Of a stretch of DNA of 64,000 nt, positions 1 to 64,000 are shown piece by piece. The stretch covers positions 1 through 64,000 of the forward strand of contig NZ_MTHD01000004.1 of assembly GCF_001956855.1 (NCBI RefSeq). Direction: 5' to 3'. Every line of letters starts with the position of its first letter. Position 1 is the first letter of the stretch. The notes beneath the pieces were generated by a model. It worked only from the letters and a program-made list of their open reading frames with translations. It had not been told where the DNA came from and searched no databases. Source of the DNA: Azonexus hydrophilus. GTDB taxonomy: Bacteria > Pseudomonadota > Gammaproteobacteria > Burkholderiales > Rhodocyclaceae. The translations under genes were made by a program, and so were the position numbers.

Positions 1-76
1 CTATCGGTTGTCCAAACTTTTAAAGAACATCGCCGCGCCGTCTTAAACATCAATTCGTCTGCAGCAGAGAAGCGAG
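1..76 (-). other. 5' leader of an rRNA operon with boxA-like site
   Basis: Read on the minus strand, this stretch lies just downstream of a strong rRNA-type promoter. It ends in the run GTTCTTTAAAAGTTTGGACA (positions 10-29), the boxA-like antitermination element found ahead of 16S rRNA in betaproteobacteria. The 16S gene itself would lie beyond the left edge of the window and is not seen. The assignment rests on the leader motif plus the promoter. Confidence 0.75.
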
Positions 77-105
77 ATTATGTAACACTTCCTCACTTCC
101 GTCAA
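77..105 (-). promoter_or_regulatory. rRNA operon promoter, proximal (P2)
   Basis: On the minus strand there is TTGACG (100-105), an exact 17-nt spacer and CATAAT (77-82), preceded by an A/T-rich UP-element-like tract (about 106-125) and followed by a short GC-rich discriminator. This is the expected architecture of a sigma-70 rRNA promoter, driving transcription leftward out of the window. Confidence 0.8.
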
Positions 106-193
106 GCTTTTCAGTAAAAAATTTTCTACCGAACCGCCTCACTACTTCCTCCCTCACGCCGCCGAAAACCCCGGCACCGCAAGGAAGGTGCGC

Positions 194-221
194 ATTCTAC
201 CCATCACAAAAATTCCGTCAA
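194..221 (-). promoter_or_regulatory. rRNA operon promoter, distal (P1)
   Basis: A second minus-strand promoter with TTGACG (216-221), a 16-nt spacer and TAGAAT (194-199) lies about 115 bp upstream of the proximal one. Tandem promoters are usual for rRNA operons. The rest of 106-430 holds no gene: it is the divergent control region between the rRNA operon and the M23 peptidase gene. Confidence 0.6.
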
Positions 222-387
222 TACCTTTTTGAAAATTATTTGACCAAACCTCAAGAGAATAGCCATGCAGAACATTTCCACACCCAAAGCAGGAGACGAC
301 TCCCATATATAGAGAGGAAAAACACTGCCCTAGAACACCGAAGCGCAGATCAGTACTTCGAGTATCTTTAGGATGAGCGGGATGCTC

Positions 388-396
388 TGATAAAAT
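388..396 (+). promoter_or_regulatory. Possible extended -10 promoter of the M23 peptidase gene
   Basis: TGATAAAAT at this site fits an extended -10 element (TGn followed by TAAAAT), about 28 bp from the likely transcription start to the ATG at 431. No good -35 hexamer is seen, which is common for extended -10 promoters. Assignment is tentative. Confidence 0.35.
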
Positions 397-430
397 CACG
401 GCTGATTTTCGAGGCAACACTAGGGACTCA

Positions 431-1753
431 ATGAAAAAGCAGGGCACCTCTCCCCTCCCGCGGCCCCGAACCACGGCCCCCGCATCACACCCGATTCAAG
501 CCATCGCACTCGGCACCATCTTGGCTGCCGCATTCGCAACCGCGCTCGCGGTCGCCCCCGGCAGCAGCAGCGACAACCTCAAACAACAAACAATTGTTGA
601 GACGCTTGAAATCGCTCCTCCTTTCATACTGGACAATTCGGAGCAAGTATTTTTCTCGGAAGCGACCATACAAAGAGGTGACACATTGCAGCGCCTGCTT
701 GGACGCTTGAACATCTCCGATAGCGATGCAGCGTCCTTTCTTCGCTCCTCCCCCCTGACCTCGGCTATCCGCCGCGAATTCATCGCTGGCCGCACAGCCG
801 CCGCCAGCGCATCGGGAGACGGCAAACTGCTCAGCTTCTACTTTCCCCTCGGCGACAAGGAAACCGCTCTCACCATCAAGCGTATCGGCTCGGAGTTTCG
901 TGCTGAGATTGTTGCCGAAAGACCGGAAATTCACATTGAAACCAAAACAGCAAGGATAGAAAGCTCACTCTTCGGCGCCACCGATGCAGCAGGAATCCCT
1001 GACAGCATAGCAATTCTGATGGCAGAAATTTTTGGCAGTGAAATCGACTTTCACTCTGATCTACGCAAAGACGACCGCTTCACCGTTAGCTACGAAATGC
1101 GCTATCTGCAGGGACAGCCCATACGCACCGGCAAAGTTGTCGCGGCAGAATTTGTCAACAACGGAAAGACAAGCCGCGCCATCTGGTTTGACCACGGCAA
1201 CGAACAGGGGGAATACCTGACCCCAGAGGGCAAACCGCTAAGAAAAGCCTTCCTTCGATCGCCTTTGGAGTTTTCCAGAATCAGCTCAGGCTTCAGTAGA
1301 CGCTTCCACCCCATACTGAAAACTTGGCGAGCACACCAGGGGGTTGATTATGCCGCACCAACAGGAACCCCCATTCGAGCAACAGCCAATGCCAGCGTGG
1401 ACTTCGTCGGAACCCAGCGCGGCTATGGGAAAACCGTTGTACTCAAGCACGACGGCAAGCACACCACTCTTTACGCCCATCTCTCCAGATTCAGCCCTGG
1501 CGTGCGCAAAGGCGCCCGCGTCAATCAAGGCGAAACAATCGGCTATGTCGGACAGACCGGCTGGGCAACAGGACCACACCTCCATTACGAATTCAGGATC
1601 AACAACACCCCGGTAAACCCGCTGTCAGCCAAACTTCCTATCGAATCAGCAAGCCTGGATGCAAAACAACTCGCACTGTTCAAACAACAAAGCAGCGCCA
1701 AGCTTGCTGCGCTTGAAAGAATGAACGAGTCCAGTATTGCCTATCTTGAATAA
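431..1753 (+). CDS. M23 family metallopeptidase (MepM-like murein endopeptidase)
   Basis: A 440-residue predicted peptidoglycan DD-endopeptidase acting in the periplasm. An N-terminal signal-anchor-like hydrophobic stretch (about residues 22-43) is followed by a LysM/OapA-like region (about 78-110, QRGDTLQRLL) and a C-terminal LytM domain. The zinc motif is complete: H302 and D306 (HQGVD), H350 (YAH), and H383/H385 (HLHYE). It is therefore likely an active enzyme, unlike the EnvC-type protein at 34548. The gene is divergent from the rRNA promoters and ends before a hairpin terminator. Substrate preference cannot be told from sequence. Confidence 0.9.
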   Translation: MKKQGTSPLPRPRTTAPASHPIQAIALGTILAAAFATALAVAPGSSSDNLKQQTIVETLEIAPPFILDNSEQVFFSEATIQRGDTLQRLLGRLNISDSDAASFLRSSPLTSAIRREFIAGRTAAASASGDGKLLSFYFPLGDKETALTIKRIGSEFRAEIVAERPEIHIETKTARIESSLFGATDAAGIPDSIAILMAEIFGSEIDFHSDLRKDDRFTVSYEMRYLQGQPIRTGKVVAAEFVNNGKTSRAIWFDHGNEQGEYLTPEGKPLRKAFLRSPLEFSRISSGFSRRFHPILKTWRAHQGVDYAAPTGTPIRATANASVDFVGTQRGYGKTVVLKHDGKHTTLYAHLSRFSPGVRKGARVNQGETIGYVGQTGWATGPHLHYEFRINNTPVNPLSAKLPIESASLDAKQLALFKQQSSAKLAALERMNESSIAYLE

Positions 1754-1810
1754 CGCCTGCTGAAGACCAGACACCAGAACCGGCATTGAAACCCTCTTCG
1801 CTCCACAATC

Positions 1811-1843
1811 AAAAACGCCCGACGAAGCTCATCGGGCGTTTTT
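1811..1843. terminator. Bidirectional Rho-independent terminator
   Basis: AAAAACGCCCGA (1811-1822) pairs perfectly with TCGGGCGTTTTT (1832-1843) around a 9-nt loop. Both flanks give a T-run, so it can end both the rightward M23 gene and the leftward erpA transcript. Confidence 0.9.
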
Positions 1844-1906
1844 GACATCTGGACCCAACCTTATCGGCAGGTACAAAGTTGCATCATCAGGACGGCCAAG
1901 CTTTTC

Positions 1907-2257
1907 TCACGCAGAGAACGATGACCCACAACCACACGTAGAAGTTGCATTAGGATTTCGGATGACAAACTGCGACCCCTCCAACCCTTCCGTATAGTCA
2001 ATTTCTGCACCGACGAGATACTGGTAGCTCATCGGATCAATGAGCAGTTGAACACCATTTTTTTCCATCGTAGTGTCGTCATCAGCTACTTCCTCGTCAA
2101 AAGTGAAACCGTACTGAAAACCAGAACAGCCCCCACCGGTAACGAATACACGCAACTTCAAATCGGCATTACCTTCCTCTTCAATCAGTTCCTTTACCTT
2201 GTTTGCAGCACTATCGGTAAAGACAATTGGCGAAAGGCTTTCAGCAACAGCGTTCAT
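1907..2257 (-). CDS. erpA: Iron-sulfur cluster insertion protein ErpA
   Basis: A 116-residue A-type carrier that passes Fe-S clusters to apoproteins. The three family cysteines are present: C44 ([11 protein letters not shown]) and C108/C110 (TCGCGSSF). Length and the acidic segment after the first cysteine ([10 protein letters not shown]) match ErpA rather than IscA. It is transcribed leftward behind the bactofilin gene, with about 60 bp between them, and converges on the M23 gene over a shared terminator. Confidence 0.95.
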
Positions 2258-2316
2258 GGAGCACTCCTAAATATTGGTTCCAAAATTGTAGATCGTAATC
2301 AGCCCACTCATGGGGC

Positions 2317-2718
2317 TTAGTCTTCTGGCAGCACATTTGGTTCCAAAACAGACTTGTGCTCATGAACCAGACGCCCCTCAATGACAGCCCCCTGATGCAT
2401 TTCGATCGCAGCGTAGGTGACGTCACCCACAATCCGGGCCTTTGGCTGCATTTCAAGACTCTCGGCCACCGAAACCGGACCGACAACCACCCCGTTCAAT
2501 ACCAGATGCGCCACAGAGACCGCACCTTCGATACGCGCCTGATCGCTGACTACCAGCGTTGATGATGAGGCTCCGGAAACAGCCTCAACACTGCCACGCA
2601 CCTCGCCATCCACGCGCAAGCCTCCACTGAAACGGATCTTTCCCTCGATGCAGGTACCAGCACCGATCAAGCTATCAATTCTGGCCTGAGCGCCAGCAGA
2701 ATTTTTCTTTCCAAACAT
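2317..2718 (-). CDS. Bactofilin (polymer-forming cytoskeletal protein)
   Basis: A 133-residue protein with the right-handed beta-helix repeat pattern of bactofilins: short repeating blocks such as RVDGEVRGSVEA, ARIEGAVSVAH and ARIVGDVTYAA, with glycine-valine turns spaced by about 17-20 residues. Flanking tails are short. Bactofilins self-assemble into membrane-associated filaments that position cell-wall or motility proteins. It lies about 48 bp downstream of the coiled-coil membrane protein gene at 2767, probably in the same transcript, a pairing common in betaproteobacteria. Confidence 0.85.
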   Translation of the reverse strand: MFGKKNSAGAQARIDSLIGAGTCIEGKIRFSGGLRVDGEVRGSVEAVSGASSSTLVVSDQARIEGAVSVAHLVLNGVVVGPVSVAESLEMQPKARIVGDVTYAAIEMHQGAVIEGRLVHEHKSVLEPNVLPED

Positions 2719-2766
2719 CAGGCCTCCTTAGTTCAGCAGGGATTCAGAGCACTGAAAACCAGGCAA

Positions 2767-3486
2767 TCACAAATTAGCAACTTGCTTCGTCACCAGTTTA
2801 CCAGCCTGCAACAAGCGCGCCTCAACAGAAATCAAAGTCGCACCTGCCGGTAGTTCGATTACCCCCTCGCGCCGAAGAAAATGCTGAACTTCAACAACAC
2901 CATCCTTGCGGCCAGGCAGCACCAGTTGCCGCAAAGCACCATCCGGCAAACGGTAAGCGGCAACCACCTCATACACCCCACGAAACCCCCCACCACGTTG
3001 CGCAGCCTGATATGCCAACAACAGACGATAGCGATAACGCGTTGACGCCTCGGACAGTACGCGAAAGCTCTCGATTCGGACCAGCGACTCCTGACCGGCA
3101 ACCGGTATCAGTCTCTCGAAGATAAGCATATCTTCCTTGAGAGCCGAATTTTCGGCCTCCAACTCCTGAATGCGCGCAACCAATTGTTGCTGAGCCGCAC
3201 GTTCCATATTTACTGCATTCTGACCAGTACCAACACTCGAGCGCAACAAGGCCAATTCCCCCTGCTGAGCCCTCAGCTGCTCCTTTAGGTCCGCCAATTG
3301 GCTACCCCCCAGGAAACCGCCAAAGTGAAAAACCCATATGACAACAGCAAAAACAGCGGCGGCAAGAAAACTAAAAAACAGAACCCATTGGCGCGGCAAG
3401 ACACTGCGGACAACAACACGCGGTGCCGAAATACCAAATCGGTGCCTGAATCGTTTCAGGCGAAGACTTACAGCAGGAGTGGGCAT
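2767..3486 (-). CDS. Membrane-anchored coiled-coil protein (DUF6776-like)
   Basis: A 239-residue protein with one transmembrane segment (about residues 34-57, VLFFSFLAAAVFAVVIWVF), a coiled coil (about 60-120, LKEQLRAQQGELALL and following) and a C-terminal all-beta-looking domain. I resemble it to the DUF6776 family that often precedes bactofilin genes, so it may be a membrane partner of the filament. Start choice is uncertain: M at 3486 is used, while an upstream ATG at 3549 has GAGG only 2 nt away. Longer readings are excluded because they would run through the rpsI terminator. Confidence 0.65.
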   Translation of the reverse strand: MPTPAVSLRLKRFRHRFGISAPRVVVRSVLPRQWVLFFSFLAAAVFAVVIWVFHFGGFLGGSQLADLKEQLRAQQGELALLRSSVGTGQNAVNMERAAQQQLVARIQELEAENSALKEDMLIFERLIPVAGQESLVRIESFRVLSEASTRYRYRLLLAYQAAQRGGGFRGVYEVVAAYRLPDGALRQLVLPGRKDGVVEVQHFLRREGVIELPAGATLISVEARLLQAGKLVTKQVANL

Positions 3487-3603
3487 CAAAGAAATGGGAT
3501 CTGCGGCTAAAAAAACCGCTGCGAAGCACTCAGAAAGCCAGGAAAGCATCGCCTCACTGACGCCCCGTAGCAGGGAGCCAATAATAACCCGATGCCCGCA
3601 AAC

Positions 3604-3631
3604 AAAAAAGCCGCCCAAAGGCGGCTTTTTC
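3604..3631 (-). terminator. Terminator of the rplM-rpsI operon
   Basis: A perfect hairpin of AAAAAGCCGCC (3605-3615) with GGCGGCTTTTT (3620-3630) around a 4-nt loop, followed on the minus strand by a run of T. It lies directly after rpsI. Confidence 0.9.
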
Positions 3632-3643
3632 CTGCGTGAATAA

Positions 3644-4036
3644 TCAACGCTTGGAGAACTGCTTCCGGCGGCGAGCCTTGTGGAAACCCACCTTCTTACG
3701 CTCGACCTCACGTGCATCACGGGTAACGAACCCAGCCTTCGACAACGCCGGCTTCAGCGCTGCGTCGTATTCGATGAGCGCGCGGGTTATACCGTGACGG
3801 ACAGCACCAGCCTGACCAGATTCGCCACCACCGGTAACATTAACCTTGATGTCAAAACCATTGAGTTGCTCAACCAGCGCAAGCGGCTGACGAACAATCA
3901 TGCGACCGGTTTCACGCGAGAAAAACTGGTCAACCGGCTTGCCATTGACAACGATGGCACCCGAACCACGCTTCATGAAAACACGAGCAACGGCGCTCTT
4001 GCGACGACCGGTACCGTAAAAATAACTTTCTGCCAT
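3644..4036 (-). CDS. rpsI: 30S ribosomal protein S9
   Basis: A 130-residue protein with the S9 hallmarks: N-terminal [15 protein letters not shown], the central [15 protein letters not shown] loop, and the basic C-terminal tail RRKQFSKR that reaches the tRNA anticodon in the P site. Full length. It lies 9 bp downstream of rplM, the classic L13-S9 operon, and ends before a strong terminator. Confidence 0.98.
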
Positions 4037-4045
4037 GATGACCCC

Positions 4046-4474
4046 TTAGATTTCCAGAGCCTTCGGCTGCTGGGCGGTGTGAGGATGCTGATCGCCGGCA
4101 TAGCACTTAAGCTTCTTCAGCATGGCGTAGCCCAAGGGCCCCTTGGGCAGCATACCCTTGACAGCAGTTTCCAGAGCACGCCCCGGAAAACGTTGCTGCA
4201 TCTTCTTGAAGTTGGTTTCCTTGATACCGCCGGGATAGCCAGTATGACGATAGTACTTCTTGTCGTCAGCCTTGTTGCCGGTTACGGTAATCTTGTCCAC
4301 GTTGGTCACGACGATGAAATCGCCGGTATCAACGTGCGGAGTGTAAATAGCCTTGTGCTTGCCACGGAGGCGGCGAGCAATTTCGGTAGCGAGGCGGCCG
4401 AGCACCTTGTCTGTGGCGTCTACCACAAACCACTCGCGCTTCACCTCATGTGGCTTGGCGGAAAACGTTTTCAT
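4046..4474 (-). CDS. rplM: 50S ribosomal protein L13
   Basis: A 142-residue protein, the normal length, with typical L13 motifs ([38 protein letters not shown]). It is an early-assembly protein of the large subunit. It is the first gene of the rplM-rpsI operon and has a consensus promoter about 50 bp upstream. Confidence 0.98.
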
Positions 4475-4522
4475 GTGTGTGCCGTCCTGAGAAAATTGGG
4501 CGCAGATTTGAGAAAGCCGTGG

Positions 4523-4551
4523 ATTTTAACCACACATATCCACAATGTCAA
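4523..4551 (-). promoter_or_regulatory. Promoter of rplM-rpsI
   Basis: On the minus strand: TTGACA (4546-4551), a 17-nt spacer and TAAAAT (4523-4528). This is a near-consensus sigma-70 promoter with a leader of about 40 nt to the rplM ATG. The spacer includes ATATCCACA, one base off a DnaA box, probably by chance. Confidence 0.8.
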
Positions 4552-4581
4552 TCAACAAATCACTTTGACTCAACACGCAGA

Positions 4582-4790
4582 CAAAAAAAACGCGGCTCGC
4601 TGAGCCGCGTTAAATCCACACCAAAGGAGGAGGGTGGAGGAGACAAATCTGAACTGAAGGCAAAAAGAAGAAAGCCATCACAGTTCGTACGCTTCACATT
4701 CTGCCCAAACACAAGACGAGACGCAAGACAAATTTGTGCGACGCACAACCACTTGATAAATGCGCAAATAATATATAATTATCTTATTTA
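4582..4790 (-). ncRNA. Candidate small RNA with CCUCC motifs and own terminator
   Basis: The 502-bp gap between rplM and osmC has no convincing gene. On its minus strand a perfect 10-bp hairpin (4589-4598 with 4602-4611) is followed by eight T, a textbook terminator, yet no gene lies upstream of it on that strand. It also lies upstream of the rplM promoter, so it ends a separate transcript. Just before the hairpin (4622-4644) the RNA would carry a pyrimidine-rich tract with repeated CCUCC, complementary to Shine-Dalgarno sequences. The 5' end is not defined: the upstream DNA (about 4760-4840) is very AT-rich. The rest of the gap, to 4976, holds only the possible osmC control sites. Confidence 0.4.
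4753..4779 (+). promoter_or_regulatory. Possible rightward promoter towards osmC
   Basis: TTGATA (4753-4758) and TATAAT (4774-4779) are separated by 15 nt, shorter than the ideal 17. If used, it would give osmC a leader of about 190 nt. It sits in a strongly AT-rich block, where chance matches are common. Confidence 0.25.
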
Positions 4791-4836
4791 ATTTATTGAA
4801 TAAATTGAATATTTTAAATTTTTACGAAACATATAT

Positions 4837-4856
4837 CCATTGGTTTAATCCAATGG
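4837..4856. repeat. Perfect inverted repeat in the osmC upstream region
   Basis: CCATTGG (4837-4843) and CCAATGG (4850-4856) flank TTTAAT. The 7-bp arms without a T-run suggest a protein-binding dyad more than a terminator. It lies about 120 bp before osmC. No binding protein can be named. Confidence 0.4.
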
Positions 4857-4976
4857 CACAACCCTGCCGCACTATCATCCGCCACACTTTATGCTGCGCC
4901 GCAACAAGCCGGGTACATCACACAATAGCGTTCCGAATCCGCTAGAATTCACCGCCAGAACAAGCGGAGATGAATA

Positions 4977-5405
4977 ATGGACTGCACAGTACGATGGATG
5001 GGAAATGAAGCCGGGATGTCTTTTGTGGCAGAGACCGGCAGTGGCCATGCGTTCGTTATGGACGGAGCACCGGAAGCCGGCGGGCGAAACCTCGGCCCCA
5101 GACCAATGGAAACCGTACTTGCCGGAACAGGCGGATGCTCTGCCTTCGACGTCGTCATGATCCTGAAAAAAGGCCGCCAGGCCGTCACTGCCTGCGACGT
5201 GAAGCTATCAGCAGAGCGCGCCGAAAGCGACCCGAAGGTCTTCACGAGAATACACTTCCACTATCGCGTCAGAGGTCACCAGCTAAAGCCGGAAGCCGTT
5301 GCCAGGGCAATCGAATTATCCAAGGAAAAATACTGCTCTGCCTCGATCATGCTGGCAAAATCCGCCGAAATTACTGCCGACTTCGAAATCGTCGAAGAGG
5401 CCTGA
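4977..5405 (+). CDS. OsmC family protein (YhfA-like)
   Basis: A 142-residue member of the OsmC/Ohr fold. The two conserved cysteines, C54 (GTGGCSAFD) and C120 (EKYCSASIML), are present; in the family they reduce organic hydroperoxides. The pattern resembles the YhfA branch, whose substrate is less certain. AGCGGAGATG lies just before the ATG as ribosome-binding site. It converges with coq7 with no gap: the stop codon ends at the base before the coq7 stop begins. Confidence 0.85.
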   Translation: MDCTVRWMGNEAGMSFVAETGSGHAFVMDGAPEAGGRNLGPRPMETVLAGTGGCSAFDVVMILKKGRQAVTACDVKLSAERAESDPKVFTRIHFHYRVRGHQLKPEAVARAIELSKEKYCSASIMLAKSAEITADFEIVEEA

Positions 5406-6029
5406 TCAGAAGCGGTAAGCCAACCCGGTCATCACCTTGGCCATTGCCCGCATCCCGAAACGGACGGGCTCCGGCAGTTCGGCAGCGCCAAAATGCACAG
5501 CCATTTCCGCGTGCTGTATTTCGTCGAGGCGCATCTGGTCGACAATTGCCTTGGAACGCTCGTCCTCTTCCGGCAAATCTTCCAGATGACGATTCAAGTG
5601 GGCCTCAACCTGACGCTCGGTTTCTGCGAGAAAACCGAGGTTCCACTTGTCGCCGAGCACGCCGGCAACAATACCGAGCGACAATGAGCCCATGTACCAG
5701 AGCGGATTCAGCAGACTCTTTCGCCCCCCGAGTTCGCCGATACGCTGCTCGGTCCACGCCAGATGCTCAGTTTCTTCTTCTGCCGCCTTGCGCAAGGCGT
5801 CGCGCACGTGGGGCTGCCTTGATGTCAGCGACTGCCCCTGATAGAGAGCCTGCGCGCACACCTCCCCGCAATGGTTCACCCGCATCAGACCCGCAGCATG
5901 TCGACGCTGCTGATCGCTCAATTCAACATCAAGCAACTCAGCCCCAGGCACTGGACGCTGACTGCGCGCTGGTGCCGCAAGCGTCCGCAAGGCCCGATCA
6001 CACTCGAGAATCAAAAAATCGATCGACAT
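5406..6029 (-). CDS. coq7: 2-polyprenyl-3-methyl-6-methoxy-1,4-benzoquinone monooxygenase (Coq7)
   Basis: A 207-residue diiron hydroxylase of ubiquinone synthesis that adds the last ring hydroxyl. All diiron ligands are visible: E56 (CGEVCAQ), E86 and H89 (EETEH), E138 (AETERQ), E170 and H173 (DEIQH). Length matches the betaproteobacterial form. It lies 3 bp after the CNP1-like gene and is likely co-transcribed with it and rppH. Confidence 0.95.
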
Positions 6030-6032
6030 GGC

Positions 6033-6557
6033 TCACCACAAAATGTTTGACGGGTGCCCACCTCGGCGCAACGCATCCAGCGCCTCAGCCTCATCTCTGA
6101 CAATTACACCACCCGGACAAAAATGATCAAGGAAAAGTGCTGCATGCTGCCGTGCCGGGGCAATATCACGGATACGCTCCCAAGCATTGTTTCGCGATTT
6201 CGACCACCCACCATCATGGCGCCCGGACGCATATATGCGTCGCTCCCGCGTTGCGCAGCGAATACCTTCGTAGGTCACATTGCGCGCGCCGCCGTGCGTC
6301 TCCACCAGAAGAATGTAGCGCACCACTCCGTCCGCACCTACCGACAGAGACGCAGAGTCCACAAAAAATTTGTTGCGACTGGCCGCGCTGACAAAAAAAG
6401 GCAGCATCGATTCCTGCTTTGGCGCAGCCGGCAAGACCACTGCGATCTCCTGCCATTGGCGTGTTTCGTATTCCTCGTCAAAATTGGCCAATGCTGGAAA
6501 CGCAAAAAACGCTCCGCACACAACAGATACGAAAAACTTGTTCACAAGCCGCCTCAC
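6033..6557 (-). CDS. CNP1-like family protein, secreted
   Basis: A 174-residue protein with a signal peptide (about residues 1-24, ending near PALA) and a mature domain matching the CNP1-like family of betaproteobacteria ([37 protein letters not shown]). Function is unknown. The start overlaps the rppH stop by 4 bp (ATGA), which implies translational coupling. Confidence 0.75.
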
Positions 6558-7105
6558 AGTTTGGCCTCACCGTCCGGAAACACCGGCAGATTCTCACCCT
6601 CGACGCCTCGGGGCAATCTCGCTTGGCGGCGGTCCTGTTCAAGAAAACGCACCAGCTCATTCAAGGCCTGCTGATAGACCCCGCGCTTGAATTCGATGAC
6701 AGCATCCAGCGGCACCCAGTAGTCATTCCAGCGCCAGGCGTCGAACTCCGGTTTCGCCGTGGCACGCAAACTGACATCGCTATCCCGACCTACGAGACGC
6801 AATAAAAACCAGATCTGCTTCTGGCCCTTGTAGGAACCGCGCCATTCGCGCTTGATCCATTGATTCGGCACTTCATAACGCAGCCAGCCCTTGGTCCGTC
6901 CGAGAATGCGCACGTGCTCGGGACGCAGCCCGACCTCTTCGTGCAGTTCCCGGTACATCGCTTCTTCAGGGGTTTCCCCCCGCTTGATGCCACCTTGTGG
7001 AAACTGCCAGGAATGTTCACGTATGCGCTTGCCCCAGAAGACCTCGTTTTTGGCGTTGCAAAGAATGATGCCGACGTTCGGGCGAAAGCCTTCGCGGTCG
7101 AGCAT
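6554..7105 (-). CDS. rppH: RNA pyrophosphohydrolase RppH (Nudix)
   Basis: A 183-residue enzyme that removes pyrophosphate from 5'-triphosphorylated RNA and so triggers decay. The Nudix box spans residues 38-60: G38, E44, R52, E53, E56, E57 and G59 are all in place. The N-terminus [17 protein letters not shown] is diagnostic. It is divergent from proS, as in many betaproteobacteria, and is the first gene of rppH-CNP1-coq7. Confidence 0.95.
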
Positions 7106-7229
7106 AGAAAACCTGCTAAAAATATTGGGTTACCCCGATTCTTTCACAAAGGGCGTCGATACGCAAAAAGGCGGCAAAGAACGGGCTCCGTGTAAAATCC
7201 TGTTTTTGCCACGAATTCAAGAGCATCCC

Positions 7230-8960
7230 ATGCGCACTTCGCAGTTCTTCTTCACCACTCTCAAGGAAGCCCCGGCCGACGCCGAAGTCATCAGCCAGAA
7301 AATGATGCTGCGTGCCGGCTATATCAAGCGTGCCGCCGCCGGCATTTACACCTGGATGCCACTCGGCCTGCGCGTATTGCGCAAGGTCGAGAACATCGTC
7401 CGCGAGGAAATGAACGCCGCCGGCGCACTGGAATTGCTGATGCCGGCCGTCCAGCCTTTCGAACTGTGGGAAGAATCCGGGCGCGGCCCGGCCTACGGCC
7501 CGGAATTGCTGCGCTTCAAGGACCGCCACCAGCGCGATTTCGTTATCGGCCCGACGCACGAGGAAGTGATCACCGACGTCGTCCGCCGCGACGTCAAGAG
7601 CTACCGCCAGTTGCCGATCCACCTGTACCAGATCCAGACCAAGTTCCGCGACGAGATCCGCCCGCGCTTCGGCGTCATGCGCGGTCGCGAGTTCCTGATG
7701 AAGGACGGCTACTCGTTCCATACTTCGTTCGACGATCTGGTACGCGAATACGGCAACATGTACGCGACCTACAGCCGCATCTTCACCCGCCTCGGCCTGA
7801 AATTCCGCGCCGTTGCAGCTGACACCGGTTCAATTGGCGGTGACGGCTCGCACGAATTCCACGTGCTGGCCGATTCCGGCGAGGACGACATCGCCTTCTG
7901 CCCGGATTCAGATTACGCCGCCAACGTCGAGCTGGCCGAGGCAGTTGCCCCGGCTTCGCCGCGTGCTGTCGCCGGCAAGGCAATGGAGAAGATCGCCACC
8001 CCGGGCAAGATGGCCTGCGCCGATGTCGCCGCGTTTCTGGCGGTCGATATCAGGAACATCGTCAAAACCATCGCTGTCGTCAGCGAACAGGAAGATGGCG
8101 GCAAGAAGTTCGCGCTGCTGCTGTTGCGTGCCGACCACGAGATGAACGAAATCAAGGCAGGCAAGATTGGCGCACTCGGCACTTTCCGTTTTGCTTCCGA
8201 CAGTGAAGTCCAGGAAACCCTTGGCTGCATTCCCGGTTTTATCGGCCCAGTTGCGGTCGACCGCGAAAAAGTGGCAATTTTCGCCGACCGTACGGTCGCC
8301 GCGATGAGTGATTTCGTCTGTGGCGCCAACGAAGCCGGCTTCCATCTGAGCGGCGTCAATTTCGGCCGCGACCTGCCGGAGCCGGAAGTCTTCGACATCC
8401 GTAACGTCGTCGCTGGCGATCCGTCGCCGGATGGCAAGGGAACGCTGGAAATCTGCCGCGGCATCGAAGTCGGTCACATCTTCCAGTTGCGCACCAAATA
8501 CGCCAAGGCGCTCAACTGCGCCTTCCTCGATGAGCAGGGCAAGAGCCAGATCATGGAGATGGGCTGCTATGGCATCGGCGTCTCGCGCATCGTCGGTGCC
8601 GCCATCGAACAGGGCAACGACGAGAAGGGCATCATCCTGCCACCGGCCATCGCCCCGTTCGCCGTCTGCATCGTCCCCATGGGCTACCACAAGAGCGAGG
8701 CGGTCAAGGCCGCTGCTGACCAACTCTACGCAGAACTCAAGCAACTCGGTATCGACGTCGTCCTCGACGACCGCAACGAGCGTCCTGGTGTCATGTTCGC
8801 CGACATGGAACTGATCGGCATCCCGCACCGCGTGGTCATCGGTGAGCGCGGCCTGAAGGACGGACAGTTCGAGTACAAGGGCCGCACCGACGCCGAGGCG
8901 ACAATGGTTGCGCAAGGGGAGATCGTCGGCATGCTGCAAGGGAAACTGTGCGCCGCCTGA
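7230..8960 (+). CDS. proS: Prolyl-tRNA synthetase, bacterial type
   Basis: A 576-residue class II synthetase that charges tRNA-Pro. It has the bacterial layout: catalytic core with motif 2 ([20 protein letters not shown]), an inserted YbaK-like editing domain between motifs 2 and 3 (about residues 225-400), motif 3 ([10 protein letters not shown]) and the anticodon-binding domain. The start is ATG 7230 ([13 protein letters not shown]), the family's conserved N-terminus; the frame is open further upstream but would read back across the rppH promoter region. It overlaps the next gene by 13 bp. Confidence 0.96.
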
Positions 8961-9562
8961 TCGGAACACTGTTGCTGACTTGCTGGGCGTCCGCCGTACT
9001 GGCCGGCGCCCAGCAATACGAACCGATGTCGGCCAGCGTCCGGGCAGCCTTGCACGAGGCCGTCTCGGACAGCCGACCACAGGTCAGTTCGTTCAAATCC
9101 CCGCTGGAAGCCGCCGACTGGCTGGCCGAGATGTCGAAGCGCCTGGAAAAACGCATTCCGAACCGTGACTATCGCATCGACCTGCTGCGCAGCATCCATT
9201 ACGAAGCCACCCGTGCCGGCCTGGACCCGCACCTGGTGCTTGGACTGATCCAGGTCGAAAGCGCCTTCCGGAAATACGCCGTGTCATCGGTCGGCGCCCG
9301 CGGCTACATGCAGGTCATGCCATTCTGGCTCAAGGTCATCGGCCGGCCGGACGACAACCTGTTCGACCTGCGCACCAACCTGCGCTACGGTTGCACGATC
9401 CTGCGCCACTACCTCGACATCGAAAAGGGCGACCTGTTCCGCGCCCTCGGCCGCTACAACGGCAGCCTGGGCAAGGCTGAATATCCCAACATGGTCCGCA
9501 ACGCCTGGCAGAACAACTGGGGCTACAGCAAGAACCCCGAACTGGCCAGCAACAGCAACTGA
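8948..9562 (+). CDS. Lytic transglycosylase (SLT domain)
   Basis: A 204-residue secreted murein-cleaving enzyme. A signal peptide (residues 1-19) precedes a helical region and the SLT domain with catalytic E104 (VESAFRKYA), then [12 protein letters not shown] and the substrate-groove motif LGRYNGS. It starts within the last codons of proS and converges on ffh without any intergenic base. It belongs to the short soluble SLT group and is probably not a lipoprotein, since no lipobox is seen. Confidence 0.88.
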
Positions 9563-10933
9563 TCAGCGGCCGAAACCGCCGCCCATGCCGGGAAGCATGC
9601 CCTTCATGCCGCGCATCAGCTTGCCCATGCCGCCCTTGGTGAACTGCTTCATCATTTTCTGCGTCTGCTCGAACTGGTTGAGCAGGCGATTCACGTCCTG
9701 GACCTGTACGCCTGCGCCCATGGCAATACGCCGCTTGCGGCTGGCCTTGATCAATTCGGGCTTGGCGCGCTCGGTCGGTGTCATCGAATTGATGATGCCT
9801 TCAACCCGCCCGACCATCTTGTTTTCCGCGCCAGCCGGCAGCTGACCGGCAGCCTGCGCGATCTGCGCCGGCATCTTGTCCATCAGCGCGGACAAACCGC
9901 CCATGTTGCGCATCTGCGCCATCTGATCCTTGAAGTCATTGAGGTCGAAGCCCTTGCCGGATTTCAGCTTCTTGGCAAAAGCGACGGCTTTTTCCTCGTC
10001 AAGTCCCTTGCGCGCTTCCTCGATCAACGACAGTACGTCGCCCATACCCAGGATGCGCGATGCCATCCGCTCCGGGTGGAAAGCCTCCAGCCCGCTCAGC
10101 TTTTCGCCGACACCGGCGAATTTGATCGGTTTGCCGGTGATGTGCCGGACCGACAGGGCCGCACCACCACGTGCATCGCCGTCCAGCTTGGTCAGCACGA
10201 CACCGGTCAGCGGCAGCGCCTCGTTGAAGGCTTTGGCTGTATTCACTGCATCCTGGCCGAGCATCGCATCGACGACGAACAGGGTCTCGATCGGGTTGAT
10301 CGCCGCGTGCAGACGCTTGATTTCCGCCATCATTTCCTCGTCGACCGCAAGACGGCCAGCGGTATCGACAAGCAGTACATCATGGTAGTGACGCTTGGCC
10401 CAGTCGATGGCCCCGGCAGCGATCGCCTCCGGCTTTTCGCCAACGGCGGAAGGGAAGAAATCAACGCCGGCCTGGCCTGCCACCGACTTCAACTGCTCGA
10501 TTGCCGCCGGACGGTAAACGTCACAGGAAACGACCAGCACCTTCTTCTTGTGGTTTTCCTTGAGGAACTTGGCCAGTTTGCCGACCGTGGTCGTCTTGCC
10601 GGCCCCCTGCAAACCTGCCATCAGCACAATGGCCGGTGGCTGGGTATTGAAGTTGATGCCTTCGTGGGCATCGCCCATGATCTTCGTCAGTTCGCCGTGG
10701 ACGACACCGATCAAGGCCTGCCCCGGATTAAGCGAGCCGATGACTTCCTGGCCGACCGCCTTTTCCTTTACCGCGGCAATGAAATCCTTGACCACCGGCA
10801 AGGCCACGTCGGCCTCCAGCAGGGCCATGCGCACTTCGCGCAAGGCATCGGCAATATTGGTTTCGGTCAGGCGGGCTTCGCCCTTCAGCGTCTTCATGAC
10901 GCGGGCAAGGCGCGTGGTCAGGTTGTCGAGCAT
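9563..10933 (-). CDS. ffh: Signal recognition particle protein Ffh
   Basis: A 456-residue SRP54 GTPase that targets nascent membrane proteins. The order is N domain (MLDNLTTRLARVMKTL), G domain with Walker A GLQGAGKTTTVGK and DTAGRLAVDEEMM, then the methionine-rich M domain ending in the GMGKLMRGMKGMLPGMGG tail. The start at 10933 matches family N-termini; the frame is open further upstream but that stretch lacks family similarity and covers the divergent gene. Confidence 0.97.
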   Translation of the reverse strand: MLDNLTTRLARVMKTLKGEARLTETNIADALREVRMALLEADVALPVVKDFIAAVKEKAVGQEVIGSLNPGQALIGVVHGELTKIMGDAHEGINFNTQPPAIVLMAGLQGAGKTTTVGKLAKFLKENHKKKVLVVSCDVYRPAAIEQLKSVAGQAGVDFFPSAVGEKPEAIAAGAIDWAKRHYHDVLLVDTAGRLAVDEEMMAEIKRLHAAINPIETLFVVDAMLGQDAVNTAKAFNEALPLTGVVLTKLDGDARGGAALSVRHITGKPIKFAGVGEKLSGLEAFHPERMASRILGMGDVLSLIEEARKGLDEEKAVAFAKKLKSGKGFDLNDFKDQMAQMRNMGGLSALMDKMPAQIAQAAGQLPAGAENKMVGRVEGIINSMTPTERAKPELIKASRKRRIAMGAGVQVQDVNRLLNQFEQTQKMMKQFTKGGMGKLMRGMKGMLPGMGGGFGR

Positions 10934-10962
10934 GTCAGATAGGCTTCTAGTAGAATTCGCGA

Positions 10963-11802
10963 ATGGTCGACATTGTAATTCAGCTTCTCCCACATATCCT
11001 CGCCGCCCTGATCTATGCGGCGCTCGGACTCCATTTCTGGAACACCCGCTGGCGCGACCACGAAGAACAATGTGTCGCCTGCCCGATGCTGCACTGGGAA
11101 CGTACAGCGATCGGCTTTGCGCTTGCCATTCACGCATACGGACTGTTCAACGCGTTACTCAGTCACGACGGCATGCATTTTTCGTTTGGCCTCGCACTAT
11201 CGCTGATGATGTGGCTGGCAGTACTGATCTACTGGCTTGAAAGCTTCATGGCCCGCATGGAGGGCATGCAGCCGATGGTCCTGCCTCTGGCAGCAGTCTG
11301 CGCCATCCTGCCGGCAATCTTCCCGACCAATCATGTCGTTGCCCATGCAGGCGCGACCGGCTTCCAGTTCCACTTCCTGGCTGCCATGCTCGCCTACAGC
11401 CTGCTGACCCTGGCCGCGCTGCATGCAATCTTCATGGGATTCACGGAGAATGCACTGCACCGACGCACCATCAAGCGCAGCCTGGCCAGCCTGCCGTCGC
11501 TGATGGCCATGGAATCCCTTCTTTTCCGCATGTTGATGCTGGGTTTCATCCTCCTGACGCTGGCTGTCGGCAGTGGCCTGCTCTTCTCGGAACTGATTTT
11601 CGGCAAACCCCTGACGCTCGACCACAAGATTTTCTTTGCCATCGCATCGTGGTGCATCTTCGCCACCCTGCTGTTTGGTCGCCATGTCTGGGGATGGCGA
11701 GGAAAACGGGCTCTGCGGCTGACCCTGGCTGGCTTCGGCCTGCTCATTCTCGCTTACTTCGGCAGTCGCTTCGTCGTCGAAATAATCCTCGGCCGTTTCT
11801 AA
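10963..11802 (+). CDS. Inner-membrane protein of the cytochrome c assembly (CcsA/YpjD) family
   Basis: A 279-residue protein with about eight predicted membrane segments and a family fit to YpjD/CcsA-like proteins, placed divergent from ffh as in many proteobacteria. True CcsA proteins carry a WWD haem-handling motif, and I do not see one here, so a direct role in cytochrome c maturation is doubtful. It lies 29 bp from the ffh start and directly precedes the CNNM-type gene, with 1 bp between them, probably in one transcript. Confidence 0.8.
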   Translation: MVDIVIQLLPHILAALIYAALGLHFWNTRWRDHEEQCVACPMLHWERTAIGFALAIHAYGLFNALLSHDGMHFSFGLALSLMMWLAVLIYWLESFMARMEGMQPMVLPLAAVCAILPAIFPTNHVVAHAGATGFQFHFLAAMLAYSLLTLAALHAIFMGFTENALHRRTIKRSLASLPSLMAMESLLFRMLMLGFILLTLAVGSGLLFSELIFGKPLTLDHKIFFAIASWCIFATLLFGRHVWGWRGKRALRLTLAGFGLLILAYFGSRFVVEIILGRF

Positions 11803-11803
11803 C

Positions 11804-13111
11804 GTGGACAACATTCCACTATCAGCCCAACTGGGTGCGCTGGTCACACTGCTGGCCCTGTCAGCCTTTTTCTCGATGAGCGAGACCGCCATGATGGCGG
11901 CAAACCGCTTCCGCTTGCGCCACCTTGCCCAAAACGGCCATCGCGGCGCGCAAAAAGCCATGGCGTTGCTCGACAAGACGGACAAAATGCTGGGCGTCAT
12001 CCTGCTCGGCAACAATCTGGTCAATGCCGCGGCAGCAACGCTCGTCAGCGTCATTGCCATGGAGCTTTTCGGCGACGAAAAATGGGCGCTGGGTGCCAGC
12101 ACACTGATCATCACCTTTGCCATTCTGGTGTTTTCGGAAATCACTCCGAAAATCATCGGCGCCTCCTATGCCGACAGGATGGCACTGATCATTGCCTACC
12201 TCCTGACACCCTTATTACGCTTCTGTTACCCGATCATCTGGTTTGTCAATCTGTTCGCAGCAGCCATCCTGCGCCTGCTGGGACTTTCCCTGCGGCCGTC
12301 TGCCGATTCTGCACGCCTGTCCCCCGAGGAGCTGCGCAGCCTGGTACTTGAATCGTCGAATGTCATCCCGAAGAAACACCAGGCCATCCTGAACAGCCTC
12401 TTCGACCTGAACGAAATTACCGTTGAACACATGATGACGCCACGGGGCAGCATCGAGATACTGGATATCGCTCAGGAGTGGGACGAGGTCCATCAGCAAC
12501 TGATGACCAGTCACCACAGCCGATTGCCGGTTTGCCGGGGCTCACTCGATCAGTTGCTGGGCATCTTGCCGGTCCGCCGCCTGGTTGCCGGCATCGCATC
12601 CGCCGAATTCAACGAGTTGGTATTGCTCGAACAACTCCAGCAGCCCTATTACATCCCGGCTGGCACCGCAGTATTCACTCAGTTGGCTTTTTTCCAGGAA
12701 AACCGCCAGCGCATCGGATTTGTTGTCGATGAATACGGTGAAATACTTGGCCTGCTGACGCTTGAAGACATCATCGAAGAAATCGTCGGAGACTTCACGA
12801 CCTCGATTCCGGGACTCGGCGCCGATCTGGATTGGTCAGACGACGGCAGCGTCGTCGTCGAAGGGTCTCGCCAATTGCGCGACCTCAATCGAATGCTCGA
12901 CCTCGACTTTCCTCTTGATGGCCCCAAAACCCTCAACGGACTGATACTCGAACACTTTCAGGATATCCCCGAAGCCGATGTCAGCTTGAAACTGAACAAT
13001 GTTGCCGTGGAAATCCTGCAAACACAGGACCGCAGCGTCGTGACGGCCCGGATCTACCGACCGCAGAGCGAAGAGGAGTCGCTCAGTCTTTACAAACCCC
13101 CGCCCCCGTAG
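11804..13111 (+). CDS. HlyC/CorC (CNNM) family transporter with CBS pair
   Basis: A 435-residue protein: DUF21 membrane domain (about residues 1-180, with SAFFSMSETAMMAANRFRLR), two CBS domains (about 200-335) and a C-terminal CorC_HlyC domain (about 345-425). Such proteins are linked to magnesium or cobalt efflux, but substrate cannot be told here. It uses a GTG start. The gene directly precedes pilB (42 bp gap), so it may contribute transcription to the pilus genes. Confidence 0.88.
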   Translation: MDNIPLSAQLGALVTLLALSAFFSMSETAMMAANRFRLRHLAQNGHRGAQKAMALLDKTDKMLGVILLGNNLVNAAAATLVSVIAMELFGDEKWALGASTLIITFAILVFSEITPKIIGASYADRMALIIAYLLTPLLRFCYPIIWFVNLFAAAILRLLGLSLRPSADSARLSPEELRSLVLESSNVIPKKHQAILNSLFDLNEITVEHMMTPRGSIEILDIAQEWDEVHQQLMTSHHSRLPVCRGSLDQLLGILPVRRLVAGIASAEFNELVLLEQLQQPYYIPAGTAVFTQLAFFQENRQRIGFVVDEYGEILGLLTLEDIIEEIVGDFTTSIPGLGADLDWSDDGSVVVEGSRQLRDLNRMLDLDFPLDGPKTLNGLILEHFQDIPEADVSLKLNNVAVEILQTQDRSVVTARIYRPQSEEESLSLYKPPPP

Positions 13112-13153
13112 CATCATCGGGCGATCCATACGGCATCTGAACCCAAAAAATCA

Positions 13154-14869
13154 ATGGCAGCAATCCCTCCGAACTCTCCGCTCAGCGGCTTGGCTCGCGC
13201 TCTGGTACAGGCAGGCCGGCTGAAAGAAGCCGAAGCGGAAGAGTTGACGCAACAGGCGCTGGCCGCAAAACTACCATTGATCGAACAGATCATCGTTTCC
13301 AAAAAAGCATCGGCAATGGAAATCGCCCGTTTCTCGGCAGAAACGTTCGGCTATCCACTACTTGACCTCAGCGCTTTTGATGAAACACACATCCCGCAGG
13401 ATGCAATTGACAGAAAACTGATTGCGACACACAAGGTCATCCCGCTCAACAAACGGGGCAACCGCCTGTCCGTTGCCATCGCTGACCCGACAAATCTGCG
13501 TGCGCTGGATGAAATCCGCTTTCAAACCGGACTGACCGTCGACCCCATCGTGGTCGAGCATCCAAAGCTGCTCCCGCTGGTCACGAAGTTCTCCGAATCC
13601 GCGTCCGATGCATTAAAGAATCTCACCGACGACGACATCAACCTGGACTTTCTCGACGATGAAGCCGCTGCAAAGGCGGACGATGCAGCGGGGCAGGACA
13701 TCGACGATGCCCCAGTCGTCAAATTCATCCAGAAAATGCTGCTTGATGCAATCAATGACGGTGCATCGGACATCCATTTTGAACCTTACGAAAAATACTA
13801 TCGCATCCGTTTCCGTGTAGACGGCATCCTTCGCGAAGTAGCCACGCCACCGCTCGCCATCAAGGAAAAGATCGCTTCCCGCATCAAGGTCATTTCCCGA
13901 TTGAACATTGCAGAAAAACGAGTTCCCCAAGACGGGCGGATGAAACTCGTGATCTCCAAATCTCGCGCAATCGATTTCCGGGTCAGCACGCTACCCACGC
14001 TGCAAGGCGAGAAAATTGTTTTGCGGATTCTGGATCCAGCCTCAGCCACCCTCGGCATCGAAGCGCTAGGTTACGAGCCTGAGCAGAAAGCTGTACTGCT
14101 TGACGCCATCAACCGCCCGTACGGCATGGTTCTGGTTACAGGCCCCACAGGCTCAGGCAAGACGGTTTCGCTCTATACCTGTCTCAACATCCTGAACAAG
14201 GACGGGGTCAACATCGCAACGGCAGAAGACCCTGCAGAAATCAACCTGGCTGGCATCAACCAGGTCAACGTTGATGACCGCGCCGGCCTGACTTTCCCTG
14301 TCGCACTGAAAGCCTTCCTGCGACAAGACCCTGACATCATCATGGTTGGCGAAATCCGGGACCTAGAAACAGCTGAGATCGCCATCAAGGCGGCACAAAC
14401 CGGTCATATGGTGCTATCAACGCTGCACACCAACGACGCCCCCCAAACCCTGACCCGCCTGATGAACATGGGCGTGCCAACCTTCAATATCGCCTCGAGC
14501 ATCCTGCTGATCACAGCACAGCGCCTTGCTCGGCGCCTGTGCAATTGTAAGCAGCCCATGCATGTACCTGAGCAAACCTTGCTGGAAGCCGGGTTCAAGC
14601 AGGAAGACCTGGATGGTAGCTGGACGCTCTACGGCCCGAGCGGTTGTGAACGCTGCAAAGGCAGCGGCTACAAAGGCCGCGTTGGCATTTACCAAGTCAT
14701 GCCGGTAACCGAGGCCATACAGCGACTGATCATGAGCGGAGCAACCTCCCTTGACCTCGCAGCCCAGGCCAAGGCAGAGGGCGTGAAGGATCTGCGCGAA
14801 TCCGGCTTGCTCAAGGTAAAGCAGGGGCTCACCTCACTCGACGAAGTACTGAGTACCACCAACGCATAA
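13154..14869 (+). CDS. pilB: Type IV pilus assembly ATPase PilB
   Basis: A 571-residue extension motor for type IVa pili. An N-terminal MshEN-like domain (about 1-150) is followed by the ATPase core with Walker A GPTGSGKT (330-337), an Asp box and Walker B (DPDIIMVGEIRD), a His box (TGHMVLSTLHTNDA) and the zinc tetracysteine (CNCKQP and CERCKGSG). It is full length and forms an operon with pilC (17 bp) and pilD. Pili of this type serve twitching, adhesion and DNA uptake. No pilin gene is nearby. Confidence 0.96.
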   Translation: MAAIPPNSPLSGLARALVQAGRLKEAEAEELTQQALAAKLPLIEQIIVSKKASAMEIARFSAETFGYPLLDLSAFDETHIPQDAIDRKLIATHKVIPLNKRGNRLSVAIADPTNLRALDEIRFQTGLTVDPIVVEHPKLLPLVTKFSESASDALKNLTDDDINLDFLDDEAAAKADDAAGQDIDDAPVVKFIQKMLLDAINDGASDIHFEPYEKYYRIRFRVDGILREVATPPLAIKEKIASRIKVISRLNIAEKRVPQDGRMKLVISKSRAIDFRVSTLPTLQGEKIVLRILDPASATLGIEALGYEPEQKAVLLDAINRPYGMVLVTGPTGSGKTVSLYTCLNILNKDGVNIATAEDPAEINLAGINQVNVDDRAGLTFPVALKAFLRQDPDIIMVGEIRDLETAEIAIKAAQTGHMVLSTLHTNDAPQTLTRLMNMGVPTFNIASSILLITAQRLARRLCNCKQPMHVPEQTLLEAGFKQEDLDGSWTLYGPSGCERCKGSGYKGRVGIYQVMPVTEAIQRLIMSGATSLDLAAQAKAEGVKDLRESGLLKVKQGLTSLDEVLSTTNA

Positions 14870-14886
14870 GCTGAAGGACACCTGCA

Positions 14887-16116
14887 ATGGCAATCACAGC
14901 AAAAACAAAAGCCTCTGCCGTCAAGGAAAGCACCTTTCAGTGGGAAGGCCGCAACAAGGACGGGAAGACCGTACGCGGAGAAATCCGTGCTGCCAGCGAG
15001 ACCGTGGTGCAGACAACATTGCGCCGACAGGGAATCACCAATCCGAAGATCAAGAAGCTTCGGTTCAAGACGGGCGGCAGGGTTAGCGACAAGGACATCA
15101 CGCTGTTCACACGACAACTGGCCACCATGATGAAGTCCGGCGTCCCGTTGCTGCAATCGTTTGATATCGTTGGCCGCGGACATTCAAACCCGGCCGTCGG
15201 CAAACTGTTACTCGACATCAAGGCTGACGTTGAGACCGGCAGCTCGTTGTCCCAAGCTTTTCGCAAGTACCCACTATACTTCGACGCCCTGTTCTGCAAT
15301 CTGGTTTCGGCGGGTGAACAGGCAGGCATTCTCGACTCTTTGCTTGATCGCTTGGCCACCTACAAGGAAAAGATCCTCGCCATCAAGAGCAAGATCAAGA
15401 AAGCCCTGTTCTATCCGATCGCCGTCCTTGTCGTTGCCTTCGTCATCACAGCGGTCATCATGATTTTCGTGATCCCCGCCTTCAAGGAAGTTTTCAACAG
15501 TTTTGGTGCCGATCTGCCATTACCAACACTAGTGGTCATCGCCATTTCAGACTTCTTTGTTTCTTACTGGTGGGCCATATTCGGGATCATTGGTGGAAGC
15601 ATCTATGCTTTTCTGGAAAGCTGGAAACGTTCAGAGAAGGTCCAGATGGTAATGGACCGACTACTGCTCCGCCTGCCAATTTTTGGCGACATCATCCGCA
15701 AATCGGTCATCGCCCGCTGGACACGCACCTTGTCCACCATGTTTGCTGCCGGGGTCCCGCTGGTCGAATCACTGGAATCAGTCGGCGGAGCTGCCGGCAA
15801 CCACGTATACAAGGTTGCCACCCGCCAGATTCAGAGCGAAGTGTCATCAGGCACCAATCTGACGACGGCGATGCAGAACACCAACATCTTCCCCAACATG
15901 GTGACGCAAATGGTCTCCATCGGAGAAGAATCCGGCGCGCTGGACTCCATGCTCTCCAAAGTTGCCGATTTCTTCGAACAGGAAGTGGACGACTCTGTCG
16001 AAGCCATGTCGAGCCTGATGGAACCGATGATCATGGTCGTTCTTGGCACACTGATCGGCGGCATGGTGGTGGCCATGTATCTGCCTATCTTCAAGATTGG
16101 CGCGGTGGTTGGATGA
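14887..16116 (+). CDS. pilC: Type IV pilus inner-membrane platform protein PilC
   Basis: A 409-residue GspF-family protein with two cytoplasmic T2SSF domains (about residues 75-195 and 275-400), three membrane segments, and the repeated motifs RQLATMMKSGVPLLQSF and RTLSTMFAAGVPLVESLE. It turns under PilB action to add or remove pilin subunits. Its stop overlaps the pilD start. Confidence 0.96.
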   Translation: MAITAKTKASAVKESTFQWEGRNKDGKTVRGEIRAASETVVQTTLRRQGITNPKIKKLRFKTGGRVSDKDITLFTRQLATMMKSGVPLLQSFDIVGRGHSNPAVGKLLLDIKADVETGSSLSQAFRKYPLYFDALFCNLVSAGEQAGILDSLLDRLATYKEKILAIKSKIKKALFYPIAVLVVAFVITAVIMIFVIPAFKEVFNSFGADLPLPTLVVIAISDFFVSYWWAIFGIIGGSIYAFLESWKRSEKVQMVMDRLLLRLPIFGDIIRKSVIARWTRTLSTMFAAGVPLVESLESVGGAAGNHVYKVATRQIQSEVSSGTNLTTAMQNTNIFPNMVTQMVSIGEESGALDSMLSKVADFFEQEVDDSVEAMSSLMEPMIMVVLGTLIGGMVVAMYLPIFKIGAVVG

Positions 16117-16964
16117 TGCCTGATTCCCTGGCGGTTCTGACAATCCTCGGGGGATTGCTGGGACTCTGCGTCGGCAGCTTCCTCAATGTGGTCATTTACC
16201 GCCTGCCGAAGATGATGGAGCAGGACTGGCAGTTGCAGTGTGCGGAATTGCGCGGCGAAACCCCGTCGACCGCAACACCGTTCAATCTTGCCCGACCACG
16301 CTCGCGCTGCCCGCATTGCGGCCACTCAATCTCAGCACTGGAAAACATCCCTCTGCTCAGCTACCTGCTGATTCTGCGCGGGAAATGTTCCGCTTGCGGC
16401 GCAAGAATTTCGTTGCGTTATCCGCTGGTCGAAATCCTGACCGGAGCACTCTCAGCCTATGCCGTATGGCACTTCGGCCCAGGCATCACTGCCGTCGGTG
16501 CCATGTTGCTGATCTGGGCCTTGATTGCACTGACTTTCATCGACCTCGATACCCAACTCCTGCCGGACAGCATCACCCTCCCATTGCTCTGGCTGGGGCT
16601 TGCATTCAATCTTGAGAGCACCTATACCGATTTGCCATCTGCCGTCATCGGCGCCATGGCCGGTTACCTCGCACTGTGGAGTGTGTTCTGGCTATTCAAG
16701 CTGGCCACCGGCAAGGAAGGCATGGGCTACGGCGACTTCAAGCTGCTCGCCGCCCTTGGTGCCTGGCTCGGCTGGCAAATGCTGCCCGCCATCATCCTGC
16801 TCTCTTCGGTTGTTGGCGCACTTGCCGGCATCTTGCTGATCATTCTTGCCCGCCACGGACGCAACGTGCCCATTCCCTTTGGTCCGTACCTCGCCGCTGC
16901 CGGCCTGATTGCCCTGTTCTGGGGCAAGACATTGACAGAAAGCTATCTCGGCCTCGTCTATTGA
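16113..16964 (+). CDS. pilD: Prepilin peptidase / N-methyltransferase PilD
   Basis: A 283-residue polytopic aspartyl protease that cleaves and methylates type IV prepilins. It has the N-terminal domain with the zinc cysteines CPHCG and CSACG, followed by the TIDLDTQLLPD-like first aspartate region (FIDLDTQLLPD) and the second catalytic motif GMGYGDFK. Start is ATGATG at 16113/16116, overlapping the pilC stop by 4 or 1 bp. The frame is open far upstream inside pilC, but only this start gives a normal PilD N-terminus. Confidence 0.96.
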   Translation: MMPDSLAVLTILGGLLGLCVGSFLNVVIYRLPKMMEQDWQLQCAELRGETPSTATPFNLARPRSRCPHCGHSISALENIPLLSYLLILRGKCSACGARISLRYPLVEILTGALSAYAVWHFGPGITAVGAMLLIWALIALTFIDLDTQLLPDSITLPLLWLGLAFNLESTYTDLPSAVIGAMAGYLALWSVFWLFKLATGKEGMGYGDFKLLAALGAWLGWQMLPAIILLSSVVGALAGILLIILARHGRNVPIPFGPYLAAAGLIALFWGKTLTESYLGLVY

Positions 16965-17036
16965 AAAAAGACAGCATCGGCCCGATATAAGCATCGCCCC
17001 CCTTTCAGTTATAATTCAAGGTTTTGGAGGATTCCC

Positions 17037-17288
17037 ATGCCGATTTACGAATATCGCTGCGACTCCTGCGGTTTTCAGAAGGAACACCTGCAGAAAATGA
17101 GTGACGCACCGCTCTCCTGCTGCCCGAGTTGCGGCAAGGAAAGTTATGCCAAGCTGCTTTCCGCCGCCGGCTTCCAGCTCAAGGGCAGCGGCTGGTACGC
17201 AACCGATTTCAAGGGCGGCAGCAAGCCGGCGTCCCCGCCCCCGTGCCAGACCGGGGAAGGTAGTTGCTCATCGTGCGTGGCCAGCTGA
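17037..17288 (+). CDS. FmdB family zinc-ribbon protein
   Basis: An 83-residue protein with the FmdB zinc ribbon: MPIYEYRCDSCG and CCPSCGK form a CxxC pair set, followed by a flexible proline-rich tail and a second cysteine cluster (CSSC). These are often called putative regulatory proteins; the molecular role is unproven. GGAGG precedes the ATG. It overlaps the DUF502 gene by 25 bp, and the fmdB-DUF502-aspS order is common in beta- and gammaproteobacteria. Confidence 0.85.
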   Translation: MPIYEYRCDSCGFQKEHLQKMSDAPLSCCPSCGKESYAKLLSAAGFQLKGSGWYATDFKGGSKPASPPPCQTGEGSCSSCVAS

Positions 17289-17902
17289 TCAAACGCTATT
17301 TCCTCACCGGACTGCTGATCTGGGTACCCCTGGTCATTACGGCCTGGGTGTTGTCGACCATCATCAACACGCTCGACCAGTCGCTGCAACTGCTACCCGA
17401 AGTTCTGCATCCGAAAAACCTGTTCGGCTTCTCGATCCCCGGTGTCGGCGCCTTGCTGACATTGGCGATGATCCTGTTCACCGGATTGCTGGCGGCCAAT
17501 TTCATCGGCCAGAAACTGGTCGGCTGGTGGGACAAGCTGCTGTCGCGAATTCCCGTCGTCAATTCGGTTTACAAGGCGGTCAAGCAGGTTTCCGACACCC
17601 TCTTCGCGCCCAACGGCAACGCCTTTCGCAAGGCGCTACTGGTTCAGTACCCACGACAGGGTTCGTGGACCATTGCCTTCCTGACCGGTTCGCCTGGCGG
17701 CGACATCCGGAACCATCTTGAGGGCCAATACGTCAGTGTCTACGTGCCAACCACGCCCAACCCGACCTCCGGCTTCTTCCTGATGATGCCGAAGGCGGAT
17801 GTCGTCGAACTCGACATGACGGTCGACGAAGCACTCAAATACATCATCTCGATGGGTGTCGTGGCGCCTCCGCCACGTGCCCGAGTCGTTACCCACATCT
17901 AA
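17264..17902 (+). CDS. DUF502 family membrane protein
   Basis: A 212-residue protein with two N-terminal membrane segments (about 12-32 and 60-85) and a soluble C-terminal domain typical of DUF502 ([50 protein letters not shown]). Function is unknown in bacteria. A TTG at 17264 is used, with GGGGAAGG a few bases upstream; the GTG at 17273 is the alternative. It is very likely co-translated with the overlapping fmdB and precedes aspS by 20 bp. Confidence 0.85.
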
Positions 17903-17922
17903 GCAACCCCACGGAAAGTTTC

Positions 17923-19722
17923 ATGCGTACCCATTACTGCGGACAACTCAACGCCGCCCTTGACGGGCAAATCGTCACCCTGTGCGGCTGGGCTCACCGT
18001 CGTCGTGACCACGGCGGCGTCATCTTCATCGACCTGCGCGACCGCGAAGGTCTGGCCCAGGTCGTCTGCGACCCGGATCGCGTCGAGGCGTTCAAGATCG
18101 CCGAATCGGTGCGCAACGAGTTCTGCTTGAAGATCACCGGCAAGGTCCGTCCGCGTCCGGCTGGCACGACCAATGCCAATCTCGCTTCGGGCGAGATCGA
18201 AATCCTCTGCCACGAGATAGAAGTCCTGAACCCTTCGGTTACGCCACCGTTCCAGCTTGACGACGAAAACCTCACCGAGAACGTCCGCCTGACCCATCGT
18301 GTCATCGACCTGCGCCGGCCGCAGATGCAGAACAACCTGATGCTGCGCTACAAGACAGCGCGTGCCTTCCGCCGCTTCCTCGACGACAACGGTTTCGTCG
18401 ATATCGAAACGCCGATGCTGACCAAATCGACCCCGGAAGGTGCCCGTGACTATCTGGTACCGTCGCGCGTCCACCCGGGTCAGTTCTTCGCGCTGCCGCA
18501 ATCGCCGCAACTGTTCAAACAATTGCTGATGGTTGCCGGCTTCGATCGCTACTACCAGATCACCAAGTGCTTCCGCGACGAAGACCTGCGCGCCGACCGT
18601 CAGCCGGAATTCACCCAGGTCGATATCGAAACCTCGTTCATGAGCGAGGCCGAGATCACTGCGCTGATGGAAAAGCTGATCCGCACCGTCTTCAAGGAAG
18701 CGATCGACGTCGATCTGCCCGACTTCCCGCGCATGACCTACGCCGAAGCCATGCACCGCTTCGGCTCGGACAAGCCGGACCTGCGCGTCACGCTCGAGCT
18801 GACCGAAGTCACCGACGCCTTCAAGGATGTCGCCTTCAAGGTCTTCGCCGGTGTCGCCAACAGCGAAGGCGGCCGTATCGCCGCCATGCGCATCCCCGGC
18901 GGCGCCACACTGACCCGTGGCGAAATCGACGCCTACACCCAGTTCGTCGGCATCTACGGCGCCAAGGGCCTGGCCTACATCAAGGTCAATGACGCCAGCC
19001 AGATCAACGAAACCGGCCTGCAATCGCCGATCGTCAAGAACCTGTCGGAAGCTTCGTTGCGTGCCGTCATCGAGCGTACCGGCGCCCAGTCCGGCGACCT
19101 GATCTTCTTCGGTGCCGACAAGGCCAAGATCGTCAACGACGCCCTCGGCGCGCTGCGCATCAAGATTGGCCACGAGAAGGGCTTCGTCACCGGCGCCAGG
19201 TGGGCACCGCTGTGGGTCATCGACTTCCCGATGTTCGAATACGACGACGAAAACAAGCGCTGGACCGCCTGCCACCACCCATTCACCAGCCCCAAGGACG
19301 AGCATCTCGACCTGCTGGTGACCGATCCGGGCAAGTGCCTGGCCAAAGCCTACGACCTGGCACTGAACGGTTGGGAACTGGGTGGCGGCTCGGTGCGTAT
19401 CCATCGTTCCGACGTTCAGGAGAAGGTGTTCGATGCGCTGAACATCGGTCCGGAAGAACAGCAGGCCAAGTTCGGCTTCCTGCTCGACGCGCTGAAGTAC
19501 GGCGCTCCGCCGCACGGCGGCCTGGCCTTCGGCCTGGATCGCATCGTCACGATGATGACCGGTGCCGAGTCGATTCGTGACGTGATCGCTTTCCCGAAGA
19601 CCCAGCGCGCCCAGTGCCTGCTGACCGATGCCCCGTCGGCGGTCGACGAGAAGCAGTTGCGCGAGCTGCACGTCCGCCTGCGCCAGAAGGTCGAGACCCA
19701 GGTCGAAGTCAACCCGGTCTAA
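17923..19722 (+). CDS. aspS: Aspartyl-tRNA synthetase
   Basis: A 599-residue class IIb synthetase with N-terminal OB fold ([19 protein letters not shown]), catalytic motif 2 ([17 protein letters not shown]), the bacterial GAD insertion domain (about 290-420) and motif 3 ([14 protein letters not shown]). In betaproteobacteria this enzyme is often non-discriminating, charging tRNA-Asn too; specificity was not tested here. The RNase gene starts 6 bp after the stop. Confidence 0.97.
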
Positions 19723-19728
19723 TCCACC

Positions 19729-20085
19729 GTGCGCAATATCCAGCGCTTCCTGATCGTCCTGCTGCTGGCGATCGGAAGTGCTTTTGCCTTCTGGAACGGT
19801 AGCACAGACCGGCAGACGATAGAGGTCGGCCGCCTGCCCCCGGAAGCCCGGGAAACGCTGGCACTGATCAAGCAGAACGGCCCCTTCCCCTATAAACGCG
19901 ATGGTATCGTCTTCAATAATTTCGAGAAGCTGCTGCCGCTGCAGCCGCGCGGCTACTACCGCGAATACACAGTGAAGACGCCGGGCCGCAAGGACCGCGG
20001 GCCACGCCGCATCGTCGCCGGCAGGGAAGCCGAGTACTACTACACGGAAGATCACTACAAATCCTTCCGGCGCATACGCGAGTAG
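19729..20085 (+). CDS. Secreted barnase-type guanyl-specific ribonuclease
   Basis: A 118-residue protein with an N-terminal signal peptide or anchor (residues 5-21) and a microbial RNase N1/barnase domain. The catalytic set lines up: general base E79 (YREYTV), arginines R90 and R94 (RGPRRIV) and general acid H109 (TEDHYKSF). Start is a GTG 6 bp after aspS. The next gene encodes a barstar-type inhibitor, which supports the assignment: the inhibitor protects the cytoplasm before export. The biological target (nutrient scavenging or competition) is unknown. Confidence 0.85.
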   Translation: MRNIQRFLIVLLLAIGSAFAFWNGSTDRQTIEVGRLPPEARETLALIKQNGPFPYKRDGIVFNNFEKLLPLQPRGYYREYTVKTPGRKDRGPRRIVAGREAEYYYTEDHYKSFRRIRE

Positions 20086-20088
20086 CCG

Positions 20089-20457
20089 ATGAACACTACC
20101 GAGTACGGACTTTTCTTTTTCCCCGGCGACCGACCATCGATGGCAGATATCACGGTCGACGTGAAGAAATGCCAAAAAACCACCGATCTGCTCCACCACC
20201 TCGGCGAAGCCCTGAACTTTCCCGACTGGTACGGCGCCAACTTCGACGCACTATTCGACTGCCTGTGTGAAGCCAGCGAGCCCTCCTGCATCCTGCTGTC
20301 CGGCCTCGCCAACTTCGCCACCCGCCAGCCGCAGGACTTCGCCATCCTGCTTGAAGTCCTGCACGCCGCCTGCGCGGCACGCGCCGAAGCAGAAGCACCG
20401 CTGACCATCCTGATCGACACACCAGCGGCCAATGTCGCCCCGTGGCCCGACGCATGA
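20089..20457 (+). CDS. Barstar family ribonuclease inhibitor
   Basis: A 122-residue protein with the barstar core FPDWYGANFDALFDCL (about residues 44-59). D53 and D57 match barstar D35 and D39, the residues that plug the RNase active site. It begins 3 bp after the RNase stop and overlaps nudB by 4 bp, so all three are likely one transcript with aspS. The N-terminus is longer than classical barstar. Confidence 0.85.
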   Translation: MNTTEYGLFFFPGDRPSMADITVDVKKCQKTTDLLHHLGEALNFPDWYGANFDALFDCLCEASEPSCILLSGLANFATRQPQDFAILLEVLHAACAARAEAEAPLTILIDTPAANVAPWPDA

Positions 20458-20903
20458 CAACGTTCAAGCAGCCGCACTCGGTTCTCGTCGTCATCCACAC
20501 CCGCGCACTCGACGTCCTGCTGCTCGAACGCGCCCGCCATCCCGGCCTGTGGCAATCAGTCACCGGCAGCCGCGAGGGCGACGAAGCACCGGCAGTAACC
20601 GCCCATCGGGAAGCCCTTGAGGAAACCGGCATCGACAGTACCCTGTACCTGTTGCACGACTGGCACATCGAGAACACCTACGAGATTTTTGCCACCTGGC
20701 GTCACCGCTACGCGCCCGACGTCACCCATAACAACGAACGCGTCTTCAGCCTGGAACTGCCCGGGCGCATCGACATCACCCTCGCCCCCGAGGAACATCG
20801 CGACTGGTGCTGGCTGCCCTGGCAGGAAGCCGCAGAGCGCTGTTTTTCATGGAGCAACCGCGACGCCATCCGCTTGCTTGGCGCAAATACCCGGCGCTCT
20901 TGA
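20454..20903 (+). CDS. nudB: Dihydroneopterin triphosphate diphosphatase NudB (Nudix)
   Basis: A 149-residue Nudix hydrolase of folate synthesis. The Nudix box runs from GSREGDE through AHREALEETGI (about residues 43-64) with its REALEETG core. The N-terminal FKQPHSVLVVIHT and the end motif WLPWQEAAERCFSWSNRDAI are typical of NudB. Start at ATG 20454 overlaps the barstar stop (ATGA); a GTG at 20442 is possible. Its stop codon lies inside the hsp20 heat-shock promoter. Confidence 0.88.
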   Translation: MTTFKQPHSVLVVIHTRALDVLLLERARHPGLWQSVTGSREGDEAPAVTAHREALEETGIDSTLYLLHDWHIENTYEIFATWRHRYAPDVTHNNERVFSLELPGRIDITLAPEEHRDWCWLPWQEAAERCFSWSNRDAIRLLGANTRRS

Positions 20904-20926
20904 AAGGCACCACCGACACCCCATAT
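20899..20926 (+). promoter_or_regulatory. Sigma-32 (RpoH) heat-shock promoter of hsp20
   Basis: CTTGAAA (20899-20905), a 13-nt spacer and CCCCATAT (20919-20926) match the RpoH consensus almost perfectly, 36 bp before the hsp20 ATG. The -35 element contains the nudB stop codon. Confidence 0.88.
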
Positions 20927-20961
20927 TGGTCTTGCTAACGCTTTACCGAAAGGAGACCAAC

Positions 20962-21378
20962 ATGGCAAACCTCACCCGCATTGATCCCTTCGATGATCTG
21001 TTCCGCGGCTTCTTCGTTCGCCCCGTGGATTTCAACGGCCAGCCACAGCAGGTGCCGGCAATCAGGATGGACGTCAAGGAACAGGTCAATGGCTACCTCG
21101 TTCACGCCGAACTTCCCGGCGTAAAGAAAGAAGACATTCACGTCGTGGTCGACGGCAATCAGGTATCGATCAGCGCCGAAACCCACCAGGAAAAGGAAAC
21201 CCGTGATGGCGAGCGCACACTTCGCTCAGAACGCTATTTCGGCAAGCTCTCCCGCTCCTTCCAGCTGGAGCAGGATCTCGACGATGAGCGTGCCGTTGCC
21301 CGTTTTGCCGATGGTGTTCTGGAACTGACCCTGCCCAAGCGGATCGCCAATCCGAGCAAACGCCTGAGCATCGAATGA
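20962..21378 (+). CDS. Hsp20 / alpha-crystallin small heat-shock protein
   Basis: A 138-residue ATP-independent chaperone that holds unfolding proteins. The alpha-crystallin domain spans about residues 32-130 (MDVKEQVNGYLVHAELPGVK, GVLELTLPKR); the short tail KRLSIE lacks a clear IxI motif, which may weaken oligomer formation. AAAGGAGA precedes the ATG. The sigma-32 promoter upstream and terminator downstream make it a single-gene heat-shock unit. Confidence 0.93.
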   Translation: MANLTRIDPFDDLFRGFFVRPVDFNGQPQQVPAIRMDVKEQVNGYLVHAELPGVKKEDIHVVVDGNQVSISAETHQEKETRDGERTLRSERYFGKLSRSFQLEQDLDDERAVARFADGVLELTLPKRIANPSKRLSIE

Positions 21379-21392
21379 TGCTTCGGCAGTGA

Positions 21393-22352
<960 letters not shown>

Positions 22353-22356
22353 GCTC

Positions 22357-22998
22357 ATGCGCGGGGAACGCGTCTGGTTGTTCGACCTCGACAACACGCT
22401 GCACAACGCCTCCCCGCACATCTTCCCGCACATCAACCGGGCGATGCGCGAGTACATCGAGCGCCACCTCGGCCTCGACGAAAGCGCCGCCAACCGGCTG
22501 CGCCAGGATTACTGGCAGCGCTACGGCGCAACGCTGCTTGGGCTGATCCGCCATCACGCAATCGACCCGCAACATTTCCTGCACGAAACCCACCAGTTTC
22601 CCGACCTCGCCCGCATGCTGGTGTTCGAGAAACCGTTGCTGCATACGCTCAAACGCCTGCCCGGACGCAAGATCCTGTTCTCCAACGCGCCGCGCGCCTA
22701 CGCCGAGGCGGTGCTCGAACTCACCGGGCTGACCCGTCACTTTGCTGCGGTCTACACCGTCGAAAGTCTGAAATTCCGGCCCAAGCCGATGCCGCAGGGC
22801 TTCCGCACGCTGCTGCGGGCCGAGCGGCTGGACCCGCGCCACTGCATCATGGTTGAGGACAGCCTGGCCAATCTCATCACCGCAAAAAAACTGGGCATGA
22901 AAACCGTGTTGGTAAGCACTGGCTCTCGCCAATCACCCTTTGTGGACGTCCGTGTTTCATCGGTACTGCAATTGCCGCAACGTTGCGGTCGACTATAA
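22357..22998 (+). CDS. HAD-family pyrimidine 5'-nucleotidase-like phosphatase
   Basis: A 213-residue HAD hydrolase with motif I WLFDLDNTLHN (nucleophile and acid aspartates), motif II FSNAP, and motifs III/IV KPMPQGF and MVEDSLANL. It resembles the Sdt1/Phm8-like pyrimidine nucleotidase group seen beside argB and slmA in betaproteobacteria. Substrate is inferred from the family only. Its last codons contain the slmA promoter. Confidence 0.82.
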   Translation: MRGERVWLFDLDNTLHNASPHIFPHINRAMREYIERHLGLDESAANRLRQDYWQRYGATLLGLIRHHAIDPQHFLHETHQFPDLARMLVFEKPLLHTLKRLPGRKILFSNAPRAYAEAVLELTGLTRHFAAVYTVESLKFRPKPMPQGFRTLLRAERLDPRHCIMVEDSLANLITAKKLGMKTVLVSTGSRQSPFVDVRVSSVLQLPQRCGRL

Positions 22999-22999
22999 T
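22972..22999 (+). promoter_or_regulatory. Promoter of slmA
   Basis: TTGCCG (22972-22977), 16-nt spacer, TATAAT (22994-22999), 31 bp ahead of the slmA ATG and inside the end of the HAD gene. A copy of the repeated decamer TGCGGTCGAC (22984-22993) fills the spacer next to the -10 box. Confidence 0.65.
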
Positions 23000-23030
23000 T
23001 CCGGCACAAAAATCAGTCGAGGGACAATTC

Positions 23031-23633
23031 ATGGCAACAAAACCCGGCGAACGCCGCCTGCAGATCCTGCAAACCCTGGCAGAAATGCTGGAAACCCCGA
23101 AGGGGGAAAAAATCACCACCGCCGCCCTGGCCGGCAAGCTGGAATGTTCCGAAGCCGCGCTGTACCGACACTTTGCCAGCAAGGCACAGATGTTCGAAGG
23201 GCTGATCGAATTCATCGAGCAGAGCCTGTTCGGCGTCATCAACCAGATCACCGGCGAAGAGCAACGTGGCTTCCGCCAGATCGAACTGATCCTCGGCCTG
23301 CTGCTCAACTTCGCCCAAAAAAACCGCGGCATGACCCGGGTGCTGATCGGCGACGCGCTGGTCAACGAGAACGAACGCCTGCAGTTGCGCATCAACGCGC
23401 TGCTCGACAAGGTCGAGGCGGCGCTCAAGCAGGCCCTGCGCATCGCCGCGACGCAGGAGAACTTCAAGGCCGACGCCGACTTCGGCGCCCTCGCCAACCT
23501 GCTGCGCTGCTACGTCGTCGGCCGCTGGGAACAATACGCCCGCTCCGGCTTCAGCCGAGAACCGCTGGCGCAATGGCCGCAGCAGTGGCCGATGCTCTAC
23601 TTCGCCTGCCTGTCTCAGGCCGGCGACGCGTAA
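23031..23633 (+). CDS. slmA: Nucleoid occlusion factor SlmA (TetR family)
   Basis: A 200-residue TetR-fold DNA-binding protein that blocks FtsZ ring assembly over the nucleoid. It has the N-terminal helix-turn-helix (about 27-60, ITTAALAGKLECSEAALYRHF with FASKAQMFEGLIEFIE) and C-terminal motif SFREPLAQWPQQW-like (residues FSREPLAQWPQQW). Start ATG 23031 has CGAGGGACA upstream; the open frame before it covers the promoter. Confidence 0.93.
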   Translation: MATKPGERRLQILQTLAEMLETPKGEKITTAALAGKLECSEAALYRHFASKAQMFEGLIEFIEQSLFGVINQITGEEQRGFRQIELILGLLLNFAQKNRGMTRVLIGDALVNENERLQLRINALLDKVEAALKQALRIAATQENFKADADFGALANLLRCYVVGRWEQYARSGFSREPLAQWPQQWPMLYFACLSQAGDA

Positions 23634-23640
23634 ACGCCAA

Positions 23641-23665
23641 GGGCGGCCCGCAGGCCGCCCTTTTT
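23641..23665 (+). terminator. Terminator after slmA
   Basis: GGGCGGCC (23641-23648) pairs with GGCCGCCC (23653-23660) and is followed by five T. It also sits at the end of the converging hemB gene, but the minus-strand T-run is poor. Confidence 0.85.
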
Positions 23666-23683
23666 GCTTTTCCTGGGACCGGA

Positions 23684-24754
<1,071 letters not shown>

Positions 24755-24789
24755 TCATATCCGCAAGATGGCACGCGCTATCTCCCGCT

Positions 24790-25479
24790 TCACCTCCCTG
24801 AGCGGGTGCCTTGACCACGTTGAGGCATTTTGGCCCCCGGACTCCCCTTATCCGGGGGCCCTTTGTTTTCCTTGACCGGTTTTTCGATCCCCAGCCAGCT
24901 TGCCAGGATACTTTCGGCTTCGTCGATCCCGGTTTTCTTCAAGCTGGAAAACAGCTGCACGGTGTAGTCGCCGTCACCCCACAAGGCCATTTCGCCTTTC
25001 ACGGCACGCAGTACCTTGGTCTGCTCCTGACGCGACAGCTTGTCCGCCTTCGACAACATGATGTGAATCGGGCGGCCAGTCGGTCGGAACCAGTCGATCA
25101 GACGACGATCAAGATCGGTCAGCGGGCGTCGGCAATCCATGATCACCACCAGCCCGACCAGAGGTTCACGCTTGCTCAGGTAAGGACCAATCAGCCCTTC
25201 CCACTGCGAACGGATGGCTTCCGGTGCCTTGGCATAGCCATAACCGGGCAGGTCGACAAAGTACTTGCCATCGGTCAGCGTAAAGTAATTCAGATGCTGC
25301 GTGCGGCCCGGCGTCTTGCTGACGAAAGCCAGGCGCACCCGTCCGGCCAGCGTGTTGATCGCGGAAGATTTGCCGGCATTCGAGCGACCGGCAAAGGCAA
25401 CCTCGCTGATGGCATCCTGCGGCAGATCACGCAGGTTGGCTACGGTCGTATGAAAGACCGCGTTCTGGAAGAGAGGCAT
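24790..25479 (-). CDS. engB: Ribosome biogenesis GTPase YihA/YsxC/EngB
   Basis: A 229-residue essential GTPase of large-subunit assembly. G1 is GRSNAGKSS, then the switch region [13 protein letters not shown]3 [11 protein letters not shown] and G4 LSKADKLS. The C-terminal tail is basic and low-complexity. Start [12 protein letters not shown] at 25479 fits the family; the longer open frame runs into the cytochrome c4 promoter region. The engB/cytochrome c4 divergent pair is common in betaproteobacteria. Confidence 0.93.
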
Positions 25480-25588
25480 AAAAAACGCGGAAGACCCGCC
25501 TAGTTGAAGGGAAACTAATATAGAATAACAGGTTTGTAACTTCCGTTCCGGCCAAAGCGCCCACCTACGCGCATTAGGAGTTCGAAAA

Positions 25589-26224
25589 ATGATCCGTACC
25601 GCGGCAATGGCAATCCTGTTTGCCACCAGTTTTGTCACCCACGCCTCCGAGCAAGCTCCGGCCAAGGCCGATCCTGCAAAGGGCAAGCTCGTCGCAGAAT
25701 CCATCTGCGTCGCCTGCCATGGCGCTGACGGCAACAGCATGACGTCTGCCAATCCGCACCTGGCCGGCCAGATCGAACCGTACATCTACAAACAGTTGAG
25801 CAACTTCAAGGCTGCCGACGGCAAGCCCGCCGCCCGCGACAACGCCATCATGGCCGGCATGGTTGCAGCACTGACCGACGAAGACATGAAGAATGTCGCC
25901 GCCTGGTATGCCAGCCAGAAGCTGAAGCCGGAAGCCGCCAAGGACGAAACGAAAATTGCGCTGGGCAAGAAACTGTGGCGCCAGGGCGATTTCAAGAAGG
26001 GCATTCCGGCCTGTGCCGGTTGCCACGGCCCGGCCGGTGCCGGCCTGCCGGCCCAGTACCCGCGTCTGGCTGGTCAGTTTGCCGAATACACCGAAGCGCA
26101 GTTGAAGGCCTTCCGCGCCAGCGAACGCGCCAACGACCCGGAAAGCATGATGCGCACGATTGCGGAAAAGCTTTCCGACGTCGAAATCAAGGCAGTTGCC
26201 GACTACGCAGCCGGCCTGCGCTAA
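25589..26224 (+). CDS. Dihaem cytochrome c4
   Basis: A 211-residue periplasmic electron carrier with a signal peptide (about 1-20) and two haem c sites: C40-C43-H44 (CVACH) and C142-C145-H146 (CAGCH). Each half has a candidate methionine ligand ([15 protein letters not shown]). The layout is that of cytochrome c4, which feeds terminal oxidases. It is a single-gene unit with its own terminator. Confidence 0.93.
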
Positions 26225-26245
26225 GCCAGACCGCGCATAGCATGG

Positions 26246-26267
26246 GGCAGCCTGCGGGCTGCCTTTT
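26246..26267 (+). terminator. Terminator after cytochrome c4
   Basis: GGCAGCC (26246-26252) pairs with GGCTGCC (26257-26263) around TGCG and is followed by TTTTGTTT. Confidence 0.82.
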
Positions 26268-26310
26268 GTTTGCCCATGCAAATGGCCCGCGCTCGTGGCC
26301 GCGGCTTTCC

Positions 26311-26339
26311 TTGTCGGCACCCCGGCCTGCGTTTAGACT
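26311..26339 (+). promoter_or_regulatory. Possible promoter of the CBS-HDOD operon
   Basis: TTGTCG (26311-26316), 17-nt spacer, TAGACT (26334-26339), about 35 bp before the CBS gene. Spacing is ideal, hexamers are moderate. Confidence 0.4.
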
Positions 26340-26373
26340 GTAGCAACGACAAACAACAACGCGGAGACCCATA

Positions 26374-26805
26374 ATGAAAACCCTCAAACAGCTACTCGCC
26401 GACAAACCCAAGACCCTGGCCGTCATTGCTCCCGACGACACGGTCTACCAGGCACTCTGCGTCATGGCCGAACACAATGTCGGTGCCTTGCTGGTACTCC
26501 AGGGTGGCCAACTGGTTGGCATTTTTTCCGAGCGCGACTACGCCAGAAAACAGATCCGCAACAATCGCTCGTCAAAGGAAACCCCGGTTCGCGACCTAAT
26601 GAGTGCACGTGTTGCCTATGTCGGACTGAATGCTTCGCTGGAAGAGTGCATGTCCCTGATGACGGAAAAGCGTTTCCGCCACCTGCCGGTACTCGATGAT
26701 GCCGGGCAGGTTCTGGGCATTCTGTCGATTGGCGACCTGGTCAAGGAAACCATCAGTGCGCAAAAGTTCCTGATCACGGAACTCGAGCGCTACATCGCCG
26801 GCTAG
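26374..26805 (+). CDS. CBS-domain-pair protein
   Basis: A 143-residue protein made almost only of two CBS domains (about 12-70 and 76-135; VYQALCVMAEHNVGALLVL and LEECMSLMTEKRFRHLPVL). CBS pairs bind adenine nucleotides and act as energy sensors. No output domain is present, so it probably works on a partner. CGGAGA precedes the ATG. It is followed after 2 bp by the HDOD gene, a likely functional pair. Confidence 0.88.
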   Translation: MKTLKQLLADKPKTLAVIAPDDTVYQALCVMAEHNVGALLVLQGGQLVGIFSERDYARKQIRNNRSSKETPVRDLMSARVAYVGLNASLEECMSLMTEKRFRHLPVLDDAGQVLGILSIGDLVKETISAQKFLITELERYIAG

Positions 26806-26807
26806 AC

Positions 26808-27656
26808 ATGACCCAGCCTGAAAGCATCCACTTCCGCATCCTCGAAGACATCGCCCGCGAGTTGTCGGGCGATGTCAATTTCCCGACCTGCATGGATGCA
26901 GCACTGCTCGTGCGCAACACGCTCAAGGACCCTTTCGCCAATCTGGAAAAAGTCGTCCAGGTTGTCGGTGTGGAACCGCTGATTTCAAGCAAGCTACTGC
27001 GCCTGGCCAATTCCGTCAGCTACAACCCTTCGGGAAAGACCATCAGCGACCTGACGACCGCAATCGGCCGCATCGGTTTCGATTCCGTCCGCACCATCTC
27101 GCTGGCCGTTGCCATGGACCAGATGCTGAAATCGCGCAACCTGGCCAGCTATGAAAGCATTGCCCACAATGCCTGGGCGCATTCGATCCATGTCGCTGCC
27201 ATTGCCAGGGTGCTCGCCCGGCGCCTCGGCCGGATCAATCCGGATGACGCGATGATGGCCGGCCTGGTCCACGACATCGGCGTCTTCTACCTGCTCTACC
27301 GGGCCACCGAATATCCGGAATACCGCAACAACCGGGAGGCCATGCTTGAATTGCTCGCCGGCTGGCACGAAGGCATCGGCGAGAGCCTGCTGCACGCCCT
27401 CGGCATTCCCGACCGCATCACCGACGCCGTGCGTGACCACGACCGGCTGCAGAACGTCGAAACCCCCTGTACGGTCCGGGACGTCCTGTACTTTGCCAAC
27501 CTGCTGGCAGGCGGCGACAGGGAATGGATCGCCCGGTGCGAAGATCCAGCGGAACGGGAACTGCGCGACGCCGACCGCGCCCGCTACATCGATCTCGTCG
27601 AAGAGGCGGAAGAAGACATTGGCGACTTGCGCTTCGCGCTCAGCATCAGGGATTGA
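26808..27656 (+). CDS. HDOD domain signalling protein
   Basis: A 282-residue protein with an HDOD domain (about 20-225): LKDPFANLEKVVQVVGVEPLIS-like helix start, LVHDIGVFYLL with the H-D pair and the later VRDHD. HDOD proteins relate to HD-GYP phosphodiesterases but usually lack catalysis and act in signalling, motility or stress control. Here several HD metal ligands (LVHDIG, RDHD) seem kept, so catalysis is not excluded. Confidence 0.82.
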   Translation: MTQPESIHFRILEDIARELSGDVNFPTCMDAALLVRNTLKDPFANLEKVVQVVGVEPLISSKLLRLANSVSYNPSGKTISDLTTAIGRIGFDSVRTISLAVAMDQMLKSRNLASYESIAHNAWAHSIHVAAIARVLARRLGRINPDDAMMAGLVHDIGVFYLLYRATEYPEYRNNREAMLELLAGWHEGIGESLLHALGIPDRITDAVRDHDRLQNVETPCTVRDVLYFANLLAGGDREWIARCEDPAERELRDADRARYIDLVEEAEEDIGDLRFALSIRD

Positions 27657-27706
27657 ACTGCTCGTCCAGCGCTGCGCTGGCGAGAACCGGGGTGGAAAAT
27701 ACTGAA

Positions 27707-28366
27707 ATGAAACTGGAAAAATTCCCCGTCACATCCGCCAAGACGCTGCTGTTTTGCCTCGCCTTGCTGCCGCTGCTGTCGATTGCTTACCGGGCGTGGT
27801 CGGATGCGCTCGGCGACGATCCGGTAAAAACCGTGCAAACCTGGACCGGCATCTGGACGCTGAATTTTCTGCTGCTGACGCTGTGCATCTCGCCGTTGCG
27901 CGCCCTGACGCAGGTGCACTGGCTGCTGCGCCTGCGCCGCATGCTCGGGCTGTTCACCTTCTTCTACGCCGTCCTCCACTTTTTCAGTTTCATCGGCCTC
28001 GATCACGATTTTGCGGTCGACGCCATTGCCCAGGACATTTTCAAACGCCCTTTTGTCAGTTTGGGTTTTGCCGCCTTCGTGCTGCTGATTCCGCTGGCCG
28101 CGACGTCGAACCAGTGGGCCATCCGCCGACTCGGCGGGCGCCGCTGGCAGGACCTGCATCGCAGCATCTACCCGATCGCCATCCTCGGCTGTCTCCACTA
28201 TCTCTGGCTGAGCAAGCTCTCCGAGCTGGCATGGCCGCTGAGCTATTCGGTCGCCCTTGGCGTGCTGCTCTGGTGGCGTATCCAGGAACGCCGGCGCAAG
28301 GCCGTGCCGGTGCCTAAATTCCGCCAGGCTCAACCGTTGAAGTTCTTCGACAAGCGGCCGGACTGA
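27707..28366 (+). CDS. msrQ: MsrQ haem-binding membrane subunit (methionine sulfoxide reductase MsrPQ)
   Basis: A 219-residue ferric-reductase-like membrane protein with about five to six membrane segments. Candidate haem histidines are in FYAVLHFFSF, DLHRSIY and GCLHYLW. In the family it passes electrons from the quinone pool to periplasmic MsrP. No msrP gene lies in this window, unlike the usual msrPQ operon. Start at ATG 27707; the open frame upstream covers the end of the HDOD gene. Confidence 0.88.
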   Translation: MKLEKFPVTSAKTLLFCLALLPLLSIAYRAWSDALGDDPVKTVQTWTGIWTLNFLLLTLCISPLRALTQVHWLLRLRRMLGLFTFFYAVLHFFSFIGLDHDFAVDAIAQDIFKRPFVSLGFAAFVLLIPLAATSNQWAIRRLGGRRWQDLHRSIYPIAILGCLHYLWLSKLSELAWPLSYSVALGVLLWWRIQERRRKAVPVPKFRQAQPLKFFDKRPD

Positions 28367-28370
28367 AACC

Positions 28371-29261
28371 TCAGCGTCGGCCCGGACGCTCGAAGCGGAC
28401 GATCGCCCGGCCATCCGCCGTTTGCCGGGCTTCCGGCTTCCAGGCATGGCCGTAGATGACCTCGAAGGTCGCCGGCAGACGGCCTTCCTGGCGCATGCCT
28501 TCGTAAGCCGCCCGAACCTCGGCCAGCCGACCACGACCGGTCAGACCGTAGCGCCGGGCCTTCATCGCGCAAGCCGAACCGGCGGCACGCAAATCGGCAA
28601 ACAGCGCGTCGATGTCCTCGTAAGTCAGCGTGATGACTTCCATATCCATCACCGGATCGGCAAAGCCGCACTCGACCAGCATGTCGCCCAGATCGTGCAT
28701 GTCGGTGAAACGCTGGGTATGGGCGTAGCCGTCGGCAAAGGCCGAGCGCAGTTCGCGCAAGGTGTCCGGGCCAAGCGTGGAGAACATCAGCAGACCACCA
28801 ACCTCGAGCACCCGGTGCGCTTCGGCCAGCGCCGGTAGCGGATTGTCGAGCCAGTGCAGCAGCAGGTTGGACCAGACCAAGGCCGTCGAACGCGCGGCCA
28901 GCGGCAGCCTTTCGGCATCGGCCTGCAGGCGGGCCGGGGCTGGCTTGCCGATACCCAGCCAGCGCTGCCAGGCCGGGCGGGCAGCCTGAGCGCCACCCAG
29001 CATCGCGTGCGACACATCGAGACCCAACAACTGCGCCGCCGGATAGCGTCGGGACAACTCAGCGAAACTGCCGCCACGACTGCACCCCAGGTCAAGGATA
29101 CGCCCCGGCGTCAACTTGACGTAATCGAGACGTTCAAGCATCCGCCGATCAACTTCGCGGACGAAGAAATCGGCCTGGTCATAGCCAGCGGCGACGCGGG
29201 AAAAGCGCTTGCCGACCTGCTTGCGGTCGACGAAGCCGGACAGCGTATTCTGGCCGCTCAA
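28371..29261 (-). CDS. bioC: Malonyl-ACP O-methyltransferase BioC
   Basis: A 296-residue SAM-dependent methyltransferase that methylates malonyl-ACP to start pimelate synthesis for biotin. It has the SAM motif [15 protein letters not shown] (about residues 55-69), [13 protein letters not shown] and [17 protein letters not shown], all typical of BioC. It starts inside the bioB stop (4-bp overlap), so is translationally coupled to it. It converges on msrQ with 4 bp between stops. Confidence 0.92.
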
Positions 29262-30241
29262 ACTGCTTTCAGACCGAGGCGGGCAAACAACTGGTCATCA
29301 CGATCGACGTCCGGATTGCCGGTGGTCAGCAGGTGATCGCCGTAGAACATCGAGTTGGCACCCGCCAGGAAGCACAGCGCCTGCAGTTCATCGCCCATTT
29401 CCTGACGACCCGCCGACAGGCGAACCCACGAACGCGGCATGGTGATGCGCGCAGCGGCAATGGTGCGCACGAACTCGAACGGATCGAGACGCGGCTTTTC
29501 CGCCAGCGGCGTGCCGGGAATCGGCACCAGGTTGTTGATCGGCACCGATTCCGGCGGCGTCGGCAGGTTGGCCAGCTGGACCAGCAAGGCAGCGCGGTTC
29601 TTGCGCGATTCGCCCATGCCGATGATGCCGCCCGAGCAGACATTGATGCCGGCGTCGCGAACCTGATCAAGCGTATCGAGACGGTCGTCGTGCGTATGCG
29701 ACTTGATCACCTGGCCGTAGAACTCCTTGTCGGTATCCAGGTTGTGATTGTAGTAGTCGAGCCCGGCTTCCTTCAGCTTGCCGGCCTGCCCATCCTTGAG
29801 CATGCCCAGCGTCACGCAGGTCTGCATGCCCAGCGCCTTGACCTCGCGCACCATCTCCAGCACCTTGTCCAGGTCATTGTCCTTCGGGCCACGCCAGGCG
29901 GCGCCCATGCAGAATCGGGAAGCGCCCTTCTCCTTGGCCACCTTGGCGGCGGCAACGACCTCGTCGATCGGCATCAGGCGTTCGCGCGCCAGATCCGTGT
30001 CATAACGGGCCGATTGCGAGCAATAGCTGCAATCCTCCGAGCAACCACCGGTCTTGACGGAAAGTAGCGTCGAGCGTTGAATGGCATTGGCATCAAAATT
30101 CTCGCGATGCACCTGCTGCGCACGGAAGACCAGATCCATCAAGGGCATTTCATAGAGCGCCAGCACCTCATCGAGCGTCCAGCGATGGACCGGCGTGGAT
30201 TGGGCACAGGAGGAAACGGCAGAAAGAGAGCTGGCTTGCAT
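29258..30241 (-). CDS. bioB: Biotin synthase
   Basis: A 327-residue radical SAM enzyme inserting sulfur into dethiobiotin. The radical cluster cysteines are C67, C71 and C74 ([11 protein letters not shown]); the auxiliary 2Fe-2S region follows (CMGAAWR, CVTLGML). Start M at 30241 has AAGG upstream; longer reading runs into the divergent comF promoter. Forms an operon with bioC. Other bio genes are not in the window. Confidence 0.96.
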
Positions 30242-30320
30242 GGAAGACCTTGAGAAAAATCCTGAAAAATCAACGACGAACACAAACGGTAATTATGAAT
30301 TATCCGAGAGCTGCGACGGG

Positions 30321-31037
30321 ATGTCAATTTTACCCCAGTCGCTGGACTTGAGTCCGCAAGCCGTGTCGCCGCTCGCCCGGATGCTCCCCGGCAGTTGCCT
30401 CCTGTGCGCCGATGAAGCCGGCAACAAGCTGCTGTGCACGCCATGCCAAGCGGACTTGCCGCCATTACCGGCGGCAACCTGCCCGATCTGCAGCGAGCAC
30501 ACCACGCACGGTGAGCGCTGCGGCGCCTGCCTGCAGCAAACACCCCACTTTGCCGGCGTCACGGCACTTTTTCGCTACGATTTCCCGGTCGACCGCATGA
30601 TTCACGCCCTCAAGTACGGGCATCAACTGGCGCTGGCCGACTGGTTCGGCAAGCAACTGGCGCATCGGCTGGCCGGTCGGGAATTCGATCGCATCGTGCC
30701 TTTGCCACTGCATCCGCAACGTCTGCGCGAGCGCGGCTTCAATCAGGCCATGGAAATCGCCAGGACGCTGGGAAAATGCCTGAAAATCCCGGTCGACCGC
30801 AACAGTCTGCAACGGACCCGGGCCACCGCACCGCAAGCCGGATTGCTGCTGAAGGCACGCCACGGCAACGTGCGCGGCGCCTTCGAAGGTCGCAGCGACC
30901 TTGCCGACCAGCGCATCCTGCTGGTCGACGACGTCCTGACCAGCGGTGCCACCGCCGGCGAATGCGCCCGCGTCCTCGCGCTGCACGGCGCCGCCAGCAT
31001 CCAAGTCGCCGTCGTCGCGCGCGCCCTGAAGGACTGA
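30321..31037 (+). CDS. ComF family protein (phosphoribosyltransferase-like)
   Basis: A 238-residue protein with an N-terminal zinc-finger set (CLLC, CTPC, CPIC, CGAC within residues 26-74) and a phosphoribosyltransferase domain ending in the PRPP loop LLVDDVLTSGATAGE. ComF is needed for DNA uptake after the channel in competent bacteria, so together with the pilBCD genes it hints at natural competence. It is divergent from bioB with about 80 bp between starts. Start at ATG 30321 is my choice; the frame is open upstream. Confidence 0.88.
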   Translation: MSILPQSLDLSPQAVSPLARMLPGSCLLCADEAGNKLLCTPCQADLPPLPAATCPICSEHTTHGERCGACLQQTPHFAGVTALFRYDFPVDRMIHALKYGHQLALADWFGKQLAHRLAGREFDRIVPLPLHPQRLRERGFNQAMEIARTLGKCLKIPVDRNSLQRTRATAPQAGLLLKARHGNVRGAFEGRSDLADQRILLVDDVLTSGATAGECARVLALHGAASIQVAVVARALKD

Positions 31038-31079
31038 ATCCGTGTTTTAATCGGCGCCTTTGCCGCCACCGATACTGCC

Positions 31080-31544
31080 GTGTTCGCCGTCGTCCTCTAC
31101 CAGCCGGAAATCCCGCCCAATACCGGCAACATCATTCGCATGTGCGCCAATACCGGCGCTGAACTGCATCTCGTCGAACCGCTCGGCTTCGATCTCAGCG
31201 ACAAGCACCTGCGCCGGGCCGGCCTGGATTATCACGAGTACGCACGCGTCGTGCGCCACCCGGACTGGGCCGCCTGCCAGGCCGCTCTGGCGCCGCGCCG
31301 GATGTTTGCGATGACGACGAAGGGCAGTCGCAATCTTTTTACGGTCGACCTGCTGCCAGACGATGTTTTTGTTTTTGGCCAGGAAACCGCCGGGCTGCCC
31401 GCCGACCTGCGCGATTCATTCCCGCCGGAACGCCGCCTGCGCCTGCCGATGCAGCCCGGACAGCGCAGCCTCAACCTGTCGAACGCTGCCGCGGTAACCA
31501 TTTTCGAAGCCTGGCGCCAGGCGGGATTCAGCGGCGCCGTCTAG
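31080..31544 (+). CDS. trmL: tRNA (cytidine(34)-2'-O)-methyltransferase TrmL
   Basis: A 154-residue SPOUT-class enzyme that 2'-O-methylates the wobble base of tRNA-Leu. Typical motifs: FAVVLYQPEIPPNTGNIIRM, GQETAGLP and the knot segment LRLPMQPGQRSLNLSNAAAV. It uses a GTG start 42 bp after comF. It converges on gpsA with 2 bp between the stops. Confidence 0.92.
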   Translation: MFAVVLYQPEIPPNTGNIIRMCANTGAELHLVEPLGFDLSDKHLRRAGLDYHEYARVVRHPDWAACQAALAPRRMFAMTTKGSRNLFTVDLLPDDVFVFGQETAGLPADLRDSFPPERRLRLPMQPGQRSLNLSNAAAVTIFEAWRQAGFSGAV

Positions 31545-31546
31545 AC

Positions 31547-32536
31547 TCAGGCGAGTTCTTCGCGGGGATCGCGGGCCATCAATTGTTCGACCGCCTGCCC
31601 GGCAGTCAGGCGGCCATCAAGCACTGCGGCGACCGCACTGCTGATCGGCATGTCCACACCGAGTTCGCGCGCCAGACGATCGGTTTCCCGCGCCGTATAG
31701 ACGCCTTCGGCAACATGACCCAGTTCTGCCAGCACCTGCTCGAGCGTCTTGCCCTGGGCCAGCGCCAGACCAACGCGACGATTTCGCGACAGGTCGCCGG
31801 TACAGGTCAGGATCAGGTCACCCATGCCTGCCAGCCCCATGAAGGTTTCGCGCTGGCCGCCCAAGGCCACGCCAAGGCGGGCGATCTCGGCCAGACCACG
31901 GGTCATCAGCGCCGCCCGGGAATTCAGGCCCAACCCCAGGCCATCGCAAACACCAGTAGCGATGGCCAGCACATTTTTGACCGCGCCACCGACCTCGACA
32001 CCAACCAGATCATCGTTGGCGTAAATGCGCAGCCGGTTTCCATGCAACTGCCGCGCCGCTTCGCGGGCAAAACCCGGATCATTTGCCGCCAGGGCAACTG
32101 CCGTCGGTTGTGCGGCGGCAACTTCCTCGGCAAAACTCGGGCCGGACAAGGCGCCACAAATCTGCCCGGCACCCAGCACTTCGCCAACCACCTGGTGCGC
32201 CAGCTTGCCCGAACCCGCCTCGAAACCCTTGCATACCCACAGCAAAGGCACCTGGCAGCCGAGCTCGCGCAGTTTTTCGGCGGTCGGGCGCAAACCGGCA
32301 ATCGGCGTGGCCACGATCAACAGTTCAGCATCGGCGACGGCGGCAGCAAAAACCGTTTCGACGGCAACACTGTCCGGCAGACGGTAGCCCGGGAAGAAGC
32401 GCCGGTTTTCCCGGTTATCCCGCAGGTCGACCGCAACATCGGCTTCACGCGACCACAAGGTCAACGCATGCGCTTCGGCAAAAGCAATCGACAGCGCGGT
32501 GCCCCAGGCACCCGCGCCAAGCAAGCTTACATTCAT
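31547..32536 (-). CDS. gpsA: NAD(P)-dependent glycerol-3-phosphate dehydrogenase
   Basis: A 329-residue enzyme making glycerol-3-phosphate for phospholipids. It has the N-terminal Rossmann motif LLGAGAWGTAL, active-site GGAVKNVLAIATG with its lysine, and GLGLGLNSRAALMTRGL. It is the last gene of a six-gene leftward operon. Start at 32536 overlaps the SH3 gene stop by 4 bp. secB-gpsA adjacency is widespread in proteobacteria. Confidence 0.96.
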   Translation of the reverse strand: MNVSLLGAGAWGTALSIAFAEAHALTLWSREADVAVDLRDNRENRRFFPGYRLPDSVAVETVFAAAVADAELLIVATPIAGLRPTAEKLRELGCQVPLLWVCKGFEAGSGKLAHQVVGEVLGAGQICGALSGPSFAEEVAAAQPTAVALAANDPGFAREAARQLHGNRLRIYANDDLVGVEVGGAVKNVLAIATGVCDGLGLGLNSRAALMTRGLAEIARLGVALGGQRETFMGLAGMGDLILTCTGDLSRNRRVGLALAQGKTLEQVLAELGHVAEGVYTARETDRLARELGVDMPISSAVAAVLDGRLTAGQAVEQLMARDPREELA

Positions 32537-32973
32537 AGGCCCCAGACCTGCGTTGTACGAATCAGGCCGGCAGCGCCATCGCGGTGCTTGACCGCGACCC
32601 AGCCGGGTGCCGCCGTGCCGGCATACTCCAGCACCACCCACTTGTCGAAACGTGCCAGCACCGGTGCATCGGCCTTGTCCGACTGACGCAACTCGGCTGC
32701 CGCCGTCGTCACAAGCACGGTCCGGCGCTCACCCAGTTGGGCTGCCTCGATCCAGGCCAGCATCCCTTCGGCATCGCGTACCTTGGCCCAGCCTTCGAGC
32801 CGGACAACAACTTCGACCGGCGTCTGGGCGCGGATCAGATACAGCTTCTTTGCCTTCTGCGACGGCGCGTCGTAAAGAATGGCCGCCGGCACCTCGACCG
32901 AGCGGTAATCGATGGCCAGCGCCGGAAAGGCTACAGCCAGCGACAGCAGGGCGGGAAGCAGGCGGCGCATCAT
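32533..32973 (-). CDS. Secreted SH3-domain protein
   Basis: A 146-residue protein with a signal peptide (about 1-20, ending PALA) and two bacterial SH3-like stretches (about 24-80 and 85-145; AILYDAPSQKAKKLYLI, GWAKVRDAEGMLAWIE). Such domains commonly bind cell-wall peptides. It lies between secB and gpsA, 3 bp from secB, and overlaps gpsA by 4 bp. Function beyond that is unknown. Confidence 0.78.
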   Translation of the reverse strand: MMRRLLPALLSLAVAFPALAIDYRSVEVPAAILYDAPSQKAKKLYLIRAQTPVEVVVRLEGWAKVRDAEGMLAWIEAAQLGERRTVLVTTAAAELRQSDKADAPVLARFDKWVVLEYAGTAAPGWVAVKHRDGAAGLIRTTQVWGL

Positions 32974-32976
32974 CGC

Positions 32977-33432
32977 TTACTGCAGCGGCGTCGCAGCAGC
33001 CTGTTCGGCTTCCTGCATGCGCTGCATGTACATGGCTTCGAAATTGACCGGCTGCAGCACGATCGGCTGGAAGCCGGCACGGGTGACGGCGTCCGACACC
33101 GCTTCGCGGGCATACGGGAACAGCACGTTCGGGCAGGCGATGGCGACCAGCGGCTCAAGCTGTTCTTCCGGCACGTTGGCAATACGGAACACGCCGGCCT
33201 GGCCGACTTCGACCAGGAAAACGGTCTTTTCGCCGATGGACGCAGTCACCGTCACCGTCAACACCACTTCATAAACATTCTCACCGACACCACGGCCGGA
33301 GGTGTTCAACTGGATGGCCACCTGCGGTGCTTCCTGTTCCAGGAAGACTTCCGGCGCATTCGGCACTTCGACCGACAGATCCTTGATGTAAAGCTTTTCG
33401 ATACCGAAGACCGGCTGTTCGTTCTGTTCCAT
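32977..33432 (-). CDS. secB: Protein-export chaperone SecB
   Basis: A 151-residue cytosolic chaperone that keeps preproteins unfolded and hands them to SecA. Typical features: FGIEKLYIKDLSVEVPNAPE, the FLVEVGQAGVFRI core and CPNVLFPYAREAVSDAVTRAGF. Full length. It sits 26 bp after the glutaredoxin gene in the leftward operon. Confidence 0.96.
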   Translation of the reverse strand: MEQNEQPVFGIEKLYIKDLSVEVPNAPEVFLEQEAPQVAIQLNTSGRGVGENVYEVVLTVTVTASIGEKTVFLVEVGQAGVFRIANVPEEQLEPLVAIACPNVLFPYAREAVSDAVTRAGFQPIVLQPVNFEAMYMQRMQEAEQAAATPLQ

Positions 33433-33458
33433 GTTTCTCTTTCTGGTAGTTAATCGTT

Positions 33459-33725
33459 TCAGGCTTCGCCGGCCAGCAAAGGCAGCAGCTTGCCGGCGGA
33501 GTCGAGCGCGTACAGGTCGTCACAACCGCCGACATGGGTCTCGCCGATGAAAATCTGCGGCACGGTACGCCGCCCGGTTTTCTGCATCATTTCATCACGG
33601 CGCTCGGGATCGAGATCGACGCGGACTTCCTCGATGGCGGTCACGCCACGCGCCGACAACAGTTGCTTGGCGCGAATGCAGAACGGGCAGACGGCCGTGG
33701 TATACATCAATACCGGCTGGGTCAT
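33459..33725 (-). CDS. grxC: Glutaredoxin 3
   Basis: An 88-residue dithiol glutaredoxin with active site C13-P-F-C16 and the GSH-binding TVPQIFIGETHVGG segment. It reduces protein and low-molecular-weight disulfides. Its start overlaps the rhodanese stop by 4 bp. The rhodanese-grxC-secB order is common in proteobacteria. Confidence 0.94.
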   Translation of the reverse strand: MTQPVLMYTTAVCPFCIRAKQLLSARGVTAIEEVRVDLDPERRDEMMQKTGRRTVPQIFIGETHVGGCDDLYALDSAGKLLPLLAGEA

Positions 33726-34147
33726 TTCTTGCGCCCGCCTTTTTTCAGCGGGTAACTCGCCGCCACCCAGGCATCGACACCGCCACTGAGGTTGTAGAGC
33801 TTTTCAAAACCATTTTGTTTCAGGTCACGACAGGCCTTGTTCGAACGCATGCCGGCGGCGCAGCAGACGATCAGGGGCTTGTCCTTGTATTTTTCAATCT
33901 CGTGCAGGCATTCGCTCAACTTGCCGCCCGGAATGTTGATCGCTTCCGGAATATGGCCGGCGGCGAATTCACTGGCCTCGCGCACATCGAGAATACGGGC
34001 ATCCTCACGGTTGATCAGCAGGGTTGCTTCGCCAGGATTGACGGCAGTGCCGACCGGACGAAAGAACATCGGCCACAACAGGCCAAGCCCGCTGATGACG
34101 ACAATCGCGACAAGCAGGATATTCTGGTTGATGAAATCCATCGGCAT
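33722..34147 (-). CDS. Membrane-anchored rhodanese-like protein
   Basis: A 141-residue protein with one N-terminal membrane segment (about 9-28) and a rhodanese domain (about 40-135). The active loop is C96-A-A-G-M-R101, with C95 beside it and another cysteine, C106. Rhodaneses move sulfane sulfur. It lies 3 bp after the ArsR gene and overlaps grxC. It resembles the YibN-type rhodanese found beside grxC and secB. Confidence 0.9.
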   Translation of the reverse strand: MPMDFINQNILLVAIVVISGLGLLWPMFFRPVGTAVNPGEATLLINREDARILDVREASEFAAGHIPEAINIPGGKLSECLHEIEKYKDKPLIVCCAAGMRSNKACRDLKQNGFEKLYNLSGGVDAWVAASYPLKKGGRKK

Positions 34148-34150
34148 TAC

Positions 34151-34468
34151 TTAATTCTCCACACCACAAAAAACTTCGCGCATCATGCCGACGAGCTGCA
34201 GGGTGCGCTGATCGCCCACCCGATAAAAAACGCGATTGGCATCCTTGCGCGTGAGCAGGACGCCCTTTTCGCGAAGAATGGCCAAATGCTGGGAAATATT
34301 GCTCTGGGACGTCCCGACGGCCTCGACGATATCCTGCACGCAAGCCTCCTGATCGCCGACAACGCAAAGAATCTTGAGGCGCAGGGGATGGGCGATCGCC
34401 TTCAACGCGCGCGCCGCCATTTCGATATGTTCCTGCTTGTCGATCAGGCTGAAGGAAGGAGCGTCCAA
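34151..34468 (-). CDS. ArsR family regulator with paired cysteines
   Basis: A 105-residue winged-helix repressor-type protein (HTH about 43-68, VGTSQSNISQHLAILREKGVL). The metal-site ELCVC motif of ArsR/SmtB is absent. Cysteines are C35 (RLKILCVVG), C43 and C101 (REVFCGVEN). A cysteine in the RLxILC context plus one near the C-terminus recalls the persulfide sensors BigR/SqrR. It heads the rhodanese-grxC-secB-SH3-gpsA operon. The sulfur-sensing role is inference. Confidence 0.78.
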   Translation of the reverse strand: MDAPSFSLIDKQEHIEMAARALKAIAHPLRLKILCVVGDQEACVQDIVEAVGTSQSNISQHLAILREKGVLLTRKDANRVFYRVGDQRTLQLVGMMREVFCGVEN

Positions 34469-34477
34469 GATAAAACC

Positions 34478-34503
34478 TCAATTTGATTGAACGGTTGATT
34501 ATA
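34478..34503 (-). promoter_or_regulatory. Promoter and likely ArsR operator
   Basis: Minus-strand TATAAT (34498-34503) lies just ahead of a small dyad TCAAT-TTG-ATTGA (34478-34490). On the plus strand the motif TTGATT occurs twice with an 11-bp period (34484-34489 and 34495-34500). Such helical spacing between the -10 box and the arsR ATG suits autoregulation. Confidence 0.4.
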
Positions 34504-34547
34504 GAATAAGCCTTGCGATTCCAAGAACTCAATCAAGAATTTCCCTG

Positions 34548-35891
34548 ATGCACTCCCCCAGACACAGCAAGACTTCCGGCGCCATCGCCCCGGCCCTGAA
34601 GCTGCCTGCCATGGTGCTGGCGGCCCTGCTGTTCACGTTTACGGCCCAGACGTCATTTGCCCAGAAGGCTGCAAGCGCCCCCGAAGTCGCCGAAAAACGC
34701 GCCGATCTCGACGAATTGCGCAACCGCATCGAAGGGCTGCGCAAGGAACTGTCGGCCAGCGAAGGAACAAGGGCCGATGCGGCCGACCGGCTGCGCGAAT
34801 CGGAACGCCAGATTTCCCGACTGCAACGGAAGTTGCACGAACTCGGGCAGCAGCGCGGACAACTGCAAAGCCGACTGGACACACTGGAGATGCAATCCCG
34901 GGAACTGGGCAAGACGCTCTCGCTCCAGCAGGCGCAGACCGAAAAGCTGCTGCATCGCCAGTACCTGCGCGGCAACCCGGACTCCCTGCAGTTGCTGCTC
35001 AACGGCGACGACCCCAACCAGTTGGCCCGCGACCTGCACTACCTGTCGGCCATTGCCACTGCCCGCGCCGAACTGATGGGCGAAATCAGCAGCACGATCA
35101 ACCAGAAAAAAGCGCTGGCCGCCGACACCCGCGAACGCACCGCCGAGCTTGCCGAAGTAGAAAGCGAACAGAAGAAACATCACGCCGAGCTGGAAAAGCA
35201 GCGCCAGGAGCGCAAGGCCTTGCACGCCGAAATTTCCGACAAGGTACGCGCCCAGCGCCGTGAAATCGGCTCCCTGCAGCGTGACGAGAAACGCATGAGC
35301 CAGCTGGTACAACGACTTTCGCGCATCCTGGCGCAGCAGGCAGCCGCCCGCGCTGCCGAGGATGCGCGACGGCGACAGCAGGCGGCTGCCGCAGCCGCCC
35401 GGCGCGCCGAGAAACCCGGGCAGCCGCCCGAAGAAGCCCCTCCCCGCCGCCAGAATGAGCCGGAAAACCGTTACGAACCGGTCGCCAACGACGGCAGCTT
35501 CGCCCGCCTCAAGGGCAAGCTGCGCCTGCCGGTCCGTGGCACCGTTTCCGGACGCTTCGGCAAACCACGCGACGGCGGCGGCCAGTGGCGCGGCCTGTAC
35601 ATTCGCGCCGACAGCGGCAGCCCGGTCAAGGCCATCGCCAACGGCCGGGTCGTATTCTCGGAATGGATGCGCGGCTTCGGCAACCTGCTGATCATCGACC
35701 ATGGCGATGCCTACCTGTCGATCTACGGCAACAACGACTCTCTGCTCAAACAGGTCGGGCAGGCCGTCAGCGGCGGCGAAACAATTGCCAGTGTAGGCAA
35801 TACCGGGGGCAATCCCGAATCCGGTTTATACTTTGAAATCCGCCACAAAGGGCAACCGATCGACCCCATGTCTTGGGCAAGTCTGAAATGA
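34548..35891 (+). CDS. envC: EnvC-type murein hydrolase activator
   Basis: A 447-residue periplasmic protein: signal segment (about 12-42), long coiled coil (about 45-270) and a C-terminal LytM domain (about 325-440). The zinc site is degenerate: RGLYI replaces HxGxD and GLYFE replaces HLHYE, as expected for an activator and not a hydrolase. It would activate amidases at the division septum. Stop overlaps ctpA by 4 bp. A low-complexity R/A/P linker lies at about 265-315. Confidence 0.93.
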   Translation: MHSPRHSKTSGAIAPALKLPAMVLAALLFTFTAQTSFAQKAASAPEVAEKRADLDELRNRIEGLRKELSASEGTRADAADRLRESERQISRLQRKLHELGQQRGQLQSRLDTLEMQSRELGKTLSLQQAQTEKLLHRQYLRGNPDSLQLLLNGDDPNQLARDLHYLSAIATARAELMGEISSTINQKKALAADTRERTAELAEVESEQKKHHAELEKQRQERKALHAEISDKVRAQRREIGSLQRDEKRMSQLVQRLSRILAQQAAARAAEDARRRQQAAAAAARRAEKPGQPPEEAPPRRQNEPENRYEPVANDGSFARLKGKLRLPVRGTVSGRFGKPRDGGGQWRGLYIRADSGSPVKAIANGRVVFSEWMRGFGNLLIIDHGDAYLSIYGNNDSLLKQVGQAVSGGETIASVGNTGGNPESGLYFEIRHKGQPIDPMSWASLK

Positions 35892-37297
35892 GCAAATACA
35901 AAACCTTGAGTCTCGCCGTTGGCGGCTTCGTCGCCGGCGCACTGATCACCCTGCAGTTGCCGGCCTTCGCCGAAAAGGACGTCAAACCCGGTCTGCCGAT
36001 CGAGGATTTGCGTACTTTCGCCGAGGTTTACAGCGCCATCAAACAGGGCTATGTCGAACCGGTCGAAGACAAGAAAATGATCGCCAATGCCATTTCCGGC
36101 ATGCTGTCCAACCTCGATCCGCACTCCGCCTATCTCGACGCAGATTCGTTCAAGGATCTGCAGGTCGGCACCCAGGGCGAGTTCGGCGGCCTCGGCATTG
36201 AGGTCGGCATGGAGGACGGACTGGTCAAGGTTGTCTCGCCGATCGAGGACACACCGGCCTATCGCGCCGGCATCAAGACCGGTGACCTGATCTTCCGGCT
36301 GGACGAAACACCGGTCAAGGGCCTGAGCCTGTCCGACGCGGTCAAGAAAATGCGCGGCAAGCCGAAGACCTCGATCAAGCTCGGCATCCTGCGTAAAGGC
36401 GAGAGCAAGCCGCTGGAGTTCACGCTCGTCCGCGAAGTCATCAAGGTCCAGAGCGTCAAGTCGAAGATCGTCGAATCGGGTTACGGCTGGGTGCGGATTA
36501 CCCAATTCCAGGAAACCACCGTTCCCGATCTGGTCCGGCACTTGAACAATGTTTACAAGGAAGGCGAACTGAAGGGGCTGGTGCTCGACCTGCGCAACGA
36601 CCCGGGCGGCCTGCTGCATGGCGCCATCGGCGTTTCCGCAGCCTTCCTGCCCCCCGACGTCAAGGTCGTCTCGACCGATGGCCGGACCGAGGATGCCAAG
36701 CAGGAATTCCTCGCCCGCCCGCGCGACTACCTGCGCGGCACCCGCGAAGACCCGCTGCGCACCCTGCCGGTCGGCGTCAAGAAAGTACCGATGGTCGTTC
36801 TGGTCAATGGCGGTTCGGCATCGGCTTCGGAAATCGTCGCCGGTGCACTGCAGGATCACAAGCGCGCCGCCATCGTCGGCACCCAGACCTTCGGCAAGGG
36901 ATCGGTCCAGTCGGTGCTGCCGCTGCCCGGCAACACCGCCATCAAGCTGACGACGGCCCGTTACTACACGCCGGACGGCCGCTCGATCCAGGCCAAGGGA
37001 ATCACGCCTGACATCGTCATCGAGGAGTCGGCCAACGGCAGCAGCATGCGCATGCGCGAAGCCGATCTTGAGCGCCACCTGGAAGACAAGGGAACGGCCC
37101 CCAAGGAAGAGGCGAAGCCCGCACCGGTGGTGAAACCGGCGACAAAGAACGAAAAGGGCGAGAAAAGCGACAAGGATGCCAAGGACGGCGACGACGACCT
37201 GCCGACGCGCCTGGAGTATGCCAGCAAGGAGGATTACCAGTTCCAGCAGGCACTGAACCTTCTCAAGGGCCTGCAGATCATGCAGGGCAAAAAGTAG
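35888..37297 (+). CDS. Carboxy-terminal processing protease CtpA (S41)
   Basis: A 469-residue secreted or membrane-anchored serine protease with signal segment (about 8-30), PDZ domain (about 85-165) and S41 catalytic core: serine in NGGSASASEIVAGAL and lysine in GTQTFGKGSVQ. The C-terminal part (about 390-440) is a charged, lysine-rich linker. envC-ctpA is a typical pair in betaproteobacteria, linking cell-wall hydrolase control with proteolysis. Confidence 0.94.
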   Translation: MSKYKTLSLAVGGFVAGALITLQLPAFAEKDVKPGLPIEDLRTFAEVYSAIKQGYVEPVEDKKMIANAISGMLSNLDPHSAYLDADSFKDLQVGTQGEFGGLGIEVGMEDGLVKVVSPIEDTPAYRAGIKTGDLIFRLDETPVKGLSLSDAVKKMRGKPKTSIKLGILRKGESKPLEFTLVREVIKVQSVKSKIVESGYGWVRITQFQETTVPDLVRHLNNVYKEGELKGLVLDLRNDPGGLLHGAIGVSAAFLPPDVKVVSTDGRTEDAKQEFLARPRDYLRGTREDPLRTLPVGVKKVPMVVLVNGGSASASEIVAGALQDHKRAAIVGTQTFGKGSVQSVLPLPGNTAIKLTTARYYTPDGRSIQAKGITPDIVIEESANGSSMRMREADLERHLEDKGTAPKEEAKPAPVVKPATKNEKGEKSDKDAKDGDDDLPTRLEYASKEDYQFQQALNLLKGLQIMQGKK

Positions 37298-37316
37298 CAA
37301 CAGCCGAAATGGAGGG

Positions 37317-37721
37317 ATGATGAGTAGCGCAGACCTCAGGAAAAAGCGGGAAATCCTGTTTTCCAGGTTCCCGCCCGGCCAGGTGCCGGAAGCGGCAGAT
37401 GACCTGCAGCATCTGGACGAAGTCGACGTCGAGCCGAAGTACGAGAAACGTGCGCTCGGCGTCGCCTACGACCTGCAGCAGCACACGCTGGCCGAACTGG
37501 AAGATCACCTGGTCGACAAGGGCTTCCACCTCGACAACACGCTGATGAGCAAGCTGACACGCGCGCTCATCCACTATGTCGAGGAAACCCAGCTGCACAA
37601 CATCGGCGCCCCGGAAAAACGCTTGAAGCCCTCGCCCGAGGAAGCCTACATCAAGGCCTGGGAACACCGCCCGCACGGCGACCACGACGACACGCCGCCG
37701 GAGTGGCGCGAGTACAAGTGA
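37317..37721 (+). CDS. Conserved-looking protein of unknown function
   Basis: A 134-residue soluble, highly charged protein with no signal peptide, membrane segment or motif that I recognise. It has a mostly helical pattern (KYEKRALGVAYDLQQHTLAELEDHL and onward) and a histidine/aspartate-rich tail (EHRPHGDHDD). GGAGGG lies just before the ATGATG start. It sits between ctpA and the MoeB/ThiF gene and overlaps the latter by 4 bp (GTGA), so it is surely translated in this operon. Confidence 0.7.
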   Translation: MMSSADLRKKREILFSRFPPGQVPEAADDLQHLDEVDVEPKYEKRALGVAYDLQQHTLAELEDHLVDKGFHLDNTLMSKLTRALIHYVEETQLHNIGAPEKRLKPSPEEAYIKAWEHRPHGDHDDTPPEWREYK

Positions 37722-38545
37722 CCGACGAGCAGTTACTGCGCTACAGCCGCCACATCCTGCTCGACGCACTGGGCATCGAAGGCCAGCAACGCATCCTCGA
37801 CACGCATGCGCTGATCATCGGCGCCGGCGGCCTGGGCTCGCCGGCTGCGCTCTACCTCGCCTCGGCCGGCATCGGCAGGATCACGGTGGTCGATGACGAC
37901 GTCGTCGACCTGACCAACCTGCAGCGCCAGATCATTCACACCGAAGCCCGCGTCGGCATGGCCAAGGCCGCATCGGCCCAGGTTGCGCTGGCCGCGATCA
38001 ATCCTGCGGTCGACGTCGTCCCGGTGCAAAAAAGGCTGGCCGGCGCCGAACTCGATGCCTTGGTTGCCAGCGCCGACATCGTCCTCGACTGCACCGACAA
38101 CTTTGCCACCCGGCACGCCATCAACCGGGCCTGCGTGCATCACCGCAAACCGCTGGTGTCCGGCGCCGCCATCCGCTTCGACGGCCAGGTCAGCGTCTAC
38201 GACCTGCGCCGCGACGATGCACCGTGCTATCACTGCCTGTTCCCCGAGGGTGAGGATGTCGAGGAAGTCCGCTGCGCCGTTATGGGCGTGTTCGCACCGC
38301 TGACCGGCATCGTCGGCACGATGCAGGCAGCCGAGGCGCTGAAGCTGGCGGCCGGCATCGGTGAATCATTGAGCGGTCGCTTGCTGCTGCTCGATGCATT
38401 GAACATGGAATGGCGCACGGTGAAATTCCGGCAGGACGCCGACTGCGCGGTTTGCGGCCCTAACTCGGGCGTGCGATCAGGCGAATATCCGGGCCAATCT
38501 GGCGCACATCACGAATCTGCAACGCCTGCTTGCCGGCCAGCGTAG
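37718..38545 (+). CDS. MoeB/ThiF/HesA family E1-like adenylyltransferase
   Basis: A 275-residue enzyme that adenylates the C-terminal glycine of a ubiquitin-like sulfur carrier (MoaD or ThiS). It has nucleotide loop LIIGAGGLGSPAALYLA, the DCTDNFATRHAINRAC segment, and zinc pairs CYHC and CAVC. The GTG start at 37718 overlaps the previous stop. Typical homologues end just after CAVCGP; here about 25 extra residues are encoded antisense to the end of ribD (86-bp overlap). Confidence 0.88.
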   Translation: MTDEQLLRYSRHILLDALGIEGQQRILDTHALIIGAGGLGSPAALYLASAGIGRITVVDDDVVDLTNLQRQIIHTEARVGMAKAASAQVALAAINPAVDVVPVQKRLAGAELDALVASADIVLDCTDNFATRHAINRACVHHRKPLVSGAAIRFDGQVSVYDLRRDDAPCYHCLFPEGEDVEEVRCAVMGVFAPLTGIVGTMQAAEALKLAAGIGESLSGRLLLLDALNMEWRTVKFRQDADCAVCGPNSGVRSGEYPGQSGAHHESATPACRPA

Positions 38546-39548
38546 TCAGCGCCGGCAGGCCGAACAGGCCATTGGCGTCGTCACCGATCAGACACGGCGC
38601 AAAGTAAAACAAGAACTCATCGACCAGCCCTTCGCGCAACAACGAGCCATTGAGCTTGCAGCCGGCTTCGGCGTGAACTTCATTGATGCCGCGCCGTCCG
38701 AGTTCTTGCATCAATCCGGGCAGATCGACCTTGTCCTGCGAATTCGGCAGAAAAACGATTTCTGCACCGGTCGACCGCAATATTTCAGCCTTTTCCGGAT
38801 TGTCGACGGCCGCGGCGATCAACACCGGGCCACCTTGCAGAACTTTCGCCGTCGCCGGCGTTTCCAGCCGGCTGTCGACGATCACCCGCAGCGGCTGGCG
38901 CGTCGTCTCGACCTCGCGCACCGTCAGGGTCGGGTCGTCGTCGCGCACCGTGCCGTAGCCCGTCAGGATGGCGCATGCCCGCGCCCGCCAGCGATGGCCA
39001 TCGCGCCGGGCGTCCGGCCCGGTGATCCACTGGCTGACGCCGTTGTTCAGCGCCGTCTTGCCATCCAGGCTGGCCGCCGCCTTCAGGCGCAACCAGGGAC
39101 GACCGCGGGTCATGCGCGAGACAAAGCCGATGTTCAGTTCGCGCGCCTCGTTTTCGAGCACGCCGCTCGCCGTCTCGATGCCGGCCGCCTGCAACATGGC
39201 CAGGCCTTTGCCGGCAACCAGCGGGTTCGGATCGGTCATCGCCGCGATCACACGGGAAACGCCAGCCGCGATCAGCGCTTCGGCGCAGGGCGGCGTACGG
39301 CCGTAATGACTGCAGGGTTCCAGCGTGACATAGGCCGTTGCGCCCCGTGCCCGCTCACCGGCAGCCTTCAGCGCATGGACTTCGGCATGCGGCTCGCCGG
39401 CCTTTGCGTGCCAGCCTTCGCCAACGATTTCACCAGCCTGAACCAGTACGCAACCGACGCGAGGATTGGGTGAAGTCGTCCACAACCCCTGCTCGGCCAG
39501 TTGCAGCGCACGCGCCATCAGCCGATAGTCGTCGGCGGTGAAACTCAT
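38460..39548 (-). CDS. ribD: Bifunctional riboflavin deaminase/reductase RibD
   Basis: A 362-residue enzyme for two early steps of riboflavin synthesis. The N-terminal deaminase has zinc ligands in PHAEVHAL and [12 protein letters not shown]; the C-terminal reductase starts near residue 145 ([18 protein letters not shown]) and includes [13 protein letters not shown]. Start at 39548 overlaps the nrdR stop by 4 bp. The open frame further upstream is inside nrdR and is not used. Confidence 0.96.
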
Positions 39549-40015
39549 TTTTTCCGCGGCGTACTGGCGGGAGAAACTTCGCGAATCGCCTTGGAAAAGG
39601 CGTCGACGTCCTCGAAATTGCGATAGACCGATGCAAAGCGGATGTAGGCGACCTTGTCGAGCTTCTTCAACTCGCGCATCACCAATTCGCCCAGTTGCTG
39701 CGTGCTGATTTCGCGCTCGCCGGCAGTCAGTAGCCTTTCTTCGATATCGGCGACCGCGGCATCGACCGACTCGATCGATACCGGCCGCTTGCGCAAGGCC
39801 AGTTCCAGGCTGGCACGCAGCTTGGAACGGCTGAAGTCGGCGCGCAGGCCGTTCTTCTTGACCACCTGCGGCAGCTGGATTTCGGCCCGCTCGTAGGTGG
39901 TGAAACGCTTGTCGCAGGCACTGCACTTTCTGCGGCGGCGAACGATATCGCCTTCATCGGAAACCCGGGTATCGACGACCCCGGTTTCGTCATTGCCGCA
40001 GAAAGGGCATTTCAT
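39545..40015 (-). CDS. nrdR: Transcriptional repressor NrdR
   Basis: A 156-residue repressor of ribonucleotide reductase genes. The N-terminal zinc ribbon has CPFC (3-6) and CSAC, followed by FTTYER, and the ATP-cone domain follows (about 49-139). It normally reads ATP/dATP levels. The glyA-nrdR-ribD order is common in betaproteobacteria, and it lies 6 bp after glyA. Confidence 0.97.
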
Positions 40016-40021
40016 CGCGGC

Positions 40022-41272
40022 TTATTTTCCGTAAACCGGGAAACGCTTGCACAGCTCGGCAGCCTTGGCGCGCACCGTTGCCGCCACGGCTTCATCGTTC
40101 GGCGCATCGAGCACGTCGGCGATCAAGTGGGCAACCTGCTCGGCTTCGATCTCGGTGAAACCGCGCGTCGTCATCGCCGGCGAACCGATGCGGATGCCGG
40201 AGGTGACGAAAGGCTTCTGCGGGTCGTTCGGGATGCCGTTCTTGTTGACGGTGATGTGGGCACGACCCAGTGCAGCCTCGGCTTCCTTGCCGGTGATGTT
40301 CTTGGAACGCAGGTCGACCAGGAAGACATGGCTTTCGGTGCGCCCGGAAACGATGCGCAGGCCACGCTCTTCCCCCAGCACGCGAGCCATGACACGGGCG
40401 TTCATGATCACCTGTTCCTGGTAGTTCCGGAATTCCGGCGATGCGGCTTCCTTGAAGGCGACGGCCTTGGCGGCGATCACGTGCATCAGCGGGCCACCCT
40501 GCAGGCCGGGGAAGATGGCGGAATTGATCGCCTTCTCGTGCTCGGCCTTCATCAGCACGACGCCGCCGCGCGGACCGCGCAGCGTCTTGTGCGTGGTCGT
40601 GGTGACGACATCGGCGAAGGGCACCGGGTTCGGATAGAAACCGGCGGCGATCAGGCCGGCGTAGTGGGCCATGTCCACCCAGAAGATGGCGCCGACTTCC
40701 TTGGCGATCTTGGCGAAGCGCTCGAAATCGATGCGCAGCGCGTAGGCCGAGGCACCGGCGACGATCAGGCGCGGCTTGTGTTCGCGGGCCAGCGCTTCCA
40801 TCTTGTCGTAGTCGATTTCTTCCTTTTCATTCAGGCCGTAGGAGACGACGTTGAACCACTTGCCGGACATGTTCAGCGGCATGCCGTGGGTCAGGTGACC
40901 GCCTTCGGCCAGGCTCATGCCCATGATCGTGTCGCCCGGCTTGCAGAAGGCCATCAGCACGGCCTGGTTGGCCTGCGAACCGGAGTTCGGCTGGACGTTG
41001 GCGGCATCGGCGCCGAACAGCGACTTGATGCGGTCGATGGCGATCTGCTCGGCGACATCGACGTGCTCGCAACCGCCGTAGTAGCGCTTGCCCGGATAAC
41101 CTTCGGCGTACTTGTTGGTGAGCTGGGAGCCCTGGGCTTCCATGACGGCGTTGCTCACGTAGTTTTCCGACGCGATCAGTTCGATATGGTCTTCCTGGCG
41201 CTGGACTTCGGCCTGGATGGCCTGCCAGAGTTCGGAGTCAACTTTTGCGAGGGTGTCTTGCGCAGAAAACAT
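40022..41272 (-). CDS. glyA: Serine hydroxymethyltransferase
   Basis: A 416-residue PLP enzyme converting serine to glycine and loading one-carbon units on tetrahydrofolate. PLP lysine is in [13 protein letters not shown]; other motifs are [13 protein letters not shown] and HYAGLIAAG. Start at 41272 ([12 protein letters not shown]) fits the family. The gap to the upstream phosphatase gene is 40 bp and holds no riboswitch that I can see. It supplies methylene-folate, as used by thyA at 48577. Confidence 0.97.
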
Positions 41273-41312
41273 GGGGGAATGCCTCAAGCCGTTGAAAAGG
41301 GCAAGAATTTTA

Positions 41313-41972
41313 TCACGAAGGCAGTTCGTCCAGCGCACCGTCCGCCAGATGCGCGGTTTCGCCCCAGGTTTCCACGGTCCACCGGCCGTCGACCGCAGAA
41401 ATCCAGTTGATGCCGGCGTTCGGAATCAGGAAGTCACGCGGCATTTCGAGTGGATTGCCGCGCACGAAGCGGTTGATGACATCAAGCACGCCACCATGAA
41501 CGACGACCACGATACTTTCCCCGAGATGCCGCTGTGCCAGCTCTTTCAGTTTGCCGGTAACCCGTTCGTACATTACCTTCAGGCTCTCGCCGTGCTCGAA
41601 GGCGTAATCGGCATTGCGCCCCTCGAACGCCGCATAGCCCTCCGGATAGCGGGATTCGGCCTCGGCGTAGGTCAGCCCCTCGAAAATGCCATAGCGACGC
41701 TCGCGCAATTCCGGCACCGGAACCGGCTGCACGCCGACCGCCTGGCCGATCGCCTGACCGGTTGCCCAGGCGCGCTTGAGATCGCTCGCATAAAGCGCGC
41801 TGATACCCGCTGCTTTCAACCAGCGTCCGGCAGCCTCGGCCTGACGCAGACCGGCTGCGTTGAGGCCGATATCGATCTGCCCCTGGATACGCCGTTCGGC
41901 ATTCCACTCGGTTTCGCCATGACGGACCAGACAGATCCGGGTCAGCACAGCCTCATCCTGTTGCATCGGCAT
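41313..41972 (-). CDS. Histidine phosphatase (phosphoglycerate mutase-like)
   Basis: A 219-residue member of the histidine phosphatase superfamily. The phosphohistidine motif is [10 protein letters not shown] and the second catalytic histidine is in VVVHGGVLD. It resembles GpmB/CobC-type phosphatases; the true substrate is not known. It lies 2 bp after the TRAP binding-protein gene and 40 bp before glyA, on the same strand. Confidence 0.87.
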
Positions 41973-41974
41973 GC

Positions 41975-43129
41975 TCAGGCCTGCGACTGAAGAAAGACAT
42001 CCATCCGGTTCTCGGCAACGCTGAACCAGGCATTTTGCGTGCGCCGGTACTTGTCGTAAGCCGCAAGAACTTTCTTGAACCCCGGATTCTTTGCCGCCTC
42101 GTCGGCATACAGCTGTTGTGCTGCCTTGTAGGCAGCCGACAGGATCGGCTCCGAGAACTGCTGCAGCTTGACGCCGCTCTGCAGCAGCTTGGCCAGCGCA
42201 ATCGGATTCTGGTGATCATAACGCGCCATCATCAGGACATTGGCTTCATAGGCAGCCGCCTGGAAAGCTTCCTGGTATTCGCGCGGCAACTTCGCCCACT
42301 CCGTCTTGTTGACGAAAAAATGAATCATCGGCCCCGGCTCCCACCAGCCCGGATAGTAGTAATTCTTGGCCACCTTGTAGAAGCCCAGGCGCTCGTCGTC
42401 GTAGGGGCCGACCCATTCTGCTGCATCGATGGTCCCGCGCTCCAGCGCCGGATAGATGTCACCACCGGCAATCTGTTGCGGAATCACCCCGAGTTCGGCA
42501 AATACCGCGCCACCCAGGCCGGCGATGCGCATCTTGATCCCCTTCAGGTCTTCCGGCTTGGCCACGGTCTTGCGCCACCAGCCCCCCATCTGGACGCCGG
42601 TGTTACCGCCGGCAAAGGACATCACGTTGAAATTCCCGTAAAAATCGTCGAGCAGTTCCTGACCGCCACCGTAATAGATCCAGGCATTCATCTGCCGGGC
42701 ATTCATGCCGAACGGCATCGACGTCCCGAAACCGAAGGTCTTGTCCTTGCCGACGTAGTAATACGAACAGGTGTGGGCGACCTCGACGGTCCCCTGCTCG
42801 ACGGCGTCGAAAGCCTGCAGGCCGGGCACGATCTCGCCGCCCTGGAAGACACGGATATCGAAGCGGCCGCCAGTCATCGCACGCACCCGGTCGGCCAGCA
42901 CCTCGGCACCACCAAAAATGGTATCCAGGCTGCGCGGAAAACTCGACGTCAGACGCCAGCGAACAAATGGCAACGCCCCCTGAACTACAGGCGCAGGCGC
43001 CTGTTCGACGGGAGCCGCCGGCACCGGCGCAGTACTCGCCGGCGGCGGGGTCTCGCTCTTGCCACAGGCGGCCAGCGATGCGGCGGCAGTGCCGAGAGCG
43101 GCCCTGGCAAGAAAATCACGACGTTGCAT
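41975..43129 (-). CDS. TRAP transporter solute-binding protein (DctP/TakP-like), Tat lipoprotein
   Basis: A 384-residue periplasmic binding protein. The N-terminus has a twin-arginine motif (RRDFLA) and a lipobox ending at C32 (SLAAC), then a proline/alanine linker. The mature domain resembles TRAP binding proteins for 2-oxo acids or lactate (AAEWVGPYDDERLGFYK, YYPGWWEPGP). No DctQ/DctM membrane subunit genes lie nearby, so it is an orphan here. AGGAGA precedes the ATG. Ligand is unknown. Confidence 0.85.
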   Translation of the reverse strand: MQRRDFLARAALGTAAASLAACGKSETPPPASTAPVPAAPVEQAPAPVVQGALPFVRWRLTSSFPRSLDTIFGGAEVLADRVRAMTGGRFDIRVFQGGEIVPGLQAFDAVEQGTVEVAHTCSYYYVGKDKTFGFGTSMPFGMNARQMNAWIYYGGGQELLDDFYGNFNVMSFAGGNTGVQMGGWWRKTVAKPEDLKGIKMRIAGLGGAVFAELGVIPQQIAGGDIYPALERGTIDAAEWVGPYDDERLGFYKVAKNYYYPGWWEPGPMIHFFVNKTEWAKLPREYQEAFQAAAYEANVLMMARYDHQNPIALAKLLQSGVKLQQFSEPILSAAYKAAQQLYADEAAKNPGFKKVLAAYDKYRRTQNAWFSVAENRMDVFLQSQA

Positions 43130-43285
43130 TATTGTCTCCTCCCGTCCAGGCGGGATGTTGGGGTTGGGCATGTGCGTGTATTTTTCCGCAAACCCGATGA
43201 TTTTGCGAGCATTTGGCGCAGATAAGCATCCGCGCTTATCCTTGAGCCAAAGAAATACCGATTCCACGGAACCGAGGAGCCGCCC

Positions 43286-44323
43286 CTGAATCCGCTGCCG
43301 AAAACCCTCCTGCAACATATTGCTGCGGCCTGCTCGGTCCCGGAACTGTCGCGTCTGGCAGAAGCCCTGACTGGCCTCTGGCTGGCTGCCGCGCATGATC
43401 AGGAGCCGACAGCGCTCGGGGTCATGGTCAGCGACGTCGCCGATGCCATCACCCGCCGCCTGCTGATCATGACAGAAGAATGCATCGGCCCGCCCCCGGT
43501 GAGCTACGCCTGGATTGCCTATGGCTCGCAAGGGCGTCGCGAACTGACCCTGAACTCCGACCAGGACAACGCACTGGTTCTGGATGATCGCTACGAGCCG
43601 TCCCTTCATGGCGATTACTTCGCCGCGATGGGCGAAGCTGTCTGCGACGGCCTCGCAGCCTGCGGCTTCATCCATTGCCCCGGCGACATGATGGCCAGCA
43701 ATCCCCGCTGGCGCATGCGTCAGGCGGATTGGTGCAGCACCTTCGCCGACTGGATTACCGCCTGCGACCCGCAGAAGGCCCGCCTTGCCGGCAATTTCTT
43801 CGACCTGCGCCACATCCACGGCGACCATGGACTGGTTGCGCCGCTGGAAAAAACGATCAGGGCATTGTGCCCGAAACACGACTCCCTGCTCGCGCACTGG
43901 GTGGCCAATGCCAACAGTGCACCACCGGCGCTGGGCATCTTCCGTCGCTTCATCACCGACCACAACGGCCTGCTCGATCTGAAACGCGCGGCAATCATTC
44001 CGCTTGTCGAACTGGCCCGCATCCATTGCCTGGCGGCCGGCACGGACACCTGCGGCACAATGCAGCGCCTGGTCCTGGCCAGTGGCCGGCGCTGGCTGAG
44101 CAGCGCGGGCGCAAAGGAACTCGGTGAAGCCTTTGGCGTCACGCTGGGATTGCGCGTACGCCAGCAAAGACTGGCACTGATGCAGGGAAAACCGGCCGGC
44201 AATCTGGTCGATCCGGCAACGTTGACCGCAGGCGAGCAGGAAAGACTGCGTGGAATACTGGGCTTGATCGCCCTGCATCAGCGCGCCCTGCTGCAGGCTT
44301 ACCCATACATGACGACGCGCTGA
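43286..44323 (+). CDS. DUF294 nucleotidyltransferase-like protein, apparent CTG start
   Basis: A 345-residue protein related to the GlnD-type nucleotidyltransferase module: the GS...DxD core is WIAYGSQGRRELTLNSDQDNA. The C-terminal DUF294 helical domain follows. The first ATG (43424) would cut 46 residues of well-formed helical sequence. Upstream there is no ATG, GTG or TTG in frame before the stop, but CTG 43286 has GAGGAG 6 nt ahead. The CBS and cyclic-nucleotide domains of long homologues are missing. Target protein is unknown. Confidence 0.75.
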   Translation: MNPLPKTLLQHIAAACSVPELSRLAEALTGLWLAAAHDQEPTALGVMVSDVADAITRRLLIMTEECIGPPPVSYAWIAYGSQGRRELTLNSDQDNALVLDDRYEPSLHGDYFAAMGEAVCDGLAACGFIHCPGDMMASNPRWRMRQADWCSTFADWITACDPQKARLAGNFFDLRHIHGDHGLVAPLEKTIRALCPKHDSLLAHWVANANSAPPALGIFRRFITDHNGLLDLKRAAIIPLVELARIHCLAAGTDTCGTMQRLVLASGRRWLSSAGAKELGEAFGVTLGLRVRQQRLALMQGKPAGNLVDPATLTAGEQERLRGILGLIALHQRALLQAYPYMTTR

Positions 44324-44333
44324 GCGGGGCGAA

Positions 44334-45677
44334 TCAGTCGCCGGCGATCGTCATCCGGTCGATCAGGATGGAACCCGTCTGCTTGCTGCCACGCACCTGC
44401 ACGTCGCGACCGACGGCGACGATGCCGGCGAACATGTCACGCAGATTGCCGGCAATGGTGATTTCCTCGACCGGATGCACGATCTTCCCGTTTTCGACCC
44501 AGTACCCAGCGGCGCCGCGCGAATAGTCGCCAGTCACGTAATTGACGCCGTGACCGAGCATCTCGGTGAGCAGCAGCCCACGGTCCATGCGTGCCAGCAG
44601 GCCGGCAAAGTCCAGTTCACCCGGCTCGATGATCAGGTTGTGGCTGCCGCCGGCATTGGCCGTCGTCTGCATGCCCAACTTGCGCGCCGTGTAGGTGGAC
44701 AGGAAATAACGCTGCAGCACGCCGTCGGTGATCACCTCACTGTCGCGCGTCGCCACGCCATCGCTGTCGAACGAAGCACTGCCGAGACCGCAGGGAATGC
44801 GCGGGCGTTCACCGATGCGGACGAAATCCGGCATGATCTTCTTGCCCAGATGGTCGATCAGGAAGGACGCCTTGCGGTACAGCGCCCCGCCGCTCGCCGC
44901 ATGCACCAGGCTGCCGAGCAGGCCAGCAGCCAGCGGTGCCTCGAACAGCACCGGGAATTCGCCGGTCTTGACCTTGCGCCCGCCCAGGCGCGCCACCGCA
45001 CGCTCGGCGGCAATCCGGCCGACACTTTCCGGGCTTTCCAGCCGGCCCGCATTCCGGTGCGTGGTATACCAGTCGTCACGCTGCATCTGCTCGCGCTCGC
45101 CGGCGATCACCGAGGCCGAAATATAGTGCCGAGAAGTCGGATAACCGCCCATGAAACCCAGGCTGTTGGCGGAAACGAAATGCGCCTGCTGCGTCGAAAT
45201 CGTCGCCCCTTCCGAATTGTCGATCAACGGACTGGCATCAAAAGCGGCCTGCTCGCAGCGACGGGCGATCTCGATCGACTCTTCCACGGTCAACGCCCAC
45301 GGATGGTACAAATCCAGATCGGGGCAATCCCTGGCCATCAGCGCAGCGTCGGCCAGACCGGCGCAATCGTCCTCGGCGGTGAAGCGGGCGATGTTCAGCG
45401 CCGCCTCGACCGTCTCGCGCAAGGCCTGCGCGGAAAAGTCGGAAGTGCTTGCATAACCCTTGCGCTGACCGGAATAGATCGTGATGCCGATACCCTTGTC
45501 ACGATTGAATTCGATCGTCTCGACCTCATCGCAGCGCACCGTCACCGACTGTCCGAAACCTTCCGAAACATCGACCTCGCAGGCACTCGCCCCTTTGTCG
45601 TGGGCATGTTTCAGGACATCCTCGGCCAGTTGCTGCAAGGCGGGGAAGGCATGGGAAAAAGCGGCGGTCTCGGGCAT
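44334..45677 (-). CDS. pmbA: Metalloprotease PmbA (TldE)
   Basis: A 447-residue protein (start M at 45677) of the TldD/TldE pair, which cleaves linear peptides; TldE lacks the catalytic metal site and supports TldD. It has typical PmbA sequence (SRGAAGYWVENGKIVHPVEEITIAGNL). Start could also be 45713. It is divergent from darP, the same neighbour as in Escherichia coli. tldD is not in the window. Confidence 0.93.
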   Translation of the reverse strand: MPETAAFSHAFPALQQLAEDVLKHAHDKGASACEVDVSEGFGQSVTVRCDEVETIEFNRDKGIGITIYSGQRKGYASTSDFSAQALRETVEAALNIARFTAEDDCAGLADAALMARDCPDLDLYHPWALTVEESIEIARRCEQAAFDASPLIDNSEGATISTQQAHFVSANSLGFMGGYPTSRHYISASVIAGEREQMQRDDWYTTHRNAGRLESPESVGRIAAERAVARLGGRKVKTGEFPVLFEAPLAAGLLGSLVHAASGGALYRKASFLIDHLGKKIMPDFVRIGERPRIPCGLGSASFDSDGVATRDSEVITDGVLQRYFLSTYTARKLGMQTTANAGGSHNLIIEPGELDFAGLLARMDRGLLLTEMLGHGVNYVTGDYSRGAAGYWVENGKIVHPVEEITIAGNLRDMFAGIVAVGRDVQVRGSKQTGSILIDRMTIAGD

Positions 45678-45737
45678 GGAAGCGGCGTCGTTTCGAGGAA
45701 AAGTCGCTATCATAGCAGCCCGCCATTGCCGCACCGG

Positions 45738-46283
45738 ATGCACGCCATGCAAGAAGAAGATTTCACCGAAGACTACGCCCGACCGTCAAAAACCAAGCAG
45801 AAAGAGGTGATGCACGAGTTGCGCGACCTCGGCGCAGAACTCGTCGAGCTCTCGATCAGCCAGCTGAAGCGCATCGACCTGCCGGAGAATCTGCTGGCCG
45901 CCGTGCGCGACTGCCAGAAAATCACCGCCCACGGCGCCAGGCGCCGGCAGATGCAGTACATCGGCAAGCTGATGCGCGGTGTTGACGACGAACCGATCCG
46001 CGCCGGCCTGGCGCTGCTGCGCGGCGAGTCGACGGCGGAAATCGCCCGCATCCACCGCCTCGAACGTTTCCGCGTCCGCCTGATGGAAGACGAAACCACG
46101 CTCACCGAAATCGCCAACCAGTGGCCCGGCGTGGACATCCAGCACCTGCGCCAGCTGCGCCGCAACGCGCTCAAGGAACAGGAAGGCAACAAGCCGGCAA
46201 AGAGCTTCCGCGCCATCTTCCAGATCCTGAAGGAGCTCGATGGCACCCCGCCAGCTACGGAAGAAGAGGCGACCGATGAATAA
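45738..46283 (+). CDS. darP: Ribosome biogenesis factor DarP (YjgA)
   Basis: A 181-residue highly charged helical protein that associates with late 50S precursors. The family pattern is clear: SKTQ-like SKTKQKEVMHELRDLG, LPENLLAAVRDCQKI and GARRRQMQYIGKLMR. Two in-frame ATGs (45738, 45747) are possible. It overlaps mog by 8 bp. The conserved divergence from pmbA supports the call. Confidence 0.93.
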   Translation: MHAMQEEDFTEDYARPSKTKQKEVMHELRDLGAELVELSISQLKRIDLPENLLAAVRDCQKITAHGARRRQMQYIGKLMRGVDDEPIRAGLALLRGESTAEIARIHRLERFRVRLMEDETTLTEIANQWPGVDIQHLRQLRRNALKEQEGNKPAKSFRAIFQILKELDGTPPATEEEATDE

Positions 46284-46860
46284 GGAACTCGTCGTCGGCC
46301 TGGTCTCGATCAGCGACCGGGCATCGACAGGCGCCTACGAAGACAAGGGCATTCCGGCACTGCGCGACTGGCTGGCCACGGCACTGGTTTCTCCGTGGCG
46401 GGCGGAAACCCGGCTGATCCCCGACGACCGCGAAAGCATCGAAAATACCCTGATCGAGCTGGTCGACCGCAGCAATTGCCACCTGATCCTGACCACCGGC
46501 GGCACCGGCCCGGCGCCACGTGACGTCACACCGGAAGCCACGCTGGCGGTAGCCGACAAGGAAATGCCCGGGTTTGGCGAAGAAATGCGCCGGATCAGCC
46601 TGAACTTCGTCCCGACCGCCATCCTGTCACGTCAGGTGGCGGTGATCCGCAAGCAGACGCTGATCATCAACCTGCCGGGACAACCCAAGTCGATCCGCGA
46701 AACGCTGGAAGGCGTCCGCACTGCCGACGGCCAGGTCAGCCACGTCGGTATCTTCGCCGCCGTCCCCTACTGCCTCGACCTGATCGGCGGCCCCTATGCC
46801 GAAACGGACGAAAAGGTGATCAAGGCCTTCCGGCCGAAATCGGCCGCCCGCAATAACTGA
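46276..46860 (+). CDS. mog: Molybdopterin adenylyltransferase Mog
   Basis: A 194-residue enzyme that adenylates molybdopterin before molybdenum insertion. It has VGLVSISDRAS at the start, the nucleotide loop LTTGGTGPAPRDVTPEAT, and LPGQPKSIRETL. Start ATG 46276 has AGAGG 6 nt upstream and overlaps darP. It implies that molybdoenzymes exist in this organism. Confidence 0.94.
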   Translation: MNKELVVGLVSISDRASTGAYEDKGIPALRDWLATALVSPWRAETRLIPDDRESIENTLIELVDRSNCHLILTTGGTGPAPRDVTPEATLAVADKEMPGFGEEMRRISLNFVPTAILSRQVAVIRKQTLIINLPGQPKSIRETLEGVRTADGQVSHVGIFAAVPYCLDLIGGPYAETDEKVIKAFRPKSAARNN

Positions 46861-46866
46861 AACGAT

Positions 46867-48435
46867 TCAGGCCGGGGGCACCAGCCGGTAACGGGCGAGT
46901 TCGTAATCACTGGTCTGCTCGACGATGAGCAACGGCTCGAGAACGACACGCCGCCCGTTGTGGACGTATTCGAAGGACTCGCGCGGATCGAAGCTGTATG
47001 GCGGCAGGATGATCCGCAACTCGCCCGGCGCATTGCCCTCAAGCAGCAGCAATGACGGAATGCCAGCTACCGCCGCATAGCTCGATGCCATTTTCGGCTT
47101 CAACTCGGCAGCCTCGACAATCCGAGCCAGCGTCTCGATCCCCACCCTGGCGTCAGTCGGCGATTCGCGATGATAGCGACGTACGCAACCAAGCAACCAG
47201 TTTTGCCCGCCCTCCGGCTGCATCGCCAGCAACGCACCAACCTTCAGCCACTCCCCCGGAATATTGTTCAGCAAGGCACCAAAACCACCCCGGCTGACAT
47301 TCTCGACGACCCAGCTCTCGATCTGCAGCCCTGCCGGCCGCCCGCCAAACTCGCCGGAAAACGCAACAAAGGCATTGACCAGACCGTTGAGCACGGACAT
47401 CCGGTGCTTCACCCGGTGCCGGTCATGCCGGCGCTGCGGCGGAATCGGTGCCAGGTAGGCGCACAAATGGCGGAGCACCGGAATCAGCGTCTTGGCCTGA
47501 TACTGACTACCAAGCTTGATCTCCTCCGGCAGGTCGCCCCCTTGCTCCAGCGTCTGCAGAACGGCACGCATTGCATCGTGAGCACGCCCAGGCTTGAAGA
47601 AACGTTGCGTTGCGGCAGCCTCGGCCGGCATTCTCGCCAGACGCAAGGGCGGCTGCGCCAGGCGCAGATCAACCCAGTAAACACTGTCATGCTCGGCCAC
47701 TGAAGAAAATTCGAATTCACCAAGAAAATGTGCGATGAAACGCTCGGCCAGCTCGATTTCCAGAGGCAACAGGCTATCCATCGATGCCGCCTGAAACACC
47801 ATTACCTTGCGGTATTCCCCGAGCGCTGAAGCGTTCCCCTGCTGGCCGCCGAGATTGACCAGCCGGTTTGCCACCCCGGCATCTTCGGCAATCATCAGAA
47901 CCCGCCCCATCCGCTGCCAGAGCTCCGGGGGGGTCGGACCGTAGTGAAACTGCTCCCATTTGACGACGGATCGCAAGGCGGCAATCAGACGGGTACACAA
48001 CGCAGGCAGAACATGTTTGGCGACGTCAGGACTCATCCCTTTCGCCAGCATGCCATCAAGTGCCTGCTCGTAAACACTGGAAAGCAGCTTCCAGAAACCG
48101 CCGTTGATCACCCACAGACGCTTCTCTTCAGCCCGGGACAAGCGGATGGTGTGCAGATACTCGCGCGACAGGCGACGCAGATGTGGGATGGCAGCATCTT
48201 CAAGCTGGCGCCCGGCATCAAACAGCCGCTCAACGGGGAAATCCCCAGCTGCCAGCAAGGATTCAAGCCAGCCGCCGATCTCGTCCAGCGCCTTGAAGGC
48301 GTTGTCCTTGGGCAGTTCGCTGACGATCTGCTGCAATTCACGTGCGTCCGCCAACGGGTGACCATTCCGTTTTTCAAACAGTCCGCCCAGCTTACCCATC
48401 TTGTTCAACAAGTCACTCTCCCCGGAAGGCTTCAT
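46867..48435 (-). CDS. Large protein with C-terminal PilZ-type (c-di-GMP-binding) domain
   Basis: A 522-residue cytoplasmic protein with no signal peptide. Residues 1-330 look alpha-helical and match no family I know. Residues about 333-445 look like a PilZ domain: RRHDRHR (335-341) gives the RxxxR motif and ENVSRGGFG (378-386) the (D/N)xSxxG motif, followed by GALLAMQPEG and WLLGCVRRYHR. A second beta-rich stretch (455-522) follows. It is probably a cyclic di-GMP effector, perhaps linked to pili. Convergent with mog; divergent from thyA. Confidence 0.7.
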   Translation of the reverse strand: MKPSGESDLLNKMGKLGGLFEKRNGHPLADARELQQIVSELPKDNAFKALDEIGGWLESLLAAGDFPVERLFDAGRQLEDAAIPHLRRLSREYLHTIRLSRAEEKRLWVINGGFWKLLSSVYEQALDGMLAKGMSPDVAKHVLPALCTRLIAALRSVVKWEQFHYGPTPPELWQRMGRVLMIAEDAGVANRLVNLGGQQGNASALGEYRKVMVFQAASMDSLLPLEIELAERFIAHFLGEFEFSSVAEHDSVYWVDLRLAQPPLRLARMPAEAAATQRFFKPGRAHDAMRAVLQTLEQGGDLPEEIKLGSQYQAKTLIPVLRHLCAYLAPIPPQRRHDRHRVKHRMSVLNGLVNAFVAFSGEFGGRPAGLQIESWVVENVSRGGFGALLNNIPGEWLKVGALLAMQPEGGQNWLLGCVRRYHRESPTDARVGIETLARIVEAAELKPKMASSYAAVAGIPSLLLLEGNAPGELRIILPPYSFDPRESFEYVHNGRRVVLEPLLIVEQTSDYELARYRLVPPA

Positions 48436-48576
48436 CCCTGCGCGGTCTTACATCTCAACGGCCAGCCACCGCCAGCGCCAGGCTACTGGATCATTCTAAT
48501 CCAATCGACATGGGAGGCGAAAAGCTTCCGACAGCGTTAGAATGCCACCATACCCATCCCGAACAAAGCTCCCCCG

Positions 48577-49371
48577 ATGCAGCAATACCTCGACTTGATG
48601 CGCCACGTCCTGGAAAACGGCCAGGACAAATCCGACCGTACCGGCACCGGCACCCGCTCGGTTTTCGGCTGGCAGATGCGTTTTGATCTGGCGCGCGGCT
48701 TTCCCGCAGTGACAACGAAGAAGCTCCACCTCAAGTCGATCATTCACGAATTGCTGTGGTTCCTCCAAGGCGACACCAACATCGCCTACCTGAAGGAAAA
48801 CGGTGTCCGCATCTGGGATGAATGGGCCGACGAAAATGGCGACCTCGGACCGGTTTACGGCAAGCAGTGGCGGCGCTGGGAAACGCCGGACGGCCACCTG
48901 GTGGACCAGATCGCCCAACTCGTGCACAGCCTGAAACACAACCCGGATTCGCGCCGGCACATCGTTTCAGCCTGGAATCCGGGCGACGTGGACCACATGG
49001 CACTCCCGCCCTGCCATTGCCTTTTCCAGTTCTACGTCGCCGACGGCAAACTCTCCTGCCAGCTCTACCAGCGCAGCGCCGACATCTTTCTCGGCGTGCC
49101 TTTCAACATCGCATCGTACGCACTGCTGACGCTGATGCTGGCCCAGGTCTGTGGCTACCGGCCAGGGGAATTCATCCATACCTTCGGCGACGCGCACCTG
49201 TATTCCAATCATTTCGAACAGGCCCGCCTGCAGTTGACGCGGACAACGCGCGAACTGCCGACGATGTGGATCAATCCTGCGGTCAAGGACATCTTTTCCT
49301 TCAAATTCGAGGATTTCCGACTCGACGGCTACGATCCTCACCCGCACATCCCGGCACCGGTTGCCGTCTGA
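48577..49371 (+). CDS. thyA: Thymidylate synthase
   Basis: A 264-residue enzyme methylating dUMP with methylene-tetrahydrofolate. It has the catalytic cysteine in [12 protein letters not shown], folate and dUMP contacts ([19 protein letters not shown]) and the C-terminal PVAV. Full length (Escherichia coli form is 264). It is followed after 2 bp by pgi and then folA, with folA regenerating tetrahydrofolate used here. Confidence 0.98.
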
Positions 49372-49373
49372 CC

Positions 49374-50966
49374 ATGGGGCGACTGACCACCACGGCCGCC
49401 TGGCAGGCACTGGAAAAACACGCTGCCGAGATCAGTCCGTTGCACCTGCGCGGCATTTTTGCCGCCGATCCGCAGCGCTTCACCCGGTTGTCGCTGGCGC
49501 ATGGACAGTTTTTCATCGATTTTTCCAAACAACGCATCACCCCCACGACCCTGACACTGCTTCGCCAACTGGCTGAACAAGCTGACTGGCAGGGCTGGAT
49601 CGCCCGCATGCGCAGCGGCGAGGCAATCAATCACACCGAAAACCGTGCCGTCGGCCATTGCGCACTACGCGCCGGCCCCCAGGCCCCGGCAGAAGTCCGC
49701 CACGTCCTCCGACGGATGGCCGATTTCTGCGAGCGTATCCATGATGGACAGTGGCGAGGATTTTCCGGTGAGCGCATCACCGATATCGTCAATCTCGGCA
49801 TCGGCGGCTCGGATCTGGGACCGCGCATGGCGGCACAGGCTCTGGCGTCCTTCCAGCAACCTGACCTGAGGGTGCATTTCGTCTCCAACCTGGACAGCGC
49901 AGATCTGGCTGGAACACTTTCCCGCCTGAACCCGCGCACGACGCTGTTCATTGTCGCCAGCAAGACCTTCACGACGCTGGAAACCCTGACCAACGCCCGC
50001 ACCGCGCGCCACTGGCTGCTCCATGCCGCCGGCGACGACAGCGCCATCAGCCGGCATTTCGTCGCCGCCTCGACCAATCTCGCCGCCACAGGCGAATTCG
50101 GCATCGCGCCGGAAAATGTCTTCCCTTTCAGCGACTGGGTCGGTGGCCGTTTTTCGCTGTGGTCGTCAATCGGCCTGCCAATCGCCCTGGCCGTCGGCTT
50201 CCGCAACTTTGAGCAGTTGCTCGCCGGTGCCCGCGACATGGACGAACATTTCTTCTCGGCACCAGCCGAGCACAACCTGCCATTGACACTGGCGCTGGTC
50301 GGCCTGTGGAACACCAATTTCCTGAATGCCCACAGCCACGGCATCTTTCCGTACAGCCACTCACTGGGTCTGCTACCCGCCCATCTCCAGCAACTGGAAA
50401 TGGAAAGCAACGGCAAACGCATCGACCGCGATGGCCTACCGGTGGATTACGCAACCAATCCGGTACTGTGGGGCGAACCCGGTACCAACGGGCAGCATTC
50501 CTTCTTCCAGTTGCTGCACCAGGGCAGCGCGCTGGTGGCCTGCGATTTCATTGCCCTCGGCAAATCGGATTTTCCGTTACCCGGCCACCACAGCGGCCTG
50601 CTCGCCAACTGCCTGGCCCAGTCCTCAGCCCTGGCTTTCGGCCAGACTGCGGACGAGGCACGGGCCGCCGGCATCGACGAAGCCCTGGTCGCCTACCGGA
50701 CCTTCCCCGGCAACCAACCGTCGACCACCATCATCCTGCCCGAACTGACACCGTTCACGCTGGGCCAGCTGATCGCACTCTACGAACACAAGGTGTTCTG
50801 CCTCGGTGCCCTGTGGAACCTCAACGCCTTCGACCAGTGGGGTGTTGAACTGGGCAAACAACTGGCCAGCCGCCTGGCGCCGACCATCCGCGGCGAACGC
50901 CCGGATGACGATCTCGACGCCTCCACTCGCGGCCTGATTGCCCACCTTCATCAATTCCGGAACTGA
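49374..50966 (+). CDS. pgi: Glucose-6-phosphate isomerase
   Basis: A 530-residue glycolytic or gluconeogenic isomerase. Signatures are NLGIGGSDLGPRMAAQAL, VASKTFTTLETLTNA, FSDWVGGRFSLWSSIGLP and the late NAFDQWGVELGK. Start ATG 49374 is 2 bp after thyA; the frame is open upstream inside thyA but not used. Its position between thyA and folA is unusual. Confidence 0.96.
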   Translation: MGRLTTTAAWQALEKHAAEISPLHLRGIFAADPQRFTRLSLAHGQFFIDFSKQRITPTTLTLLRQLAEQADWQGWIARMRSGEAINHTENRAVGHCALRAGPQAPAEVRHVLRRMADFCERIHDGQWRGFSGERITDIVNLGIGGSDLGPRMAAQALASFQQPDLRVHFVSNLDSADLAGTLSRLNPRTTLFIVASKTFTTLETLTNARTARHWLLHAAGDDSAISRHFVAASTNLAATGEFGIAPENVFPFSDWVGGRFSLWSSIGLPIALAVGFRNFEQLLAGARDMDEHFFSAPAEHNLPLTLALVGLWNTNFLNAHSHGIFPYSHSLGLLPAHLQQLEMESNGKRIDRDGLPVDYATNPVLWGEPGTNGQHSFFQLLHQGSALVACDFIALGKSDFPLPGHHSGLLANCLAQSSALAFGQTADEARAAGIDEALVAYRTFPGNQPSTTIILPELTPFTLGQLIALYEHKVFCLGALWNLNAFDQWGVELGKQLASRLAPTIRGERPDDDLDASTRGLIAHLHQFRN

Positions 50967-50967
50967 C

Positions 50968-51462
50968 ATGCCCGAAATCATCCTCATCGCCGCCATCGCA
51001 CGCAATGGCGTCATCGGCAAGGACAACCGCCTGCTCTGGAACATTCCGGAAGACATGGCACACTTCAAGGCACTAACGGCCGGCCATGCCGTATTGATGG
51101 GACGCAAGACCTGGGAGTCACTGCCGGAACGTTTCCGTCCACTTCCCGGGCGCCGCAACATCGTGATCAGCCGGCAAACCGATTACGTGGCCCCTGGTGC
51201 AGAAGTGGCCATGACGCCCGAAAAGGGGATATCCATCGCGTCGACCGCAGAAAAGCTGTTCGTTATCGGAGGGGCAGAAATCTATGCCTTGATGCTGCCG
51301 CTGGCCGACCGCCTTGAACTCACCGAGGTGGACCTGGCCCCCGACGGAGACGCATGGTTTCCCGAAATACCGCAGGAGCGCTGGGAAATCACTGCAAGCA
51401 GCTCGGCAGTATCGGCTTCCGGCGTCCCGGTCTGCTTCAAGTCGATGCGTCGCCGTCCCTGA
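50968..51462 (+). CDS. folA: Dihydrofolate reductase
   Basis: A 164-residue enzyme reducing dihydrofolate. Motifs are IAAIARNGVIGKDNRLLWNIPEDM (conserved start), LMGRKTWESLP, RRNIVISRQ and FVIGGAEIYAL. It starts 1 bp after the pgi stop and its own stop abuts the stop of the converging FecR gene with no gap. Confidence 0.96.
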   Translation: MPEIILIAAIARNGVIGKDNRLLWNIPEDMAHFKALTAGHAVLMGRKTWESLPERFRPLPGRRNIVISRQTDYVAPGAEVAMTPEKGISIASTAEKLFVIGGAEIYALMLPLADRLELTEVDLAPDGDAWFPEIPQERWEITASSSAVSASGVPVCFKSMRRRP

Positions 51463-52761
51463 TCAGCGTCCCAGCGCTGCGCTGCCTTTGATCGCATCTT
51501 CATTGAATGGCGTAACGCTATAGGACACGCCAACATACTGTGCATTCGTCCCGACAAACATGCCGGATGCCGACCCTGTCCCCAAGGCACCGTCATCCAG
51601 TGCTGCGAAGGCAAAGGTCTGGCTGGTCGTCATCGGGGCCAGCGCCTGCGTGAAGGTGTAGGAATTGCCGGCAACAGTAACCCCCAGGTTCAGCGTCAGG
51701 GCCATCGTGCCGGCACCAAAGTTGGCCTGCATCGTCGCCGTATTGAGGCTGCCTGCGACCCCCTGTGTATTGACGGGTGTCGAACCGCCAATCAGTGAAT
51801 AGGTATAGGTACCGGCGCCAAGACCTGTCAGTTCGCTCATGGGCGTCAGCTTGCCGACCACGTAATGGAAATTCGGTATCGCCGTACCATCTTCCCGTAC
51901 CCCGTTGCTCCAGCGCCCCCAGCCAATCACGCCATCCCGGCTGCTGGCCTGCGCGGTACCACCGGTCAGTGCAAACGAGTGAGGCGCGCTGTCAGCCCTC
52001 GTCAGCAAATCGAAATTGTTGAATTGTGCGGTCACGCCTGCCTGGGTTGCCGGCCCGGCAACATTGCTCGCATGAACCATGGTGTACCCCGGTCCGGAAG
52101 CCATGGTCTGCAATTGCGTTTCCCCCGCGGCAAATGGCGGCCTGAGATCATCCGTCACCGGCTGCGCCGGATCAAGGCGCGGCCGACTGTCGGTCAATTT
52201 CGGCGCCTCCTCGCTCCCGCGCACGACAGCCGCCTCACCGCTGGAAACCAGCACGCAACCGGCCTTGTTGCACACCTCGATACGCCCCTCTCCGGTAGCG
52301 ACGGCAATGGTCTCGGGATCAAGATAACTGATCGTGTATTCGGTACCACGAATCCCGATTGTCGCCACCGATGTGGTGACTTTATAGCGATCACGATTAC
52401 TGCGCCCGATCAGGCCGGTAATGGTCCGCAAACCACCCTTGAGCAGGCTGAAGAAACCGGCTTCGCTACCGTCAGCCTGGCCGGAAAACTGGTAGTCATC
52501 AAGGCGGAACTCGCTGCCGGGTTGCAGCGACAGCATCCCGCCATCGGAAAAACGCAACTGCGCCCGACCATCGCGACCGGTCTGCACCGTTTCGCCGGAT
52601 TGCAGTTCGCTGCCTTTGGCCAGTTGCCGGGCCAGCCCGGCTGGAGACAAGGCTCGCACTTCGCCAGTTGCGAAATCGAGTCGCGCCGCCGAAGCCGCCG
52701 AAGCCATTACGGGTAACAGACCAAGGAACAGGAAAGCCAGAATTCGGATTGGATGTTTCAT
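51463..52761 (-). CDS. FecR-domain protein fused to a TbpB-like C-terminal beta-barrel
   Basis: A 432-residue exported protein: signal peptide (1-25), FecR domain (about 55-155, with TSVATIGIRGTEYTISY), a C164-x4-C169 pair, a linker (about 185-265) and a glycine-rich beta domain (about 275-432). The end, GSASGMFVGTNAQYVGVSY (396-414), resembles the closing strands of the small barrels in transferrin-binding-protein-like Slam substrates. It is the last gene of a three-gene cassette behind a Slam-like protein. GGAG precedes the ATG. No lipobox is seen, so it would be a soluble exported protein. Function is inferred. Confidence 0.7.
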   Translation of the reverse strand: MKHPIRILAFLFLGLLPVMASAASAARLDFATGEVRALSPAGLARQLAKGSELQSGETVQTGRDGRAQLRFSDGGMLSLQPGSEFRLDDYQFSGQADGSEAGFFSLLKGGLRTITGLIGRSNRDRYKVTTSVATIGIRGTEYTISYLDPETIAVATGEGRIEVCNKAGCVLVSSGEAAVVRGSEEAPKLTDSRPRLDPAQPVTDDLRPPFAAGETQLQTMASGPGYTMVHASNVAGPATQAGVTAQFNNFDLLTRADSAPHSFALTGGTAQASSRDGVIGWGRWSNGVREDGTAIPNFHYVVGKLTPMSELTGLGAGTYTYSLIGGSTPVNTQGVAGSLNTATMQANFGAGTMALTLNLGVTVAGNSYTFTQALAPMTTSQTFAFAALDDGALGTGSASGMFVGTNAQYVGVSYSVTPFNEDAIKGSAALGR

Positions 52762-52775
52762 CGTGAGTCTCCGGA

Positions 52776-54092
52776 TCAAAACTCGCGACGAATGGCGAGC
52801 GACACCACTTCGCGGTGATAATCGTTGAGTTCAAGGTTGGAGCGATTGAAGGTCAGTGACAACTGCGGCGTCAGCGTCCAGTCGCTGGCTATCGCATGCG
52901 TGGCGCCAAGAACGACACCGTACTGATCATCCTGCCGCCCCAGATCCGCAGGCAGTGCTTTTGCGTAGGCCCTTCGCTCGTAAGAGACGCCACCAAAAAA
53001 GATGGTTTTTTCGTCAACGCTCAAGCGCCCCCCCAGACGCATGCCGTAACCGTCAAACCGATGCTGGCTGTTGTGAGGCCTCTCCGGGCTTTCATTCAGC
53101 AGATATGCACTGCCAAACGCGACCGCCCCTTCCCGCCACATGTGTGCATAAGAAATGCCACCAAGGCGACGGGTCACGTCGCGTTGCCGGTTGGTCAGGT
53201 AGTTCATCTCGGCATACTGTCCGAAAATGCTGACCTGGTTTCTGGCATCGAGATTGTGCTGCCACTGCCCGGTCACGCCGAAAACGGACCGATAGTTGCT
53301 GCTCTCCAGGGTTACCAGGCCGGCCTGTCCCATCAGGGTCAGGACATTCCTGCCAAGGCTGACGACTGCTCCGGCATTCGCATCGGCACTGCCGATATTG
53401 AACTGTCCCTTGTCGAAATTGCCTCGGGACGAACCCGATACTCCGGCGAGAAAACTCAGGTTGGCATTGACCGGCAAACTGGCGTTGGCCCCAGCGCCCA
53501 ATTGGGCAAAAACGTCCTCATTGGCCTTCACGTCTGGTGGCAGGGGAACGCTGAAACCGCTGGGAAAGGTAATGCTGGAGCGATTGGGGCCCGCATTGAC
53601 ATTCGAGTCGTAGCCGAACTGCGCCTCGACATAGCCGTTGAGCGTTGCTCTTTCGCCTTTTTCCATCCGCTTCGCTGCCGCGATGTAACGCTCCAACGTC
53701 AGCGACACATCCGCCGGCACCCCCTGACGACGGACTGTTTCAAATTCCTGTCGCGCCGTTTCAGCTTCGCCAAGGGCCAGATAGGCCCGGGCGATTTCGG
53801 CGCGCGCCCGTAAATTGGAGGGATCAAGTGCGAGCACGCGTTCCAGTGCGAATACCGCCCGTGTATTTTCGCCAACTTCCAGCGCCGCCAGACCGAGCAG
53901 GAAATCATAATAGGTATCTCCGGCCCGCTCACTTTCTCGTGACTCGAGCAGCTCCCAGGCAGCACGCCCTTTGCCTTCATCAAGCAGTTGCCGCCCCTGA
54001 TCGACAACTGTATCGGCAAAACCAGGCGAGGAAGCCAGGACCAGCAGCACCCCAAACACTGTCCCGATCAAGTTTCCCTTATTCACTTGCAT
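52776..54092 (-). CDS. Slam-like outer-membrane protein (TPR plus beta-barrel)
   Basis: A 438-residue outer-membrane protein: signal peptide (1-26), TPR-type helices (about 28-150; YYDFLLGLAALEVGENTRAV, ALDPSNLRARAEIARAYLAL), then a barrel of alternating beta-strands starting at GYVEAQFGYDSNVNAGPN and ending in RREF, an outer-membrane terminal phenylalanine. The TPR-DSNVN-barrel layout is that of surface lipoprotein assembly modifiers (Slam), which move proteins to the cell surface. Placed between two FecR genes (31 and 14 bp gaps). Confidence 0.72.
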   Translation of the reverse strand: MQVNKGNLIGTVFGVLLVLASSPGFADTVVDQGRQLLDEGKGRAAWELLESRESERAGDTYYDFLLGLAALEVGENTRAVFALERVLALDPSNLRARAEIARAYLALGEAETARQEFETVRRQGVPADVSLTLERYIAAAKRMEKGERATLNGYVEAQFGYDSNVNAGPNRSSITFPSGFSVPLPPDVKANEDVFAQLGAGANASLPVNANLSFLAGVSGSSRGNFDKGQFNIGSADANAGAVVSLGRNVLTLMGQAGLVTLESSNYRSVFGVTGQWQHNLDARNQVSIFGQYAEMNYLTNRQRDVTRRLGGISYAHMWREGAVAFGSAYLLNESPERPHNSQHRFDGYGMRLGGRLSVDEKTIFFGGVSYERRAYAKALPADLGRQDDQYGVVLGATHAIASDWTLTPQLSLTFNRSNLELNDYHREVVSLAIRREF

Positions 54093-54123
54093 TCCCCTTT
54101 TTTATCAGCCTTGTGCGGCACGC

Positions 54124-54834
54124 CTAGAACTTCCCATGCCTCCCGGCAGGCAACGGCGGCGCCTCCCCAGCCATACCAGCAGGCGGCCTCACTTGTTCCC
54201 CTGCCTCAAGCTTCAGAGGCACATCCGGGACCGCCTGGATGGCGTCCGCGCCTTTGCCATCATTCTCCCTCAGCCTGGGCGCCTCATCCAGACTACGTAC
54301 CCAGACTTCCTTTCCCCCCGGAACATCGACACATCCGACCTTGCTGCACACTTCGACGATACCGACATAGGTTCTGACCACGAGACCGGCACCGTCAAGT
54401 TCGGCGCTGTACTCCGTACCTCGGATGCCAATGGTCGCAACGGTGGTTCCCAACTGGTATTGCTTGCGATCACGCTTGCCCAGCCAACCGGTGACTGTAC
54501 GCAAGCCTCCCTTGACCAGGGTCATCAGGACACCATCTTCCGCCACAGCCTTGTCACCTGCCGTGTAGCGGAAACGGTCAACCCGGAAAGTGGTACCCGG
54601 CTGCAATGACATCGATGCGCCGTCGCGAAAACGTAACTGGACTCGTCCGTCGCGGGTCTCAATGGTTTCTCCGGCCAGAACGTCAGCACCACGGAGGAGT
54701 TGCCGTGAAACTCCATTTTCGGCCAACACGACCGGTTGACCGGAAAAAAAGACAACCGATGCCGCAGGCCCGGCGAATACCGGGAGTGCCCAGAAAAGGG
54801 ATAGCAGCGTGATTATTGCCGCGCGCAGCACCAT
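54124..54834 (-). CDS. FecR-domain periplasmic protein
   Basis: A 236-residue exported protein with signal peptide (1-21) and a FecR domain (about 52-158, QLGTTVATIGIRGTEYSAEL) that is clearly paralogous to the one at 51463, including the C163-x4-C168 pair. The tail is proline-rich and has no barrel. Classic FecR transmits iron signals to an ECF sigma factor, but no sigma or receptor gene is present here and there is no membrane anchor beyond the signal peptide. It starts 19 bp after the decarboxylase stop. Confidence 0.78.
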   Translation of the reverse strand: MVLRAAIITLLSLFWALPVFAGPAASVVFFSGQPVVLAENGVSRQLLRGADVLAGETIETRDGRVQLRFRDGASMSLQPGTTFRVDRFRYTAGDKAVAEDGVLMTLVKGGLRTVTGWLGKRDRKQYQLGTTVATIGIRGTEYSAELDGAGLVVRTYVGIVEVCSKVGCVDVPGGKEVWVRSLDEAPRLRENDGKGADAIQAVPDVPLKLEAGEQVRPPAGMAGEAPPLPAGRHGKF

Positions 54835-54848
54835 GAGAACCCCTTCTC
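54835..54848 (-). promoter_or_regulatory. Hairpin presenting the Shine-Dalgarno of the first FecR gene
   Basis: On the minus strand GAGAA (54844-54848) pairs with TTCTC (54835-54839) around the loop GGGG, which together with the preceding A forms the ribosome-binding site. The stem ends directly at the ATG. The stem is only 5 bp, so regulatory effect is uncertain. Confidence 0.35.
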
Positions 54849-54853
54849 GTGAA

Positions 54854-57082
54854 TTAACGAACGCAGTCTACGTAATACGCTCCATCCGCGCCTTTGACAA
54901 GACCATGAATATCGGTTTCGAACCCGGGGAAGGCGGCATTGAACTCACGCGCAAACTTCAGGTAATTGCAGATCTTGGCGTTGAAGCGCTCGCCCGGAAT
55001 CAGCAGCGGAATACCCGGCGGATACGGGGTCAGCAGCACCGCGGTGACCCGGCCTTCCAGCGCATCGACCGAGACGCGCTCGATCTCGCGGTGCGCCATG
55101 CGGGCAAAAGCATCGGCTGGACGCATCGCCGGCACCATGTTCGACAGGTACATCTCGGTGGTCAGGCGGGCCACGTCGTTTTTCTTGTACACCCCATGAA
55201 TCTGCGTACACAGGTCGCGCAGGCCCATGCGCTCGTAACGCGGATTTTTCTGCACGAATTCGGGCAGCACCTTCCACAGCGGATGATTCTTGGCGTAATC
55301 GTCCTTGAACTGCTGCAGCGCGGTGACCAGCGTGTTCCAGCGGCCCTTGGTGATGCCGATGGTGAACATGATGAAGAAGCTGTACAGGCCGCACTTCTCG
55401 ACGATGACGCCGTGCTCGGCCAGGTACTTGGTGACGATGGCGGCGGGGATGCCGATGTCGTCGGAAAAATCGCCGTCGACGTCGAGGCCCGGGGTAATGA
55501 TCGTCGCCTTGATCGGGTCGAGCATGTTGAAACCATCGGCGAGATTGCCGAAACCGTGCCAGCGCTCGCCCGGCTTGAGCATCCATGCCTCGCGCTCCTC
55601 GATGCCTTCTTCCGACAGGTCATCCGGGCCCCAGACCTTGAACCACCAGTCGGCGCCCCACTCCTGCTCGACCTTACGCATGGCGCGGCGGAAATCCAGC
55701 GCTTCGCCGATCGATTCCTCGACCAGCGCGGTGCCGCCCGGCTCTTCCATCATCGCCGCGGCGACGTCGCAGGAGGCGATGATGGAATACTGCGGCGAAG
55801 TCGAGGTATGCATCAGGTAGGCCTCGTTGAAGATGTCGCGGTCGAGCTTCTGGTTCTCGGCATCCTGGACCAGAATCTGCGACGCCTGGCTCAAGCCGGC
55901 CAGCAGCTTGTGCGTCGATTGCGTCGAAAACACCATCGATTCTTTGCAGCGCGGGCGGTCGGCGCCGATTGCATGGTAGTCACCGTAGAAATCGTGGAAA
56001 GCAGCGTGCGGCAGCCAGGCTTCGTCGAAATGCAGCGTGTCGATCTTGCCATCGAGTTCGGCCTTGATGTCCTCGACGTTGTAGAGCACGCCGTCGTAGG
56101 TCGACTGGGTGATGGTCAGCACGCGCGGCTTGGCGCTCTTGTCGGCGATGAAGGGGTTGGCGGCGATCTTGGCCTGGATGCTCTCCCAGGAAAACTCGCT
56201 CTTCGGGATCGGCCCGATGATGCCGAAATTGTTGCGGGTCGGCATCAGGAACACCGGGATCGCGCCGGTCATCATGATCGCGTGCAGGATGGACTTGTGG
56301 CAGTTGCGGTCGACGACGACGATGTCGCCCGGGGCGACGGTCGAATGCCAGACGATTTTGTTCGACGTCGAGGTACCGTTGGTGACGAAATACAGGTGGT
56401 CGGAATTGAAGATTCGTGCAGCGTTGCGTTCCGAGGCGGCGACCGGGCCGGTGTGATCGAGCAACTGGCCGAGCTCTTCCACCGCATTGCACACGTCGGC
56501 GCGCAGCATGTTCTCGCCGAAGAACTGGTGGAACATCTGGCCGACCGGCGACTTCAGGAAGGCGACGCCACCCGAGTGGCCGGGGCAGTGCCAGGAGTAG
56601 GAACCGTCGGCGGCGTAATGGACCAGCGCCCGGAAGAACGGCGGCGGCAGCGAATCGAGGTAGGCGTTGGCTTCGCGCTTGATGTTGCGGGCGATGAATT
56701 CCGGCGTGTCCTCGTGCATGTGGATGAAGCCGTGCAGCTCGCGCAGGATGTCGTTGGGAATGTGACGACTGGTACGCGTTTCACCATGCAGGAAGATCGG
56801 GATTTCGGCATTCTTGTGGCGAATCTCGCCAACGAAGGCGCGCAGTTCGGCCAGCGTCTCTTCCGGTTCAAGCGCCAGCTCCTCGTCGTCGATCGACAGG
56901 ATGAAGGCGGATGCCCGCGACTGTTGCTGGGCGAACGAGGTCAGGTCGCCGTAGCTGGTGACGCCCAGCACTTCCAGTCCCTCTTTTTGCATGGCGTCGG
57001 CCAAGGCGCGAATCCCCAGACCCGAAGCATTTTCGGAGCGGAAGTCTTCGTCGATGATGATGACCGGAAAATGGAAGCGCAT
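54854..57082 (-). CDS. Arginine/lysine/ornithine decarboxylase (biodegradative type)
   Basis: A 742-residue fold-type I PLP decarboxylase of the acid-stress/polyamine family. An N-terminal wing domain (about 1-130, receiver-like), the PLP core with lysine in STQSTHKLLAGLSQ, HFDEAWLPHAAFH, and the C-terminal domain are all complete. Substrate (Lys, Orn or Arg) cannot be assigned from sequence by eye. apbC-dcd-decarboxylase order is typical of betaproteobacteria. It is preceded by a hairpin and followed 19 bp later by the FecR cassette. Confidence 0.92.
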   Translation of the reverse strand: MRFHFPVIIIDEDFRSENASGLGIRALADAMQKEGLEVLGVTSYGDLTSFAQQQSRASAFILSIDDEELALEPEETLAELRAFVGEIRHKNAEIPIFLHGETRTSRHIPNDILRELHGFIHMHEDTPEFIARNIKREANAYLDSLPPPFFRALVHYAADGSYSWHCPGHSGGVAFLKSPVGQMFHQFFGENMLRADVCNAVEELGQLLDHTGPVAASERNAARIFNSDHLYFVTNGTSTSNKIVWHSTVAPGDIVVVDRNCHKSILHAIMMTGAIPVFLMPTRNNFGIIGPIPKSEFSWESIQAKIAANPFIADKSAKPRVLTITQSTYDGVLYNVEDIKAELDGKIDTLHFDEAWLPHAAFHDFYGDYHAIGADRPRCKESMVFSTQSTHKLLAGLSQASQILVQDAENQKLDRDIFNEAYLMHTSTSPQYSIIASCDVAAAMMEEPGGTALVEESIGEALDFRRAMRKVEQEWGADWWFKVWGPDDLSEEGIEEREAWMLKPGERWHGFGNLADGFNMLDPIKATIITPGLDVDGDFSDDIGIPAAIVTKYLAEHGVIVEKCGLYSFFIMFTIGITKGRWNTLVTALQQFKDDYAKNHPLWKVLPEFVQKNPRYERMGLRDLCTQIHGVYKKNDVARLTTEMYLSNMVPAMRPADAFARMAHREIERVSVDALEGRVTAVLLTPYPPGIPLLIPGERFNAKICNYLKFAREFNAAFPGFETDIHGLVKGADGAYYVDCVR

Positions 57083-57101
57083 GGTGTATCCCCAAAAGCG
57101 G

Positions 57102-57121
57102 CGACCCGCCGCAGCGGGTCG
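57102..57121 (-). terminator. Hairpin between dcd and the decarboxylase gene
   Basis: CGACCCGC (57102-57109) pairs with GCGGGTCG (57114-57121) around CGCA. On the minus strand only a short TTTT follows after a few bases, so it may be a weak terminator or attenuator. Confidence 0.5.
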
Positions 57122-57152
57122 AAGAATAAGCTGTTTACGTTACAGGCAGTGG

Positions 57153-57719
57153 TCAGATCTTGGGCAGGGTGACGCCTTCCTGCCCCTGGTACTTGCCGCC
57201 ACGATCCTTGTACGAGGTTTCGCAGACCTCGTCGGACTCGAAAAACAGGACCTGCGCACAACCCTCGCCGGCGTAGATCTTGGCCGGCAACGGCGTCGTG
57301 TTGGAAAACTCGAGGGTCACGTGACCTTCCCATTCCGGCTCGAACGGGGTCACATTGACGATGATGCCGCAGCGGGCGTAGGTCGATTTGCCGAGGCAGA
57401 CGGTCAGCACCGAGCGCGGAATGCGGAAATATTCCATGGTCCGGGCCAGCGCGAACGAGTTTGGCGGAATGATGCAGACGTCGGATTCGATCTCGACGAA
57501 GGACTTGGGATCGAAATTCTTCGGGTCGACCACAGTCGAGTTGATGTTGGTGAACACCTTGAATTCGCGGGCGCAGCGGATGTCGTAGCCGTAACTGGAA
57601 GTACCGTAGGAAACGATCTTCTGGCCGTTGGCCTCGCGCACCAGCTCCGGCGAGAACGGCTCGATCATGCCGTGCTCCTGGGCCATGCGGCGTATCCACT
57701 TGTCTGATTTGATGGTCAT
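57153..57719 (-). CDS. dcd: dCTP deaminase
   Basis: A 188-residue enzyme converting dCTP to dUTP for thymidylate supply. Motifs match: [21 protein letters not shown]-type start, [34 protein letters not shown], and [20 protein letters not shown] with the catalytic glutamate. Complete length. It lies after a terminator that isolates it from apbC. Confidence 0.96.
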
Positions 57720-57729
57720 TTTTCCCTGC

Positions 57730-57739
57730 TGCGGTCGAC
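57730..57739. repeat. Intergenic copy of the dispersed decamer TGCGGTCGAC
   Basis: One of 17 copies seen in the window. Plus-strand copies begin at 8252, 22984, 28012, 29222, 38005, 56305, 57730 and 61488; minus-strand copies begin (lowest coordinate) at 10340, 30588, 30792, 32426, 38770, 41388, 46462, 51240 and 62440. This copy lies in noncoding DNA between dcd and its upstream terminator. The motif holds the palindrome GTCGAC. Confidence 0.6.
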
Positions 57740-57740
57740 A

Positions 57741-57769
57741 AAAACAAAGGCGGGATTTTACCCGCCTTT
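57741..57769 (-). terminator. Terminator of apbC
   Basis: AAAGGCGGG (57746-57754) pairs with CCCGCCTTT (57761-57769); on the minus strand GTTTTTG follows. It separates apbC from dcd. Confidence 0.78.
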
Positions 57770-57792
57770 GTTGCCCTGCATGTCGACAAAAA

Positions 57793-58884
57793 TCAGGTGT
57801 TCTGCACGACGATGTTCGGGAACTTCGACGTCATGTCCTTGGCCTTGTCGGCAATCTTGATCGCAACCCGGCGGGCGATCGTACGGTAGATTTCTGCCGC
57901 CTTCGAATCCGGCACCCCAACCACGGTCGGCTTGCCGCCGTCGGCCATCTGGCGGATGGCCATTTCCAGCGGCAGGCTGCCGAGGAATTCGACATCGTAG
58001 TCCTTGCACATCTGCTCGCCGCCACCTTCGCCGAAGATATGCTCGGCGTGGCCGCAGTTCGAACAGACGTGGATGCTCATGTTCTCGACGATGCCGAGGA
58101 TGGGGATGTTCACCTTCTCGAACATCTTCAGGCCCTTGCGCGCGTCGATCAGCGCGATATCCTGCGGCGTCGTGACAACGACAGCCCCGGTCACCGGCAC
58201 CTTCTGCGCCAGCGACAACTGCGTATCGCCAGTACCCGGCGGCATGTCGACGATCAGGTAATCGACATCGCGCCAGTTGGTCTGCGTCAGCATCTGGTCG
58301 AGCGCCTGGGTGACCATCGGGCCGCGCCAGACCATCGGCGTCTCGACATCGATCATGAAACCGATCGACATCGCCTGCAGGCCGTAGGCTTCGAGCGGCT
58401 CCATGCTCTTGCCGTCGGCCGATTCCGGCTGCTTGCCGGCCAGACCCAGCATCTGCGGCTGCGACGGACCGTAGATGTCGGCATCCAGCAAGCCAACCGT
58501 AGCCCCTTCCTGGGCCAGCGCCAGCGCCAGATTGACGGCAGTCGTGCTCTTACCGACGCCACCCTTGCCGGAAGCGACGGCGATGATGTTCTTGACCCCC
58601 GGCAACAGCTTGACACCCATCTGCACCGAATGCGCAATGATCTTGCTGTAGACGTTGGCCGACACGTTGCCGACGCCCGGCACAGTCCGGACAGCCGCGA
58701 TCACCAGCTTGCGCAGGGTATCGATCTGGCTTTTCGCCGGGTAACCGAGTTCGATGTCGAAGGAGACGTCGTCGCCATCGATCCTGATGTTGCGCACCGT
58801 CTTGCCGGCAACGAAGCTTTTGCCGGTATTGGGGTCGACCGTTTCGGCCAGGACATTCTTGACTTGCTGTTCAGTAAGACTCAT
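57793..58884 (-). CDS. apbC: Iron-sulfur cluster carrier ApbC (Mrp/NBP35 family)
   Basis: A 363-residue P-loop ATPase that delivers Fe-S clusters. An N-terminal DUF59/MIP18-like domain (about 1-85) precedes the ATPase with a deviant Walker A ([13 protein letters not shown]), [10 protein letters not shown] and the C-terminal cluster-binding pair in HVCSNCGH. Together with ErpA at the left end it represents part of Fe-S maturation. Own terminator follows. Confidence 0.95.
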
Positions 58885-58958
58885 GAGGGCTCCGGATGGG
58901 CTAGGGGCACGAAATACCCGACTGATTTTGTACAGTATATCCCAAGCCGGCGGAAGAA

Positions 58959-59642
58959 TCAGCCCGAAACCGTATCCAGACGGTAGCCCTGACCGTACAC
59001 CGAGGTCAGCATCAGGCCACTCTCGCCGGCCAGACCAAGCTTCTTGCGCAGACGGCTGGCGTGGGTATCGACGGTACGCGTATCAACATCGGATTCGCGC
59101 GCCCACACGGAAGCCAGCAACTCCTCGCGCGCCAGCACCCGACCGACATTCTTCAGGAAAACCACGGCCAGATCGAATTCGCGCTGCGTCAGGTCGATCT
59201 CCTGGCCAGCCAGGCGGATGCGCCGCCCTTCGAGATCCAGTTCGATATTGCCGAAACGCGCGACCTCCGGCATCCGCGACTTGCGCCGACGCAGCAAGGC
59301 ATCGACGCGGGCGAGGAATTCCATGTAGCGCACCGGCTTCGGCACGTAGTCGTCAGCGCCCATGCGCAGGATATCTGAGGCAAACTCTTCCTCGGTGCGC
59401 GCCGTGCACACGACGACCGGCACATCCCAGCCCTGAGTCTCGCGGATCTTGGCGACCAGCACATCGCCGCCGAGGTCCGGCAACACCCAGTCGACGACGT
59501 AAAAATCGAAGCTGCGCGTGTTCAACGCCTCAAGAAATGACTTCCCGTCGGCGAATACTTCAACCTGATAGCCTTCGCTTTTCAGCAGGGCTTTCAGCAC
59601 TTCGGCCTGGCTGCGGCTGTCTTCGATAACGGCAAAATTCAT
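58959..59642 (-). CDS. OmpR/PhoB-family response regulator, no adjacent kinase
   Basis: A 227-residue two-component regulator. The receiver has acidic pocket E7/D8, phospho-acceptor D51 (VVDWVLPDLGG), T80 and K102; the winged-helix output domain spans about 130-225 (RTVDTHASRLRKKLGL). No histidine kinase gene is nearby, so its partner lies elsewhere. It is divergent from metG and precedes apbC by about 70 bp. Confidence 0.9.
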   Translation of the reverse strand: MNFAVIEDSRSQAEVLKALLKSEGYQVEVFADGKSFLEALNTRSFDFYVVDWVLPDLGGDVLVAKIRETQGWDVPVVVCTARTEEEFASDILRMGADDYVPKPVRYMEFLARVDALLRRRKSRMPEVARFGNIELDLEGRRIRLAGQEIDLTQREFDLAVVFLKNVGRVLAREELLASVWARESDVDTRTVDTHASRLRKKLGLAGESGLMLTSVYGQGYRLDTVSG

Positions 59643-59811
59643 AGATCCTCCTGGAAGTGTGAATTCTGCCCACCCCGGCCTTCCAGATCAACCGACAAAG
59701 GCCCGTTTTTACCACTCTCTGACAAACGTTCACCTTTCACAACACTGTCGCGCCCGGATGCTTTTTCGTTCACCGCGGTAGAATTGCGTTTTTGCTTACC
59801 GAACACTGCCC

Positions 59812-61890
59812 ATGTCGCGCAAGATCCTCGTCACTTCCGCCCTGCCCTACGCCAACGGCGCCATCCACCTCGGTCATCTGGTCGAATACATCCAGACCGA
59901 CATCTGGGTGCGTTTCCAGAAGATGTCCGGCAACGAGTGCTGGTACGTCTGCGCCGACGACACGCACGGCACGCCGATCATGTTGCGCGCCGAGAAGGAA
60001 GGCATCACGCCGGAACAATTGATCGCCCGGGTGCACGGCGAACACGCCCGCGACTTCGGCGGCTTTGGCGTCGGTTTCGACAATTACTACAGCACCCATT
60101 CGCCGGAAACCCGCGAATGCGCCAACGACATCTACCTCAAGCTCAAGGCCGCCGGGCTGATCGAGGTCCGCACCATCGAGCAGTTCTATGACCCGGTCAA
60201 GGCCATGTTCCTGCCCGACCGCTTCATCAAGGGCGAATGCCCGAAGTGCCACGCCAAGGACCAATACGGCGACAACTGCGAGGTCTGCGGCGCCGCCTAC
60301 GCACCGACCGACCTGATCGAACCGTTTTCGGCGGTCTCCGGCGCCCGGCCGGAAATGCGCAATTCCGACCACTATTTCTTCAAACTCTCCGACCCGCGCT
60401 GCGAAGCCTTCCTGCGCGAGTACACGAGCAGCGGCGTGCTGCAGAACGAAGCCGCCAACAAGATGCAGGAATGGCTGGGCGCACCGGGCGAAAACAAGCT
60501 GACCGACTGGGACATCTCGCGCGACGCCCCCTACTTCGGTTTCGAGATCCCGGATGCGCCGGGCAAGTATTTCTACGTCTGGCTCGACGCGCCGATCGGC
60601 TACATGGGTTCGTTCAGGAACCTGTGCGCGCAGAAGGGCCTCGATTTCGACGAATTCTTCAAAACAGACTCGACGACCGAGCTGTACCACTTCATCGGCA
60701 AGGACATCCTCTACTTCCACGCGCTGTTCTGGCCGGCCGAACTGCAGCACGCCGGCTACCGCACGCCGACGAAGATCTTCGCCCACGGCTTTCTCACGGT
60801 CGACGGCGCCAAGATGTCGAAATCGCGCGGCACCTTCATTACCGCCGAAAGCTTCCTGAACAGCGGCCTGAATCCGGAATGGCTGCGCTATTACTTCGCC
60901 GCCAAGCTGTCGAACACGATGGAAGACATCGATCTCAACTTCGAGGACTTCTGCGCCCGCGTCAACAGCGACCTGGTCGGCAAGTACGTCAATATCGCCA
61001 GCCGCTCGGCCGGCTTCATCGCCAAGCGCTTCGCCGGGCAACTGGCCCCGGCCGACGAAAACCTGCCGGCCATCCAGGCCATCATGGCAGCCGCGCCGCG
61101 CATCGCCGAACTCTACGAGGCGCGCGAATTCAGCAAGGCAGTGCGCGAGATCATGGCCCTGACCGACGCCGCCAACCAGTATGTCGACAGCGTCAAGCCG
61201 TGGGAACTGGCCAAGCAGGCCGACCGTGAAAGCGAACTGCACGCTGCCTGCAGCAACGCACTCAACCTGTTCCGCCTGCTCACCGCGCTACTCAAGCCGA
61301 TCCTGCCGGTGCTTGCCGGCAAGGTCGAAAGCTTCCTCAACATCGCCCCACTGACCTGGACCGACACTGGCTGCCTGCTCGCCGGCGGCCACGCCATCAA
61401 GACCTACGAGCACCTGATGACCCGCGTCGATCCGAAACTGATCGAGAAGCTGATCGACGCCAACAAGGCATCGCTGGCACCGGAATCTGCGGTCGACGCC
61501 GTGAAAACGGCAAAAACCGCGGTCGCCGCCGCAGAGCCGGCCACCGATGCGGCGCTGTGCACGATCGACGACTTCATGAAGGTCGATCTGCGCATCGCCA
61601 GGATCGTCAATGCCGAGCACGTCGATGGTGCCGACAAGCTGGTACGCCTGACGCTGGATATCGGCGATGAAAAGACGCGCAACGTCTTCGCCGGTATCAA
61701 GGCGGCCTACGACCCGGCACAGTTGATTGGCCGCTTGACCGTGATGGTCGCCAATCTGGCCCCGCGCAAGATGAAATTCGGCCTCTCCGAAGGCATGGTG
61801 CTGGCGGCCTCGGACGTCGATGGCAAGACTCCGGGCATCTTCCTGCTGACCCCCGATGCCGGGGCCGAACCGGGCATGCGGGTGAAATAA
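59812..61890 (+). CDS. metG: Methionyl-tRNA synthetase
   Basis: A 692-residue class I synthetase: HIGH motif as HLGH ([13 protein letters not shown]), zinc knuckle [22 protein letters not shown] motif ([11 protein letters not shown]), anticodon domain, and a C-terminal Arc1p-like tRNA-binding domain (about 580-692; [20 protein letters not shown]). An alanine-rich linker (about 555-575) joins the last domain. It is the long dimeric form. A strong terminator follows. Confidence 0.97.
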
Positions 61891-61900
61891 TCCCCGCCAG

Positions 61901-61931
61901 AAAAACGGGTCGCCAGCGCGGCCCGTTTTTT
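61901..61931 (+). terminator. Terminator of metG
   Basis: AAAAACGGGTCGC pairs with GCGGCCCGTTTTT with a small mismatch around CAGC, followed by a run of T. Confidence 0.82.
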
Positions 61932-61946
61932 GTTGCAGCGCAACAA
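61930..61946. repeat. Perfect hairpin after metG terminator
   Basis: TTGTTGC (61930-61936) and GCAACAA (61940-61946) flank AGC. It overlaps the end of the metG terminator and is the first of several inverted repeats in the noncoding region that runs to 62290. A second, TTAAAG-CGTTA-CTTTAA, lies at 61960-61976. Confidence 0.5.
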
Positions 61947-62017
61947 ATCCCGCCTACAGTTAAAGCGTTACTTTAAGTTAACAGGTCAATACCCACCGCC
62001 GCCTCAGGCTTTTTCAT

Positions 62018-62040
62018 CTATCCACAAAAGCTGTGGATAA
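62018..62040. promoter_or_regulatory. Inverted pair of DnaA-box-like sites
   Basis: CTATCCACA (62018-62026, one base from consensus) and TGTGGATAA (62032-62040, a perfect DnaA box on the minus strand) face each other 5 bp apart, with TATCCACA/TGTGGATA forming an 8-bp dyad. A third site, TGTGCATAA (62220-62228), also fits the TTATNCACA consensus. This does not look like oriC, which normally lies beside dnaA. No gene was found in 61891-62290. Confidence 0.45.
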
Positions 62041-62101
62041 GTCTGTTGGTTAATCCATGAATAAAGCGCTAAGTGACCGCCGCACAAGGAATTTTCCTAC
62101 C

Positions 62102-62120
62102 CTGCGCAAAACTTGCGCAG
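62102..62120. repeat. Perfect 8-bp inverted repeat
   Basis: CTGCGCAA (62102-62109) and TTGCGCAG (62113-62120) flank AAC. There is no T-run, so it is more likely a protein-binding dyad than a terminator. Confidence 0.5.
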
Positions 62121-62290
62121 AACAGTAAGCCATTGATTACAAAAGACTTGGAAAAAACCAACAGGAATTTATCAAATTCATCAGCGCGAAATGCGACAAG
62201 CAGGCAGCGACGGAAAAACTGTGCATAACTCAAACAGAAGAAGCCCGTCTGTCAAGTCCTTTAAACGATTTTTTTCGGCATAATGAAGAC

Positions 62291-62557
62291 ATGCCCCGTC
62301 CCGCCACTCATCCCGTTGCCCGCCTCAGCCCAAAGCTCGCGCTCTACTTGTGCGCCGACCTCTTCGGCTTTCTCTGCCTGGCCCTCGGCGTCGCCTGGTT
62401 CGCCGGCGGCCCCGGCGTGATTTTTGACCATTTTCCCCGGTCGACCGCAGAAGCGGCCGCCAGTGCTACCGGCGGCATCGTCGTCATCGGCTGGGCGATC
62501 AGCCGCATCCTGCGCGAACTGGCCAGGCTCGCGCCACCGCCAGCCAGCGACGATTAA
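62291..62557 (+). CDS. Small predicted membrane protein, unknown function
   Basis: An 88-residue protein with two predicted membrane helices (about 14-40 and 58-76) joined by a short loop. I recognise no family. CATAAT (62279-62284) lies only a few bases before the ATG, so it might be leaderless or weakly expressed. Its stop codon shares bases with the stop of the converging RHH gene. Confidence 0.6.
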   Translation: MPRPATHPVARLSPKLALYLCADLFGFLCLALGVAWFAGGPGVIFDHFPRSTAEAAASATGGIVVIGWAISRILRELARLAPPPASDD

Positions 62558-62745
62558 TCCGCCTTGGCGGATGCCTTCAGCCAGTCCGGCAACTCGCGCT
62601 CGCCGGCATTATCGATGACGTACTGACGGATCAGCTTGCGGACAACCTGCGATGGTGTCAGGTCCTGTGCTGCGCAGATTTCCTCGAAAATTTCCTTCTT
62701 TCGCGGATCGATCAGCAGGGTCAGGCGGGCAGTGCGTTTCTCCAT
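62554..62745 (-). CDS. Ribbon-helix-helix (CopG-type) DNA-binding protein
   Basis: A 63-residue protein with the RHH pattern: a beta-strand (RTARLTLLIDP), helix A (RKKEIFEEICAAQDL), the turn TPSQ and helix B (VVRKLIRQYV). Such dimers bind short repeated operators. No toxin gene is adjacent on the same strand, so it is probably a regulator and not an antitoxin. It is divergent from the SulP gene, with repeats between them that could be its operator. Confidence 0.8.
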   Translation of the reverse strand: MEKRTARLTLLIDPRKKEIFEEICAAQDLTPSQVVRKLIRQYVIDNAGERELPDWLKASAKAD

Positions 62746-62777
62746 GATGCTCTCTTGTTGTATTCATCTGCGACGAT

Positions 62778-62796
62778 ATTAACATGTGATTAACAT
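62778..62796. promoter_or_regulatory. Direct repeats, candidate RHH operator
   Basis: ATTAACAT occurs at 62778-62785 and 62789-62796, an 11-bp period (one helical turn), with a partial third copy (ATTAAT, 62802-62807). The second copy shares one base with the SulP -35 box. Spacing and position suit binding by a ribbon-helix-helix dimer pair. Confidence 0.5.
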
Positions 62797-62823
62797 TGAC
62801 GATTAATCCAGCACCCATATAAT
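62796..62823 (+). promoter_or_regulatory. Promoter of the SulP gene
   Basis: TTGACG (62796-62801), 16-nt spacer, TATAAT (62818-62823), 27 bp ahead of the ATG. A strong sigma-70 match. Confidence 0.75.
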
Positions 62824-62850
62824 GCAGCACTCTTCCCCCGAGCGCGCGTC

Positions 62851-64000
62851 ATGAAAATCGCCTTCCGCCCCAAGCTGCTGGACTGCCTGCCCGGCTACGA
62901 TCGCGCGCAATTCGGCAAGGACCTGGCCGCGGGCATCACCGTCGGCGTCCTCGCGCTGCCCCTGGCGATGGCCTTCGCCATCGCGTCGGGTGTTTCGCCG
63001 ACGGCCGGCATCTGGACCGCCATCGTCGCCGGTTTCATCACCGCCCTGCTCGGTGGCTCGCGCGTCCAGATCGGCGGACCGACCGGGGCCTTCATTCCCA
63101 TCGTCTACGGCATCGTCGTCGCCCACGGCTACGGCAACCTGCTCGGCGCCACCATGCTCGCCGGCGTCATGCTGCTGGCCATGGGGCTGGCACGGATGGG
63201 GCAGTTGATCCGCTTCATTCCGGTCACTGTCGTCATCGGTTTCACCAACGGCATCGCCGTGGTCATCTTCATGGCCCAGATCAAGGATTTCTTCGGCCTG
63301 CAGATTGCCAGCCTGCCGGCCGAGTTTTTTGCCCGGATCAAGATCCTCGCGGCGCACGCCCATACGGTTGACCTGCCGACGCTGGCGCTGTCCGTGGCCT
63401 GCTTCATTTTCCTGCTGTCGTACAACCGCCTGGCCCAGCATGTCGCACTGATGCGCCGGGCGCCGGGCCCGCTCGCCGTGCTCGTCGTCGGCACGCTCGC
63501 CGCCTGGGCGCTGGACCTGCCGGTGGAGACCATCGGCAGCCGGTTCAACGGCATCCCGCAGGAGCTGCCGGCATTCGGCCTGCCCGATGTGTCGATCCAC
63601 GATTTCGGCAAGCTGATCTCGCCGGCGATCACCATCGCCCTGCTCGGCGCCATCGAATCACTGCTCTCGGCGCGCGTTGCCGACAGCCAGATCGACGACC
63701 GTCACGATCCCAACCAGGAACTGGTGGCACAGGGCCTGTCCAATATCGCCGCCCCGCTGTTCGGCGGTTTTGCCGCCACCGGCGCCATCGCCCGCACCTC
63801 GACCAACGTCAAATCCGGTGGCCGCACACCGATTGCCGGCATGATCCATTCGGTCACCCTGCTCGGCATCGTCCTGATCGCCGCGCCGCTGGCTGCCTAC
63901 GTGCCGCTGGCAACGCTGTCCGCCATCGTCATGGTGGTTGCCATCAACATGGGCGAATGGCATGAGTTCAAGGAACTGCGTCGCTATTCGTGGAACTACC
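62851..64000 (+). CDS. SulP family inorganic anion transporter (cut by window end)
   Basis: The reading frame is open from ATG 62851 to the window end (383 codons). It encodes a SulP/SLC26-type transporter: LAAGITVGVLALPLAMAFAI near the start, GGPTGAFIPIVYGIV, and later AITIALLGAIESLLSA with GGFAATGAIARTSTN. About nine to eleven membrane helices are seen. The C-terminal STAS domain would lie past the window. It may carry sulfate or bicarbonate; substrate not determinable here. Divergent from the RHH regulator. Confidence 0.9.
   Translation, partial: MKIAFRPKLLDCLPGYDRAQFGKDLAAGITVGVLALPLAMAFAIASGVSPTAGIWTAIVAGFITALLGGSRVQIGGPTGAFIPIVYGIVVAHGYGNLLGATMLAGVMLLAMGLARMGQLIRFIPVTVVIGFTNGIAVVIFMAQIKDFFGLQIASLPAEFFARIKILAAHAHTVDLPTLALSVACFIFLLSYNRLAQHVALMRRAPGPLAVLVVGTLAAWALDLPVETIGSRFNGIPQELPAFGLPDVSIHDFGKLISPAITIALLGAIESLLSARVADSQIDDRHDPNQELVAQGLSNIAAPLFGGFAATGAIARTSTNVKSGGRTPIAGMIHSVTLLGIVLIAAPLAAYVPLATLSAIVMVVAINMGEWHEFKELRRYSWNY

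Follow-up and report, generated by a model that had tools for sequence, protein, structure and literature searches.

Slam translocons have been described as a combination of TPR helices with a 14-stranded barrel (PMC5449769). Seven exporters of type XI secretion systems (T11SS) are reported to have been verified experimentally, all of them from the animal-associated cluster 1 (PMC12282271), and according to PMC8406197 no protein had been characterised as of 2021 in the other nine clusters, mostly from water and soil organisms. The T11SS and Slam texts examined do not mention FecR, and our literature searches pairing FecR with a 'retention module' or with SlipAM returned no paper. Here we analyse three adjacent genes in a 64,000-nt window from Azonexus hydrophilus (NZ_MTHD01000004.1), which in our judgement probably encode a T11SS/Slam system of a FecR-associated subfamily, with P0002 as translocon, P0001 as cargo, FecR as a proposed tether and P0003 as a possible helper. 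The subfamily corresponds to a branch of our own exporter tree and may coincide with a published T11SS cluster.

Results

The three open reading frames are present on the minus strand, in the order P0003 (54124..54834), P0002 (52776..54092) and P0001 (51463..52761). A preliminary description, based on the sequence of the window, had noted their tight leftward packing, and the 31 and 14 bp that it gave for the gaps hold exactly if the cargo gene starts at ATG 52761; an alternative start, TTG 52779, lies upstream. Another 19 bp separate the gene of P0003, the first of the three, from an upstream decarboxylase gene. Judged by eye, the N-termini of all three proteins are Sec-like, in line with the signal peptides assigned earlier. 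The five neighbours examined encode dihydrofolate reductase, thymidylate synthase, a lysine/arginine/ornithine decarboxylase-type enzyme, dCTP deaminase and ApbC, with no haem or TonB gene among them. A haem or iron uptake locus was rejected on this ground, the search for a TonB receptor having covered these neighbours and the ORF list. Promoter-like sites (1, against 1.2 in shuffles) and terminator-like sites (5, against 4.5) did not rise above shuffled sequence, and therefore none is claimed.

P0002 (438 aa) has the make-up of a T11SS/Slam-type outer-membrane exporter. The SlipAM family (PF04575) matches it with 44.6 bits against a Pfam cut-off of 22, over profile positions 4-288 of 288, and TPR_19 likewise exceeds its cut-off (38.4 bits). 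In the structural model, a 14-stranded barrel (residues 150-438; 52779..53645, minus strand) stands behind TPR helices (residues 28-145; 53658..54011, minus strand) that are predicted to be periplasmic. This bears out the outer-membrane TPR and barrel protein proposed earlier, for which a barrel from an unrelated porin family had been named beforehand as the contrary outcome; what we found was SlipAM, above cut-off across its whole profile. The barrel ends in Phe, as had also been read, and P0002 carries the motif GYDSNVN, with G160, D162 and N164 invariant in 29 aligned exporters. PF04575 recovers 52 of 53 aligned P0002 homologues at E <= 0.001. The Slam-specific TPR model PF24575 is absent from the Pfam matches of P0002 and matches just two of the 53 aligned exporters (best E 6.8e-4); P0002 therefore belongs to the wider SlipAM/T11SS family without being a classical Slam.

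The putative FecR-headed cargo, P0001 (432 aa from ATG 52761), consists of an all-beta FecR domain (residues about 26-190; 52192..52686, minus strand), a flexible linker (residues about 191-222; 52096..52191, minus strand; pLDDT below 50 at residues 202-216) and a handle with an 8-stranded barrel (residues 223-432; 51466..52095, minus strand), whose strands span residues 317 to 431 in the model. The AF2 model has a pLDDT of 88.8, and the barrel-like C-terminus recognised earlier is modelled with confidence, the pLDDT exceeding 90 in most 10-residue blocks of residues 223-431. Foldseek matched the model to TbpB (1.4e-6), HphA (8gmm, 1.8e-4) and also fHbp, and for the C-terminal part the VIA Z scores were 13.0 with NHBA, 12.7 with the TbpB C-lobe, 12.6 with fHbp and 11.4 with HpuA. 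The C-terminal domain, for which a non-barrel fold had been considered as the opposing result, is thus predicted to fold as the handle-barrel of TbpB, fHbp, NHBA and HpuA, the fold of Slam cargo.

At the sequence level, the similarity of this barrel to known cargo is weak. A profile search matches TbpB chains with an E-value of 0.007, P0001 itself scores 15.4 bits with NF041636 (slam_lipo), under the cut-off of 80, and the Pfam family TbpB_B_D does not match it. Among 43 P0001 homologues, slam_lipo matches eight at E <= 0.1 and TbpB_B_D one, at E 0.002. A model made from FecR-linked barrels alone picks up (E 9.8e-8) a TbpB_B_D protein whose gene neighbours a SlipAM gene with a high score, and it missed two other Pfam TbpB_B_D proteins, L086 and L099. 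The barrel may be repeated, with up to four in one protein in two of 98 non-redundant fused cargos. The leader of P0001 has no Cys, and thus no lipobox, and therefore no lipid to hold the cargo, unlike classical surface lipoproteins.

FecR (PF04773, cut-off 24) was recovered in both proteins for which it had been proposed, with 45.9 bits in P0001 and 35.6 bits in P0003, a small, presumably exported FecR-only protein of 236 aa with a Pro-rich tail. The two domains are paralogous, as suggested before, P0003 and the FecR part of P0001 sharing 46% identity over query residues 9-214. P0001 residues 54-201 match the periplasmic domain of PupR (6ovk_R) with a VIA Z of 15.8. FecR is the only Pfam family above cut-off in P0001 and P0003, and we rejected an anti-sigma regulator, as Pfam finds neither an anti-sigma nor an STN part. 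The LapA retention module NF033682 reaches 30.6 of the 50 bits required on P0001, over 10-68 of 145 positions, about half of the model. This weak similarity recurs in 43 of 43 P0001 homologues, and the same genome encodes a true LapA-type retention module elsewhere (99.4 bits). P0001 carries FAAG after FecR, yet the aligned linkers, inspected by eye, have no conserved TAAG-type site, and a LapG-type cleavage motif was rejected. In a PDB profile search, the FecR part was weakly similar to the 'antifreeze protein' 5ix9 (E 6e-5), which we take to represent the N-terminal end of a very large adhesin that binds ice; 5ix9 is missing from the 50 structural matches listed for P0001, which leaves a fold shared with the adhesin unsupported. 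An upstream FecR-only gene like that of P0003 occurs in nine of 80 loci (best 80 of 259 named loci). Elsewhere, the N-termini of L252 and L253 may be divergent forms of a FecR-like domain (7.8 and 4.7 bits), and L095 can be read as having a FecR split in two, the second half with its own signal peptide, a single locus with a very weak profile match.

To survey other genomes, models of barrel, FecR and C-terminal domains were built from P0001 and P0002 and then iterated, and distant forms are therefore undercounted. The order-level sample drew on 200 Burkholderiales genomes and comprised 69 barrel ORFs of the SlipAM type, eight regions chosen for FecR (L043, L052, L136-L141) being kept out. A FecR gene lies within 1 kb of 50 of these 69 SlipAM-chosen ORFs, where 0.4-0.8 are expected by chance, supposing 5-10 FecR genes per genome; it lies directly downstream on the same strand of 47, is fused to a Slam-cargo-like domain within 1 kb of 37, and is present without a fused barrel in 12 (in the phylum-level sample, 21 of 40), while 19 have no FecR within 1 kb. 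In the best 80 of 259 named loci, FecR linkage was seen for 82 of 84 barrel ORFs, and the two exceptions lie close to a contig edge, stopping about 210 bp short of it. The survey excluded ORFs shorter than 220 aa, which removed a fragment from L089 and another from L133; L126 contributed no barrel ORF, and L091 was counted twice. The pairing of exporter and FecR is not local to this window but is repeated across many environmental bacteria, and the conserved adjacency in the order-level sample and the named loci backs the translocon with dedicated cargo that had been proposed. The locus is patchy: among five other sampled genomes from the same family as the window, SlipAM occurs in one (G187). 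Separate genes encode FecR and a four-barrel cargo in L095, and the covalent linkage is therefore not universal.

In an exporter tree (quick build, midpoint root, n=169), a branch of 144 rows with an SH-aLRT of 99 holds 133 of the 134 FecR-linked exporters, and a branch of 15 rows has FecR-only partners throughout, which have Pro/Gly-rich tails and lack a recognised barrel. Whether or not a barrel is fused to it, FecR recurs as the partner of a whole branch of SlipAM proteins, and where the two are fused, it is N-terminal to the barrel in 117 of 117 ORFs. A strict lipobox was found in none of 98 FecR-headed cargos versus eight of 21 FecR-less candidates (Fisher p 2.6e-7), and a looser pattern in seven of 98 versus 11 of 22, the 21-22 FecR-less candidates having been taken at a loose threshold, so that some are probably spurious.

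Discussion

Domain make-up, predicted folds, conserved adjacency, domain order and the missing lipobox form the observed pattern, for which we propose the following course. Sec would carry P0001, P0002 and P0003 into the periplasm, where P0002 would act as the outer-membrane translocon, its TPR domain periplasmic and its 14-stranded barrel in the membrane. The C-terminal handle-barrel of P0001 would serve as a Slam-type targeting and surface domain, crossing through or beside P0002. The N-terminal FecR domain would fold and stay in the periplasm as a non-lipid anchor, tethering the surface barrel via the flexible linker much as the retention modules of LapA-type adhesins do, and P0003 would be a free FecR protein in the periplasm that may dock on the TPR domain. 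More generally, and as a tentative proposal that we hold with less than even confidence, environmental T11SS cargo might be held by a periplasmic N-terminal FecR plug behind the exporter rather than by lipid, the FecR-only proteins being free or non-barrel plugs.

The same pattern can be read in other ways. The whole cargo, FecR included, might be translocated and shown on the surface or released, with FecR as an effector or ligand-binding domain. We find this rather unlikely, even though known cargo is described as a variable N-terminal effector region with a C-terminal barrel and soluble, non-lipidated T11SS cargo is known (both PMC12282271), and although NCBIfam models show FecR-type similarity to the leptospiral surface proteins Lsa33 and LipL45 in 42 and 43 of 43 members. 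Unlike a variable effector, FecR is the constant part, kept even where no barrel is fused, and its nearest solved fold is the periplasmic domain of PupR. That domain binds an outer-membrane receptor by the receptor's own periplasmic domain (PMC7186176), which would fit FecR as a gate, adaptor or signalling partner of the TPR domain, with the barrel as plug or regulator and no surface display, as would the FecR-only partners of the 15-row branch. Such a role seems improbable to us, since a protein with up to four tandem barrels is better suited to surface display than to plugging, P0001 has no anti-sigma domain, and PupR binding needs the STN subdomain (same source), for which P0001 gives no Pfam match.

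P0002 could in principle be a polysaccharide or porin-type TPR-barrel like BcsC, EpsL or BBP2_2, with unrelated neighbours. Its first Foldseek matches are BcsC, FadL and OmpG, with no Slam-named entry among the 50 matches listed; the best 60 of 99 matches of the exporter sequence in the PDB are TPR proteins and OmpX-type barrels, with none named Slam; and EpsL matches 35 and BBP2_2 30 of the 53 aligned homologues. However, general barrels reach high scores through fold alone, SlipAM is the sole barrel family above its curated cut-off in P0002, where BBP2_2 reaches 19.1 of 23.7 bits and EpsL 22.4 of 275, and the partner gene has a Slam-cargo fold and remains adjacent across the exporter tree, making a plain porin or polysaccharide channel very improbable.

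A T11SS of a FecR-associated subfamily, the reading we favour, would give environmental bacteria a concrete exporter and cargo whose pairing is conserved, and FecR as a partner domain would open a route to more cargo, even to cargo in which no barrel is recognised. This reading also raises the testable question of what keeps non-lipidated T11SS cargo on the cell. Periplasmic retention is known from type I (LapA) and type Vb (CdrA) secretion, and type XI secretion would join them if the FecR plug proves true.

With Slam1 and Slam2 of Neisseria and their cargos TbpB, LbpB, HpuA and fHbp (T11SS cluster 1), the cassette has in common the TPR domain with a 14-stranded SlipAM barrel and a neighbouring cargo gene whose product ends in a handle and an 8-stranded barrel; it differs in its FecR-headed cargo without lipobox, with up to four tandem barrels in its relatives, and in exporters that PF24575 hardly matches (2/53) and that form a separate branch of the tree. 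Soluble T11SS haemophores of the hemophilin/HphA type share non-lipidated cargo of the same fold (8gmm), whereas here a FecR head is added and no haem or TonB gene lies among the neighbours examined. LapA is exported by type 1 secretion and has a LapG-cleavable module (PMC6890996 and PMC13090378). LapA-type adhesins have the same order of N-terminal periplasmic-type domain, spanning linker and C-terminal export signal, with weak sequence similarity to the first half of FecR, but P0001 stays below the NF033682 cut-off and its group's linkers, by eye, have no conserved TAAG-type site. With the sigma regulators FecR and PupR, finally, P0001 shares the periplasmic FecR fold (Z 15.8), but it has no Pfam anti-sigma domain, a signal peptide replaces the mid-protein membrane helix, and a barrel stands where the STN subdomain would be.

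Gene cassette, probable exporter and proposed cargo

The three leftward genes encode P0003, a small FecR-only protein (236 aa; minus strand, 54124-54834) with a leader and a FecR domain (PF04773), P0002, the probable exporter (438 aa; minus strand, 52776-54092) with a leader, TPR and SlipAM barrel (PF04575), and P0001, the proposed cargo (432 aa; minus strand, 51463-52761) with a leader, FecR and a C-terminal domain, the leaders being assigned by eye. The tight packing noted in the preliminary description holds, the genes lying 31 and 14 bp apart. Profile searches of the 3.60-Mb genome (17 contigs) found one SlipAM gene, that of P0002, and five FecR places above the cut-off; SlipAM is patchy nearby, occurring in one of five other sampled genomes of the family. 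Outside the window, the same genome carries a true LapA-type retention module (L291, G000:C14:1337-1762; 99.4 bits, cut-off 50), which offers an internal comparison for the FecR domain.

SlipAM matched P0002 over the entire profile at 44.6 bits (cut-off 22). The AF2 model (53 sequences, pLDDT 89.5) places TPR-type helices at residues 28-145, followed by fourteen long strands spanning 150-437, the same layout as that described for Slam in the available text of PMC5449769 and PMC7857515. SlipAM was matched by 52 of the 53 homologues (E <= 0.001), the Slam-specific TPR model by just two; P0002 is a member of the SlipAM/T11SS (type XI secretion system) family, not a classical Slam. Among the matches listed, the nearest named exporters belong to Dechloromonas and Azonexus records, at no more than 70% identity.

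For P0001, the AF2 model (43 sequences, pLDDT 88.8) comprises an all-beta FecR domain, disorder around 202-216 and a domain at 223-431. The best Foldseek PDB matches were FecR-type regulators (4m0n, 1.3e-6) and TbpB (4qq1, 1.4e-6), followed by HphA and fHbp. By VIA, FecR aligned over 134 residues with the PupR periplasmic domain (Z 15.8, rmsd 2.6); the matches of the C-terminal domain were NHBA (Z 13.0), the TbpB C-lobe (12.7), fHbp (12.6) and HpuA (11.4); residues 303-432, aligned to the isolated fHbp barrel 4ayn_B, contain exactly eight strands. At the sequence level the relation to known cargo is weak: TbpB chains were matched at E 0.007 in a P0001 profile search, and slam_lipo (NF041636) scored 15.4 bits against P0001 (cut-off 80) and was matched by 8 of 43 homologues (best E 7.5e-8). 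A barrel-only model, derived from 98 FecR-linked segments and run on 2678 ORFs, found FecR-less ORFs at L095, L119 and, as a TbpB_B_D protein, L135 (E 9.8e-8), and missed two other TbpB_B_D proteins (L086, L099).

Conservation of the FecR pairing

Of 200 genomes of the order, 52 carried SlipAM, and all of their 71 SlipAM places were fetched with flanks. These yielded 69 barrel ORFs no shorter than 220 aa, which stand for 68 genes, L091 being counted twice. Within 1 kb, 37 had a fused FecR and C-terminal domain, 12 FecR without that domain, one both as separate genes, five a barrel-type cargo without FecR, and 14 neither; eight of these 14 were L128-L135, from genomes with top SlipAM scores. 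FecR lay directly downstream on the same strand in 47 of the 69, and 0.4-0.8 would be expected to have FecR within 1 kb by chance. Among the best 80 of 259 named loci, in which close relatives are over-represented, FecR lay within 1 kb of 82 of 84 barrel ORFs, the two others stopping 209 and 216 bp short of a contig end. At phylum level, the exporter profile matched in 122 of 398 genomes, many through TPR alone; FecR was present in 23 of 40 fetched places (2 fused, 21 not), barrel-type cargo only in 12, and neither in five. A Pro/Gly-rich C-terminal tail is common among the FecR-only partners and is also present in P0003; the ends of some others look like barrels that the barrel model missed.

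A quick, midpoint-rooted tree built from 169 non-redundant exporters contained a branch of 144 rows (SH-aLRT 99), of which 133 were FecR-linked, seven partnerless and four paired with FecR-less cargo; the remaining 25 rows comprised one, 12 and 12, respectively. With partnerless rows set aside, FecR linkage required five changes. A 15-row sub-branch (L255-L268 and others) had FecR-only partners throughout, with long, low-complexity Pro/Gly-rich tails and no recognised barrel, possibly a different cargo class.

At L095:776-5984 (G124:C39), a shortened FecR protein (155 aa) and a 1584-aa four-barrel protein with a leader-like start are encoded by separate, overlapping genes, possibly a natural fission through the FecR domain. 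The three-barrel cargos at L252:7180-10242 and L253:7135-10755 have no FecR match, and the N-terminal part of each resembles a strongly diverged beta domain of the FecR type (7.8 bits in L252, 4.7 in L253). Two MAG records carrying the locus are labelled Bordetella parapertussis (L163) and Klebsiella pneumoniae (L196), species labels that seem doubtful for sequences of this kind.

Neighbouring genes

Upstream of the cassette, NCBIfam identified apbC, dcd and a gene for a decarboxylase, and downstream folA and thyA, the decarboxylase and folA scoring below their family cut-offs. At least one of the five occurs in 21 of the best 80 of 259 named loci, the decarboxylase in 19; the order at 48577-58884, apbC-dcd-decarboxylase-[FecR]-exporter-cargo-folA...thyA, recurs in part in those 21. 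The available text of a 2025 survey (PMC12282271) reports genes for folate and thymidylate close to those of T11SS; given this partial recurrence, that enrichment may in part mirror an ancient location on the chromosome and not a functional link.

Proposed export and anchoring

The term FecR is absent from the main texts of PMC12282271, PMC8406197, PMC5449769 and PMC7857515, and no paper joining FecR with the full SlipAM name or 'retention module' was found in a search of open-access journal papers. In the available text of the 2025 survey, a FecR head is absent among the roughly ten cargo architectures of clusters 1 and 3. According to PMC9090332, reconstituted Slam1 carries unfolded TbpB across the bilayer, and in the model presented there Slam recognises the cargo C-terminus; by analogy, P0002 would export the handle-barrel of P0001.

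Classical T11SS cargo is mostly lipid-anchored, soluble cargo also being known (PMC12282271, available text). A strict lipobox occurred in none of 98 non-redundant FecR-headed cargos versus 8 of the 21 candidates lacking FecR (p 2.6e-7, Fisher test), and a looser pattern in 7 of 98 versus 11 of 22. FecR was N-terminal to the barrel in all 117 fused ORFs, with at least 60 residues between model edges in 96 of 98 cargos. The FecR fold has a known precedent in the periplasmic domain of PupR, which binds an outer-membrane receptor and requires both of its subdomains to do so (PMC7186176). Periplasmic retention modules are described as holding LapA and a type Vb adhesin (PMC6890996 and PMC13090378, available text). 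Likeness of LapA retention modules to the first half of FecR was seen in 43 of 43 P0001 homologues; P0001 itself scores below the cut-off of that family. We take the type Vb adhesin, left unnamed in the cited text, to be CdrA. Because FecR-headed cargos largely lack a lipobox and place FecR first and well spaced from the barrel, and because the FecR fold is known from a periplasmic domain and the first half of FecR resembles LapA modules, we infer that FecR may serve as the anchor of the P0001 cargo, much as retention modules hold LapA and, presumably, CdrA.
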